Source: Xenophilus aerolatus | GTDB lineage: Bacteria; Pseudomonadota; Gammaproteobacteria; Burkholderiales; Burkholderiaceae_C | DNA length: 45,628 nt | Assembly: GCA_030418545.1 (NCBI GenBank) | Contig: QAIB01000019.1 | Coordinates: 1 to 45,628, forward strand | Reading direction: 5' to 3' | Shown: one piece after another, positions 1 to 45,628 of the stretch | Layout: every line of letters starts with the position of its first letter | How positions within the stretch are numbered: position 1 is the stretch's first letter | Translations under genes and position numbers: made by a program | The notes under the pieces: model-generated | Database searches by the model: none | What the model was told of the DNA's origin: nothing | The model's input: the letters and a program-made list of their open reading frames with translations, nothing else

Positions 1-124
1 TTGGATCGAAGGCTGGTACAACCGCCAGCGCTTGCACTCGGCCAACGGCTTCCTGCCCCCAGTGATCTGGGAGAGCACCCGCTTGGCTGCATGACTTGAT
101 GTACGTGGAAACGAGGCAGGGTCA
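1..124 (+). mobile_element. Right end of an IS3-family insertion sequence
   Basis: This is the last 124 bases of an IS copy whose start lies outside the window. It holds the C-terminal codons of the transposase and then a terminal repeat at about 100-124. The reverse complement of that repeat matches the start of the IS at 45502-45526 at 23 of 25 positions, and both outermost ends have the TG...CA form usual for the IS3 family. The two copies point the same way. The IS has landed inside a toxin gene, whose 3' part resumes at about 127. Confidence 0.85.
2..94 (+). CDS. IS3-family transposase, C-terminal end (partial)
   Basis: Thirty codons and a TGA stop are visible. The peptide contains WYNRQRLHSANGFLPP, which matches the conserved C-terminal end of IS3-family OrfB integrase-type transposases (usual form YNxxRxHSALGYxSP). 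That region follows the last glutamate of the DDE catalytic triad. The DDE residues themselves lie upstream of the window and cannot be checked. The stop codon is only a few bases before the terminal inverted repeat, as expected for the last gene of such an element. Confidence 0.85.
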   Translation, partial: WIEGWYNRQRLHSANGFLPPVIWESTRLAA

Positions 125-126
125 GG

Positions 127-279
127 TTCCCGAAGAACGACAAGGCGAACATCACGCAGGACGAGAAGAAGGCGCTGCAATTCGCCGGTAAGGCGTTCTT
201 GCAACTGTCCGGGGAAGCGTTGTCGAAGGCGTTGCAGTCGGGCGTGTTATTGGAGGTGCATTGTGAGCAAGATCATTGA
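127..279 (+). pseudogene. RelE/HigB-like toxin, 3' fragment cut by the IS
   Basis: An open frame resumes directly after the IS and reads about 50 codons to a TGA at 277-279. The peptide has FPKNDKANITQDE, then KALQFAGKAFLQLSGEALSKAL, then LLEV. This is the typical C-terminal part of RelE/HigB-like mRNA interferase toxins that pair with NadS-type antitoxins. The N-terminal half, including the start, is missing because the IS occupies it, so the toxin is inactive unless a promoter and start in the IS rescue it, which is unlikely. The fragment overlaps the antitoxin start by 17 bases, the usual toxin-antitoxin arrangement. Confidence 0.75.
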
Positions 280-565
280 ATCCCTGCGTGACGACCTGGC
301 AGCGCTCCATGAAGTGGGCGCGATCAGCAAGGTAACGATGCGCGAGTTCGACGCGATATGCCCGCCGCCGGTACGGGAGTTCGGCGCCGAGGACATCAGG
401 CGCCTACGGGAGAAACTGAAATTCAGCCAGCCGGTGTTCGCGCATCACCTGCACACCTCGGCATCGACTGTGCGCAAGTGGGAGCAAGGCGAAACCCGGC
501 CTGCTGGTCCGGCGCTCAAGTTGCTCAACGTCATCGCCGACAAGGGTTTGCAGGCCATCATTTGA
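263..565 (+). CDS. NadS/HigA-like antitoxin, XRE-family DNA-binding protein
   Basis: A 100-residue protein starts with GTG at 263 and overlaps the toxin fragment by 17 bases. The N-terminal part (SKIIESLRDDLAALHEVGAI, then TMREFDAICPPPV) is typical of the NadS family. Residues about 44-90 form a Cro/CI-type helix-turn-helix (LREKLKFSQPVFAHHL then TSASTVRKWEQGETRP). Family members bind the toxin and repress their own operon. The partner toxin gene is destroyed by the IS, so this is an orphan antitoxin. It could still act as a repressor at the promoter of the genes that follow, since the next gene starts only about 25 bases later. The IS has removed the native promoter. Confidence 0.85.
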   Translation: MSKIIESLRDDLAALHEVGAISKVTMREFDAICPPPVREFGAEDIRRLREKLKFSQPVFAHHLHTSASTVRKWEQGETRPAGPALKLLNVIADKGLQAII

Positions 566-589
566 TGCTTGGCACAATGGAGACAGGCG

Positions 590-1408
590 GTGGCGACACG
601 GATTGACCCTTTCAGTTCACAGCACCTTGAAGCAGCCTGTCGTGTCCTGGCCGATACCGAGCGCGGCCTGAGCGGCACGCAGATTGAGCGATTGCTGCAA
701 GAAATCGAGATTGCCGACACGTCGCCCGGCACGACCAAGTGGAAGCGATTGTTCAATGCACTGGCCGGGGTACAGAACCAGCATCAGGTCGGCAACCATC
801 TCATCCTGTTCATCAATCGCGCGATGAACCCGGTGAACTACGCCCGTGACCCTGGGACGTTCGCCTGGCGGCGCGACGAACTCAATGTCGTCCTGGCCTT
901 CTCAGGCTTCTACGTGCGCGAGGATGGCAAGGTCGGACATGCCGACAAGGCAACGACACTCGACGCCGCCCGCGCGCGTGCTGGGCGACTCAAGGCAGCG
1001 CTGGAAAGCCGTACCGTGCATGCGGAAGTCCTGAACTACTGCCGCGCCGAGCTGCTGGACGAAAATTATTTCCATGCCGTCTTCGAGGCGACGAAGGGTG
1101 TTGCGGAGCGGATTCGCCTGCTGACGGGCCTGAACGGTGACGGCGCTGATCTGGTGACCAAGGCATTTGCAGGCCAACAGCCCGTCCTGGCCTTGGGGCC
1201 GCTCACCACCGAGTCCGAAAAGAGCGAGCAAAAAGGTTTTGCCAACTTGCTGATTGGCCTATTCGGGGCCGTGCGCAATCCGCTGGCCCACGCACCCAAG
1301 ACGAATTGGCCCATGTCCGAGCAAGATGCACTGGACATCCTGACGCTGGTATCGCTGATTCATCGCAAGCTGGATGGCACCATGAAAGTAGCTTCGGCAT
1401 CGCCATAA
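590..1408 (+). CDS. TIGR02391 (Hypoth_Ymh) family protein with HEPN-like motif
   Basis: This gene encodes about 272 residues. I prefer GTG at 590 because GGAG lies 8 bases upstream; a TTG at 569 would add 7 residues but has no ribosome site. The C-terminal half carries the TIGR02391 hallmarks RIRLLTGLNGDGADLV and, later, GLFGAVRNPLAHAP. RNPLAH fits the R-x4-6-H motif of HEPN-fold RNases seen in many abortive-infection and toxin proteins. No biochemical role is established for the family, but its genes often lie in defence and mobile regions. It heads a tight run with the two genes downstream (13 and 7 base gaps), which suggests one transcript and a shared function. That it is an RNase is inference from the motif. 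Confidence 0.75.
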   Translation: MATRIDPFSSQHLEAACRVLADTERGLSGTQIERLLQEIEIADTSPGTTKWKRLFNALAGVQNQHQVGNHLILFINRAMNPVNYARDPGTFAWRRDELNVVLAFSGFYVREDGKVGHADKATTLDAARARAGRLKAALESRTVHAEVLNYCRAELLDENYFHAVFEATKGVAERIRLLTGLNGDGADLVTKAFAGQQPVLALGPLTTESEKSEQKGFANLLIGLFGAVRNPLAHAPKTNWPMSEQDALDILTLVSLIHRKLDGTMKVASASP

Positions 1409-1421
1409 AGGAAAAGCAAGA

Positions 1422-2705
1422 ATGGACGAGGCGATCGCTGTCTTCTCCCGGAAAGGGATTTTCCAGACCGCGATCGCCGCGCGCGACGTTCGCAGCCGGG
1501 AGCACGCACGCAAGTTGTGGCCCTTGGTGTCCTCTAGTGCATCACGGCAGATGGTGACATGGGTTAGCCCATCCTTTGAAAATGGGAAGCTGCGTCGGCG
1601 ATCCCATTTCCGGATACTTCCTGCCCAGCACACCTATAGCCCCAAAGCGCACTTCGATGATGAAGAAGCTAGTCGGTGGCGCACCGTGCAGGAAAGCGCC
1701 GAACACCGACGAGCAAAGGAACTTGTCGCGGCTGAACTAGCCCGACGCTTGAACGCCGGACTTGCAATGCCCTGGGCGTTCAAGGACGCGGATGCGTCTG
1801 ACTATCCGTTGGAAGGCAACTTGCTGCTTGGCGCCGATCGGGTGGCGATCGAGCACCTGCTGGAGACACCTTTCGGCAGCCAATTCCGACTCGACGTTGC
1901 CGTGCTCGGGCCGCCTGTCCAGACCGAGCCGATGGTGCTGGGGGGCGTTGAAATCGAACTCGGGCACGCCTTCGATGGGCGCAAGGCGCTAATCGGAAAA
2001 TCGCTCGGATTCCCCCTCATCTCCATCGACATCACCGAGATGACGCTGGCAGAACTCACACCGGAATGGGCGCAGAAGGTGCTGACCGCCACCACGCGGA
2101 GTCATGAGCAAGGGCGCCGGCAGACGTACATCTACCTGCATGATCTCCTGTACCCCCTCTACGCGCAGCTACCGGTATTTCTCGACGACGAACAACGCCA
2201 CCAGTTCCTTGTGTTTGCGGACGACAACACCCTAAACAAGCTAGTGCGCTGGATGAACGCGCTGGCCGAAAAGCTGGAGTACCCGAAGGGTACGGTCGCC
2301 GTTGCCCTGGTCAATGGCAAAAACGAACAGTCGCGCAAGATGTTGGAACGCGCTGGACAGGTGGTTGGTCCCGACTGGGCTGAATTCAACGACCAGCGAT
2401 GCCTGCGTCTGACCCTTCCGCGACCCAAAGGTCCGGCTGATCTCCAGGCTCATCGCTTCCACATGACGATGGCGCGCGTTCTGCTGTCGCACACCGATGC
2501 GCTCGTTGGCTACAAGTATTGCAACGGCGTGGACAACAACCACCCCGAAGAAGACGTGTGGGTTGCGCATCGCTGGATCGCCGACCTGAAAACTCATACC
2601 CAGCACCGCGTATTGCCAAAGCGACTGGCCGAACCGATCAACAGGTTGATCGCGGTGGTTTCGGACCTGCATCGCAATCACGTGGCAACCAGCCAAGAGG
2701 CGTGA
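1422..2705 (+). CDS. CoiA-like predicted PD-(D/E)XK nuclease
   Basis: This is a 427-residue protein. Residues 91-200 resemble the nuclease core of CoiA-like competence proteins: an EHRRAKEL segment (94-101), then FRLDVAVL with Asp158, then GGVEIELGH with Glu177 and Glu179, then lysines at 188 and 193 before LGFPLISIDI. The spacing D-(about 18)-ExE-...-K fits a PD-(D/E)XK fold in which the second acidic strand has E-x-E. The remaining 220 residues have no motif I recognise and may bind substrate or a partner. The gene begins 13 bases after the TIGR02391 gene and is followed 7 bases later by a second possible nuclease. The fold assignment is by motif only, and the biological role is unknown. 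Codon use looks like its neighbours. Confidence 0.6.
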   Translation: MDEAIAVFSRKGIFQTAIAARDVRSREHARKLWPLVSSSASRQMVTWVSPSFENGKLRRRSHFRILPAQHTYSPKAHFDDEEASRWRTVQESAEHRRAKELVAAELARRLNAGLAMPWAFKDADASDYPLEGNLLLGADRVAIEHLLETPFGSQFRLDVAVLGPPVQTEPMVLGGVEIELGHAFDGRKALIGKSLGFPLISIDITEMTLAELTPEWAQKVLTATTRSHEQGRRQTYIYLHDLLYPLYAQLPVFLDDEQRHQFLVFADDNTLNKLVRWMNALAEKLEYPKGTVAVALVNGKNEQSRKMLERAGQVVGPDWAEFNDQRCLRLTLPRPKGPADLQAHRFHMTMARVLLSHTDALVGYKYCNGVDNNHPEEDVWVAHRWIADLKTHTQHRVLPKRLAEPINRLIAVVSDLHRNHVATSQEA

Positions 2706-2712
2706 CCGTCCC

Positions 2713-3423
2713 ATGCCGGAAATCATCCTGCGGGCAGACATTCCAGCGGAGCTAAGGGCCAGGCTAGCCGAGTTGGATATTGACGTCCCTCTACGCTCAG
2801 ACGGCCGCCGCAAGCATCATGCAGAGCGCTATTGCATCGCGCACCTGCTTGCGACACTGCCGGTCGAACAGTTCTCGTTCCCGCTGACTCTGACCCATTC
2901 AGACAAGCCGGATTTCCTCATGGCAATGCCTGGCGCTGACGTGGGGATCGAGCACACCGAAGCCGTACCGGAGAACATCGCCCACGCGGATTTTCTTCGC
3001 GAAAAGGAAGGGTTGGGGCCGGATGTCTACTTCACTCCCCATGTTAAATCAGGGGAGCCCAAGAAAACGGCCGACGAACTCCGTCGCGAGATCGAGGCCG
3101 ATGAGTCCGGCTCTGGCTGGTGTGGCGATTCACCAGAGCGTGAATGGGCTGCAGCGATAGCGCACTGTGTCAAGGAGAAGATGCCGAAGGCAACAGCAGA
3201 CGGCTTCGTTCGATATCCAGTCAACTGGCTGATCGTCTATGACAATTGGCCGCTGCCAGCGATCGACTACGCCAAAGCGGCTCCGTACCTTGCGCCGCTT
3301 CTGGCGGACATGGATGCCTTTTCGGTATTCGACACGATCTTTGTCCATGACGATTCGCATATGTGCGAGTTTCGTGATGCTCCAGTCATCCAGATATTGC
3401 GACCGCTACAGGCGCCGCAGTAG
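2713..3423 (+). CDS. Uncharacterised protein, possible PD-(D/E)XK nuclease
   Basis: This is a 236-residue protein without transmembrane or signal segments. The middle has LTHSDKPDFLMAMPG then VGIEHTEA, that is Asp67 followed by Glu80 and Glu83, preceded by a helical ERYCIAHLLATLP segment. This order (helix, D, E-x-x-E) resembles the start of a PD-(D/E)XK core, but I cannot point to a convincing catalytic lysine. A hydrophobic strand NWLIVYDNWPLP follows near 175. It starts 7 bases after the CoiA-like gene. Its last 38 bases overlap the 3' end of the convergent ATPase gene, so the two transcripts would be complementary there. I do not recognise a named family, and the nuclease suggestion is weak. 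Confidence 0.55.
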   Translation: MPEIILRADIPAELRARLAELDIDVPLRSDGRRKHHAERYCIAHLLATLPVEQFSFPLTLTHSDKPDFLMAMPGADVGIEHTEAVPENIAHADFLREKEGLGPDVYFTPHVKSGEPKKTADELRREIEADESGSGWCGDSPEREWAAAIAHCVKEKMPKATADGFVRYPVNWLIVYDNWPLPAIDYAKAAPYLAPLLADMDAFSVFDTIFVHDDSHMCEFRDAPVIQILRPLQAPQ

Positions 3424-6034
3424 CGGTCGGTCCTGCTTTGCGCTTCTTGGCCGTCTCCACGCTGCGTTTGTCGATCTGCGCGCGCCATGTCTCCAGCGCC
3501 GTAATGTCGGCAAGCAGTTCATCCGGATCGGGGACTGCAACGCCGCCCAGAAGTGCCTTGTCGTGTGCGTAGTTCGAGCACTTCGTCATGCCGGCATTGA
3601 CCTGGGCATAGTCCTCATCATCGACCACAACCCCGGCGAGCCGCTGGGTTTCCACACCCTTGCGGAAACGAAGGATGACCTCGCGCAGCAGGACTTCTTC
3701 AACCGCGCGTTCCCATGCCATGCGCAATCGGAAATAGGCGTCGATGGTTTTCCGACGATGCTCCTGATCCTCGCCATCCTTGTGCAACTTGGCGATGGAT
3801 TGCTGTTGAGCCTTTAGTGCGCCGATCCGCTTGCTCGCATTCTTTCCTTCAAACGGCAGCTCTGGATCGGCGACCCCGAATCCCTCGGCGCGGCGAACCA
3901 GGCTTTGGGTAGAAATTGCCACACCGGCCGATTTCGCTTCTTCCACCAGGAGGCACAGAAAGTAGATGTCATGAGTGAACACGACGACCTGGCGGTGCGC
4001 GGCTTCGGTGGCCAGACGCCTTGCCACACGCTCTCGCCTGCGATGATCGAGCGAAGACACGGGATCATCGAACACGATGCCGCCCTTGCCCCCGCTCAAT
4101 CCGACTTCGGCCAAAAAGGAACCGATCGCCACGGCGCGCTGTTCACCTTCGCTCAGGATGTCGCCGGGGCTACGGCTTTGCGGCAGTTCCAATTTCAGCT
4201 TGTGCAAAGCCTTGCCCCTGTCGGCGCGACTCTGAAGCGAAACGCTCAACGTACCGACACTCAACGCCTTGAATTCGCGATTGAGCGCTTCAGCCAGTTC
4301 CTTGGACACAACCTTCTCGGCCATGTCCGATGCTTTCAGCGAGATGGCATTCGTCTTGACGGCGGATAGGCACTGCGCGAGTTTCGCCTGATGGATGAGC
4401 TTGCTAACAGCCGTAACCACGGCGTCCCTGACTTGGCGCAGTCTGACCCGCGCATCGAGTTCCGTGAACTGCTTCTGGAGCGCGGCGCGGGCCTTCTCGT
4501 CCGATGCCTTCTCCAAGGTTTCGGCCTCGGCGTTCAATTTGTCAGCCAGCGCTTGAAGTCGCGCCGCCGGGTTCACCAAGGCTTGAGCAACGCTCTCCCA
4601 TTGGTGTGAGAGCACCGCCGCTTTGATGGCTTCCTGGCGAGTCGTCAGCAGCGTCTCGAACGCCTTGGTGTCGGCGGCCAGTTGCAGATCTAGGGTTTCA
4701 ATCTCGCCGTGGGTCACATCGTCGATATTCAACGCCAGACTCTGCGCGATGAATGGTTTGTATTCTGCGTACAGGGCGGTACGACGTGCCTGTGAGGTTT
4801 TTTCGGCCTCTTGCTGGATGAAGGCCTCGAAACGCAGCAAACGAGCGGCGCCTTCTGCTAAAGGTTGCTGGCATAGCGGGCAAGGCGTATCCGAGCCCAG
4901 GTCGGGGAACGCCTTATCCGGGTGAGATTCGACGGCGAACTTGCGCGAGGCTTCGAACAATTCGCGCCAGACTTCTCCCCCGGTGCCCGGCAGCAGGTTC
5001 TCACTCTCCTTGAACTCCTTGGCTGCAAGCGCGGCTGCCGCCTGTGCGGTGCGATAACTGTCCGCCAAGCTACGGAGCTTGGCGACGACGGATTGGTCTA
5101 CCAGCGCGCCTTTGCCAGTGGCATTTGTCGCTATGGCCGCGACGCGGCGGGCTCGCAAGCGCAATTGAGCTGCCTTCTCCTTCGGGTTGTTCTCCTTCAG
5201 GCTCTTGTCCAGTGCCACATGCTGAGCCAACTCTTCCGGCGTCAGGGTGGCCAGCGCGTCAATCTGAGCTTGGGTTGTCTTCGCGGATAGTGATGCGATC
5301 AGCTTGCCGACCGCTGTGTCGCCTTGCAGCGGCGCAAACGCGGAGAGGTCGGCGGCGGATTGCGCATGTTCTGCATCAATCGTGGTCTTCAACTGTTTGC
5401 AAATTTTCGCCAGTGCCTCGAAGACATCAAGCCCATAAGGCACGTAGGAGAAATCATCCTCGCTGTCCAGGTAAGCCCGCGCGCATCGTGAGTCGAAGAT
5501 TGCGAACGATGACAACTCGGGAGGCGCCGCCTTGCCGTGTGTCCATTGCACATCCTTTGCAACACCGTCAACAGTAATTTCAAAGGCTGCTTCAGGAGCG
5601 CCCGCCTTGCCAGCGGGAAGATGGGCATTCGGATGAATTGCTTCGGTTTGGTCGCGGGCGCGACAGGCGCGCTTGAGTACCCGCGAGTATCCCGACTTAC
5701 CCGAACCGTTGTCGCCGTAGATGACGGTCATTCCGGCGGCACTGAATGACAAGTGCTGATTTTCTGCAATCGCATTGACGTGCCGCATATTCTTCATTGC
5801 GAGCAGTTCTATGTGCGTTGTCACCTTGACCGGCGCCGGAATCTGGTCGGCCGTGAGCGGTTTGGGTTTACGGCCTTTCGGATCGGGGATGCCATGTGCC
5901 AACTTGAGCAACGCGAACAGATCGTCTTGGTCATCCGCCGTCAATGTCTGTTTGGCCAGCAGGCGCGCGACTGCATCGCTTTGCCATGCGGGCAACCCCT
6001 GAGTCCAAACCAGTATTTCTTGCAGTATCGACAT
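3386..6034 (-). CDS. RloC/SMC-like AAA ATPase with zinc hook
   Basis: This 882-residue protein has the head-coil-head layout of SMC/Rad50-like ATPases. Walker A GDNGSGKS is at 107-114, followed by helical arms and a zinc-hook motif CPLC at 385-388. After more coiled coil come the ABC signature LSEGEQ (627-632), Walker B IVFDDP (653-658), D-loop SLDH (661-664) and H-loop FTHD (686-689). About 190 residues follow the ATPase, with Arg776, Glu780 and a late NYAHD (His824). An ATPase head with zinc hook plus such a tail is the plan of RloC, a phage-defence tRNA anticodon nuclease, and PrrC uses an Arg-Glu-His triad. Whether this tail is a nuclease is inference. The gene is convergent with, and overlaps by 38 bases, the preceding three-gene operon. 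It would act in the cytoplasm on nucleic acid or translation. Confidence 0.8.
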   Translation of the reverse strand: MSILQEILVWTQGLPAWQSDAVARLLAKQTLTADDQDDLFALLKLAHGIPDPKGRKPKPLTADQIPAPVKVTTHIELLAMKNMRHVNAIAENQHLSFSAAGMTVIYGDNGSGKSGYSRVLKRACRARDQTEAIHPNAHLPAGKAGAPEAAFEITVDGVAKDVQWTHGKAAPPELSSFAIFDSRCARAYLDSEDDFSYVPYGLDVFEALAKICKQLKTTIDAEHAQSAADLSAFAPLQGDTAVGKLIASLSAKTTQAQIDALATLTPEELAQHVALDKSLKENNPKEKAAQLRLRARRVAAIATNATGKGALVDQSVVAKLRSLADSYRTAQAAAALAAKEFKESENLLPGTGGEVWRELFEASRKFAVESHPDKAFPDLGSDTPCPLCQQPLAEGAARLLRFEAFIQQEAEKTSQARRTALYAEYKPFIAQSLALNIDDVTHGEIETLDLQLAADTKAFETLLTTRQEAIKAAVLSHQWESVAQALVNPAARLQALADKLNAEAETLEKASDEKARAALQKQFTELDARVRLRQVRDAVVTAVSKLIHQAKLAQCLSAVKTNAISLKASDMAEKVVSKELAEALNREFKALSVGTLSVSLQSRADRGKALHKLKLELPQSRSPGDILSEGEQRAVAIGSFLAEVGLSGGKGGIVFDDPVSSLDHRRRERVARRLATEAAHRQVVVFTHDIYFLCLLVEEAKSAGVAISTQSLVRRAEGFGVADPELPFEGKNASKRIGALKAQQQSIAKLHKDGEDQEHRRKTIDAYFRLRMAWERAVEEVLLREVILRFRKGVETQRLAGVVVDDEDYAQVNAGMTKCSNYAHDKALLGGVAVPDPDELLADITALETWRAQIDKRSVETAKKRKAGPTATAAPVAVAISG

Positions 6035-6163
6035 AGCCCCCTCCAGTCCTTATTGCAAGTTTTACCCCAAATGGATGCATTGTGCGTCCCGGCGTTCTGC
6101 CGTCGGGTTCGCGGGCTGCGCCCCGCGCCTCGTACCGAGTCGCGTCCATCCGGCTTTGACCCC

Positions 6164-6206
6164 TGACGCCTTCGGCCCTGACGGGCCTGCGCGCTCCGCT
6201 TGCGAA
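6164..6206 (+). repeat. ICE spacer hairpin repeat, copy 1
   Basis: The segment reads GACGCCTTC then GGCCC-TGAC-GGGCC (6174-6187) then TGCGCGCTCCGCTTGC. The same layout, a short G+C hairpin followed by TGCGCGC and CGCTTGC, recurs near 6942, 7508 and 7817, one or more per spacer of this ICE-like segment. Confidence 0.6.
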
Positions 6207-6231
6207 AGGCGGGGTTGTTGGGCGGGGTGTA

Positions 6232-6386
6232 GGCGATCTTGCTGTTCCCTTCACCGTATCACGTCGTTCTCGCCGTCAAGGGCTGCACGCGCCATGCGCG
6301 CTGGCGTCCTGGCGGCCGGCTGCGCCCCCTGACTGCTGCGCTGCGCCGTGCTGAACCCGGTTCCGGGCAATTCCGCCCGAGCAACC
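6232..6386 (+). repeat. Leader repeat A, about 150 bp, upstream of the RadC-like gene
   Basis: This non-coding stretch is repeated at 7055-7206. Shared blocks in the same order include TTCTCGCCGTCAAGGGC, CCTGGCGGCCG, CCCCTGACTGCT, GCGCTGCGCCGTG and CGGGCAATT-CGCCCG. Each copy ends 12-20 bases before the start codon of an ICE gene, so it behaves as a mobile 5' leader rather than a coding relic. The final part contains GGGCAATTCCGCCC, which can fold. The 363-base gap 6035-6397 contains this repeat and hairpin copy 1, and I see no gene in it. Confidence 0.65.
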
Positions 6387-6397
6387 GGAGCACGATC

Positions 6398-6907
6398 ATG
6401 TCGCAACTGTCCTTTCCCTCGTTCGATTCCACGCTGATGGTGCGCGATGCCCACGGGCGCTATCTGCCGGCGTCGGCCGACGACATTCTGGAAGCCGCAC
6501 GCCAGGTCATCGACCAGAAGATGCAGCGCGGTGCCGAGTTCACTTCGCCGGCTGCGGTCAAGGAGTATCTGCGCACCAAGCTGGCGGGCTTCGAGCATGA
6601 AGTCTTCGCGGTGCTGTTCATGGACACGCGCCATCGGTTGATCGAGTACCGGGAGATGTTCCGCGGCACGATCGACGGCGCATCGGTGTATCCGCGTGAG
6701 CTGGTCAAGGAAGCCCTGCGGGGCAATGCGGCAGCGGTGATCGTCAGTCACAACCATCCGAGCGGGAACCCGGAGCCGAGCGCGGCCGACCGGGCGCTGA
6801 CCGAACGGCTGAAGCAGGCGCTAGGACTGGTAGACGTGCGCGTACTCGATCACGTCATCGTCGCGGGCAGCAGCACAACATCCTTCGCCGAACGCGGCCT
6901 GATCTGA
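6398..6907 (+). CDS. RadC-like JAMM-domain protein of ICE type
   Basis: This is a 169-residue protein. ATG at 6398 is preceded by GGAG at about 6387, while upstream in-frame starts lie in the repeated leader and are unlikely. Residues about 45-165 form the MPN/JAMM fold of the RadC family, with a zinc-binding set of Glu68, His118 and His120 in SHNHPSGNPEPSAAD, and Asp131. It lacks the helix-hairpin-helix found in longer chromosomal RadC proteins, as is usual for copies on integrative conjugative elements. RadC was named for DNA repair, but that role is not supported for the family; a metalloprotease or DNA-related role on mobile elements is possible. A strong terminator follows immediately. 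Confidence 0.88.
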   Translation: MSQLSFPSFDSTLMVRDAHGRYLPASADDILEAARQVIDQKMQRGAEFTSPAAVKEYLRTKLAGFEHEVFAVLFMDTRHRLIEYREMFRGTIDGASVYPRELVKEALRGNAAAVIVSHNHPSGNPEPSAADRALTERLKQALGLVDVRVLDHVIVAGSSTTSFAERGLI

Positions 6908-6910
6908 CCA

Positions 6911-6930
6911 AGGGGCTTCGGCCCCTTTTT
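6911..6930 (+). terminator. Rho-independent terminator after the RadC-like gene
   Basis: Four bases after the stop codon is the hairpin AGGGGC-TTCG-GCCCCT running into TTTTT. The UUCG tetraloop and the T run make this a textbook intrinsic terminator, so the RadC-like gene is the end of its transcript and the following small gene needs its own promoter. Confidence 0.9.
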
Positions 6931-6941
6931 GCTGCGCCCGG

Positions 6942-6981
6942 TGAAGCCTTCGGCCCTTGTGGGCCTGCGCGCTTCGCTTGC
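6942..6981 (+). repeat. ICE spacer hairpin repeat, copy 2
   Basis: The stretch reads TGAAGCCTTC then GGCCC-TTGT-GGGCC (6952-6965) then TGCGCGCTTCGCTTGC, the same layout as copy 1 at 6164. It lies just after the RadC terminator in the 318-base spacer 6908-7225, which otherwise holds only leader repeat B. Confidence 0.6.
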
Positions 6982-7054
6982 CCAGCGAAACGCTGCCAGG
7001 AAATCCCAGACAGTGTTTGGGAAATTCAGTCCATCGAAGGTTCGTGGAAGGTAT

Positions 7055-7206
7055 GGCGGTCTTGCTGCTCCCTTTATCGTGCCACGGCGTTCTCGCCGTC
7101 AAGGGCAGCGCGTGCCTGCACGCTTGCGGCCTGGCGGCCGTCGTTGACCCCTGACTGCTTGCGCTGCGCCGTGCCCCGCAAGGGTCGGGCAATTTCGCCC
7201 GGCAAC
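7055..7206 (+). repeat. Leader repeat B, about 150 bp, upstream of the small ICE gene
   Basis: This is the second copy of the leader at 6232-6386, with the same blocks in the same order, including the exact TTCTCGCCGTCAAGGGC and GCGCTGCGCCGTG. It ends about 20 bases before the ATG at 7226. Divergence between the copies is concentrated in the middle, around the CACGC-rich segment, so they are old duplicates rather than an assembly artefact. Confidence 0.65.
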
Positions 7207-7225
7207 CTTTCAGGGGATCAATGCC

Positions 7226-7504
7226 ATGAGCAGCCATCACGATTGGATCATCGAAATCACGGCGCAACACGATGCGCTCAAGCCGTTCGCGCCGGAGAAC
7301 GGCCAGCCTTTGCGCTTCAATATCGGCGACGCGGTGATCTACACGAACGAGGCCGGCTTGCAGTTCCGGAATCGCGTCACCGGGTTCTACCGGCCTGCCA
7401 GGCCTTCGGGGCTGTACGCGCTCGGTGCGCGTTATCTGCTGAACTCGTCATCGCCTTGGATGCCGGTTTCGGAATCTTGCCTGTGCCCTGATGACTCGGC
7501 CTGA
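7226..7504 (+). CDS. Small conserved ICE protein of unknown function
   Basis: This is a 92-residue protein with no signal peptide or membrane segment. The start ATG at 7226 follows AGGGGA at 7212-7217; an ATG at 7221 is in another frame. The peptide has an acidic and aromatic N-terminal part (HDWIIEITAQHDALKPF) and a middle GDAVIYTNEAGLQFRNRVTGFYRP that looks like a small beta-rich domain. I recognise it only as the type of short protein found beside RadC and DUF932 genes on integrative conjugative elements. It has its own repeated leader, as does the RadC-like gene, which hints at shared control. The function is unknown. Confidence 0.65.
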   Translation: MSSHHDWIIEITAQHDALKPFAPENGQPLRFNIGDAVIYTNEAGLQFRNRVTGFYRPARPSGLYALGARYLLNSSSPWMPVSESCLCPDDSA

Positions 7505-7507
7505 TTG

Positions 7508-7550
7508 ACGCCTTCGCGCCCCGACGGGGCGCTGCGCGCTGGCGCTTGCA
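7508..7550 (+). repeat. ICE spacer hairpin repeat, copy 3
   Basis: GACGCCTTC is followed by GCGCCCC-GAC-GGGGCGC (7516-7532) and TGCGCGCTGGCGCTTGC. The stem differs from copies 1 and 2 but both arms changed together, so base pairing is kept. It lies directly after the stop codon of the small ICE gene and may terminate or stabilise that transcript. Confidence 0.6.
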
Positions 7551-7816
7551 CTCCAGGGGAAAGCCCTGTGGGCTATCCCCGCCGCGCTTTGCTTGGCGCC
7601 CCTGCAAGCCTGCCGCCCCGACTGCGCCGGCGCGGCAATACCGAAGCCGCAAAGGCTGCTTGTCCACTACAGAAGATCCACGCTGCATCTTCACGACTGC
7701 ATGGGCGTCCCCGGCCATCTGTGACATGGCCGGTCGCGCTGTCGTGCGTGACATCGAGCCTCGCTGCGCGAGTCTCGCCCCTGACGGGCTTCCATCGTTC
7801 CCTCGCTCCGCTCGGC

Positions 7817-7868
7817 TGACGCCTCCGGCCCGGATTCCTCGATCCGGGCCTGCGCGCTTCGCTTGCGT
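7817..7868 (+). repeat. ICE spacer hairpin repeat, copy 4
   Basis: CTGACGCCTCC is followed by a perfect nine-base stem GGCCCGGAT-TCCTCG-ATCCGGGCC (7827-7850) and TGCGCGCTTCGCTTGCG. It has the same flanks as copies 1-3 but a longer stem. There is no T run, so it is not a standard terminator. Confidence 0.6.
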
Positions 7869-8206
7869 GCGGTCGGCACAAAGGGATGGCCGTTGCCTGT
7901 CCAGCCGTCTCCCCTGACTTCATCACCTTACCCGCGACCGTAGCCCGCTCCCGTGTGCCGTCAAGGCGCGCAGGGCCGTGTCCTCGGCTGCGCCTGCGGG
8001 CCGCACCAACCCTGCGCTTGTTTCCTTGACGGCCCCCGTCCGCGCGCTCCTGACCGTCGCGGGCGATGAACTCAGGAAAGACGGTGGCAACAGGGCCAAC
8101 CGGGTTCTTCGTGCCGACCGCATCGAACAGCCGAAAGGCTGGGCTCCGAATCTAGGAATCCGGTGTGCGGTGTGAACAGCAAACCCTTTTCGTCAGGAGA
8201 AATGCC

Positions 8207-8533
8207 ATGCAACTCGCATCCCGATTCGCTTCCCGTTCCCCGTCGCTGCGCAGCGATTCCCCGCTGTCCGACGATCAAATCCGCAGGGTCGCGCCGTCCA
8301 TCTTCGCGGACGCTCCGCATGAGAGCCGTTCCGAGCGCTACAGCTATATCCCCACCGCCGCCGTGCTGACCGAACTGCGCAAAGAAGGGTTCCAGCCCTT
8401 CATGGTGGCGCAGACCCGCGTGCGCAACGAAGACCGCCGCGACTTCACCAAGCACATGATCCGGCTGCGCCATGCCAACCAGATCAACGATGCAGAAGCC
8501 AATGAAATCGTCCTGCTGAACTCACACGACGGC
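8207..8533 (+). pseudogene. DUF932 protein, truncated after about 109 codons
   Basis: ATG at 8207 has a strong AGGAGA at 8195-8200. The peptide (MQLASRFASRSP, SDDQIRRVAPSIFADAPHESRS, RYSYIPTAAVLTELR, MVAQTRVRN, ANEIVLLNSHDG) matches the N-terminal third of DUF932 proteins, which on ICEs and plasmids resemble antirestriction or phage/plasmid-related proteins. Family likeness stops at NSHDG, near 8532, exactly where sequence of a secretion transporter gene begins in a different frame. The open frame then runs to 8827 as a shadow inside that gene. The gene is therefore a deletion or recombination remnant and marks the edge of the ICE-derived segment. Confidence 0.8.
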
Positions 8534-8534
8534 G

Positions 8535-10280
8535 GTAAGCGCCGCACTGGCGGTCATACCCTTCACAGTCTGGGCTTAGCAAGCCCCCACGGCCCCGCAA
8601 CCCTTCATCGAACAGCAACGCCAACAAGAGCGCGAACGCGCCCTGCGCGAGCAGAACGAACGCCAGATCGACGAGCGCCTGCCCGCGCCCGCTGCTCGCC
8701 CCGTCTCCCGCATCCCCGATGCAGAGACCCCGTGCTTTCGCATCGACCGCGTGCTGCTCGTCGGCGACGCGTCCGACTCCTTTCAGTGGGCCGTCTCGCC
8801 CTCGGTGCTCGCTGGGTCGTCCGGTGACGACTCCCCCCTGGGCCGCTGCCTCGGCACCTCCGGCGTCAACGTCGTCCTCGCCCGCGCCCAGGCCGAAGTC
8901 ATCGCCCGAGGCTGGACCACCACCCGCGTCCTCGCCGCCCCGCAGGACCTCACCACCGGCACGCTGACCCTCACCCTCGTTCCCGGCCGCATCGCCGCCA
9001 TCCGCCTGTCCGCGGATTCCACGGTGCCCTTGCTGGGGCAGGGCGCCCTGCTCGCCACCGCCATTCCCGCGTCGGTGGGCGACCTGCTGAACCTGCGCGC
9101 CATCGAGCAGGGCCTGGAAAACCTCAAGCGTTCTCCCACCGCCGAGGCCGACATCCAGATCGAGCCGTCCTCCGCCCCTAACGCCCAGCCCGGCGAGAGC
9201 GACCTCGTCGTCAAGTACGTCCAGTCCAAGACGTGGCGGTTGTCCATGAACCTGGACGACAGCGGCACCGAGACCACCGGCCGCTACCAGGGCGGCATCA
9301 CCGCCTCGCTGGACAACCCCCTGGGCCTGAATGACCTGTTCTACGTCAACGCCTGCCACAACATCGGCCGGCGCTTCATTCGCGACGCCGACCGCGGCAC
9401 CGAAGGCCAGACGCTTCACTACTCCGTGCCCTATGGCTGGTGGCTGCTGGGCTTCACCGCCTCCAACAGCCAGTACTTCCAGACCATCGCCGGCCTGAAC
9501 CAGAGCTACATCTACGCCGGCAAGACCAACAACGCCGAGCTCAAGCTCACCCGCATGCTCTGGCGCGACCAGCACCGCAAGACCAGCGCGAGCATCAAAG
9601 CCTGGCGCCGCGAATCGCGCAACTTCGTGGACGACGCCGAAGTGGGCGTGCAGCACCGGGTCACCGGCGGCTGGGAACTGGCCGTCAACCACAAGGAATT
9701 CATCGAGACCCACGCCGGCACCGCGACCCCGGAGGGTACGCTGGCCTACAAGCGTGGCACCGGCGGTTTGGGCGCCAGGCCTGCGCCGGAAGAGGCGTAC
9801 GACGAGGGCACCTCGCGCATGAAGCTCTACACCGCCGAGCTCAGCGCCAACGTGCCCTTCAAGCTCGGCGATGAGAAGTTTCGCTACAGCGGGCTGATCC
9901 GCGCGCAGTGGAACCGCACACCGCTGACGCCGCAGGACCGCTTTGCCATCGGTGGCCGCTACACCGTGCGCGGCTTCGATGGAGAGACGAGCCTGATGGC
10001 CGAGCGCGGCTGGCTGGTCCGCAATGACGTCGGCTGGGCGATTCCCTGGAATGGGGGCCAAAGCGGTGCGGAGCTGTACACCGGCCTGGACTACGGCCAT
10101 GTGGGAGGCCCCAGCACCAAGTACCTGCTGGGCAACCATCTGGCGGGCGCCGTGGTGGGCGTGCGGGGCGCGTGGAAGAACCTGAACTACGACCTCTTCG
10201 TCGGCGCGCCGGTGTGGAAGCCCGAGGGATTCCGCACGGCCCGGGTGACGGCGGGGTTCAACCTCAATGTGAGCTTCTGA
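8535..10280 (+). pseudogene. ShlB/FhaC/HecB-type two-partner secretion transporter, 5' truncated with TAG
   Basis: This frame encodes an outer-membrane TpsB transporter. It has a proline-rich linker QPFIEQQRQQERERALREQ, POTRA-like domains (TPCFRIDRVLL onwards, LTTGTLTLTLVPGRI), the barrel start RLSMNLDDSGTETTGRYQGG, the late motif FAIGGRYTVRGFDGE and a C-terminal Phe. TpsB proteins export a TpsA exoprotein through the outer membrane. Two defects are visible. First, the gene joins the DUF932 fragment at about 8535, so the start codon and the first signal-peptide residues are lost. Second, codon TAG at 8577-8579 lies between the signal-peptide end (ALAVIPFTVWA) and QAPTAP, where CAG would be expected. 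The next start, GTG at 8751, would give a protein without a signal peptide. No TpsA gene is in the window. Confidence 0.85.
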
Positions 10281-11005
10281 TGGCCAATCCTTCGACGCCT
10301 GTTGATGTCAGTGCGCCGGCCAAGCGGTTCGGCCTGCAGACTTTGTTGACCGTGCTCCCGGTCTTGTCTGGTGGTCTTTACGTGATCGGCGCCACGTACC
10401 AGGAAGGCTATCTCGCCGGCTTTGGCGTAGAAAACTCCTTGTTTGTGTTGCCGCCTGACCGTTTGCTGTTCATGGGGCTCACCTCGCTCATCTCCTTCGG
10501 TATCGGCCCGATGATCTACGGTGTGCTGGCAGCGATTGCGCTAATCGTTGCCGTCATGGTGGCGCTGGTTCTGTCGTCGCTTCCCACGGTGCAGCAACTT
10601 CAGACAAAGCTAGCTGCACGTCTTGCCGTGAAACCCAAGCTGGGTAAAGCGGCTCCCTCCATGTTGGCGTTGGCCGACAAGAGTGAACTCCTCTATGGCT
10701 ACGTCGTTGGGATCTTCACGGTAACGATTGCCCTCGTGCTCACAGCAGTGTTTTCTTCACGCACAGGGGCTCAGCATGCTGCGCAGGACATCAAAAAGTG
10801 GGAGGAGGGAAAGACTCGAACATCGACGGTTGTGATCGATGGCGAGCCACCTGTCAAGGCTTTTCAGATCGGCTGCGGTGCAACTTACTGCGCGTTCTGG
10901 ACCGGCAGCGAGGCCCGTTTGGTACGGCACGAGCAGATCAAACGGCTCAGCACTCAGCCGATGCCAACCAAGGCACCCTCCGGCAAGCCAGCTGCGAGCA
11001 AGTAG
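10280..11005 (+). CDS. Inner-membrane protein of unknown function
   Basis: This 241-residue protein has its ATG overlapping the TGA of the transporter gene (TGATG), so it was translationally coupled to it. Hydrophobic segments at about 17-38 (LLTVLPVLSGGLYVIG), 62-100 (a long stretch that could hold two helices) and 145-165 (VVGIFTVTIALVLTAVF) suggest three or four membrane spans. The C-terminal 75 residues are soluble and contain a cysteine pair (IGCGATYCAFW). I do not recognise a family. Coupling to a TpsB gene suggests a role at the envelope with that secretion system. Because the upstream gene is broken, its expression now depends on an internal or read-through promoter. Confidence 0.65.
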   Translation: MANPSTPVDVSAPAKRFGLQTLLTVLPVLSGGLYVIGATYQEGYLAGFGVENSLFVLPPDRLLFMGLTSLISFGIGPMIYGVLAAIALIVAVMVALVLSSLPTVQQLQTKLAARLAVKPKLGKAAPSMLALADKSELLYGYVVGIFTVTIALVLTAVFSSRTGAQHAAQDIKKWEEGKTRTSTVVIDGEPPVKAFQIGCGATYCAFWTGSEARLVRHEQIKRLSTQPMPTKAPSGKPAASK

Positions 11006-11105
11006 TCAATCCGCAGTTTGGGGTGTTGGACTTGCATTGCTGAAATGGGTGAGACACGCCATCTATTCAGCACTGCAGTTGACCAAGAGAGGAAAGGGAG
11101 CACAT

Positions 11106-11777
11106 ATGTTCAAGACCGTCGTGGCATTGGTCGCGGCCGCACTGTTGGCCGCCTGTGTCTCGCCTACGCCCTACCGTGCGGCAGATGCCGACGGCATCCG
11201 GTTCGGCTACAGCAGCACCAAGCTGAGCGACCAGCTGTACCGCGTGCGTTTCCTCTACACAGGGCGTACCCCGGTGCGGTGGGTCGACGCCTTCTTGTTG
11301 TACCGCGCCGCCGAAGTTGCCAAGGAAGCCAACGCGCCGGCATTCAAGATCGTCGAGGGCAACGTCGACAGCGCGGTACTCGAGGGCGAGGATGTCTACG
11401 GTCGTCGCGAGCTGGACCTGGACGGTGCTGTGGCGGTGTCCGCAGTGCCCCGTCAACAGCGTCCGCAAGATGACGTCGTCGTGGGCCAAGAGCCAACCTC
11501 CAGCAACATGCACCGCACCACCGGCGCCATGCCAGTCTTCCGCATGCCGCCGCCTGCACTGCCGAAGTACCAGCCCCCGGTCTACATCTACACGCCCGGC
11601 TATGCGCCTGTGCCGCTGCCGGACCGCACCATCCTCATCGAGCTGCGGCCAGACATCAACAGCATGGACGACAAGACTTTCGTGACGGCCGACGTGCTGG
11701 ACAAGCTCGGTCCACGCATCGAGCGTGCAGCGCCGAAGGACCAGCCGCTCAAAGGCACGCCCGCTGCGGCGTCATGA
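11106..11777 (+). CDS. CC0125/CC1285-type lipoprotein
   Basis: This is a 223-residue protein. ATG at 11106 has AGAGGAAAGGGAG upstream. The signal peptide MFKTVVALVAAALLAAC ends in a lipobox LAAC, with Cys17 as the lipidation site. The mature part starts with SPTPYRAADADGIRFGYSSTKLSDQLYRVRF and has a YRAAEVAKE helix, the pattern of the CC0125/CC1285 lipoprotein family, whose function is unknown. A proline-rich segment (PPPALPKYQPPVYIYTPGYAPVPLPD) at about 140-165 is unusual and may bind the cell wall or a partner. It lies 100 bases after the membrane protein gene and is probably in the same cluster. Confidence 0.75.
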   Translation: MFKTVVALVAAALLAACVSPTPYRAADADGIRFGYSSTKLSDQLYRVRFLYTGRTPVRWVDAFLLYRAAEVAKEANAPAFKIVEGNVDSAVLEGEDVYGRRELDLDGAVAVSAVPRQQRPQDDVVVGQEPTSSNMHRTTGAMPVFRMPPPALPKYQPPVYIYTPGYAPVPLPDRTILIELRPDINSMDDKTFVTADVLDKLGPRIERAAPKDQPLKGTPAAAS

Positions 11778-11927
11778 GCACACCCAGGGAGACCGAATTC
11801 ATGACAAGCAAAGTGCACCTCTTGCGCGCGTCTGCACCTTCCGCTGGAGAAAACGCGACATCGTGACCAACCAGCGTTTCGAGTTCAACTGACATCAATC
11901 GCCATCTACATCGACCGCCTCGACACC

Positions 11928-12488
11928 ATGACCCATCACCGCCTTTCGCTCGTACTGGCCCTCAGTGCAACACTCGTCCTGGCCGCCTGTGGTACACGCC
12001 GCCCCTCCGTGCAGGAGCCCGAGCCGCCAGAACCCACGGCCAACGCCAACAACGCCGTCATTCTTCCGGCGATCAGCTATTGCAAGACGCCCAGAGGCGT
12101 GCAACTGACCAAGACCGATGACGCGTGCGACGTGCCCGCATCGCTGCTACAGGCCGTCCAGGACCAGCTCCAGGCACCCTACGAGTTCGCCGTGCCAGCG
12201 CCTTCGGCCAGCGTAGCGGGCGCACCGACCTTGCGGATCCAGATCACCGACTTGCTAGCCAACGGCGGCGGCATGTACGGCGGCCCCAAGATCGTGCAAC
12301 TCCACGGCGTGCTGGAGCGACTGAACGCAGACCCGGTCCAGTTCACCGCACAGCGCCAGATGTTCATCTACTTCGGCTTGCCGCGCAGCACCTGCAGCAT
12401 GGTCGGACAAGTGACCTACGCGCTGGGCGGCGACATCACCCAATGGCTGAGCAAGCCAGTCGACGGCGCCAAGCTGGGCGTGTGGTAA
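11928..12488 (+). CDS. Lipoprotein of unknown function
   Basis: This is a 186-residue protein with a signal peptide MTHHRLSLVLALSATLVLAAC and lipobox LAAC (Cys21). The mature N-terminus is a proline/glutamate-rich linker (QEPEPPEPTANANN). The rest is a compact domain with two cysteine pairs (SYCKTP/DACDVP, and a later STCSMVG) and a segment LRIQITDLLANGGGMYGGP. I do not recognise a family. The 150-base gap before it contains only a 21-codon open frame after GGGAG at about 11790, perhaps a relic. It belongs to the run of envelope genes after the TpsB transporter. Confidence 0.7.
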   Translation: MTHHRLSLVLALSATLVLAACGTRRPSVQEPEPPEPTANANNAVILPAISYCKTPRGVQLTKTDDACDVPASLLQAVQDQLQAPYEFAVPAPSASVAGAPTLRIQITDLLANGGGMYGGPKIVQLHGVLERLNADPVQFTAQRQMFIYFGLPRSTCSMVGQVTYALGGDITQWLSKPVDGAKLGVW

Positions 12489-12509
12489 GACTCGACAGAC
12501 AACCTGAAC

Positions 12510-12995
12510 ATGGGCCAACTTCTCGCTTCCACCGCTCTAGCCGCTGCTCTGCTGGCACTAGCCGGCTGCGCATCACACGCTTCCGCACCAGCAGGTTCCG
12601 CGGCACCAACAGAAGCCGTCGCAGGCATCCAGGCGTTCGAGACCGTCTGCCTCAAGACCGCACCGAGTTTCGCTGGCGCAGCCGACGCCGCGAAGTCTTT
12701 CGGCATCAGCCAGTGGGACGACGGTCCCATCGGCCGCATGGGCATGACCCCAGACCAGAAGCTCGGTGTCCAGATCAAGCCGGCCACCGAATGCGTGATC
12801 ACCACGCCGACGCAGCCAGGGCCGGCGGCCGCTCAGCAGTTTGGCCAAGCCATCGCGCGTGCGACCGGCGGCAGGGCGCCGGGGCGGTTTCCGGTGGCCA
12901 TCGTCTTCAACGGCCAGCCGTTCATCTTTCACCACGACCGTGATGGCGGCGAAGCATTCGTTATGCTCAAGCAGGGCGCCAGCGGCAAACAGTGA
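12510..12995 (+). CDS. Small lipoprotein of unknown function
   Basis: This is a 161-residue protein whose signal peptide MGQLLASTALAAALLALAGC ends in lipobox LAGC (Cys20). An Ala/Ser/Pro-rich linker follows, then a domain with AFETVCLKTAPSFAGAADAAKSFGI and a later conserved cysteine in ATECVITTP. The end has a beta pattern (FPVAIVFNGQPFIFHHD). The VCL...AAKSFGI section recalls a secreted NMCC_0638-like family, but I am not sure. It starts 21 bases after the previous lipoprotein gene and is probably cotranscribed with it. Confidence 0.68.
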   Translation: MGQLLASTALAAALLALAGCASHASAPAGSAAPTEAVAGIQAFETVCLKTAPSFAGAADAAKSFGISQWDDGPIGRMGMTPDQKLGVQIKPATECVITTPTQPGPAAAQQFGQAIARATGGRAPGRFPVAIVFNGQPFIFHHDRDGGEAFVMLKQGASGKQ

Positions 12996-13060
12996 CTCGT
13001 CCGGTGGCCAACACGCTCCCCGATTGATTCGCCAAGCCGTCACCACGCCGATCCGCCGAC

Positions 13061-13978
13061 ATGTATGGCATCAGCAGCCATGCACGGCATTTCCAAGTCA
13101 TCATCAAGCGCAACGGCAAGGCGTGGCGAAAAACCTTCGCGCACAGCACCTGCGGTGGGGCGGACAGTGCGCTGGCCATGGCGCAGGCTTGGCGGGACGA
13201 CATCGTTAAAAAGCACCCACCCATCGCTCGCCGCCAGCGCGCGCAAAGACTGCTGGCCACTAACACCAGCGGTGTCGCCGGCGTCCATCTGGCGCGTGCA
13301 CCGGATGGCACCCCCCGCCTGTGGACGGCGCGGACCATTGTCGGAACCAAGACGCTGTCCAAGTCGTTCAGCATCTCCCGCTACGGCGACCACCACGCCA
13401 AGGAACTGGCCATCGCTGCGCGCCAAGCACAACTCAAGCACATCTCCGGACGTTTGGTCGTCCATCCCGATGAGCCGGTGCTTCGGGCCGCCCCTGCCGC
13501 CACCGACACACTGCAGCCGCCGCCAGCCACCGCCCGTGCCACCGTGCTCATCGGCCACCAGCACGTCGAAGATGCAGTACACGACAGGATCTGCACCGTC
13601 GTACCAGCGCCGGCGCCGGGCCCGGGCGTGCAGTCTGTCGAAGTCGCTGCGACCGGCGTCGTCCAGCACGCAGATCTCGCCGTCGAAAACGGACGGGCCA
13701 CCCTTCAGGCCGGCCAGGCCGTCGACCACCTCTGGGAACCAGGCCGACGCGTTGGCGGCCCCGCGCGTGCGCAGCTCGACGCGGCCGCCGTCGACCACGG
13801 CCATCAGCCTGTAGCCGTCGAACTTGATCTCGTAAAGCCACCCGGCCGCGCCGAAGGCAAAAGGCCGCTCCTCAAGCAGCATCGGCGGGTAATCGGTGAG
13901 CCTCAGCATCGTGCCAGCGTAGCGACGATGCCCGGGCCCGTTGTCGGCCTACGTCCTCAAGATCCGCAGGCGCGATGA
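13061..13978 (+). CDS. AP2-domain protein whose frame runs on through an antisense ligase remnant
   Basis: The start MYGISSHARHFQVIIKR is typical of bacterial AP2/ERF-like proteins. These are DNA-binding proteins with a beta-sheet fold and a YG.S start, here with a second similar unit around NTSGVAGVHLARAPDGTPRLW and SFSISRYGDHHAKELAIAARQ. Such proteins usually end after 140-200 residues. Here the family-like part stops by about residue 160 (near 13540), but no stop codon appears. The frame continues to 13978 on the strand opposite a DNA ligase fragment. The last 145 residues are therefore probably meaningless, and the gene seems to have lost its own 3' end in the rearrangement that brought in the ligase piece. 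There is no clear ribosome site before 13061. Confidence 0.6.
   Translation: MYGISSHARHFQVIIKRNGKAWRKTFAHSTCGGADSALAMAQAWRDDIVKKHPPIARRQRAQRLLATNTSGVAGVHLARAPDGTPRLWTARTIVGTKTLSKSFSISRYGDHHAKELAIAARQAQLKHISGRLVVHPDEPVLRAAPAATDTLQPPPATARATVLIGHQHVEDAVHDRICTVVPAPAPGPGVQSVEVAATGVVQHADLAVENGRATLQAGQAVDHLWEPGRRVGGPARAQLDAAAVDHGHQPVAVELDLVKPPGRAEGKRPLLKQHRRVIGEPQHRASVATMPGPVVGLRPQDPQAR
13545..13909 (-). pseudogene. ATP-dependent DNA ligase, N-terminal fragment
   Basis: Read on the minus strand from ATG at 13909, the peptide starts MLRLTDYPPMLLEERPFAFG and has YEIKFDGYRL. This is motif I of ATP-dependent DNA ligases, with Lys29 the adenylated residue. Motif III-like VFDGEICVLDD and VVYCIFDVLVADE follow. 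This is the first third of a LigD-type or short stand-alone ligase adenylation domain. Likeness ends near 13545, where the sequence becomes that of the convergent AP2 gene. The oligonucleotide-binding domain and the later motifs are missing, so it cannot seal nicks. Confidence 0.8.
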
Positions 13979-14005
13979 ACCGGCGACGTCACGAAAGGAG
14001 ACCCC

Positions 14006-14191
14006 ATGACCGACGATCCGAAGAAAACCGGCCTGGACCGCAAGCTCATCGCCATGCACGAGCCGCACGAAGAGCGTAGTTGGACCGAGAGCCTGCATTG
14101 CACCGAAGCGCAGTTGCGAGAGGCGATCAATGCCGTAGGCAACTCGGCCGACGCGGTGCGACAGTACCTGGCGCAGAAGAAGCAGGCATAA
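14006..14191 (+). CDS. DUF3606 protein
   Basis: This is a 61-residue protein matching DUF3606 along its whole length: DDPKKTGLDRKLIAMHEPHEERSWTESL, then TEAQLREAINAVGNSADAVRQYL. The ribosome site AAAGGAGA at 13994-14001 is well placed. Family members are small soluble proteins common in Burkholderiales and Rhizobiales, often several per genome. Their function is unknown. The C-terminal helix-turn-helix-like part might bind DNA, which is a guess. It is convergent with the SWIB gene. Confidence 0.88.
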   Translation: MTDDPKKTGLDRKLIAMHEPHEERSWTESLHCTEAQLREAINAVGNSADAVRQYLAQKKQA

Positions 14192-14216
14192 AAAAGGACC
14201 CGTCGAAAGCGGGTCC
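14191..14216 (-). terminator. Rho-independent terminator for the SWIB gene
   Basis: On the minus strand the sequence is GGACCCG-CTTTCGA-CGGGTCC followed directly by TTTTTT, an intrinsic terminator. On the plus strand the same stem follows the DUF3606 stop but has no T run after it, so termination should be efficient only for leftward transcripts coming from the SWIB gene at 14556. Confidence 0.88.
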
Positions 14217-14301
14217 TCAAGAGGGTTGGATACCTCGCCCGGTCTCTCAGGGAGGAGGAGAAAAGATGCAGGGAGGCACCCAAAGACCGGACGCCAAAAT
14301 C

Positions 14302-14556
14302 TTAGCTCAGATGCTTGCCCACCAGGCCAGTCATCTCGAACATCGTCACCTCGTCCTTGCCCATCACCGCCTTCAGCTTGGCATCGCACAGGATGTTGCG
14401 CTTGTTCGCCGGGTTCTGGAGGTTGTTGGCCTTGATGTATTCCCAGAGCAGCTTAGTGACCTGGGTGCGCGGCTGAGGCGCGGCGCCGATGATGGCGGCC
14501 AGCTCGGCGCTGGGCTTCATGGGACGGGCGAAGCCGCTCTTCTGAGTTTCTGTCAT
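14302..14556 (-). CDS. SWIB/MDM2-domain protein
   Basis: This is an 84-residue protein that is almost entirely one SWIB domain: FARPMKPSAELAAIIGAAPQPRTQVTKLLWEYIKANNLQNPANKRNILCDAKLKAVMG, ending FEMTGLVGKHL. AAGGGATCC lies before ATG at 14556. SWIB domains occur in eukaryotic chromatin remodellers and in some bacteria (for example fused to topoisomerase in Chlamydia). The stand-alone proteins of Burkholderiales have no proven role, and a DNA-topology or chromatin-like role is only suggested. It has its own terminator at 14191-14216. Confidence 0.9.
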   Translation of the reverse strand: MTETQKSGFARPMKPSAELAAIIGAAPQPRTQVTKLLWEYIKANNLQNPANKRNILCDAKLKAVMGKDEVTMFEMTGLVGKHLS

Positions 14557-14659
14557 GGATCCCTTTGAAAAAAGGGCCGCAGTCTACCTAGCCCAGCGAC
14601 ATGCAAGCGGTCGCGACTGATACTGTACAAATAACCAGTATCGGCCTAGACTGCCATCC

Positions 14660-14848
14660 ATGGACTCTATCCCGCCCCAACTGTGGATTGCAGCGTGTGC
14701 TCGTCGCCTGCAGCTGCGGTGGCCCACCGTGGCACCGCAACAGCTGGAGGACACGGCGCGCGAGCTGCTCAATGACCCGAAACTGCGCGCGCTGCCGCCC
14801 GAGGCAGCGGCCGCGACCTGGCGGCAGCCGATCGGCGCGGAGGCCTGA
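14660..14848 (+). CDS. Small protein of phage-like type, unknown function
   Basis: This is a 62-residue protein, rich in Ala, Arg and Leu, with one amphipathic helix (PQQLEDTARELLNDPKLRAL). It starts with ATG at 14660 and has no strong ribosome site. It is the first of three short genes that follow each other with a 2-base gap and then an ATGA overlap, the compact style of prophage or phage accessory genes. No family recognised. Confidence that it is translated rests mainly on this spacing. Confidence 0.5.
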   Translation: MDSIPPQLWIAACARRLQLRWPTVAPQQLEDTARELLNDPKLRALPPEAAAATWRQPIGAEA

Positions 14849-14850
14849 CC

Positions 14851-15102
14851 ATGGAGCAGGCCGCGATCGCCATCCTCGGCGCCGCGGCGGCTTGGCTGTC
14901 GCAGGACGGCCGGCCGCGCTGGGCCCGGTGGGCTTGCATCGTCGGCCTGGTCGGCCAGCCGTTCTGGCTGGCCGCCACCTGGCGCGCAGGACAGTGGGGC
15001 ATGCTGGTGGTCTCGCTCGTCTTCACGGCCGCGTGGCTGCGTGGCATCTGGTCGCTGTGGATCGCTCCAGCCCGGGCACGGGCTGCGGGAGCGGCGTCAT
15101 GA
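14851..15102 (+). CDS. Small membrane protein of phage-like type
   Basis: This is an 83-residue protein with two or three hydrophobic segments (AAIAILGAAAAWLS, WACIVGLVGQPFWLAATW, GMLVVSLVFTAAWLRGIWSLW). It starts two bases after the previous stop, and its TGA overlaps the next ATG. The arrangement GRPRWARWA...GQPFW...WGM resembles small membrane proteins found in prophages of Burkholderiales, but no function is known. Confidence 0.6.
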   Translation: MEQAAIAILGAAAAWLSQDGRPRWARWACIVGLVGQPFWLAATWRAGQWGMLVVSLVFTAAWLRGIWSLWIAPARARAAGAAS

Positions 15103-15407
15103 GCGGGATGGTCCTGATCGTGCCTGGCGCGACCGATGAAGAGCTGCAGGCCGGCCTCGAGGCTGCGAAGCTCTTCCTGGAGATCCACGGCGTCACGCCG
15201 ATGGATGTCGCGGCCGCAGAGTATGCGCACGAGTGTTGGGACGATGGCGGATTCGAGGAGGACGAGGAGCCGTCAGCGGATGCACAGCGCGTCAGCCGAA
15301 TCTGGGGCCAAGCGCAGACTGTTGCGGTGGACACCACGTGTGCCAGCTGGCGCCGGCTGCCGCCGCACGGATGGCAGCTGTACCCCTTTGACGACGCTGC
15401 GGACTGA
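15099..15407 (+). CDS. Small acidic protein of phage-like type, unknown function
   Basis: This is a 102-residue protein. ATG at 15099 overlaps the TGA of the membrane-protein gene (ATGA), so the two are translationally coupled. The middle (ELQAGLEAAKLFLEIHGVTPMDVAAAEYAHECWDDGGFEEDEEPS) is helical and very acidic. A tryptophan-containing tail ends WQLYPFDDAAD. No family recognised. Confidence 0.6.
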   Translation: MSGMVLIVPGATDEELQAGLEAAKLFLEIHGVTPMDVAAAEYAHECWDDGGFEEDEEPSADAQRVSRIWGQAQTVAVDTTCASWRRLPPHGWQLYPFDDAAD

Positions 15408-15424
15408 AAGGCCGCAGAACAGCC

Positions 15425-16126
15425 TCACTGCTTGGGTCGACGGTCTCTTGCTGGGCGTGGTGGCACCCGTTTGTGCGCCGTGTTGGCCAGCCCATCAGTG
15501 ATGTAGACCGACATCACCAAATTCTCCGCGACAGTGACCATCGCGATGACTTCCGCTTCCGTCGGCGTATGCGCGCGATGGGTAACGGCGCTGCCCACGT
15601 CGATGATCTTGAGCATTCGATCTTTGTCTCTGGCCGAGAGGTGGCCGGCGTCGAACAAGGCCTGCAGGTTGGACCTGAAGGAGCCGCGATCTTCCAGCTG
15701 GTGCACCATGACGGACTCGATCAACCCGCGAACGCCGAGCGCGACCAGGCGCGGCATTCGGCTTTGCAAGCCGGTGTAGATCTCGCGCAGGAGCTCGTGG
15801 ATGTTGTCCAGACGCGGGTCGAAGACGCCGTTGAGAAAAAGATCGTTGGCCCAAGACGGTCGCTGCCTGGCCATCGCACCTGGGTGATACGTGACGTATG
15901 TGTCGAACTCGGAGCCATCGGACGTGACCATCAGCTTGATTTCTTCGCAGCCGCAGCACTCGATCAGTTGTTAGTCCTCCGCCGAATAGCCATAGCTCTC
16001 TCCTTCGCTATCCTCAAAGTCCTCTCTTTGACGCTTTTGAAAGAGGACTTTGTGCGCCGTCGTGCGACTGCAGCTGTTGCAGTGCGCCTTCACCGTCGGC
16101 GGCGTCGAACCAAACGCGCTGCTCAT
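15425..16126 (-). pseudogene. DUF4145 protein split by one nonsense codon
   Basis: Minus-strand ATG at 16126 overlaps the TGA of the SRAP remnant (ATGA). The frame begins MSSAFGSTPPTVKAHCNSC and reads 51 codons to TAA (15973-15971). Without any shift it then continues QLIECCGCEEIKLM and on to 15425. The pair CNSC and CCGC forms a zinc ribbon interrupted only by that stop, where TAC (Tyr) would restore the family pattern DYQLIEC. The rest (RGLIESVMVHQLED, LFDAGHLSARDKDRM, VGSAVTHRAHTPT, ENLVMSVYI) matches DUF4145, a helical domain seen in restriction-associated and phage proteins. An internal ATG at 15931 could still give a 168-residue protein lacking the zinc ribbon. Confidence 0.85.
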
Positions 16127-16922
16127 GCTGCCTTCCGGTGCTCGTAGTAAGGCCGCTCCTTCTCTTCGAGCAGCGCATCGAGCTCGTCAAGGGTGCGTCC
16201 TTCCGGTGTCAGCCAGGCCTCGACGTTCTTCTCCTGCAGGGCCACGATCGTGCGGTCGTGGCCGGCTGCAGCCACCTCAGGCAGCGGTTATCGGTGAAGG
16301 CCGCAAAGGACCACAGGTCCGGCTCGTCGACGCCCGCAGGCGGCGTCCAGTGCGAGTAGAGGCAGGCCACCAGTTGGTCGCGCTGCGGCACCGGCCTGAA
16401 TTCGAGCACGATGTTCTCCGGCCGCTCGCCGGGTTGCAGCTCTCGGTGCTCGGCGACGTGGCGCACGACGTTCTCCCAGAACACCGGCACGAGGGCCAGG
16501 CCGTGCGTGTGGCCGAAATGGCCCTTCCAGAAGCCGCGCAGGTTGTCGCGTCGGCTGTTGTACAGGCCCGGGTACTTGGCGTCATAGAACGCCGGTTTGC
16601 CGGCAGGCCGCAGGTGGTAACGCATCGGCCGGATGACGGGCTGGCCCTCCTCAAAAATGAGGACAGGCCCCCACCAAAGGGGGAAGAGCCTGGCGTCCGT
16701 GTCGCGCAGCTCGGTGCGCCTCATGCCGTCGAGGGTGGCCAGCGCCGCGGCCACCTTGTTGCCAGCGATGCGCTGGCTCTCCTGGGCCTTCTTCGTCGTC
16801 TTGGTCTGCAACTCGCGCTCGGCATCTACCAGGCGCTTGCGCTGCTTGAAAAGCTCCTGCTCAATACCCTGCATCTGGTCGGAGTTGATCTGCTGGATCA
16901 GGTCGTGGATCTCGCGTTCTTC
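16123..16922 (-). pseudogene. SRAP (SOS response-associated peptidase) remnant of phage type
   Basis: On the minus strand from about 16922 the peptide EREIHDLIQQINSDQMQG, ELFKQRKRLVDAERELQ, MRYHLRPAGKPAFYD, YNSRRDNLRGFWKGHFGHTHG and LWSFAAFTD matches the phage-type SRAP/HMCES-like family, which in other members forms a protective DNA-protein crosslink at abasic sites. Two defects are visible. The first part, including the catalytic Cys2, is missing and replaced by an IS30 transposase segment. Near 16289 one base is missing (GATAACCG where GATGAACCG is expected), so the frame shifts. The correct ending, PEVAAAGHDRTIVAL to YYEHRKAA, is in the next frame and stops at 16123. Confidence 0.82.
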
Positions 16923-17399
16923 AGTATGCTTGAGCCACCCGGCGATCTGTTCCGGCGACCACAGCGCCCGAAGCTTGTCGGTCACAACGCGCGCCAACGC
17001 TCTGTTCTCGACAAGCTTGCATTGCTTGGGACGCAGCGCACGGTCCCAGGCAGCGCAATCTGCGTCTGTGGCCCGGTAGTCCGACCGCCCACCATTGCGC
17101 TTGATCTCGCGACTGATCGTCGAGGGCGCGCGCCCCAGCAAGGCAGCAATTGAGCGGATCGAGAAGCCAGCCACCACAGCGCGCGAGATCTCTTCGCGCT
17201 CAGCCAGCGTCAGCACCGTGGCACAGCGGCTACGTGCCGGGGGCCGAAATCCACCAGTTCGGGAAAGGATTCCCTGCACTGACGTGTGGGATCGATTGAA
17301 CAACTGGGCAATCTGATGGAGCGTCCAGCCTTGCTTCCATCGCTCCCACATCAATGCCTTCTGGGCGTCCGTGTAGTAGGTTCGCGTCCGGTACTTCAT
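16923..17399 (-). pseudogene. IS30-family transposase, N-terminal part, fused in frame to SRAP
   Basis: From ATG at 17399 (minus strand) the first 159 residues are an IS30-family transposase N-terminus: an HTH (WKQGWTLHQIAQLFNRSHTSV), a second HTH (SIRSIAALLGRAPSTISREIKRNGG), and LWSPEQIAGWLK. The DDE catalytic domain is absent. At about 16922 the frame passes without interruption into SRAP sequence and stays open to 16209, giving a potential 396-residue chimera. The IS30 likeness of the upstream DNA extends to a terminal-repeat-like TGTTGCATCGACCGGTCGA at 17434-17452. The element is thus the left part of an IS30 copy that lost its right end in the event that joined it to SRAP. Confidence 0.82.
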
Positions 17400-17416
17400 C
17401 TACAACACTCCTTCTG

Positions 17417-17456
17417 CTCATGCAGTTTTTAGTGTGTTGCATCGACCGGTCGAATC
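17417..17456 (-). mobile_element. Probable IS30-family terminal inverted repeat
   Basis: The stretch with GTGTGTTGCATCGACCGGTCGAATCC lies just upstream of the transposase start and looks like the left terminal repeat of an IS30-family element. The second repeat is not present on the other side, which agrees with the truncation at about 16922. Confidence 0.5.
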
Positions 17457-17626
17457 CGCCGCCAGCAGCGGTCATTCATCGCCCCAGCAGACCGTCGATG
17501 CGCTCGACGAGGCCACCAACATCACCCGCGACGCCGTCGGGCTGCCCACGCAATTAAGCTACCCTGGGAGCATTGAGTTCCCGGACACCCGAATCCAAGC
17601 ATCCCGCACCAACACCTAAAAGGCCC

Positions 17627-18247
17627 ATGTCCCTCCTTACCTTCTTCGTCGCGGCCGTAGTGCTTGCAGTCACCCCAGGTCCCGGATTGGCGTATGTGAT
17701 TGCCAGAACAGTCTCGGGAGGGCGCGGCGAGGGGCTGGCGTCCTGCTTCGGAACTGGCTTCGGCGGGATGGTCCATGTGCTCGCCGCTGCCCTTGGCCTG
17801 TCGCTGTTGATTGCCCAGTCGGCGCTAGCCTTCAGCCTCGTCAAATACATCGGGGCAGCGTACCTGATCTACTTGGGCATTCGGATGCTGATGCGCAGGG
17901 ATGCTGTGGATCAGCCCAGCACCGACGTGAAACCGCAGGGCCCAAAGCGAGCCCTGTTGGAGGGCGTGGTGGTCGAAATCTTAAACGTGAAGACGGCGCT
18001 TTTCTTCCTCGCCTTCCTGCCGCAATTCGTCTCCTCCACTGCGCCCCTAATTCCGCAATTGGTGACGCTGGGCAGCATTTGCGTCGCCTTGAACACGTTA
18101 GTCGATGTATTCGCTGTTCTCGCGGCGCACCGTTTGCTTCGCTCAGGCGTTGCACGGGCGGCGCGCGCCCGCGTACTCAGGCGAATCTCAGGAGTAACGA
18201 TGATCGGCTTAGGGACTTTCTTGGCGTTTGCTCGGCAGCGGACGTAG
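17627..18247 (+). CDS. LysE/RhtB-family amino-acid exporter
   Basis: This protein has 206 residues from ATG at 17627 with AAAAGG just upstream. A TTG at 17573 would add 18 hydrophilic residues and is less likely. The N-terminus MSLLTFFVAAVVLAVTPGPGLAYVIART contains the family's TPGP motif in the first helix. About six membrane helices follow, with a GTGFGG loop, YIGAAYLIYLGIRML and the NVKTALFFLAFLPQF signature. Members export amino acids or homoserine lactone-type metabolites from the cytoplasm by proton antiport. The substrate is unknown. It is a single gene with no regulator beside it and lies just outside the IS30 remnant. Confidence 0.9.
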   Translation: MSLLTFFVAAVVLAVTPGPGLAYVIARTVSGGRGEGLASCFGTGFGGMVHVLAAALGLSLLIAQSALAFSLVKYIGAAYLIYLGIRMLMRRDAVDQPSTDVKPQGPKRALLEGVVVEILNVKTALFFLAFLPQFVSSTAPLIPQLVTLGSICVALNTLVDVFAVLAAHRLLRSGVARAARARVLRRISGVTMIGLGTFLAFARQRT

Positions 18248-18355
18248 AAGGTGGCCTGCGAATCGCGAATTTCCGCTTAGGGCCCAAAGCGGAAGTTGCT
18301 CGTAGCAATTCCACCATGGTCAGCCATCGGTTCGCGTGCGTTAGAGGATCTCCAG

Positions 18356-18661
18356 CTATAAGGTATGACTAAAGCGCTTGACCCAAACCTTCGTTACTCG
18401 ACCATTCTCCAGTGAGAGGAGGACTCGCAATTCGTCGAAGCCCCACCAATATTCAATTTCGCTTTTGCTAGCGTAGATCCTGTCAGGGCTGTGCGCGATC
18501 TCGCGGAAACCATCGAGTTTCAGCTTGGCCATGGCATCTCCAGCAGATTCACCGGGCTTAAAGCGATTCTCAACATAGTCTGCCCTGACATGTGCTTCCC
18601 ACTTCGAATGGCCGACCGCGCACAGCAAGCAAAACCCAACTGCGATCACTAGCTTTTTCAT
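18356..18661 (-). CDS. Small secreted protein of unknown function
   Basis: This is a 101-residue protein. Minus-strand ATG at 18661 begins MKKLVIAVGFCLLCAVGHS, a signal peptide with a likely cut after GHS. The mature part (VENRFKPGESAGDAMAKLKLDGFREI, SEIEYWWGFDELRVLLSLENGRVTKVWVKRF) has the look of a small periplasmic alpha/beta domain related to SmpA/BamE-like folds, but I cannot assign a family. It is a single gene without an obvious partner. Confidence 0.7.
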   Translation of the reverse strand: MKKLVIAVGFCLLCAVGHSKWEAHVRADYVENRFKPGESAGDAMAKLKLDGFREIAHSPDRIYASKSEIEYWWGFDELRVLLSLENGRVTKVWVKRFSHTL

Positions 18662-19160
18662 GAGTGCGAGTGTGGGAGTTGGACTCTGCTGAAACTGGTT
18701 AGTTGTTGGCCGTGCAAAATACAGTAAGGCGTCAGACGCTGCTGCGGCTCGGTTCTGGCCGCAGACAGGAGGTCTGCTCTTGGCCGACCGTAGCCCGCCG
18801 TCGTGCTGACGCAAAGGGCCCATAGCGGAATTTTGCCTGCTCAAGAGCTGACGTTCGTGGACCTTGCAATACTTCAGAGCAGCCCGGCGCCCGCACGGTG
18901 AGTTTGGGAACGACGAACTAACATCCGCGCAAACCGCCAAAAAGGTCTCGCCTCCTGCCGCAAGGACTTGGGGTGCTTCATTTCTGCAGCATCGCGCGGT
19001 GGACTTCCTATGCCAAAGCGGGCATAACGCGGGCGCTGGTCACTGGCGAATCTTCGTGAACTGGGAAGAAACGTGCCAAAGGCGACCCGCTTGCGCCGGA
19101 GTGGACATACAGAAAAGACGTCAGCGAGAAAAGAGGTCAGCGCTTCCGCTGCCAAAGAGC
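18662..19160. other. 500-base stretch without a recognisable gene
   Basis: A 96-codon frame on the minus strand (19164 to 18874) shows no family-like pattern. The stretch carries fragments such as AAGGGCCCATAGCGGAA (about 18815-18831), which echoes TAGGGCCCAAAGCGGAA at 18279-18295, and GTTCTGGCCGCAGACAGG. These look like degraded copies of a dispersed non-coding element; a similar CGCTTCTGGCCGTATTG is at 25052. Confidence 0.4.
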
Positions 19161-19532
19161 TCAATGTCCCCCGTGCGGCAGCGTGTATCCGCGTCGAGGC
19201 CGCCCGTCTTCGAGCAGCCAGTGGGCAACGAGCAGGCCGTCGCTCGCGAGCGCGTGCAGGCCGCGATAAATCTGCGGCATGCTCAGAGGCTCACCCATGT
19301 CGAGCAGGGCACGGTATATGCCCGTCACATCGACTGCTGCGCCCTCGTGGTGGGCGATTGCCGCCACAAGGGCGCAGCGCTGATCAACAGCTTTTTTGTT
19401 TATGCCCGACTGCCCCGTCAATCGAGCGCGGACCTGTTCGCGCAATTGAGCAGTAGACGCACGCATTGATCCGGCCGCGGCGCCGGGCGCTGTGTGCGAT
19501 GTTGGGGAGCCCGATTCGCGTGGGACTGACAT
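19161..19532 (-). CDS. Fur-like winged-helix regulator
   Basis: This is a 123-residue protein; a start at Met23 (19466) is also possible. Residues about 45-115 (ALVAAIAHHEGAAVDVTGIYRALLDMGEPLSMPQIYRGLHALASDGLLVAHW) match the winged helix of Fur-family repressors, including the IYR-GLHAL recognition helix. The C-terminal dimerisation and metal-binding half of normal Fur proteins (about 150 residues) is absent, so metal sensing would need another mechanism. It is transcribed away from a TonB siderophore-receptor gene across about 200 bases, which makes it the likely local regulator of the iron locus. I found no clear 19-base Fur box in the gap. Confidence 0.7.
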   Translation of the reverse strand: MSVPRESGSPTSHTAPGAAAGSMRASTAQLREQVRARLTGQSGINKKAVDQRCALVAAIAHHEGAAVDVTGIYRALLDMGEPLSMPQIYRGLHALASDGLLVAHWLLEDGRPRRGYTLPHGGH

Positions 19533-19740
19533 CCAACAAGAGTAGCACTTCAGGTTCTACCCCAATATGCCAAAACTCAAGTGGCTTTCCCTGGATTTTC
19601 ATGTTGTGTTAAGGAAACAGTAGGCGCTCGTGTGCTATGAAATATGTACGAGCAAGTTATATTCCACGCTTCTGCGGCAAGCCAGATCCCGCGCGGACAG
19701 CCAGCCTCCCACCGACCTTTTGGTTCCCTTGGAGGCCATC

Positions 19741-22170
19741 TTGGCTAGTCATTCGCTCTCGTCCCTACCCGTCTCCCCGCCCTACGAGGCGCCCGGCGAC
19801 CGGTCCGCGTTTCCTTTGGGTGCGCTCATGCTGGCCGCGTCGGTCAGTAGCTGGGCGCAGCAGCCCGCAACGCCGGCATCGGAGCCCAGCGGCGGCACCC
19901 TAAATACCGTCACCGTGACGGACGAGCGCGAGCGCCAGGGCAAGGAAGACCTGCAGACGAAGAAGACCAGCATCGGCAAGGGCACGCAGGACATCCGCGA
20001 CATCCCGCAGTCGATCAACGTCATCACCGAGAAGCTGATCGACGACGTCAAGCTCGACACCCTCAAGGACGCCCTGCATTACTCCGCCGGCATCACCTTC
20101 GCGGCGACCGAGAACGGCACCGACCAGGACATCCGCCTGCGCGGCTTTCCGGTGGCGAGCACGGGCGACCTGCTGATCGACGGCATGCGCGATCCCTCGC
20201 AGTACGACCGTGACACCTTCAACCTCGAGCGCATCGAGGTCATGCGCGGCGCGGCGTCGATGATCTTCGGCCGCGGCTCCACGGGTGGAGTCATCAATCA
20301 GGTCACCAAGAAGCCCCTGCTCGCGGACCAGACCGACATCGTCGGCACTGTGGGTTCGGGCAGCTACTACCGCTCGACGCTGGACTTCAACAAGCGCACC
20401 GGCGAAGAGAGCGCGTTCCGGCTCAATGCCATGTGGAACAAGGCCTACAACGGCGGCGCCAAGGTCGACAAGAGCGGCATCGCGCCCTCGTACAGCTGGG
20501 GCATCGGCAGCGACAACGAATTCAACGTCGGCCTGTTCCACCTGGAGGTCAACAACGTGCCGATGTCCGCGATCCGCTGGATCCAGGACGGCCGCCAGGG
20601 GCTGACCGGCTACAACGCCCGCGGCGTGCCCACCTTCGGCGCGCTCAGCACGCTCGCCAAGACCACGCCGGGCAACTTCTACGGCACGACCGCGGACAAG
20701 CTGCTCGGCAAGGCCGACTACGGCAACGCCTCGTGGCTGCACCGCTTCTTGGATGGCAGCGAACTGAAGACGCAGATCCGCACCGGCACCTACGACCGCC
20801 AGCAGGAGGGCTCGGTCGCGGGCTTCGGCACCACCTTCGGGCAGCCCACCACGGCGGCCAACCTGAGCGACTTCACGGTGCTGACGCGTGCGGCACTCAC
20901 GCCTCGCAAGGACCAGTACAAGGGCACCTACCTCCAGAGCGACTACAGCAAGGAGTTCACCCTGGGCAGCACCAAGCATTCGCTGCTCGCCGGCGTCGAT
21001 GTCTCCAAGGAGTCGGCCGACCGCTTCCAGAACAACGGCTACATCTTCAATGCGAGCGGCCGAGGACTCACGCTGGGCACTCGCCCCAATACCTGGCTGG
21101 GCACGCCCGACAACGGCGCCGTACTCGGTGGCTCGGGGCTGTCGCCTTCTTACAGGCCGTCGAGCGGCTATTCCGCCAAGTCCTACGGCGTGTACCTGCA
21201 GGACCTGGTGCAGGTGGCGCCCGACTGGAAGATCCTGGGCGGCATCCGCTACGACAAGCTCAAGGGCGACTTCGACCAGTACACGTACACAAACCCCTCG
21301 TGCGTGAACCGCAACACCGGCGCCACGATCGCCTCGCCGACCAACTTCTGCCAGGGCGGCCTGCAGCAGTACCGGCCGGGCTCCATCCTGCCGACAACCA
21401 CCAGCACCCACCTGTCTCAAGGCGCTTGGAGCTACCGCACCGGCGTGCTTTACCAGCCGTCGCCGACGCAGTCCTACCACATCTCGTACAGCACCTCGTT
21501 CAACGCCTCGGCCGACACCTATCAGTACGTGTCGCCGCAAACCGCCAACACGCCGCCCGAAAAGAGCCGCAACATCGAGATCGGTGCCAAGCTCGACTGG
21601 CTGGACGGCAAGCTGTCGACCCGCGCCGCGCTTTTCAAGACAGAGAAGACCAACGAGCGCACCACCGACTCCGACTTCGCCGGCGATTCGTACCTGCTGT
21701 CGGGCAAGCGCCACTCGCAGGGCATGGAGATCGACGTCATCGGCCGCCTGACGCCCCAGTGGGAGGTGTACTTCTCCTACTCGTTCATCCCGCGCGCGAC
21801 CATCGACCGGGTCGGCAGCACCGCCACGCCGGGCACGCTCGGCGCGCGCGTGGGCCTCACCCCCAAGCACAGCGGGGCGGCCTGGGTCAGCTACCAGGCC
21901 ACGCCGAAGTTCCGCATCGCCGGCGGCCTGCGCGGCGCCTCGGAGAACCGGCCGCTGCAGGGCGGCAGCGGCGCGGCGAGCTACACCGCGCGCACGCCGG
22001 GCTATGTGGTGGGCGACCTGATGGCCGAGTACAAGTTCACGCCGGACCTGTACGCGCAGCTCAACGTGACGAACGTGACCAACAAGCTCTACGGCGACCA
22101 GCTCTATCCGGGATTCGCGATCGCCGGGCAGGCGCGCACGGTTCTCTTCACCCTGGGCGCGCGCTTCTGA
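19741..22170 (+). CDS. TonB-dependent siderophore receptor, Fiu/PiuA type
   Basis: This protein has 809 residues from TTG at 19741, chosen because GGAGG lies 7 bases upstream and the protein then begins MASHSLSSLPVS with a signal region ending VSSWAQ. A TonB-box-like TVTVTDE precedes the plug domain (DIPQSINVITEKLIDD, RGFPVASTGDLLIDGMRD, IEVMRGAASMIFGRGSTGGVINQVTK). The 22-strand barrel ends in LFTLGARF with the terminal Phe. This profile fits catecholate receptors of the Fiu/PiuA group, which take up monocatechol-iron complexes across the outer membrane. The next gene encodes PiuC, the usual partner of this receptor type. Expression is expected to be iron-regulated, probably with the divergent Fur-like gene. 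Confidence 0.92.
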   Translation: MASHSLSSLPVSPPYEAPGDRSAFPLGALMLAASVSSWAQQPATPASEPSGGTLNTVTVTDERERQGKEDLQTKKTSIGKGTQDIRDIPQSINVITEKLIDDVKLDTLKDALHYSAGITFAATENGTDQDIRLRGFPVASTGDLLIDGMRDPSQYDRDTFNLERIEVMRGAASMIFGRGSTGGVINQVTKKPLLADQTDIVGTVGSGSYYRSTLDFNKRTGEESAFRLNAMWNKAYNGGAKVDKSGIAPSYSWGIGSDNEFNVGLFHLEVNNVPMSAIRWIQDGRQGLTGYNARGVPTFGALSTLAKTTPGNFYGTTADKLLGKADYGNASWLHRFLDGSELKTQIRTGTYDRQQEGSVAGFGTTFGQPTTAANLSDFTVLTRAALTPRKDQYKGTYLQSDYSKEFTLGSTKHSLLAGVDVSKESADRFQNNGYIFNASGRGLTLGTRPNTWLGTPDNGAVLGGSGLSPSYRPSSGYSAKSYGVYLQDLVQVAPDWKILGGIRYDKLKGDFDQYTYTNPSCVNRNTGATIASPTNFCQGGLQQYRPGSILPTTTSTHLSQGAWSYRTGVLYQPSPTQSYHISYSTSFNASADTYQYVSPQTANTPPEKSRNIEIGAKLDWLDGKLSTRAALFKTEKTNERTTDSDFAGDSYLLSGKRHSQGMEIDVIGRLTPQWEVYFSYSFIPRATIDRVGSTATPGTLGARVGLTPKHSGAAWVSYQATPKFRIAGGLRGASENRPLQGGSGAASYTARTPGYVVGDLMAEYKFTPDLYAQLNVTNVTNKLYGDQLYPGFAIAGQARTVLFTLGARF

Positions 22171-22188
22171 TTTCGCTACCCTCGCGGC

Positions 22189-22875
22189 ATGCTGGTCCAC
22201 ATCCAAGGCGTTCTCACGGCAGACGAACTGCGCGAGGCCCAGGCCATCCTGGCTGGCGCGCCGTGGGAGGACGGCCGCTTCACCGCGGGCGAACAGTCCG
22301 CCCACGCCAAGAACAACCAGCAGCTGCGCGAGGACTGCGACGAGACCGCGGCCGTGCAGCAGCTGTTGCTGCGCGGTCTGGAGCGCCACGCCGTATTCTT
22401 CTCGGCAGCGCTGCCCAAGCACATCTCGCCGCCGCTGTTCAACCGTTATGGCGGCGCATCCAACAGCTTCGGCAACCACGTCGACAGCGCCGTGCGCTTC
22501 CTGCGCAACGGCGCGGGCCGCGTGCGCACCGATGTGTCCTGCACCGTCTTCCTCGCCGATCCGGCCGACTACGACGGCGGCGAGCTGGTGGTGGAAGACA
22601 CTTTCGGCGAGCAGCGCGTGAAACTCGCGGCGGGCGACATGGTGCTCTACCCCGGCACCAGCGTACACCGCGTGCTGCCCGTCACGCGCGGCGTCCGGCT
22701 CGCCAGCTACTTCTGGATCCAGAGCATGGTGCGCAGCGACGAGCAGCGGCGCCTCCTGTTCGAGATGGACAACCACCTGCGCCATGTGCGCAGCCACTAC
22801 GGCGAGACCGACCAGGGCGTGGTCGGCCTCACGAGCACGTACCACAACCTCCTGCGCATGTGGCTCGACGTCTGA
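22189..22875 (+). CDS. PiuC/YbiX-type Fe(II)/2-oxoglutarate dioxygenase (PKHD hydroxylase)
   Basis: This is a 228-residue protein of normal family length. The double-stranded beta-helix shows the metal set His97 and Asp99 in GNHVDSA and His160 in GTSVHRV, with Arg170 as the 2-oxoglutarate-binding residue. [16 protein letters not shown] and DYDGGELVV are family signatures. PKHD-type hydroxylases of this group sit beside Fiu/PiuA receptors in many proteobacteria and are thought to modify a siderophore or the receptor, but the substrate is not proven. The gene starts 18 bases after the receptor stop and is in the same operon. Confidence 0.93.
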
Positions 22876-22907
22876 GTCCGAACGCGCCCACCGATCCTCC
22901 TTCGACC

Positions 22908-23204
22908 ATGACCTCCTTTCGCCACTGCCTGTCAGCGCTGACCCTGTCGCTCCTTGCCGCCGCGCCGATGGCGCAGGTGGTCGACCACGCCACCGTCCGC
23001 TGCGAGGCCGTGCCCAAGGAAGAGATGAAGCCGCAGATGGAGCTGCAGCGCAAGCTCACCGCCGAGGGGTGGAAGGTGCGCCAGATCAAGAACTTCAACG
23101 GCTGCTACGAGGTGTACGGCTTCGACGCGACCGGGCGGCGCGTCGAGATGTTCTTCAATCCCAAGACCTTCGAGAAGGTCGGCGAGGTCGCCCAGCCGTC
23201 CTGA
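22908..23204 (+). CDS. PepSY-domain periplasmic protein
   Basis: This is a 98-residue protein with a signal peptide MTSFRHCLSALTLSLLAAAPMAQ. The mature part is one PepSY-like domain (LQRKLTAEGWKVRQIKNFNGCYEVYGFDATGRRVEMFFNPKTFEKVG) with two cysteines (RCEAV and NGCYE). It is followed 4 bases later by a cytochrome b gene; such pairs can act in electron transfer or heme/iron reduction at the inner membrane. The operon position after piuC supports a part in ferric-siderophore reduction, which is inference. Confidence 0.85.
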   Translation: MTSFRHCLSALTLSLLAAAPMAQVVDHATVRCEAVPKEEMKPQMELQRKLTAEGWKVRQIKNFNGCYEVYGFDATGRRVEMFFNPKTFEKVGEVAQPS

Positions 23205-23208
23205 GGGC

Positions 23209-23757
23209 ATGGAGGCCCGCCCTGCACCCCCCGCCGCCGCGCGCGTACGCGTCTGGAGCACCGCGCAGCGGACCCTGCACATCGCCCTGATCGCCGGCGT
23301 GGCCGTGGCCTGGTGCGTCGGCGAATCGCGCCAGCGCATCCACGACACGGCCGGCTACGTGGCGCTCGCGGCCGTGGGGCTGCGCGTGCTGCTGGGTTTC
23401 GCCGGCGGGCGCCATGCGCGCTTCGCGTCCTTCGTGCGCGGGTCGGCCGCCGTGCTGCGCTATGGCCGCGCGATGCTGGCCGGGCGTGAACAGCGCTACC
23501 TGGGCCACAACCCCCTGGGCGGCTGGATGGTGGTGGCGCTGTTGTCGACGACTGGCATAGCCTGCGTCACCGGCGTGCTCTACACCACCGATGCGCTGTG
23601 GGGCCTGGCCTGGCTGGAATGGCTGCACCGGGCCGCCGCATGGGCCGTGCTGGGGCTGGCCGTCGTGCATGTCGTCGCGGTGATCGCCATCAGCGTGCGC
23701 CACCGAGAGAACCTGGTGGCGGCCATGCTCAGCGGCGACAAGCGCATCGGCCGCTGA
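23209..23757 (+). CDS. Cytochrome b (CybH/NiFe-hydrogenase cytochrome b type)
   Basis: This is a 182-residue integral membrane protein with about four helices. Histidines likely to bind b-type hemes are in TLHIALIAG, RIHDTAGY, LGHNPLGGWM, LEWLHRAAAW and LAVVHVVAV. It fits the short cytochrome b561/NiFe-hydrogenase b-subunit fold, which moves electrons across the inner membrane. No hydrogenase genes are near. With the PepSY gene 4 bases upstream, a membrane reductase module for the iron locus is the better reading. It is convergent with the FTR1-type gene. Confidence 0.88.
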   Translation: MEARPAPPAAARVRVWSTAQRTLHIALIAGVAVAWCVGESRQRIHDTAGYVALAAVGLRVLLGFAGGRHARFASFVRGSAAVLRYGRAMLAGREQRYLGHNPLGGWMVVALLSTTGIACVTGVLYTTDALWGLAWLEWLHRAAAWAVLGLAVVHVVAVIAISVRHRENLVAAMLSGDKRIGR

Positions 23758-23774
23758 CCCGGAGCGTCAGAGGG

Positions 23775-24521
23775 TCAGTCGCCGACGTTGCGCCACCACT
23801 TGCGTGACCACACCGAGAGCGGAATCAGCGCCAGCACGAGGCACGACACCCAGTAGCGGTCACCCTCCTCGAGGTAGGGCACGAAGGCGCGCGCCACGCG
23901 GCTCGGCGCGTGGCCGCCGACGCCGCGCAGCAGCACCTCGACCGCCGCGGCAAGCATCATCTGCGCGCCGAGCACGAAGAGGGCCACGGCCGAGAGGCGA
24001 AACGCCCAATGCGCGCCGCGGCGGTGGCGCAGCAGCTGCCACGCGCTGGCCAACAGCGCGCAGGCGAGCAGCCCGAGGGCGGTGCCCCACGCCATGTCGG
24101 CCGGCGGCTGGCCGGCGGCCACGAAGCGCAGCAGCAGGAAGGCTTCCAACACTTCCCGCAGCGTGCTGAGGGCCAGGAAGACGAGCACCGCCACGCCCGC
24201 TCCACGATGGGCCAGCCAGCGCTCGAGCGTGCGCATCGCCTGCGTGCCGACGTCCGCGACGGAAGCCATAGTGCCGGTTGACACCAGGGCGAGCGAGAGG
24301 CCGAAGCAGAATGTCAGCGCGATGTCGAACCATTCGCTCAGCCCGGAACCCGGCAACAGCAGGATGGTCGCCGCGGCGCCGGACGCCCCGACGCACAGGC
24401 CCGCAGCGGCCCATCGGATAAGCTCAGTCCTGCCGGCGTCGCGAAGCGCCGCCCACAGCGCAAGGCTCACGAGCAACAGCTCGCATCCTTCACGGCTGAC
24501 GATGACGAAGGCCTGGAACAT
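23775..24521 (-). CDS. FTR1-family iron permease
   Basis: This 248-residue membrane protein begins at minus-strand ATG 24521 (MFQAFVIVSREGCE). The REGxE iron-binding motif is in helix 1 (Arg10-Glu14, here REGCE). A second, changed copy appears as TLREVLEAF (Arg122-Glu126), where Gly is replaced by Val. Seven hydrophobic segments fit the EfeU/FTR1 topology. EfeU-type permeases import ferrous or ferric iron at the inner membrane, normally with EfeO and EfeB, which are missing here. It is convergent with the cytochrome b gene, and the pair may form a separate reductive iron-uptake route. Confidence 0.85.
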   Translation of the reverse strand: MFQAFVIVSREGCELLLVSLALWAALRDAGRTELIRWAAAGLCVGASGAAATILLLPGSGLSEWFDIALTFCFGLSLALVSTGTMASVADVGTQAMRTLERWLAHRGAGVAVLVFLALSTLREVLEAFLLLRFVAAGQPPADMAWGTALGLLACALLASAWQLLRHRRGAHWAFRLSAVALFVLGAQMMLAAAVEVLLRGVGGHAPSRVARAFVPYLEEGDRYWVSCLVLALIPLSVWSRKWWRNVGD

Positions 24522-24567
24522 GCGTTGTTGGATGCAGAAGCGCCTTGCACTGAATCGAATATTGATG

Positions 24568-24586
24568 GTGCGGCGCATTGCCGCAC
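24568..24586. promoter_or_regulatory. Perfect palindrome between divergent genes
   Basis: GTGCGGC-GCATT-GCCGCAC is a perfect seven-base inverted repeat with a five-base centre. It lies in the 83-base gap between the FTR1-type gene (minus) and the small gene at 24605 (plus). The position suggests a repressor site for one or both promoters. The regulator is unknown, and the motif does not match a Fur box. Confidence 0.45.
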
Positions 24587-24604
24587 TGAAAGAATGTAGC
24601 TGCC

Positions 24605-24943
24605 ATGCCAATGACGGACGACCAGATCCGGTCGCTTGTGGATCGGACCACCGACGAGTTCCGCGGAGAACTCAGCGAGCTGGAGAGCGCCATCGGCATG
24701 CTGCTGATCGGGCGTCACTATGGCTGGCGGGTCATCCTGCTGGTTCACAGCCCGGCGACGATCCGCAAGTACCTCAAGATCCTGGGCCTCAAGAACCTGC
24801 GCGACGTGCTGCCCGAAGTGGGCGTGCTAGCGCATCGTAGCAACGCCTGGCGCATGCTGGACGGGACCCAGAACTTCTGGAAGGCGGTGCGCGGCCAGAT
24901 CGCCGGCGTGCGCAGCGCCAAGGCCGACGTTCCGCCGCGCTAA
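24605..24943 (+). CDS. Conserved small protein of unknown function
   Basis: This is a 112-residue soluble protein; ATG at 24605 or 24611 is possible. It has a helical N-terminus (DDQIRSLVDRTTDEFRGELSELESAIGMLLIGRHYGWRVI) and a middle SPATIRKYLKILGLKNLRDVLPEVG. The sequence looks well ordered and conserved, but I cannot name the family. It is divergent from the FTR1-type gene and shares a palindrome-containing promoter region with it. Confidence 0.6.
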   Translation: MPMTDDQIRSLVDRTTDEFRGELSELESAIGMLLIGRHYGWRVILLVHSPATIRKYLKILGLKNLRDVLPEVGVLAHRSNAWRMLDGTQNFWKAVRGQIAGVRSAKADVPPR

Positions 24944-25184
24944 AGGATATCGCTGGAAGCGTGCTGAAGAGCGTTGCGAGGGTGACCCTGCGACTGGTTC
25001 AGCTGGCGAACGACGGCGGCTCTTAGGTAACCTAGTTGACGCAGCAAGCGACCGCTTCTGGCCGTATTGTGCCGTTCGGCGTGGCGATCGGCACGTGAGC
25101 GAAGCCTAGCGCTTCCGGCTCCGCATCGGCAGTGCAACAACAGATCCCGAGCGGGCGGATTCACAGTTACTGGCCAACAATCCG

Positions 25185-25652
25185 TCAGATTTCGGTTTGC
25201 TCGGAGATCTCAAGCGCGTCGTCTACATCGATGCCGAGATATCGAACGGTCGACTCGAGCTTTGAATGGCCCAGGAGAAATTGCACGGCGCGGAGATTCT
25301 TGGTCTTTCGGTAGATGAGCGTTGCCTTGGTGCGACGCACCGAGTGCGTGCCGTAGTCCGCCGGATCCAGGCCCAGCTGCTCGACCCAGTGGTCGAGAAT
25401 TCTGGCGTACTGGCGGGTGCCAAGATGAGGAGAGTGGTGTACCCTGCTGGGGAACAAAAAGTCCTCCGACCTCAGACTTGCTGCCTTGATCCACTTCTGG
25501 ACGGCATTACGTGTGGCGCTGGTGATCTCGAATTGCACAGGACGCTGGGTCTTTTGCTGCATGACGACAGCGCGCGAGGCGACTTGCTCGCCGTGGCAGA
25601 CGTCATGGACCTTGAGCGCAACGAGGTCACATCCACGCAGCTTATTGCTCAT
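25185..25652 (-). pseudogene. Tyrosine integrase, C-terminal catalytic fragment
   Basis: Minus-strand frame from about 25652: SNKLRGCDLVALKVHDV (with the first catalytic Arg), RPVQFEITSATRNAV, TRQYARILDHWVEQLGLDP, GTHSVRRTKATLIYRKT (His and second Arg), VQFLLGHSKLESTVRYLGID (His and the nucleophile Tyr), ending SEQTEI. All catalytic C-terminal residues of a phage-type tyrosine recombinase are present. The core-binding N-terminal domain is missing: the sequence turns abruptly into an RND pump gene on the opposite strand near 25650. It is probably inactive. Confidence 0.85.
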
Positions 25653-27473
25653 GGCGTGATCGGCGCTGCGATGGAGTTTCTCAAGCCGCTGGCGGGCTCC
25701 AGCGCGGCAACGCTTGTGATCTTTGTGCCGTTGGCCTTCCTGTCCGGAGTCACGGGAGAATTCTTCAAGGCGCTTTCTCTCACCATGGCAGCGGCACTGG
25801 GCATCTCGTTCCTGGTCACATGGCTTGCGGTGCCGCTTCTTGCGCAGTATCTGTTGAAGGGTGACCGTCCGGCGAAGCCGGATCGTTTGACCCGGTGGTT
25901 TCACCAACACTACAAGGCCTGGTTGGTTCGTTGCATCGCACATCCGACGGTGCTGCTCGTCTGCGTCGCCGCCCTCTTGGTCACAGGCGTGTTCGCATTC
26001 CGGCAAGTCGGCTCTGGTTTCATGCCGGCCATGGACGAAGGTGGATTCATTCTGGACTACCGCACCCCCCCGGGCACAGCGCTGTCCGAAACGGATCGAC
26101 TGGCCAGGCAGATTGAACAGATCATGCGTGAGATGCCGGAGGTCGACACTTATTCTCGACGTACGGCCACCGGCCTGGGCGGGGGCCTCAGTGAGGCCAA
26201 TCAAGGTGACTTCTTTGTCAGACTGAAGTCGGGTTCACGCCGCCCGGTGCAAGCTGTCATGCAGGACGTGCGCAATCGGGTGGAGCATCAGGTCCCTGGA
26301 GTGAGTATCGAACTTGCTCAACTCATGGAGGATCTGATCGGCGACCTTACGGCCGTGCCCCAACCCGTTGAGGTGAAGTTGTTCGGCACCGACCCCAAGC
26401 TCCTTGCGGCAACCGCAGGCCAGGTAGCGCAGGAGATCTCCAAGGTCTCTGGCTTGGTCGGCGTGCGTTCCGGCATCAATCCCGCCGGTGATGCGATTGC
26501 CATTCACGTCAATCGAGTGGCTGCTGCTGCGGAAGGACTGGATCCTGACCAGATCACTCGCTCGCTGCAAGGACTGATGACGGGGAACGTGGCAACCACC
26601 TACGCCGAAGAGGCGAAAGCAGTAGGCGTACGCGTCTGGACACCTGCATCTGACCGGGCAACGCAATCGCAATTGGCCGACCTCCCACTGCGCGCGCCGG
26701 ACGGACACATGCTGCCGCTGGGACGTGTCGCGACCTTCGAGACATTGGCCGGCCAGCCACAGATCACGCGGGAGAATCTCAATCCCATGGTTGCCGTGAC
26801 GGCGCGCATCGAAGGCAGGGATCTTGGTTCCGTGATTCAGGATGTGAAGAAGGTGCTCGATTCAAGCGGGGCCTTGCCCAAGGGTGTTCATTTTGAGCTT
26901 GGCGGCCTGTATCAGCAGCAGCAGCTTGCGTTCAAGGGCCTGATGGCCGTGTTCGCCGCGGCCGCTGCCCTGGTGTTCCTGTTGCTGCTCTTTCTCTACG
27001 AGAGCTTCCCGGTGCCGTTGTCGATTCTTTGCACTTCGTTGCTGTCGGTGTCTGCCGTCTTCATAGGCCTGTGGTTGACGAATCTTGAGCTGAACATCTC
27101 GGCCATGATGGGTATGACGATGATCATTGGCATCGTGACGGAGGTTGCGGTGTTTTACTTCTCGGAGCAGCAAAATCGCTTGGAGCGGCATCCCAACCTC
27201 ATCCGCAGCTTGATAGGGGCTGGTCAGTTTCGGGCGAGGCCCATCGCCATGACCACCTTGGCGGCAATTCTGACTTTGCTCCCCTTGGCGCTCGCCATCG
27301 GGGCGGGGTCCGAAATGCAGCAGCCATTGGCCGTCGCGATCATTTCGGGTTTGGTGGTTCAGTTGCCGCTGGTGTTGTTCTTCATGCCCACCCTCTATGC
27401 CTGGATAGAGACAGAGCGAGAAAAGGGAGCGCAGAGCAGTGGGCGCCCCTTGTGGTCGATTCGGAAGAGATGA
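25650..27473 (+). pseudogene. RND efflux pump permease, N-terminally truncated
   Basis: About 607 C-terminal residues of an RND permease (normally about 1,030) are present. They cover the end of the first transmembrane block (GVIGAAMEFLKPLAGSSAATLVIFVPLAFLSGVTGEFFKAL), the second periplasmic domain (GFMPAMDEGGFILDYRTPPGTAL onward) and the last six helices (LELNISAMMGMTMIIGIVTEVAVFYF, FRARPIAMTTLAAILTLLPLAL). The sequence type is closest to heavy-metal or HAE-like pumps. The first 420 residues, including the proton-relay aspartates of TM4, are lost, so the product cannot work as a pump. Open reading continues upstream through the antisense of the integrase fragment, but that part is meaningless. 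No membrane-fusion protein gene is present. Confidence 0.85.
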
Positions 27474-27618
27474 CATGACATAGTTCATCCAAGTTCAAAT
27501 GTCGATCCGCCGGCTAAGTTTGCAACGCCGCATTCGGTACTTCTTGAAGCGGGCGAAGAGGGCGCTGTGACCGCCTTGCACTGTCACGGCCGCCCCGCAA
27601 AATATCGAGGAGCTCAGA

Positions 27619-28344
27619 TCAATGATCTTGCGGGACTTCGCTACGCTGGAAGATATTGGCTGTTCGGCGGTAGTGTTGCGCCAGCAGCTCCTTTGTCTCT
27701 TCTAGACGTCCAGCCACGACGGCATCGAATATCGCCCGATGCTCATCCAACTCATTGCGCCGCTTGTATGCCGCCCTTGCGGCCAACTGCCTGAACCGGT
27801 ACGCCCGGTCGTATAGCTGCGCGCAGAAGCCCAGTAGCAACTCGGACTGGCACCCCGCCAACAGGGCGTTGTGAAACTCCCGATGCAGCCGCTCCCATTC
27901 CGGATTCTCTTCATAGGAATCCGGCGACACCGAACGCGGCGTACGGGAGAGCCGATGAAAAGCAAGCACAAGCTGCTCTTCCCATTCATTGGTACGTCGC
28001 TCGAATGCCTGGCTCATCGCCAGCGATTCAATGGCAATGCGTGTATTTACCAGATCGTCCAGCTGCGCCTGCGTGGCCTGCGCCACCATGAAGCCCCGCT
28101 GGTCGTTGTGAACTACCCAGTCCTCGCTGGCGAGTCGGTTCAAGGCTTCTCGAAGGGGACTGGCGCCGACTTGATAGCGATTGCGTAGTTCGTGCATCAG
28201 GAGCTTGCGCCCCGGTCGCCAGTGTCCAGCAAGCACGTCTGCGCGCAGGCGCTCGTAAGTCACGCGCGCCATCGTCGGCGAGGATGCGGCTTCGCTATCG
28301 GCGTCACGGGTAAACCCTCGCTCTAATTTTGTCGACAAAACCAT
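27619..28344 (-). CDS. GntR-family regulator (FadR/FCD subgroup)
   Basis: This is a 241-residue protein; a start at Met25 (28272) is possible. A winged helix lies at about 27-95 (VTYERLRADVLAGHWRPGRKLLMHELRNRYQVGASPLREALNRLASEDWV), followed by an FCD ligand-binding domain with metal-ligand-like residues in REFHNALLAGC and ELDEHRAIFDAVVAG. FadR-type GntR proteins sense organic acids. The gene is divergent from the FAH-deacetylase-Bug-CocE operon across 52 bases and is its likely regulator. A 14-base palindrome TTTTGTCGACAAAA lies at 28327-28340, inside the first codons if translation starts at 28344 or in the promoter if it starts at 28272. Confidence 0.9.
   Translation of the reverse strand: MVLSTKLERGFTRDADSEAASSPTMARVTYERLRADVLAGHWRPGRKLLMHELRNRYQVGASPLREALNRLASEDWVVHNDQRGFMVAQATQAQLDDLVNTRIAIESLAMSQAFERRTNEWEEQLVLAFHRLSRTPRSVSPDSYEENPEWERLHREFHNALLAGCQSELLLGFCAQLYDRAYRFRQLAARAAYKRRNELDEHRAIFDAVVAGRLEETKELLAQHYRRTANIFQRSEVPQDH
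28327..28340. promoter_or_regulatory. Candidate GntR operator
   Basis: TTTTGTCGACAAAA is a perfect 14-base palindrome with the TTGTC-GACAA core often bound by FadR-subgroup GntR regulators. It lies between the divergent gntR-type gene and the FAH gene, about 57-70 bases upstream of the FAH start, where it could control both. Confidence 0.6.
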
Positions 28345-28396
28345 TTTTTAATACTTAAAATCGTCAAAGCATTCTGTTGAGAGGTTTATCGAAATT

Positions 28397-29254
28397 ATGG
28401 CGAGGTTTGCACGCGTAGCGCTACCGCGGACACCCATCCAATGGGCGATTGAGCATGAGGGTCGGTTGCTCGGTTTCGGAATCGACGTGCCGGCCGGAAT
28501 CCACGACACGGCTTGGCTGGAACTTGTAGCATCCGGTCCCAGCGCTGCGATGCTTTCTCGCGCCACGCCACTCGATCCTCAAGCCGTGCGGTGGGGCATG
28601 CCCGTGGCACGCCCAGGCAAGGTGATCTGCCTCGGACTGAACTACGCAGCGCACGCTGCCGAAGGCGGCAACGCTCCGCCTGAGTACCCCAGCTTCTTCA
28701 TGCGCGGTGCCAGTTCGCTGATTGCGCACGGCGCACCGCTGGTGCGTCCGGGCGCGTCGGACAAGCTCGACTTTGAGGCCGAACTGGCCGTCGTGATCGG
28801 CCGCCGCGCGAGGCATCTCACCGAATCGAATGCGCTGGAGGCGGTCGCGGGCTACGCCTGCTTCAACGACGGCACTCTGCGTGACTACCAGCGCCGCACT
28901 GCGCAATGGACCATCGGCAAGAACTTCGATGGAACCGGCGCCTTCGGGCCGTGGCTCGTGCCGGCGGCGCAACTCCCGCCAGGCGCTAGCGGGTTGAAGA
29001 TCGAATCGCGCCTGAACGGGAACGTTATGCAGAGTGACAACACACGCCACATGATCGTCTCGGTGGCGCAAGCGCTGGTGCTGTTGTCAGAGGTCCTGAC
29101 GTTGGAGCCTGGGGATGTGGTGGCCATGGGGACGCCCTCGGGCGTGGGTTATGCGCGCAAGCCGCCGGTATGGATGCGGCCTGGCGACCGTATCGAAATA
29201 GAGATCGAAGGCGTCGGGCTGCTTTCAAACCCCGTGGTGCAGGAGGAGGTCTGA
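28397..29254 (+). CDS. Fumarylacetoacetate hydrolase (FAH) family protein
   Basis: This is a 285-residue protein. The FAH fold is in residues 70-285, with the metal ligands Glu127 and Glu129 in DFEAELAVVIG and Asp158 in CFNDGTLRDY, and a catalytic-region Lys175 in GKNFDGTGAFGPWLVP. MGTPSGVGYARKPP and the LKPGD-like MRPGDRIEIEIEGVG end are typical. Family members split C-C bonds of acylpyruvates (fumarylpyruvate, acylpyruvate) or act as hydratases/isomerases in aromatic-ring degradation. The exact substrate is not readable. It is the first gene of the operon controlled by the divergent GntR gene, and the next gene starts 1 base later. Confidence 0.9.
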   Translation: MARFARVALPRTPIQWAIEHEGRLLGFGIDVPAGIHDTAWLELVASGPSAAMLSRATPLDPQAVRWGMPVARPGKVICLGLNYAAHAAEGGNAPPEYPSFFMRGASSLIAHGAPLVRPGASDKLDFEAELAVVIGRRARHLTESNALEAVAGYACFNDGTLRDYQRRTAQWTIGKNFDGTGAFGPWLVPAAQLPPGASGLKIESRLNGNVMQSDNTRHMIVSVAQALVLLSEVLTLEPGDVVAMGTPSGVGYARKPPVWMRPGDRIEIEIEGVGLLSNPVVQEEV

Positions 29255-29255
29255 C

Positions 29256-30104
29256 ATGGAACCCATCGTGACGCGGCTTCCTGACAACTTTCGCTGGCCC
29301 GGCGGCCATCGTCTCGCGATCATCTTCAATATCGCCTACGAGGCTTGGTCCGACGGCCAGGCACCCGGTATCGGGCCAATGGGCAATGTGCTCAAGCCGG
29401 GCTACTTCGACACCAACGCGCACTCCTGGGCATCGTTCGGTCTCGTGCGCGGCATTCATCGGCTGGTCGACATCGCGGAGAAGCACGGCATCAAGACCAG
29501 CGTCATGGTCAACGGTGTCATTTGCGAGCGCGACCCAGCCACCGTGGCCCGACTCGCAGCGCTCGGCCACGAGATCGTCAATCATTCGTGGGGCATGGAT
29601 GTCATCCCGGTCTATTTCGAAGAGGCCGAGGAGCGCGCCAACATCGAGCGCAACCATGCGCTGTTGATGAAAACGGCGGGAGTCGTGCCCGTCGGCTGGA
29701 TCAGCCCGCGAGGGACTGGCAGCCCGATCAGCTCGCGCCTGCTTGCCGAGGCCGGCTATCTGCACCATGGGGACGTCAACGATGACGACCGCCCGTACGT
29801 GATGGAATTCGGCGGTCATCGCATCGTCGGCATCCCGCTCACGATGGATGTGAACGACCTGCCGACCTGTATCCGCTACGGGCAGGGCCCTCGCCACATG
29901 CTGGACACCTTCGACGACACACTTGCGGCGATGCGTGCCGAGGAGGCGCCGCTCATGCTGGACGTTACGGCGCATACACACGTGCTGGGTCGGCCTTCGG
30001 GCGCTTGGGTCTACGACGAAATCATGGCACGGGTGAAGAAGGCCGGGGACGTATGGGTTTGCACGCGAGAGGAAATGGCGCGTCACGTGCTCGCTTCGCT
30101 TTGA
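29256..30104 (+). CDS. Polysaccharide-deacetylase-fold (PuuE/cyclic-imide-hydrolase-like) protein
   Basis: This is a 282-residue protein with a NodB-type barrel of the PuuE subgroup: IIFNIAYEAWSDG at 22-34, GHEIVNHSWG at 104-113 with metal-site-like His105 and His110, WISPRGTGSPIS, and DVTAHTHVLGRPSG near the end. In this subgroup the enzymes often hydrolyse cyclic C-N bonds (allantoinase-like PuuE, cyclic imide hydrolase) rather than sugars. That reading fits the catabolic context better than cell-wall work. It has no signal peptide and so is cytoplasmic. It lies between the FAH gene (1-base gap) and a Bug binding-protein gene. Confidence 0.85.
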   Translation: MEPIVTRLPDNFRWPGGHRLAIIFNIAYEAWSDGQAPGIGPMGNVLKPGYFDTNAHSWASFGLVRGIHRLVDIAEKHGIKTSVMVNGVICERDPATVARLAALGHEIVNHSWGMDVIPVYFEEAEERANIERNHALLMKTAGVVPVGWISPRGTGSPISSRLLAEAGYLHHGDVNDDDRPYVMEFGGHRIVGIPLTMDVNDLPTCIRYGQGPRHMLDTFDDTLAAMRAEEAPLMLDVTAHTHVLGRPSGAWVYDEIMARVKKAGDVWVCTREEMARHVLASL

Positions 30105-30105
30105 G

Positions 30106-30121
30106 GCGGGCGCAAGCCCGC
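30106..30121 (+). promoter_or_regulatory. GCAA-tetraloop hairpin inside the operon
   Basis: GCGGGC-GCAA-GCCCGC is a perfect six-base stem closed by a stable GNRA loop, directly after the stop codon at 30104. There is no T run. It probably protects the upstream message or sets relative expression of the binding-protein gene that follows. Confidence 0.5.
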
Positions 30122-30150
30122 TTGAGTGCCAGAAAAGGAGACACAAGGAC

Positions 30151-31131
30151 ATGATTCACCGCAGACATTGCATGGCCGCGTTAGGCGCCATCGGCAGTTC
30201 GTTCCTGCTTCCCGCTTTTGGTCAATCGGATTTTCCGAACCGTCCGATCAAGTTGCTGGTGCCGTTCTCTGCGGGAGGCAGTCCTGACCTGCTGGCCCGG
30301 GTGATCGGCACGCGGGTGGGCAAGCAGATGGGCCAGGGTGTGGTGGTCGAGAACAGGCTTGGCGCCAATGGCATTGTTGCCGCGGAAGCCGTGGCCAGGG
30401 CGACACCGGATGGCTACACGCTATTGGTCACCACCGGATCGCACGCCATCAACCCCAGCATCTACAAGAGCCTGCCCTATGACACGCTGGCTGACTTCGC
30501 TCCGGTGAGCCTCTTCACGGTGGCTCCCGCGCTCACCTTGGTCGTTCATCCCGATTCACCCGCAAAGACATTCAAGGATTTCCTGGAACTGGCGCGCAAA
30601 CCTGAAGCTAACGTCTCGTTTGGCTCGCCGGGTTCAGGGAACACGCTGCACCTCGCTGGCGAACTTCTGAACGCCATGGCGGGGACGCGGATGCTGCATG
30701 TACCGTACAAGGGTGCAGCGCCGGCGCTCAACGCGGTCATGGCCAAGGAAGTGACCGCCTGTTTCCTCAGCACGGCTGCGGCGACCATGGCGGTCAAAGC
30801 TGGTCAGGTACGGCCGCTGGCCGTTACCAGTGCCAAGCGAATTGGCGCTTTCCCAGAAGTGCCCACGATGGCGGAAAGTGGCGTTCCGGACATGGACTAC
30901 AACGGGGGCTGGGTCGGCCTGTTCGCCCCCGCCAAGACGCCCGCGCCGGTGATCCAGAAGATTTCGGTTGAGTTCAACCGGGCCATGCAGGCGCCGGAGG
31001 TCAACGAAAAAATGCTCTCCTGGGACAGTCCGCCCGTGGAGTACACGCCAGAGGAGTTTGGTAGGTTCTTCCGTCAGGAGATGGATAAGTTTGCGCGCAT
31101 CGTGAAGATCGCCAACGTTCCGAAGCAATGA
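30151..31131 (+). CDS. Bug-family tricarboxylate-transport binding protein (1 of 3)
   Basis: This is a 326-residue periplasmic protein with a signal sequence MIHRRHCMAALGAIGSSFLLPAFGQ. The mature start FPNRPIKLLVPFSAGGSPDLLARVIG holds the Bug-family pattern that binds a carboxylate. ATPDGYTLLVTTGSHAINPSIY and LHVPYKGAAPALNAV are also typical. Bug proteins capture organic acids for TctAB or other transporters, or act in signalling. No tctA or tctB gene is in the window. AAAAGGAG at 30132-30139 gives a good ribosome site. The position in the operon suggests uptake of the cluster's substrate. Confidence 0.93.
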   Translation: MIHRRHCMAALGAIGSSFLLPAFGQSDFPNRPIKLLVPFSAGGSPDLLARVIGTRVGKQMGQGVVVENRLGANGIVAAEAVARATPDGYTLLVTTGSHAINPSIYKSLPYDTLADFAPVSLFTVAPALTLVVHPDSPAKTFKDFLELARKPEANVSFGSPGSGNTLHLAGELLNAMAGTRMLHVPYKGAAPALNAVMAKEVTACFLSTAAATMAVKAGQVRPLAVTSAKRIGAFPEVPTMAESGVPDMDYNGGWVGLFAPAKTPAPVIQKISVEFNRAMQAPEVNEKMLSWDSPPVEYTPEEFGRFFRQEMDKFARIVKIANVPKQ

Positions 31132-31153
31132 TGCGCACAAGTAGAAGAGCAAC

Positions 31154-32863
31154 ATGACGACGATTGAGACAAGAATCACGACCGAGAACGGCCTGGTGTT
31201 TGAACGCGATGTGGCGCTGGCCATGTCTGACGGCACAGTATTGCGCGCGAATGTCTTTCGACCCGCAGCCGCGGGCCGCTACCCGGTAGTAATGGCGATG
31301 GGCGCCTACGGAAAGGACGTGCACTTCGAAGACGCGTTCAACCCCCAGTGGCAGGTTCTGAAGCGGATCTATCCGGAGTTGGACAACAACGGTTCCACCG
31401 GCCGTTACCTACGCTGGGAGGTTGTCGATCCCGAGCGTTGGGTACCCGATGGATTTGTCGTGATCCAGGTCGACTCGCGCGGCACCGGTCGCTCTGAGGG
31501 CTATCTCGATCCTTTCGGTCCAGTCGAGACGCGCGATTTTTACGAGTGGATCGAATGGGCCGGAACCCAATCATGGAGCAACGGGAAGGTTGGACTCATC
31601 GGCGTCTCATACCTCGCTATCAAGCAATGGCAAGTGGCATCGTTGCGACCACCGCATCTGGCGGCCATCGTGCCATGGGAAGGCTCGAGTGAGTTCTACC
31701 GCGACGGAGGACACCATGGCGGCATCCTGAGCAACAGTTTCACGTTTGAATGGTGGCCGCGCCAAGTGCTCGCCAATCAGTACGGCAGCGGTCAGAGCAC
31801 GCACCGCGACCGCATCACCGGGGAGCGGACCACTGGGCCCGCTTTCTCCGAGGCAATCTTGAAAGGCAGCCGGGCCGACCATCCCAACGATCGGCTTGAA
31901 CACCCGTTGGACGACGCATGGAACGGTGCGCGGGCGGCCAACCTTACCGCCATCGATGTACCTTTGTTGTCGGCGGCGAATTGGGGTGGGCCAGGCATGC
32001 ACCTGAGGGGCAATTTCGAAGGCTTCTTGCGCGCGGGTTCGAAGAATAAGTGGCTTTACGCTCACATCGGCACGCACTACGAAAGCTTCTATCTACCGCA
32101 CTACGTCGCGATTCAGAAGCGCTTCTTCAATCACTTCCTTCGCGGCGACGACAACGGCTGGGATCGGGAGTCGCCTGTACACCTAGCAATCCGCCGGACT
32201 GACGGCACTGCGACTCTGCGACAGGAGCAAGAGTGGCCCCTGGAGCGCACCCGGTGGACGCCGTTCTTCCTCGACGCAACCAGTCTCACCCTCGGAAGTG
32301 TGGCTCCGGCGCAATCTGCCAAGACCGCATTCACGGCCATGAAGGATGGTGTTAGCTTTTCCACACCACCGTTCGATGAGGACATCGAATTCACCGGCCC
32401 GGTGACGCTGCGACTGTGGATCAGTTCGAGCACCCGCGACGCCGACATCTTTGCGGTGTTGCGTGTGTTCAACCCCGAGGGTGACGAAGCAACCTTCGTC
32501 GGCGCACACGAGCGCGTCGCCATGGCGTTAGGCTGGCTGCGTGCTTCGCACCGCAAGATCGACCCGTCGTTAAGCACGCCTTGGCGACCGTGGCACACCC
32601 ACGACGAAGTTCAGAAGCTCACACCGGGGGACGTCTACCCGCTGGACGTCGAGATATGGCCTACTTCGATGGTCTTTCCGAAAGGCTGGCGCCTCGTGCT
32701 GACTCTGCAGGGCCATGACTTCATCGTCACCCCGCCAGGACGCATGCGGCATGACCATCCCGCCGACCGGCCTGTCGAGGAATTCGGAGGCACGACCACT
32801 ATCCACACCGGTGGTCCGCACGCGAGTCACCTCGTCATGCCGATCATTCCGATGCGCCGCTGA
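31154..32863 (+). CDS. CocE/NonD-family hydrolase (1 of 2)
   Basis: This is a 569-residue cytoplasmic protein. An alpha/beta hydrolase domain (about 20-340) has VDSRGTGRSEG and the nucleophile elbow GLIGVSYLAI with Ser152. It is followed by a jelly-roll domain of the X-Pro dipeptidyl-peptidase type (TGPVTLRLWISSSTRDADIFAVLRVF, WLRASHRKIDP, VEIWPTSMVFPKGWRLVLTLQG). Members include cocaine esterase and glutaryl-7-ACA acylase, so ester or amide hydrolysis of a bulky substrate is expected. The small residue after the elbow is Ala rather than Gly (GVSYLA against the usual GxSYxG). A paralogue with the same architecture is at 34845. It ends the GntR-linked operon. Confidence 0.9.
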   Translation: MTTIETRITTENGLVFERDVALAMSDGTVLRANVFRPAAAGRYPVVMAMGAYGKDVHFEDAFNPQWQVLKRIYPELDNNGSTGRYLRWEVVDPERWVPDGFVVIQVDSRGTGRSEGYLDPFGPVETRDFYEWIEWAGTQSWSNGKVGLIGVSYLAIKQWQVASLRPPHLAAIVPWEGSSEFYRDGGHHGGILSNSFTFEWWPRQVLANQYGSGQSTHRDRITGERTTGPAFSEAILKGSRADHPNDRLEHPLDDAWNGARAANLTAIDVPLLSAANWGGPGMHLRGNFEGFLRAGSKNKWLYAHIGTHYESFYLPHYVAIQKRFFNHFLRGDDNGWDRESPVHLAIRRTDGTATLRQEQEWPLERTRWTPFFLDATSLTLGSVAPAQSAKTAFTAMKDGVSFSTPPFDEDIEFTGPVTLRLWISSSTRDADIFAVLRVFNPEGDEATFVGAHERVAMALGWLRASHRKIDPSLSTPWRPWHTHDEVQKLTPGDVYPLDVEIWPTSMVFPKGWRLVLTLQGHDFIVTPPGRMRHDHPADRPVEEFGGTTTIHTGGPHASHLVMPIIPMRR

Positions 32864-32989
32864 TAGCCCGCTTGCCGTTGCAGGGCCGTGCGTCCATGAC
32901 GGCTCCAACTCAGCCCCCGACGATCTCCCGGGGATTCCCTGATCGCGCATGTGGCCCTTCGCGGGTGGCGCTCGACGCATACTTGAAGC

Positions 32990-33940
32990 ATGCGCGTCAA
33001 TGCATCCTTTACGGACCTCTCTCTCTTCGTTGCGGTCTACGAAGAGAGGTCAATCACTGCCGCGGCTGTGCGCGAGCATGCGACGCAGTCCGGCGTATCG
33101 CAGCACATTCGCAAGTTGGAGAACGCCCTCGGCGTGAACTTGTTCCTGCGTGAATCGGGCGGCGTTCTGCCAACACCCGCGGGCGAGACGTACTACCGCG
33201 CATGCGTTGATCTTCTGCGGGGTTTCGAAGACGCCACCCACGACGTGCAGCAGTACAAGGGGGAGCTCAATGGTGAAGTCTCGGTCGGCCTAATGGCCAC
33301 GGTGACCCGTAGCGCACTCGCTCCTGCGCTTGCGATCTTCACTCAACAGCATCCCAATGTGCGAGTACGAGTCGTCGAAGCGCCGAGCCGATTGCTGGCG
33401 CAGCATGTGCACTCCGGTGAGATGGATTTCGGGATCGTGCCGACATTGCTGGAGCATCCAGGGCTGCGCCGCACGTTCTTCCTGCGCACGCCTGAGGTCC
33501 TCGTTTCGAGGCCGAAATCGGGCCTTTCCCATCTCAAGGCTGTTCAGCTCTCGACGGTCGAAAACCTGAAGTTGATTCTCCCGAGTGGTCGGAACATCCG
33601 CAGGCAGGCATTTGAGCGCTATTTTTCGGACGCGGGCATTCGAATTGCACGGGATCTTGAACTGGACGTCATCTTCACGGTCTTGGACCTCGTGGAAAAA
33701 ACGGAGTGGCGGGCGCTCTTGCCGGCCGTGATGATGCTCGATGAAATACGCACGGGTGGGTTGACCATCAATACGCTGACGAATCCAAGTCTGTGGTTTG
33801 ACTTCAGCTGTATCGAGCCACTGCGGCGCCCGCTTTCACCCGCGGCAAAGGTATTTCTGGCCACGCTTGGCAAGGAGGCGGACACGCTGAACAAGGAAGC
33901 AATCAAGCGTCTGCGCCTTCCTCCGTCGTCGGCGCGATGA
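32990..33940 (+). CDS. LysR-family regulator
   Basis: This is a 316-residue protein. An N-terminal winged helix (FTDLSLFVAVYEERSITAAAVREHATQSGVSQHIRKLENALGVNLFLRE) precedes the periplasmic-binding-protein-like effector domain (EVSVGLMATVTRSALAPALAIF, HSGEMDFGIVPTLLEHPG). It lies 126 bases after the first CocE gene and 96 bases before the cupin operon in the same direction, an unusual non-divergent layout for LysR. It probably controls the downstream catabolic operon with a small-molecule inducer. The gap to the next gene holds a strong inverted repeat (33996-34031). Confidence 0.92.
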   Translation: MRVNASFTDLSLFVAVYEERSITAAAVREHATQSGVSQHIRKLENALGVNLFLRESGGVLPTPAGETYYRACVDLLRGFEDATHDVQQYKGELNGEVSVGLMATVTRSALAPALAIFTQQHPNVRVRVVEAPSRLLAQHVHSGEMDFGIVPTLLEHPGLRRTFFLRTPEVLVSRPKSGLSHLKAVQLSTVENLKLILPSGRNIRRQAFERYFSDAGIRIARDLELDVIFTVLDLVEKTEWRALLPAVMMLDEIRTGGLTINTLTNPSLWFDFSCIEPLRRPLSPAAKVFLATLGKEADTLNKEAIKRLRLPPSSAR

Positions 33941-33995
33941 CATCATGTTTTCTACTGGCATCCTTAAAAACTAATAACTTTTCATTTTGGCGGGC

Positions 33996-34031
33996 GGTTC
34001 CTAGACTTCGTTTCATCAACGTCTAGGAACC
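33996..34031 (+). promoter_or_regulatory. Eleven-base inverted repeat covering the cupin ribosome site
   Basis: GGTTCCTAGAC and GTCTAGGAACC are perfect inverted repeats separated by 14 bases. The right arm contains the only purine-rich ribosome site (AGGAA) of the GTG at 34037. As DNA it could be a dimeric operator; as RNA the hairpin would hide the ribosome site. Just upstream, at 33960-33990, the A+T-rich stretch TTAAAAACTAATAACTTTTCATTTT could hold the promoter. The sequence cannot separate these options. Confidence 0.6.
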
Positions 34032-34036
34032 CACAC

Positions 34037-34459
34037 GTGACCCTCCCTACCACTACCCGCCTCGTCGAAGAGGCTCGCACTCCAGGGGCCAAGCGCGCCG
34101 GTGCCGGCGAGTACGTCTTTGACTTTGCCGCCGTCAACCAGATCCCGGGCGGCCCCGACTATTCACCTGTGTTTGGCGGGTGCGTCGAAGGAGACCGAAT
34201 GATTGTGGCGCTGATGCGCGCGCCGGCAGGAAAGATTGGCGATCCACATAGTCACCCCAACGAGCAGTGGATCTACGTCCTTGAGGGTCACTTCGAGTTC
34301 CGCATCGATGGTCAGGTCCACAAGGTCGGCCCGCAAGGATTGATCTATGTGCCAGCGAACCAGGTCCATCAGGGCGGGGCGACGCCAGAAGCCGACTGCG
34401 TCTTCTTCACGTGCAAGGACGCCTCGTACGGCCTGCATGGCATCAAGTTGGCTGCCTGA
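34037..34459 (+). CDS. Cupin-domain protein (1 of 2)
   Basis: This is a 140-residue protein from GTG at 34037. One cupin barrel has the metal motif GDPHSHPNEQWIYVLEGHFEF (histidines and Glu of motif 1) and the second motif PANQVHQGG. Such small cupins are metal-dependent oxygenases, isomerases or ligand sensors. It starts the eleven-gene run and is followed by a second cupin 38 bases later. Its start is embedded beside the inverted repeat described at 33996, so translation may be regulated. Confidence 0.9.
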   Translation: MTLPTTTRLVEEARTPGAKRAGAGEYVFDFAAVNQIPGGPDYSPVFGGCVEGDRMIVALMRAPAGKIGDPHSHPNEQWIYVLEGHFEFRIDGQVHKVGPQGLIYVPANQVHQGGATPEADCVFFTCKDASYGLHGIKLAA

Positions 34460-34497
34460 CCCGGCATCCATCGATCACAAATTGGCCTGGAGACACC

Positions 34498-34833
34498 ATG
34501 CCCGTAATTTCGCTGAAGGACATCGCCCCGGAGTTCGTCACTCCGAAACATTCCACCGCCTTCGGGCGCTTGATCACCGGCAAGGCGATCGAAGTCGGGG
34601 TGTTTTCATATGTACAAGGTAAAGGCGCGCACACCCATTCACATCCTCACGAGCAGATATTCATCGTGCTGAAGGGGCGGATGGTCATGACCATCGACGG
34701 CGTCGACTATGAACTCGGGCCCGGGGAAGCCGCTCACATGCTGCCGAATGTTCCTCACGGCGTGATGGCGCTGGAAGATTCTGACGTCGTCAGTGCCAAG
34801 AGCGTGCTGGACGGCGTAGGCCACCGGATCTGA
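34498..34833 (+). CDS. Cupin-domain protein (2 of 2)
   Basis: This protein has 111 residues from ATG at 34498. Cupin motif 1 is GAHTHSHPHEQIFIVLKGRM, with three histidines and Glu, and motif 2 is MLPNVPHGVMAL. It has the same fold and nearly the same length of barrel as the preceding cupin but is clearly diverged, so the pair is an old duplication or two enzymes of one pathway. ATG follows GGAGA at 34488-34492. The next gene begins 11 bases later. Confidence 0.9.
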   Translation: MPVISLKDIAPEFVTPKHSTAFGRLITGKAIEVGVFSYVQGKGAHTHSHPHEQIFIVLKGRMVMTIDGVDYELGPGEAAHMLPNVPHGVMALEDSDVVSAKSVLDGVGHRI

Positions 34834-34844
34834 GAGGCTCCACT

Positions 34845-36566
34845 GTGCAGCAGATCGACGGCATGCAAATTGAATGGGATGTTCCGATCGAAACGAGCGA
34901 CGGCGTCGTGCTTCGGGCCGACGTATTTCGCCCGCTCGACGCCGGCAAGTACCCGGTCCTTCTGAGCTATGGGCCGTATGCGAAAGGGCTGGCCTTCCAG
35001 GATGGGTACCCCAGCGCCTGGACCAAGATGGTGGCCAACCACCCGGATGTTCCCCATGGCTCAACCAACAAGTACCAAAGCTGGGAGGTGGTCGATCCGG
35101 AGAAATGGGTGCCGGACGGATATGTAGTCGTTCGGGTCGACTCGCGCGGCTGCGGATGCTCGCCGGGCTACGTCGATCACTTCTCCCCCCGCGAGACGCA
35201 GGACTTCTACGAGTGCATCGAATGGGCGGCCGGACAGCGATGGTCATCCGGGAAGGTCGGCCTCAACGGCGTTTCGTACTTCGGGATGAACCAGTGGCTT
35301 GTGGCGGCGAAGCGCCCGCCGAAACTCGCAGCGATGTGCGTGTGGGAAGGTGCTTCCGACTGGTATCGCGATGCAACGCATCATGGCGGGATCGTCAGTA
35401 CCTTCTGGGCCCATTGGTATGACATTCAGGTGAAGTCTGTCCAGAATGGTCTTGGACTTCGGGGTCCGCGCAGCCGGGCCACAGGCGAGCTGGTTTGCGG
35501 CCCCGAAACCCTGGGCGATGCGCAGTTGCAATTGAACCGATCCAGCTTCGGTGATGAGATCCTGGCCCACCCGCTGATCGACCAGTGGCATCGCGACCGC
35601 ACCCCGCAGTGGGACCAGATCGAGGTGCCCTTGTTGTCAGCGGCGAACTGGGGCGGGCAGGGTCTGCACCTCCGAGGCAATATCGAAGGCTTCTTGAAGG
35701 CAGGGTCGAGACAGAAGTGGTTGGAGGTGCATGGCTTGGAGCATTGGACGCACTTCTACACTGACTACGGCATCGCTCTCCAAAAGCAGTTCTTCGGCTA
35801 CTTCCTGAAGAACGAGAAGAATGGATGGAGCGATCGTCCTCCCGTGTTGCTGCAGGTGCGTGGCCTCGACGGATTCGTTCAACGTGAGGAACTGCAGTGG
35901 CCGAGCAAGCGAACGGCGTGGACCAGGTTCTACCTGCATCCGGCGGACTTGAGCCTGAGGCCAGAACCCCCGACGGAGCAGGCGTCGATCACGTACAGGC
36001 CTGAAGCGGATGGTGTGACATTTCTCTCTGCTCCCCTTGAGCACCAGACCGAGATTACGGGGCCGTCCGCGTGTGGATTGCGGATTTCCTCTGCGTCTAC
36101 CGATGCGGACATGTTCCTGGTGCTACGGGTGTTCACGCCGGACATGAGAGAGGTGACATTTCAGGGCGCAATCGATCCACACACGCCTGTGGGGCAAGGC
36201 TGGTTGCGCGCCTCGCACCGCAAGGTGGATCCGGAACGGTCCCTTCCGTGGCGGCCGTTTCACACACATGACACCTTGCAGCCGCTCGTCCCAGGCGAGC
36301 CCGTGGATCTTGAGGTCGAGATTCTGCCAACCAGCATCGTCGTGCCCGCAGGCTGTCGCATCGGCCTCAACGTTCGGGGGCGCGACTACGAGTTCGCAGC
36401 GAAGACGGGCGAACGCCTGGGACATTTCAAGAATGAGTTGCTCGGGTGCGGACCGTTTCTGCATGATGACCCACGAGACCGGGTGCCCGAGGTCTTTGGC
36501 GCACCGGTGACCCTGCACCTTGGACCCGATACAGGCCATCTGCTGTTGCCGGTGATTCCGGCCTGA
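34845..36566 (+). CDS. CocE/NonD-family hydrolase (2 of 2)
   Basis: This protein has 573 residues from GTG at 34845 (GAGAGG upstream), the paralogue of the gene at 31154. An alpha/beta hydrolase domain has VDSRGCGCSPGYVDHF and nucleophile elbow NGVSYFGMNQ (Ser144, here with the normal Gly). The cap region has LLSAANWGGQGLHLRGNIEGF, and the C-terminal jelly roll (SACGLRISSASTDADMFLVLRVF, WLRASHRKVDPER) completes it. Both paralogues share LLSAANWGG, LHLRGN/MHLRGN and WLRASHRK, showing common descent. Ester or amide hydrolysis in the cytoplasm is expected. The two operons may handle related substrates. Confidence 0.9.
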   Translation: MQQIDGMQIEWDVPIETSDGVVLRADVFRPLDAGKYPVLLSYGPYAKGLAFQDGYPSAWTKMVANHPDVPHGSTNKYQSWEVVDPEKWVPDGYVVVRVDSRGCGCSPGYVDHFSPRETQDFYECIEWAAGQRWSSGKVGLNGVSYFGMNQWLVAAKRPPKLAAMCVWEGASDWYRDATHHGGIVSTFWAHWYDIQVKSVQNGLGLRGPRSRATGELVCGPETLGDAQLQLNRSSFGDEILAHPLIDQWHRDRTPQWDQIEVPLLSAANWGGQGLHLRGNIEGFLKAGSRQKWLEVHGLEHWTHFYTDYGIALQKQFFGYFLKNEKNGWSDRPPVLLQVRGLDGFVQREELQWPSKRTAWTRFYLHPADLSLRPEPPTEQASITYRPEADGVTFLSAPLEHQTEITGPSACGLRISSASTDADMFLVLRVFTPDMREVTFQGAIDPHTPVGQGWLRASHRKVDPERSLPWRPFHTHDTLQPLVPGEPVDLEVEILPTSIVVPAGCRIGLNVRGRDYEFAAKTGERLGHFKNELLGCGPFLHDDPRDRVPEVFGAPVTLHLGPDTGHLLLPVIPA

Positions 36567-36590
36567 GATCCAAACTCCCGGAGACAAAAG

Positions 36591-37583
36591 ATGAAAAGAA
36601 GACAAGCACTCGCGGTTCTGATCGCCGGAAGCGCGTTCGGCGCTTTTGCGCAGGATTCCAGATCTAACACGTGGTCACCGAACAAACCCGTGCGAATCAT
36701 CGTCCCGTTTGGCCCTGGCGGTGCGAGCGACAACGTTGCACGCATGCTCAGCGCGCCGCTGGCGGAGGAACTCGGCACTGCGGTGGTGATTGACAACAGG
36801 GCGGGGGCAGCCGGCAACATCGGTATGGAGATGGCGGCCAAATCGACACCGGACGGCTACACGGTCTTCCTCGGGAACATCTCCACCAACGCCATCAACC
36901 AATGGACCTATGCGGACCAATTGAAGGTCTCACCGCTGCGCGACCTCATCCCCGTCTCGATGGTTGCCACGGTCCCGAGCGTGCTGGTGTCCTCTGCGAG
37001 ATTTCCGGCCTCCACCGTCAAAGAACTGGTCGAGCATGTTCGCAAGAACCCTGGGAAGGTGAACCACACGTCCGCGGGCGCAGGTTCCTACGCGATGATC
37101 GACATGCTGGAGCTCGAGAAGGCAACCGGACTCTCGATGACTCACGTCCCCTACAAGGGAGGAGCGGGCCAGTTCATCAATGGTCTGGTGGCCGGCGACG
37201 TCGATCTCGCATTCACCAACGTGAGCTCCGTGTCCGAATTGGTCAAGGCCGGCCGACTGAAAGCGCTGGCGGTGACGTCCCAGGCTCGCCTCCCGGAACT
37301 GCCGACCGTGCCGACCATGGCAGAGGCTGGCTACCCGGGCATCGGTACAGATGCGTGGCAGGGCATCTTCGTGCCTGCGGGGACGCCGGTGAGCGTTGTC
37401 GACCGACTGCAAGAGGCCGTGAAAAAGGTGATGCAGCAGCCGACGGTGCGCGACAGCCTCACCAAGCGTTCCATCGTGCCAGCTCCGAGCCAGAACTCTG
37501 CAGAGTTCGCCACGTTTGTGTCGGTTGAGACCACACGATGGGAGCAGATTGTCAAGGCTCATAAGGCGACTCTCGCCAATTGA
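36591..37583 (+). CDS. Bug-family tricarboxylate-transport binding protein (2 of 3)
   Basis: This is a 330-residue periplasmic protein. The signal is MKRRQALAVLIAGSAFGAFAQ, with a twin-arginine-like KRRQ start. Family marks are NKPVRIIVPFGPGGASDNVARML, STPDGYTVFLGNISTNAINQW and MTHVPYKGGAGQFINGL. It follows the CocE paralogue by 24 bases. It differs enough from the Bug proteins at 30151 and 42226 that a different ligand or subset of ligands is likely. No membrane partner genes are present. Confidence 0.93.
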   Translation: MKRRQALAVLIAGSAFGAFAQDSRSNTWSPNKPVRIIVPFGPGGASDNVARMLSAPLAEELGTAVVIDNRAGAAGNIGMEMAAKSTPDGYTVFLGNISTNAINQWTYADQLKVSPLRDLIPVSMVATVPSVLVSSARFPASTVKELVEHVRKNPGKVNHTSAGAGSYAMIDMLELEKATGLSMTHVPYKGGAGQFINGLVAGDVDLAFTNVSSVSELVKAGRLKALAVTSQARLPELPTVPTMAEAGYPGIGTDAWQGIFVPAGTPVSVVDRLQEAVKKVMQQPTVRDSLTKRSIVPAPSQNSAEFATFVSVETTRWEQIVKAHKATLAN

Positions 37584-37601
37584 TAGAACAGGGATCAATT
37601 C

Positions 37602-38597
37602 ATGCTGAATGTTGCAGTCGTCGGGCTCGGATGGTGGGGCCGGATCATCGTAAATCTGCTTGCTCGAAGCGAAAAGCTGAGGGTGGTGCACGTAGTGGAC
37701 GTCAACCCGCAAGGCGAGACCTTTGCGTCGGAGCGAGGCCTGCGGTTCTCGTCTGGCTACGAGCGCGTTCTGAAAGACGACAACGTGCAGGGTGTCGTGC
37801 TTTGCACGCCCCATTCCCAACACACCGATCAGATCGTGGCCGCCGCGCAAACGGGCAAGCACGTGTTCTGCGAGAAGCCCCTGTCCATGACCCGAGCCGA
37901 CGTCTTGCGCGCAGTCGCCGCAGTGGATGCCGCCGGCGTGGCGCTCGCCGTGGGACACGAGAAGCGCTTTGAACCCCCTGTCATGGAGATCATGCGACTC
38001 CTCAGGGAGGGCGTTCTCGGGACTGCGCTTCAAGTCGAAGCCAACTTCAGCCAGGACAAATTCCTTGCCCTGGCCAAGGACAACTGGCGCCTGTCTGGCA
38101 AGGACGCGCCTGCCGGACCGATGACCGCAACCGGCATTCACCTGCTGGATCTTGCGGTGGGTGTGTTTGGCGAGGCGGATACGGTGCATACGAGCGTGAA
38201 GCAGCTTGGCAGCTCCCTCACCAATGGGGACACGCTGGCATCTCTGGTTACTTTCAAACGTGGCGGCCACGCCTTGATCAGCGCAATCTTGGCCACGCCT
38301 TTTGCCGGTCGCTTCGCAGTCTATGGGTCTCAAGGCTGGGCAGAGGTCCGTGACAAGACCCACCCGGAAGCGCCGGAAGGTTGGACGCTGACCACATCCT
38401 TGCGAGGAGGGCGGACGACGTCCGTTGACATGCCCCCGTCGCCGGCGGTGCTGCACAACCTGGAAGCTTTTGCCGACGCCGCACTCGGCCGCGCGCCATA
38501 TCCTGTGCCGTGCGGCGAGATGATCGCGAACGTGAGCGCCCTCGAAGCGATCTTCCGCTCAGCTCGAAGCGGAAATATCGAAAAGGTGGAGGGCTGA
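37602..38597 (+). CDS. Gfo/Idh/MocA-family NAD(P)-dependent dehydrogenase
   Basis: This is a 331-residue protein. A Rossmann start LNVAVVGLGWWGRI (GxGxxG, Gly8 to Gly13) and EKPLSMT (Lys92 of the EKP motif) are typical, as is the later GIHLLDLAVGVFG with the family His. Members oxidise or reduce sugars, inositols and also aromatic ring intermediates such as 4,5-dihydroxyphthalate-type compounds. The stop codon touches the start of the flavin reductase gene (0-base gap), so the two are coupled. A role in dehydrogenating a ring or side-chain intermediate is likely, but the substrate is unknown. Confidence 0.92.
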   Translation: MLNVAVVGLGWWGRIIVNLLARSEKLRVVHVVDVNPQGETFASERGLRFSSGYERVLKDDNVQGVVLCTPHSQHTDQIVAAAQTGKHVFCEKPLSMTRADVLRAVAAVDAAGVALAVGHEKRFEPPVMEIMRLLREGVLGTALQVEANFSQDKFLALAKDNWRLSGKDAPAGPMTATGIHLLDLAVGVFGEADTVHTSVKQLGSSLTNGDTLASLVTFKRGGHALISAILATPFAGRFAVYGSQGWAEVRDKTHPEAPEGWTLTTSLRGGRTTSVDMPPSPAVLHNLEAFADAALGRAPYPVPCGEMIANVSALEAIFRSARSGNIEKVEG

Positions 38598-39683
38598 ATG
38601 GACAGCCCGCTTCGCTCGTTTGAAGCGCGAGAGTTGCGTCAGGTCCTGGGCTCGTTCGTGACAGGCGTCACCGTCATCACAACCGTGGACCAAGAGGGTA
38701 GGGGACAAGGCTTGACGGCCAACTCGTTCAGCTCGGTGTCACTCGACCCTCCGCTGATCCTGTGGAGCCAGGCGCGCACCGCGCCGAGCCACGCGGTGTT
38801 CGACCGATGCGAGCGCTTCGCAGTCAACATCCTGGCTGATGATCAGGTAGACGTGTCCAACCGGTTCTCTCGAGGAGCACCTGACAAGTTCGCCGGTCTC
38901 GACCTCACGCCAGGGCTTGGTGGCGTGCCACTGATTCCCGGGTGCGCGGCGCACCTGGAATGCAGGAAGGTACAAGCATATCCAGGCGGCGATCACGTGG
39001 TGTTCATCGGAGAGGTCGAGCGTATCGAGCGCCATTCGCGCCAACCACTTGTGTTCGGCGGTGGTCGCTATTTGGTCGCACAGCCGCACGACTTGGGGCC
39101 CGTCGGGACGGAGAGCAGCGGCAATATCGCACGTCTCAAGGCGGTTCGCATGGCGACGCGACGGCTGGCTGAACTGTCGGTCGAACTCGATGAAACGCTC
39201 GGTCTCGGCGTCTGGGGCAACAAGGGGCCGACCATCGTGAGGTGGGAGGCATCGACGCGGCCTGTGAGCGACAACCTCCGGACGGGGCTGGTGTTGCCGG
39301 TGCTCACCTCGGCGACTGGTCTGGCATTCGCCGCTTGGCTGCCGAGGGAAGCGATGGCACCCTTCATCGACGCCGAATTGCTCCAGGATGCCAGCGGCAA
39401 CTTCTATCCGGACAAGTTGCGCCTGCCGCAGCAACTCCAGCAAATCCGACGCGACGGCTACGTGCGCCTGGTCGGCACCGACGACTTCGCCGATCTCTAC
39501 GGCGGAAGCATCAGCGCGGCGAGCGTGCCCGTATTCGACTCCGGCGGGGCCATGGTGTTGGCCCTCACCGCGATCGGCGCGCGGGAACGACTCGATACCA
39601 GTCCGGACGGCCCATTGATCGCCGGGCTGCGAAGCTGTGCCGCCGGTATCACGCGATACCTGGCAACCGCTGCTCCAACCTAG
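38598..39683 (+). CDS. Flavin reductase fused to an IclR-type effector domain
   Basis: This is a 361-residue protein. Residues 1-165 form an FMN-binding split barrel of the HpaC/flavin-reductase type (LRQVLGSFVTGVTVITT, LTANSFSSVSLDPPLIL, FAVNILADDQ). Residues about 178-358 look like the ligand-binding half of IclR regulators (ETLGLGVWGNKGPTIVRW, GLVLPVLTSATGLAFAAWL, IRRDGYVRLVG, SISAASVPVFDSGGAMVLALTAIG) without the DNA-binding part. In the 4-hydroxyphenylacetate hydroxylase of Acinetobacter baumannii, a C-terminal regulator-like domain on the reductase makes NADH oxidation depend on substrate. The same logic is inferred here. It would supply reduced flavin to the monooxygenase encoded next. 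Confidence 0.9.
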   Translation: MDSPLRSFEARELRQVLGSFVTGVTVITTVDQEGRGQGLTANSFSSVSLDPPLILWSQARTAPSHAVFDRCERFAVNILADDQVDVSNRFSRGAPDKFAGLDLTPGLGGVPLIPGCAAHLECRKVQAYPGGDHVVFIGEVERIERHSRQPLVFGGGRYLVAQPHDLGPVGTESSGNIARLKAVRMATRRLAELSVELDETLGLGVWGNKGPTIVRWEASTRPVSDNLRTGLVLPVLTSATGLAFAAWLPREAMAPFIDAELLQDASGNFYPDKLRLPQQLQQIRRDGYVRLVGTDDFADLYGGSISAASVPVFDSGGAMVLALTAIGARERLDTSPDGPLIAGLRSCAAGITRYLATAAPT

Positions 39684-39704
39684 TCCACCACAACGGAGAA
39701 CACT

Positions 39705-40820
39705 ATGAAACTCGGCACATTCATGATGCCGCTGCACCCCCCTGGGCGCAGCGCGACCGAAACACTCGCGGAAGACCGCGAGGCGATCCTGCTGGCCGAC
39801 CGACTGGGCTACTGCGAAGCCTTCGTCGGTGAGCATGTGACCGACCTGGCGGAAAACGTCTCCTCTTGCCTGATGTTTCTGGCGAGCTTGGCTCACGATA
39901 CGAAGAACATCGTCCTGGGCAGCGGCACGATCAACATGCCAAATGGCCACCCCGCAGCCATCGCGGCGCAAGTGGCCATGCTCGACCACATTCTCAAGGG
40001 GCGCTTCATCATGGGTATCAGCCCAGGGGGCCTCATGTCGGATGCCGAGGTGTTCGGCAACTACCAGAAGAACCGCAACGCCATCTTTCTCGAGAGCATC
40101 AACATGGTGCTGAAGATCTGGGAATCCAACGGCCCGCTCGACTTGCGAGGAGAGTTCTTCAACATATCGACCACGCTAACGGCAATCCCGGAGATCGGCC
40201 AAGGGCTGATCCTCAAGCCCTATCAGCGCCCGCACCCCCGCATCGTTGGGACTGCGGTCGCGCCGTTTTCCCAGGGCGTGACCGAAATGGCAAAACGAGG
40301 GTGGCAGGCAATCTCTGCCAACTTCCTGCTGCCGGAGTGGGTGAAGACGCACTGGCCCAAGTACGTCGAAGGCCGCGAGGCCGCGGGCTCAACCGCATCA
40401 CCTGACGAGTGGCGGGTCGCGAAGTCGATCTTCGTCGCCGACGACCACAAGGTCGCGCAGCGCTACGGTCGGGGCCCGGACGGCCCATACCACTTCTATT
40501 TCAAGCAACTCGCGCGCAAGCTGGTCGGCGGCGGGCGCTCCAACCTCTTCAAGCTCGATCAGAAACAGCCCGACTCCGAAATCACGCCAGAGTATCTGAC
40601 AGACAAGTTGGTCATAGCCGGCACAGTGGATAGCGTGGTGGCGCAGATCCTCGACTTCCGTGATCAAGTGGGAGATTTTGGAACGTTGCTCTACGCTTGC
40701 CACGACTGGCTGGATCCGAGTCTCGCCAAGCGTTCCATGGCCTTGATGGCAGAAGAAGTGATGCCCCGCGTCAACGCGGCCATCGCCGCCGAACGCATGC
40801 CGGGGAGGGCCGTCGCGTGA
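39705..40820 (+). CDS. Luciferase-like (LLM) flavin-dependent monooxygenase
   Basis: This is a 371-residue protein with a bacterial-luciferase TIM barrel: MKLGTFMMPLHPPGRS, ADRLGYCEAFVGEHVTD, LGSGTINMPNGHPAAIAAQVAMLDHILKGRFIMGISPGG and the later PHPRIVGTAVAPFSQG and VIAGTVDSVVAQIL. Enzymes of this group use reduced flavin from a separate reductase and O2 to hydroxylate, open or desulfonate substrates. The reductase gene is 21 bases upstream, so the two form a two-component oxygenase. The 3' end overlaps the next gene (GTGA). The LHPP/GEHVTD form resembles limonene-monooxygenase-like and alkanal-type members, but the substrate is undetermined. Confidence 0.92.
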   Translation: MKLGTFMMPLHPPGRSATETLAEDREAILLADRLGYCEAFVGEHVTDLAENVSSCLMFLASLAHDTKNIVLGSGTINMPNGHPAAIAAQVAMLDHILKGRFIMGISPGGLMSDAEVFGNYQKNRNAIFLESINMVLKIWESNGPLDLRGEFFNISTTLTAIPEIGQGLILKPYQRPHPRIVGTAVAPFSQGVTEMAKRGWQAISANFLLPEWVKTHWPKYVEGREAAGSTASPDEWRVAKSIFVADDHKVAQRYGRGPDGPYHFYFKQLARKLVGGGRSNLFKLDQKQPDSEITPEYLTDKLVIAGTVDSVVAQILDFRDQVGDFGTLLYACHDWLDPSLAKRSMALMAEEVMPRVNAAIAAERMPGRAVA

Positions 40821-41647
40821 GCGGATCGCGCGGCGCCGAACGCGTGAAGGTGCACGACATCGACGTTGCGTATCGGTACGATGGGCCGGCCGGTGCCCCA
40901 GTGGTGCTTTTGGCCCACGGGCTCATGACCTCTCACGGCATCTGGGATGGTCTCGTAGCACAACTGCAGTCTGAATGGCGGCTTCTGCGCTACGACCTGC
41001 GCGGACATGGAGGATCAGGCGGCACGACCGAGCCGTACACCATGGCCCAGCTCGCCAGAGACGCCATCGGGCTGCTCGACAAGCTCGAGGTGCCACGGGT
41101 GCACTTCATCGGATCATCGCTTGGCGGAATGATTGGCCAGCAACTGGGTGCGCTCTTTCCTGCACGGGTGGCGACGCTTACTCTTGCCAACACCAGTGCT
41201 AACCAAGGCGCAGCCGCGGCTTGGCAGCAACGCATTGAGACGGCGAGGCAGCATGGCTTGGTACCCCTCATCGACGCCACGCTGAAGCGCTGGTTCACCG
41301 ACAGCGCGTTCTCGTCCGAACCGAAGCTCATTGAGCGAATGACGGCCTTGGCCCTTCAGACTAGCGTCCAAGGATTCGTAGGATGTGCTGCTATCGTCCG
41401 CGACCTGGCACAGCGCGACGTCCTCGAGAGGATCGGGATGCCGACGCTGATCATCGCTGGCCAGTACGACGAGGCAACCCCTCAAGTCGACTCGGAGGTT
41501 CTGCGCGACGGCATAGCAGGCGCCGAACTGATCACTCTACCCGCGGCGCACCAATCTGCCGCCGAATGTCCGCGGGAATTCGCCGAGGCTTGGCGTCGCT
41601 TTCTGCGCTGTCCGTCGGAGCGCCCGCTTGGAGGACCGTTTGCATGA
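40817..41647 (+). CDS. Alpha/beta hydrolase (PcaD-like lactonase or esterase)
   Basis: This protein has 276 residues from GTG at 40817, which overlaps the previous stop. It has the alpha/beta hydrolase fold with HGLMTSHGIWDG (oxyanion region), RGHGGSGG, nucleophile elbow GSSLGGM (Ser101), and the acid and base in GQYDEATP and AAHQSAAECP. The size and sequence resemble 3-oxoadipate enol-lactonase (PcaD) and other hydrolases of ring-cleavage pathways. Its stop overlaps the start of a carboxymuconolactone-decarboxylase-like gene (ATGA); PcaD and PcaC are partners in the protocatechuate route, so a lactone step in a related pathway is plausible. Confidence 0.9.
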   Translation: MSGSRGAERVKVHDIDVAYRYDGPAGAPVVLLAHGLMTSHGIWDGLVAQLQSEWRLLRYDLRGHGGSGGTTEPYTMAQLARDAIGLLDKLEVPRVHFIGSSLGGMIGQQLGALFPARVATLTLANTSANQGAAAAWQQRIETARQHGLVPLIDATLKRWFTDSAFSSEPKLIERMTALALQTSVQGFVGCAAIVRDLAQRDVLERIGMPTLIIAGQYDEATPQVDSEVLRDGIAGAELITLPAAHQSAAECPREFAEAWRRFLRCPSERPLGGPFA

Positions 41648-42168
41648 GGTCGAGACTCCATCTGCCGCGCCCCGGGGAAATGTCTGTGGCCCAGCGGCGG
41701 GTTTACGACGACGTCCTGAGGACGCGCGGGAATGCCCATGGCCCGTTCCTCGCATGGCTGTTGAATCCGAAGCTGGCTGAGCCCGCCCAGCGACTGGGGG
41801 CATTCTGCCGATACGACAGCAGTCTTTCACTTCAGGAGTCGGAGTTGCTCATCCTGCATGTGGCGGCGCACTTCAAGTGCGGCGCCGAGCAGGAGATTCA
41901 CGAACCCATCGCGAAGCATGCAGGTTTGAGCGAAGGAGCGTTGGCCACAATACGCGCCCGAGAGGTACCGCAACTTCCGACCGAAAGGCTGCGGCTACTT
42001 GCTGAGGTTGCCGGTGAGCTGATGGCCACCAGCCACCTTTCGGAGGCTTCGTATCGGCGCGCGACAGATCAACTTGGTGAAGAGTCTCTGGTGGAGGTTG
42101 TCGCGATCATCGGGTACTACGCACTGGTAGCCTTCACGCTCAACGCCTTTGACATGAGGATGGAATAG
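41644..42168 (+). CDS. Carboxymuconolactone-decarboxylase-like (CMD/AhpD fold) protein
   Basis: This is a 174-residue protein; ATG at 41644 overlaps the preceding TGA. It begins RLHLPRPGEMSVAQRRVYDDVL and has LQESELLILHVAAHFKCGAEQEIHEPIAKHAGL, the CMD-family core with Cys and the E-x-x-H spacing but without the redox CxxC of AhpD. The C-terminal LVEVVAIIGYYALVAFTLNAFDM is typical. It could be a decarboxylase or isomerase of a lactone, or an uncharacterised CMD paralogue. Coupling to the PcaD-like gene supports joint action. Confidence 0.9.
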   Translation: MRSRLHLPRPGEMSVAQRRVYDDVLRTRGNAHGPFLAWLLNPKLAEPAQRLGAFCRYDSSLSLQESELLILHVAAHFKCGAEQEIHEPIAKHAGLSEGALATIRAREVPQLPTERLRLLAEVAGELMATSHLSEASYRRATDQLGEESLVEVVAIIGYYALVAFTLNAFDMRME

Positions 42169-42225
42169 AGCTCGTCTCGGCGCAACCGATTCTCGGGACA
42201 TATCAAACGAATTACAGGAGACCAC

Positions 42226-43236
42226 ATGAAATCAAATAGACGACAACTCTTACGCATGGCCATCACGTCACCGCTGTTCTTCAGTGCCGGCGCCGTGCCT
42301 GTGCTGGCGCAACCGGCTCCAGCACAAACCTATCCGTCGCGCCCGGTGACGCTCGTTGTTCCGTATGCCGCAGGCGGCGCCACCGACATGGTGGCTCGCC
42401 TCCTGACCGACTCATTGCGAAGGCAGACCGGCCAAGCCTTCGTGGTGGATAACCGCCCCGGCGCCAATGGCGCCATTGCATTGGAGTTCGTTGCACGCGC
42501 CCCAGCGGATGGCTACACGGTCTTGGTCGGAAATGTTGCGACCAACGCCGTGTTGCCTTCGGCGCTCGCCAAGAAGGGGAAGCTTGACGTGGCGAAGAGC
42601 TTCGTTCCAGTAGCCAAACTAGCCTCCGTCCCAGGTGTTCTGGTCACGACAGCGAAAGATTTTCCGCCCAACAATGCCGCCGAACTCATTGCCTATATCC
42701 GGAAAAATCCAGGCAAGGTGAGTTATGCCTCGGCCGGTAACGGGAGCATGGCCCACCTGTCCTTTCAAGGTCTCGCTGAACAGCAGAAGCTGGACTTGAT
42801 TCACGTTCCGTACAAGGGCGGTCCGACCGCCCTGACCGACAACATAAGTGGATTGGTGCACCTGAATCTTCTCAACGTGGCGTCTGCTGTGCCGCTCATC
42901 AATGACGGCAAACTGAAAGCCATTGCCGTAAGTGCACCCTCCCGTCTGGAGCAACTCCCCACGGTCCCGACCATGGCGGAATTGAATCTTGAGGGCGCAT
43001 ACGGTGGCAACTGGCAAGGACTTTTCGTGAGGACCGGAACACCCGACATCGTGGTTGAGCGGCTGGCTGCAATCGCTGCCGCCGCACTGGCCTCGCCGGA
43101 TGTTCAGGCGGCGTTCAAAGCAGCGAACCTTCCAATTTCCGTCTCGGCTTCGCCAAAGGCGTTCGCCGACTTCGTCAACGCAGAAATTGCCACATTCCGC
43201 AGTGTGATTTCTCGCAACAACATCGAGTTCGATTGA
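42226..43236 (+). CDS. Bug-family tricarboxylate-transport binding protein (3 of 3)
   Basis: This is a 336-residue periplasmic protein with signal MKSNRRQLLRMAITSPLFFSAGAVPVLAQ (twin-arginine-like RRQLLRM). The family core is RPVTLVVPYAAGGATDMVARLL, RAPADGYTVLVGNVATNAVLP and LIHVPYKGGPTALTDNI. AGGAGA at 42217-42222 gives a strong ribosome site after a 57-base gap. It is the third Bug gene within 13 kb and lies between the CMD-like gene and an alpha/beta hydrolase gene, so it is probably part of the same transcript or of a short second one. Confidence 0.93.
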   Translation: MKSNRRQLLRMAITSPLFFSAGAVPVLAQPAPAQTYPSRPVTLVVPYAAGGATDMVARLLTDSLRRQTGQAFVVDNRPGANGAIALEFVARAPADGYTVLVGNVATNAVLPSALAKKGKLDVAKSFVPVAKLASVPGVLVTTAKDFPPNNAAELIAYIRKNPGKVSYASAGNGSMAHLSFQGLAEQQKLDLIHVPYKGGPTALTDNISGLVHLNLLNVASAVPLINDGKLKAIAVSAPSRLEQLPTVPTMAELNLEGAYGGNWQGLFVRTGTPDIVVERLAAIAAAALASPDVQAAFKAANLPISVSASPKAFADFVNAEIATFRSVISRNNIEFD

Positions 43237-43247
43237 GCAACCTATCC

Positions 43248-44099
43248 ATGACCACTGAGACTTCCACCTTCCTGGCGGAGTACCTCCGCTACGCCACTTC
43301 CGACGGTGTTCACCTTCAGGCGCTTCTCTGGGAGCCGCGCCAGCGCGGCGACAGCCTTGTCATTCTGGTTCCCGGGCGTTTCGGCAGCTTTGCGGGGACG
43401 CACGACTACAGACCAATGGCCGGCAAGCTCAACGCTGACGGGCACGCATTCATGGCCATCAATATGCGCACGGCGAGTGACTTCAGCGATCCGACGCTTG
43501 AACTGGCCGTTTTTGATGTAGGTGCAGCCGTAGCGGAAGCGAAGCGCCGCGGGTACACGCGCATTGCGCTCTTCGGCACCAGTCTGGGTGGCCCGCGCTC
43601 TGCGCTATACCTGGCCGAAGCGGCCGACCCGGCCATCAAACTCTATGGCCTGATTGGAGCCATCAAATCGCCCTACGAGGCAGCGACTCACTACATGAAC
43701 GAAGAGCGCCTGAGTCGTCTCGATCGCACGATTGCCATCGCAAGAGATCTGGTTGCGCAGGGTAAGCCCATGGAGATGGTTGCATACGAAAACCTGTTCA
43801 AGGACAGCTGGGCGCGCGCGACTGCGAGAGGATTCGTCAACGTCTACGGATCGCCGGACGTGACGGACATCGGCCTGCTCAAGCGTGCGCACAAGATCAA
43901 GCTGCCTACAGCGATCTTTCACGGATTGAAGGACGAGGTTTCACTGCCGCCAAACGCTCAGGACATTCACGACGCCTTGACCAGTGCGGCATCGCGCGAG
44001 CTGTTCTGGGTCGAGGGTGCAACACATTACCTCGAGCCCGGTTGGATTGCCGAAGAATATGCTGATCGAGTGTCTCGCTGGGTGCGCGAGAAACTCTAG
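43248..44099 (+). CDS. Alpha/beta hydrolase of unknown substrate
   Basis: This protein has 283 residues from ATG at 43248; a TTG at 43233 overlapping the previous stop (TTGA) would add 5. The fold has VILVPGRFGSFAGTHDYRPMAGKL, ALFGTSLGGPRSALYLAE (nucleophile Ser in GTSLGG), an acid in FHGLKDEVS and a base in EGATHYLEPGW. The strand order and the FGSFAGTHDYR loop recall the serine hydrolases of the dienelactone or esterase type. It is the last gene of the catabolic run and faces the terminal LysR gene. Confidence 0.85.
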   Translation: MTTETSTFLAEYLRYATSDGVHLQALLWEPRQRGDSLVILVPGRFGSFAGTHDYRPMAGKLNADGHAFMAINMRTASDFSDPTLELAVFDVGAAVAEAKRRGYTRIALFGTSLGGPRSALYLAEAADPAIKLYGLIGAIKSPYEAATHYMNEERLSRLDRTIAIARDLVAQGKPMEMVAYENLFKDSWARATARGFVNVYGSPDVTDIGLLKRAHKIKLPTAIFHGLKDEVSLPPNAQDIHDALTSAASRELFWVEGATHYLEPGWIAEEYADRVSRWVREKL

Positions 44100-44117
44100 A
44101 AGCTGCGCGCGATGCTT

Positions 44118-44138
44118 GGCCGCGTCAGCCACGCGGCC
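44118..44138. terminator. Hairpin between convergent genes
   Basis: GGCCGCGT-CAGCC-ACGCGGCC is a perfect eight-base stem in the 44-base gap between the convergent hydrolase and LysR genes. There is no T run on either side, so it is a weak or Rho-assisted bidirectional terminator at best. Confidence 0.55.
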
Positions 44139-44143
44139 TGCGC

Positions 44144-45124
44144 TCAGTCGCGGGGAAGGAAGTTTGGCGCCGGATCGAGCGTGTCTGTCGCGCCTCGCGG
44201 CAAGGCTTCAATCGCGGTATCCATGTCCCCCACGGACTGATGGAACAGGTCGCGGAGCCACGAAAGGCCCGGATCGTTGGATCGGTACTTGTGCCATTGC
44301 ATGCACTGCTGCATTTCTGGAAAGACCAAGGGCGGCTTGTGCAACGTCACGGGTAAGTTCTTCGCTGCGGTGCGGGCGAGGCGTGAATGCACAGTCGCGA
44401 TGCGATCGGTGCCGACCTTAAGGCCGGGCGCCGACGCGAAGCTGTACGTAGTGACTTCGTCCCGTCGTTCAAGACCGTAGCGCGCCACAACCCAGCCCTC
44501 GAAAGAGCTTGGGTGTGCGCTGGCCGGCTGTACCGCCACGTGGCCAGCCGCGGCGTACTGCTCTATCGTGAGCGGTGCTTGGCCGTAGCGCCCTCGGTTC
44601 CAGACGACGCAGCTGAATGTCTCGACGAACAGAACCTCGGTGGGGTGGTTGGGAGAGCAATAGTCCAGGGGCAAGACAAGGAGATCGACCTCGCCTCGCT
44701 CGAGGGGACGCGTTGGATCTTCAACTTGAGGGCGAAGCGCGAACCGAACACTTGGTGCCTGCGCATGTGCCCTCGCGAGTACGTGTGGCATCAGCGTGGC
44801 GAGTGTGAAGTCGGAGATGAAGATGCGGAACTCTCGATCAGACTCCGACCGCACGAACAACGGCTTTGCCGCGATCGAGGTGTCCACGCGAAGCAGTACG
44901 TCGCGCACAGAGTCGCGCAACACCTCGGCACGCGGAGTGAGCTCCATCTTTCGGCCAACCTGCACGAGCAGTTCGTCGTCGAAATAGTCGCGTAGGCGAG
45001 CCAGCGAATTGCTCATCGCCGACTGGCTCATGTGCAGTCGTTCCGCCGCGCGGCTGATGCTCAGTTCGGTCAGCATCGCGTCGAGTGCGACGAGCAAGTT
45101 CAGATCAAGTTTGTTGAAGCGCAT
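44144..45124 (-). CDS. LysR-family regulator, NodD/NahR subgroup
   Basis: This is a 326-residue protein. Its winged helix is MRFNKLDLNLLVALDAMLTELSISRAAERLHMSQSAMSNSLARLRDYFDDELLVQVGRKMELTPRAE, the form typical of the NodD/NahR/LinR group, which respond to aromatic inducers. The effector domain follows (FRIFISDFTLATLMPHVL, LERGEVDLLVLPLDY). It diverges from an FAD monooxygenase gene across a 227-base gap that should hold its operator and both promoters. It probably activated that monooxygenase gene and perhaps the catabolic run. The IS cut removes its nearest target. Confidence 0.92.
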   Translation of the reverse strand: MRFNKLDLNLLVALDAMLTELSISRAAERLHMSQSAMSNSLARLRDYFDDELLVQVGRKMELTPRAEVLRDSVRDVLLRVDTSIAAKPLFVRSESDREFRIFISDFTLATLMPHVLARAHAQAPSVRFALRPQVEDPTRPLERGEVDLLVLPLDYCSPNHPTEVLFVETFSCVVWNRGRYGQAPLTIEQYAAAGHVAVQPASAHPSSFEGWVVARYGLERRDEVTTYSFASAPGLKVGTDRIATVHSRLARTAAKNLPVTLHKPPLVFPEMQQCMQWHKYRSNDPGLSWLRDLFHQSVGDMDTAIEALPRGATDTLDPAPNFLPRD

Positions 45125-45351
45125 TGGGGCCGTCCTGCGTTGGCGCCGCGATGGTAAGCGCGTGGCTGAGACCTAGGGTTTACCCAAAGAGTATTTCGGG
45201 GATCGATGCCTCGAATGGATACAAACAATTTTTCAAGGGGCGAGCCGTTACCTATTCTCCCGCCACCCTCCATGAGTCGAGGATGAGGAGACAAGGTGTA
45301 TTCGAGAACGTTTGCGGCGCCGACCAGCAGGTTTGGCGGCGGAGAGTCGAA

Positions 45352-45501
45352 GTGAGGCGTCTGGCTGTCGCTGTCGTTGGCGGCGGGATCGCGGGGCTAG
45401 CGTGTGCGCTTGCCGCTGCGCGAGTCGGTGCCGACGTCCGCCTCTATGAAGCGGGGGCTGTCCCAATCGATTTGCCCGCACATGTAGATGTTGTCCCGAA
45501 C
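45352..45501 (+). pseudogene. FAD-dependent monooxygenase, N-terminal fragment cut by the IS
   Basis: From GTG at 45352 (GGAGAG at 45341-45346) the peptide reads MRRLAVAVVGGGIAGLACALAAARVGADVRLYEAG then LPAHVDVVPN. This is the FAD-binding GxGxxG fold (Gly10, Gly12, Gly15) and the start of the substrate region of class A aromatic hydroxylases (salicylate- or 3-hydroxybenzoate-hydroxylase type). After 50 codons the IS3-family element begins at 45502; reading into the IS gives a stop at once. The gene is therefore inactivated, or its remainder lies beyond the IS. An ATG at 45283 would add 23 residues. Confidence 0.82.
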
Positions 45502-45628
45502 TGACCCTGCCTCGATTTCACGTACAGCAGGAAGTTGATAACTTCAGAGGTACGGAGAATCGAAATGAGAGAAGGCAAGCTGCCCAAGAGGCAGTACACA
45601 CAGGAGTTCAAGGCTGAGGCTATCAGGC
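45502..45628 (+). mobile_element. Left end of an IS3-family insertion sequence
   Basis: The terminal repeat starts TGACCCTGCCTCGATTTCAC at 45502 and pairs with the repeat at 100-124 on the left edge of the window. The 62 bases that follow lead to the OrfA start. The element points rightward, as does the copy at the left edge, and runs off the end of the window after 127 bases. Confidence 0.85.
45565..45628 (+). CDS. IS3-family OrfA transposase, N-terminal end (partial)
   Basis: ATG at 45565 has GGAG at 45554-45557. The 21 visible codons read MREGKLPKRQYTQEFKAEAI and one more Arg. The R-x-YTxEFKxEA pattern is the start of the IS3/IS911-type helix-turn-helix protein (OrfA), which is normally joined to OrfB by a frameshift. 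The rest lies outside the window. Confidence 0.85.
   Translation, partial: MREGKLPKRQYTQEFKAEAIR

Follow-up and report, generated by a model that had tools for sequence, protein, structure and literature searches.

Genes at the locus

The window, by which we mean the whole 45,628-nucleotide stretch of Xenophilus aerolatus DNA analysed here, starts with the first base of a contig in its own genome. At that end lies the 3′ part of an IS transposase frame (1–95, + strand), recognised from the sequence and presumably IS3-like in family, and after it the remnant of a RelE toxin (127–276, +) that keeps only the last 50 residues; these are 100% identical to residues 82–131 of a 131-residue relative at locus L014, which is itself a RelE protein (PF06296, 1.4e-44). 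The adjoining gene (263–565, +) encodes a 100-residue HTH protein of the antitoxin type, matching PF13560 (5.6e-07) and PF01381 (1.4e-06), both above cut-off. A previous model-made annotation (hereafter the sequence-only reading) had placed a toxin-antitoxin pair at this end; the HTH gene of that pair is intact, but the toxin is reduced to residues 82–131 of 131, and a search of the window's genome with the remnant returned no other match. Because RelE is broken, the HTH protein is orphaned here.

The four ORFs on which this work centres lie at 569/590–1408 (+), 1422–2705 (+), 2713–3423 (+) and 3386–6034 (−); we call them gene 2 (or Ymh), gene 3, gene 4 and the ATPase gene. Their places and tight spacing are as first described, with gaps of 13 and 7 bases between the co-directional genes, and gene 4 and the ATPase gene overlap tail to tail by 38 bases. 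A longer TTG start at 569 is possible for gene 2, although translation probably begins at GTG 590, the start called in most relatives, which would give 272 residues. In Xenophilus sp. E41 (L013), which belongs to the same species as the window or to a very close one, the block is 99–100% identical. Measured against the relative L016, dN/dS is 0.068 for the HTH gene, 0.079 for Ymh, 0.075 for gene 3, 0.091 for gene 4 and 0.058 for the ATPase gene, so all five are selected protein genes.

Ymh and the RloC-type ATPase

Gene 2 is a HEPN protein of the Ymh/TIGR02391 family, with matches to PF09509 in Pfam (1.6e-45) and to TIGR02391 in NCBIfam (1.1e-36); in PADLOC it matches PD-Lambda-3_B (PDLC03987) at 583.7 bits and 1e-176, and Aga_HEPN at 3e-13. 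RNPLAH, the R-x4-H motif from which a HEPN assignment had been proposed, is unchanged in every Ymh protein of the gene-locus set (39 of 39), and the assignment holds. A 2013 survey of HEPN proteins gives Ymh (PF09509) a conserved Rx4-6H and describes it as "in operon with R-M" (PMC3710099). PD-lambda-3 itself came from a phage selection (Vassallo et al. 2022, PMC9519451) and is termed an abortive infection system in a 2026 Nature paper (PMC13190303).

What of the other half of that system? PD-Lambda-3_A of PADLOC (PDLC03986) is a 159-residue protein, encoded upstream of Ymh in E. coli (L010). It had no match among the six window proteins scanned, the upstream gene here being that of the HTH protein, and none in the window's genome, where the control of the same search likewise gave no signal. 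Elsewhere, an A-type gene stands directly before Ymh and gene 3 in four loci (L019, L021, L035 and L060, the contig of L060 stopping inside gene 3), so the known PD-lambda-3 pair and gene 3 do co-occur; PADLOC confirms A in three of the four (326–332 bits), and gene 4 follows gene 3 in three of these four loci.

Ymh also keeps other company. In E. coli L010 (7482–10240), the gene that begins 20 bases beyond PD-lambda-3 A and B carries a restriction endonuclease annotation and has no kinship with gene 3, so that Ymh again precedes a nuclease-type gene; on Klebsiella plasmids (L005, 5983–11158), it lies immediately before Hachiman genes, and in another E. coli locus (L009, 7482–14145) it adjoins a Qat system. 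Nine phage records contain Ymh relatives, seven of them at more than 80% query coverage and about 35% identity; full-length relatives (33–37% identity) occur in Streptococcus and Lactococcus phage genomes (H102–H108).

The convergent gene (3386–6034, −) encodes an ABC ATPase with a zinc hook, its motifs running from Walker A (G107–K113) through CxxC (C385/C388) and the ABC signature (S628–E631) to Walker B (F655–P658). The alignment has 19 rows: the window and 18 loci drawn from 16 of 399 genomes, the window being counted among those loci too, as L106 (rows L116 and L118 come from islands with identical ATPases). In every row Walker A, CxxC, the ABC motifs and a C-terminal R771-X3-E775-(X48)-H824 are unchanged, apart from small gaps in the last of these spacings. 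RloC has been described by its ABC motifs, an inserted zinc hook and Arg-X3-Glu-X36-52-His (PMC2610378); the ATPase has these published marks, in keeping with the RloC-like layout that had been suggested for it. Judged by its motifs, it is most likely an RloC-type anticodon nuclease; we read it as a separate unit. PADLOC matches it to the candidate PDC-S06 (732 bits), and its plasmid relatives are called AAA family ATPase or hypothetical among the matches listed (40 of 266 records).

Across the 399 genomes, the ATPase occurs in 16 and a Ymh match in 15 (above 200 bits in six), with both in G000, the window's own genome, and G364. Two observations count against a separate unit: on an island common to G000 (contig C22) and G364, Ymh and the ATPase are direct co-directional neighbours, and in L051/L052 they are direct convergent neighbours. 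The C22 island (L012, 5602–10492), which lies behind an integrase, has a second Ymh, flanked on one side by a gene that weakly matches an Mrr type and on the other by a further ATPase of the PDC-S06/RloC-like kind; the same is seen in L122 (5325–10185) of G364, and these proteins are 100% identical.

Genes 3 and 4

Gene 3 encodes a 427-residue protein that matched nothing in Pfam, NCBIfam or PADLOC at E ≤ 1 and gave, against PHROGs, a single match at chance level. Relatives are nonetheless numerous: 351 proteins at E ≤ 0.001, and a genome scan found 54 loci at 67–100% identity in many proteobacterial families. Plasmid relatives come from 17 records, including four from P. aeruginosa with 44% identity; one member of this quartet was viewed (L067), and there neither Ymh nor gene 4 adjoins gene 3. 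An IMG/VR contig (L085) carries a relative at 50% between a resolvase-like gene and phage-like genes.

The D...ExE...K pattern pointed out by the sequence-only reading is confirmed by D158, E177, E179 and K188, all invariant in 21 rows, in which E91, H95, K99 and R187 are at least 90% conserved. With this H/K-D-ExE-K conservation, gene 3 is probably a metal-dependent nuclease. The name "CoiA-like" survives only as far as the motif pattern: none of the 21 members matched PF06054 at E ≤ 1, and hhalign aligned 22 columns with CoiA at a probability of 7.7%. The fold model has a pLDDT of 53, falling below 50 across residues 113–205, the motif region.

Gene 4 encodes an unnamed 236-residue protein in which D67, E80 and E83, the residues singled out earlier, are invariant in 40 rows, as is K156. 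Set against the alpha-beta-beta-beta-alpha-beta core with an acidic pair that marks PD-(D/E)XK nucleases, its predicted model (pLDDT 91.5) has a restriction-nuclease-like topology, but the structural matches are not significant. A Shewanella plasmid (L070, 2661–5606) carries a distant relative of gene 4, two genes beyond one for a DUF6035 protein and close to a member of the Abi family.

The neighbourhoods of gene 3

Of the 54 loci, 30 have Ymh as the immediate upstream neighbour of gene 3, a figure for loci selected by gene 3 and with near copies included. Within 1.3 kb upstream there is an HTH gene in 29/54; gene 4 is directly downstream in 13/54, the ATPase within 1.5 kb downstream in 8/54, and RadC within 8 kb in 17/54 (seven of the 54 loci, with short flanks or a partial gene 3, are kept in these counts). 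Ymh, gene 4 and the ATPase all accompany gene 3 in five loci (L013, L014, L016, L017 and L056). Gene 3 is identical in L016, L017 and L056, and likewise in L022 to L027, and locus counts therefore overstate the number of independent cases. In a sample of 399 genomes, gene 3 was found in six, gene 4 in four and a strong Ymh match in six, with gene 3 and strong Ymh together only in G000 and G030.

Where Ymh is missing, other genes can take the upstream place: RelE/HTH in L041, L043, L045 and L046, Gp49/HTH in L034 and L040, AbiEi/AbiEii in L047 and L053, and an HTH protein in L048 and L054; some loci have neither Ymh nor any of the RelE/HTH, Gp49/HTH or AbiE genes. An apparent 3′ remnant of Ymh, judged by eye, lies just upstream of gene 3 in L039, L041 and L042. 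On a gene 3 tree built from 53 of 58 rows (five fragments shorter than 380 residues being excluded), the upstream label requires 16 changes versus a shuffled mean of 23.9; the upstream partners are clustered on the tree, yet repeatedly swapped, and many inner branches are weakly supported. Gene order clearly links Ymh, gene 3 and gene 4, though none of them is bound to the others in every locus.

The cargo region of an apparent ICE remnant

Many relatives share one layout: the integrase comes first, then RelE and HTH, then optionally Ymh, gene 3 and either gene 4 or different cargo, and lastly RadC, with DUF932 and ParB_N farther along beyond RadC. Ryan et al. (2009) describe Tn4371-like ICEs as having int followed by nonconserved ORFs, among them nucleases, RadC-like and ubiquitin-activating proteins and others (PMC2789088); Shewanella sp. 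ANA-3, in which L036 lies, is a listed host of such an ICE (PMC2789088). The ICE genes seen in the window are RadC (6239–6907, +; PF04002, 1.4e-45), the right-hand marker of the cargo region, and a truncated DUF932 scaffold gene (8207–8827, +; PF06067 positions 1–74 of 227). The DUF932 match thus breaks off about a third of the way along the profile, and an ORF of another kind (8751–10280) comes next. Of ten later window ORFs scanned, eight matched metabolic, transport or receptor families, one had a match below cut-off only and one had none. The ICE accessory context proposed earlier is right, but with DUF932 cut and the later ORFs mostly of metabolic, transport and receptor kinds the ICE itself looks like a remnant.

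The region also takes in known defence systems. When ten cargo proteins were compared with PADLOC, matches were strong for the Gabija protein GajA (L034), SIR2 (L047), PDC-M68B (L019) and PDC-S21 (L031), and the other six had no match at E ≤ 1e-10 or only matches below 70 bits; some genes of L054 group with those annotated as Hachiman in L005. In 11 loci, including L004 (7445–12677), gene 3 adjoins a recurring cargo block that encodes a WYL protein, a protein resembling LmuA (45.7 bits) and a ThiF/JAB protein (E1-E2 models, at most 65 bits).

One system or several?

The HEPN Ymh, the RloC-type ATPases and the cargo region are not new; novelty lies in their recurrent, unnamed partners, chiefly gene 3 and less so gene 4. 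The view that the set was not a named one is half right: it holds for genes 3 and 4, while gene 2 goes with PD-lambda-3 B and the ATPase carries the marks of RloC. A defence role, the central proposal of the sequence-only reading, is supported by family matches and context, with known types for gene 2 and the ATPase.

In our best explanation, which we think has about an even chance of being right, the window holds the int-RadC cargo region of a remnant Tn4371-type ICE, with a modular abortive/nuclease cassette and a separately moving RloC-type unit. The first unit would be an operon that runs from the HTH gene through Ymh and gene 3 to gene 4. The most likely role of gene 3 is that of a metal-dependent nuclease and a first line on incoming DNA; gene 4 would be an optional addition to it, and both proteins may cut that DNA. 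Ymh, as a HEPN ribonuclease of the PD-lambda-3 B family, would be kept silent until infection supplies its trigger and would then stop the cell by cutting RNA, a fall-back behind gene 3 of the sort that published work has suggested for HEPN genes associated with restriction. The second unit, as an RloC-type anticodon nuclease, would shut translation down once DNA is damaged or a phage attacks. What the analysis itself shows is the families, their conservation, the gene order and the context; silencing, trigger, substrates and the cutting of DNA by genes 3 and 4 are inferences.

Might Ymh, gene 3 and gene 4 instead be independent single-gene defence cassettes that merely share a hot spot and a promoter? 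Ymh occurs without gene 3 beside Hachiman, Qat or other genes, gene 3 occurs without an intact Ymh in 24/54 loci (some being contig ends or holding Ymh fragments), and its distant copies in L067 and L085 have no Ymh, gene 4 or HTH-RelE pair; distant copies of gene 4 lack gene 3, and, the window's genome aside, gene 3 and strong Ymh meet only in G030 (1/398). Yet in most loci, divergent copies included, the spacing is held at 11–13 bases between Ymh and gene 3 and at 7 bases between gene 3 and gene 4, and in the sister rows L035 and L031 PD-lambda-3 A has been swapped for RelE/HTH while Ymh–gene 3 was retained. We consider independent cassettes rather unlikely.

Less likely again, to the point of being improbable, is an operon devoted to ICE maintenance instead of phage defence, in which RelE/HTH and extra toxins would punish loss of the element; the operon of relatives does open with a RelE/HTH pair adjoining the integrase, but RelE is broken in the window, upstream pairs are swapped among loci, relatives of Ymh and gene 3 are also found outside such ICEs, and PD-lambda-3 is a phage-selected system (PMC9519451). 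A single obligate four-gene system, in which the ATPase would do the sensing on behalf of the HEPN and nuclease proteins, is very improbable: the block is not confined to the window, recurring with the same 38-base overlap in L013, L014, L016, L017 and L056, and Ymh and this ATPase type adjoin in L012/L122 and L051/L052 as well, but all four genes occur in just 5/54 gene-3 loci, three of them (L016, L017, L056) with identical gene 3, the ATPase is downstream in 8/54, L028, L029 and L057 have the ATPase without gene 4, and no Ymh was found in 14 of the 16 ATPase genomes of the 399-genome sample.

Starting from the modular cassette and separate RloC-type unit, we tentatively go one step further, in a proposal that we ourselves rate as rather unlikely: gene 3 may represent an unnamed family of defence nucleases, a plug-in effector placed behind RelE/HTH, Gp49/HTH, AbiEi/AbiEii, PD-lambda-3 A/B or Ymh to form antiphage systems with two lines of action, gene 4 being another such plug-in. 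Gene 3 matters since it matched no curated family in the three libraries of such families searched, stands repeatedly behind toxin-antitoxin or abortive genes, and occupies a region that also accepts known defence systems. As a partner of such modules, it would help to explain how simple toxin modules become phage-responsive.

Comparison with known systems

As in Tn4371-type ICEs (PMC2789088), relatives carry Integrase, RadC, DUF932 and ParB_N around the module, whereas the window begins past the expected position of the integrase and its scaffold is cut at DUF932. With the CoiA nuclease domain (PF06054), gene 3 shares the residue order ES..H...K, D, ExE or ExQ, and K or R, but it shows no Cys-rich part. 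The ATPase shares with RloC (PMC2610378) the ABC motifs, a CxxC between Walker A and the signature, and R-X3-E-X48-H, a likeness drawn from the published motif description instead of from sequence alignment; PADLOC files this ATPase type as the candidate PDC-S06 instead. From the Ymh HEPN family (PF09509; PMC3710099), gene 2, with its family match and conserved RNPLAH, does not differ at the sequence level. PD-lambda-3 shares its B protein with the window, but its A part was not found there, the RelE remnant and HTH gene occupying its place, and its PADLOC parts do not include genes 3 and 4; if gene 3 is a true partner, PD-lambda-3 would have to be seen as modular and no longer as a system of two genes.
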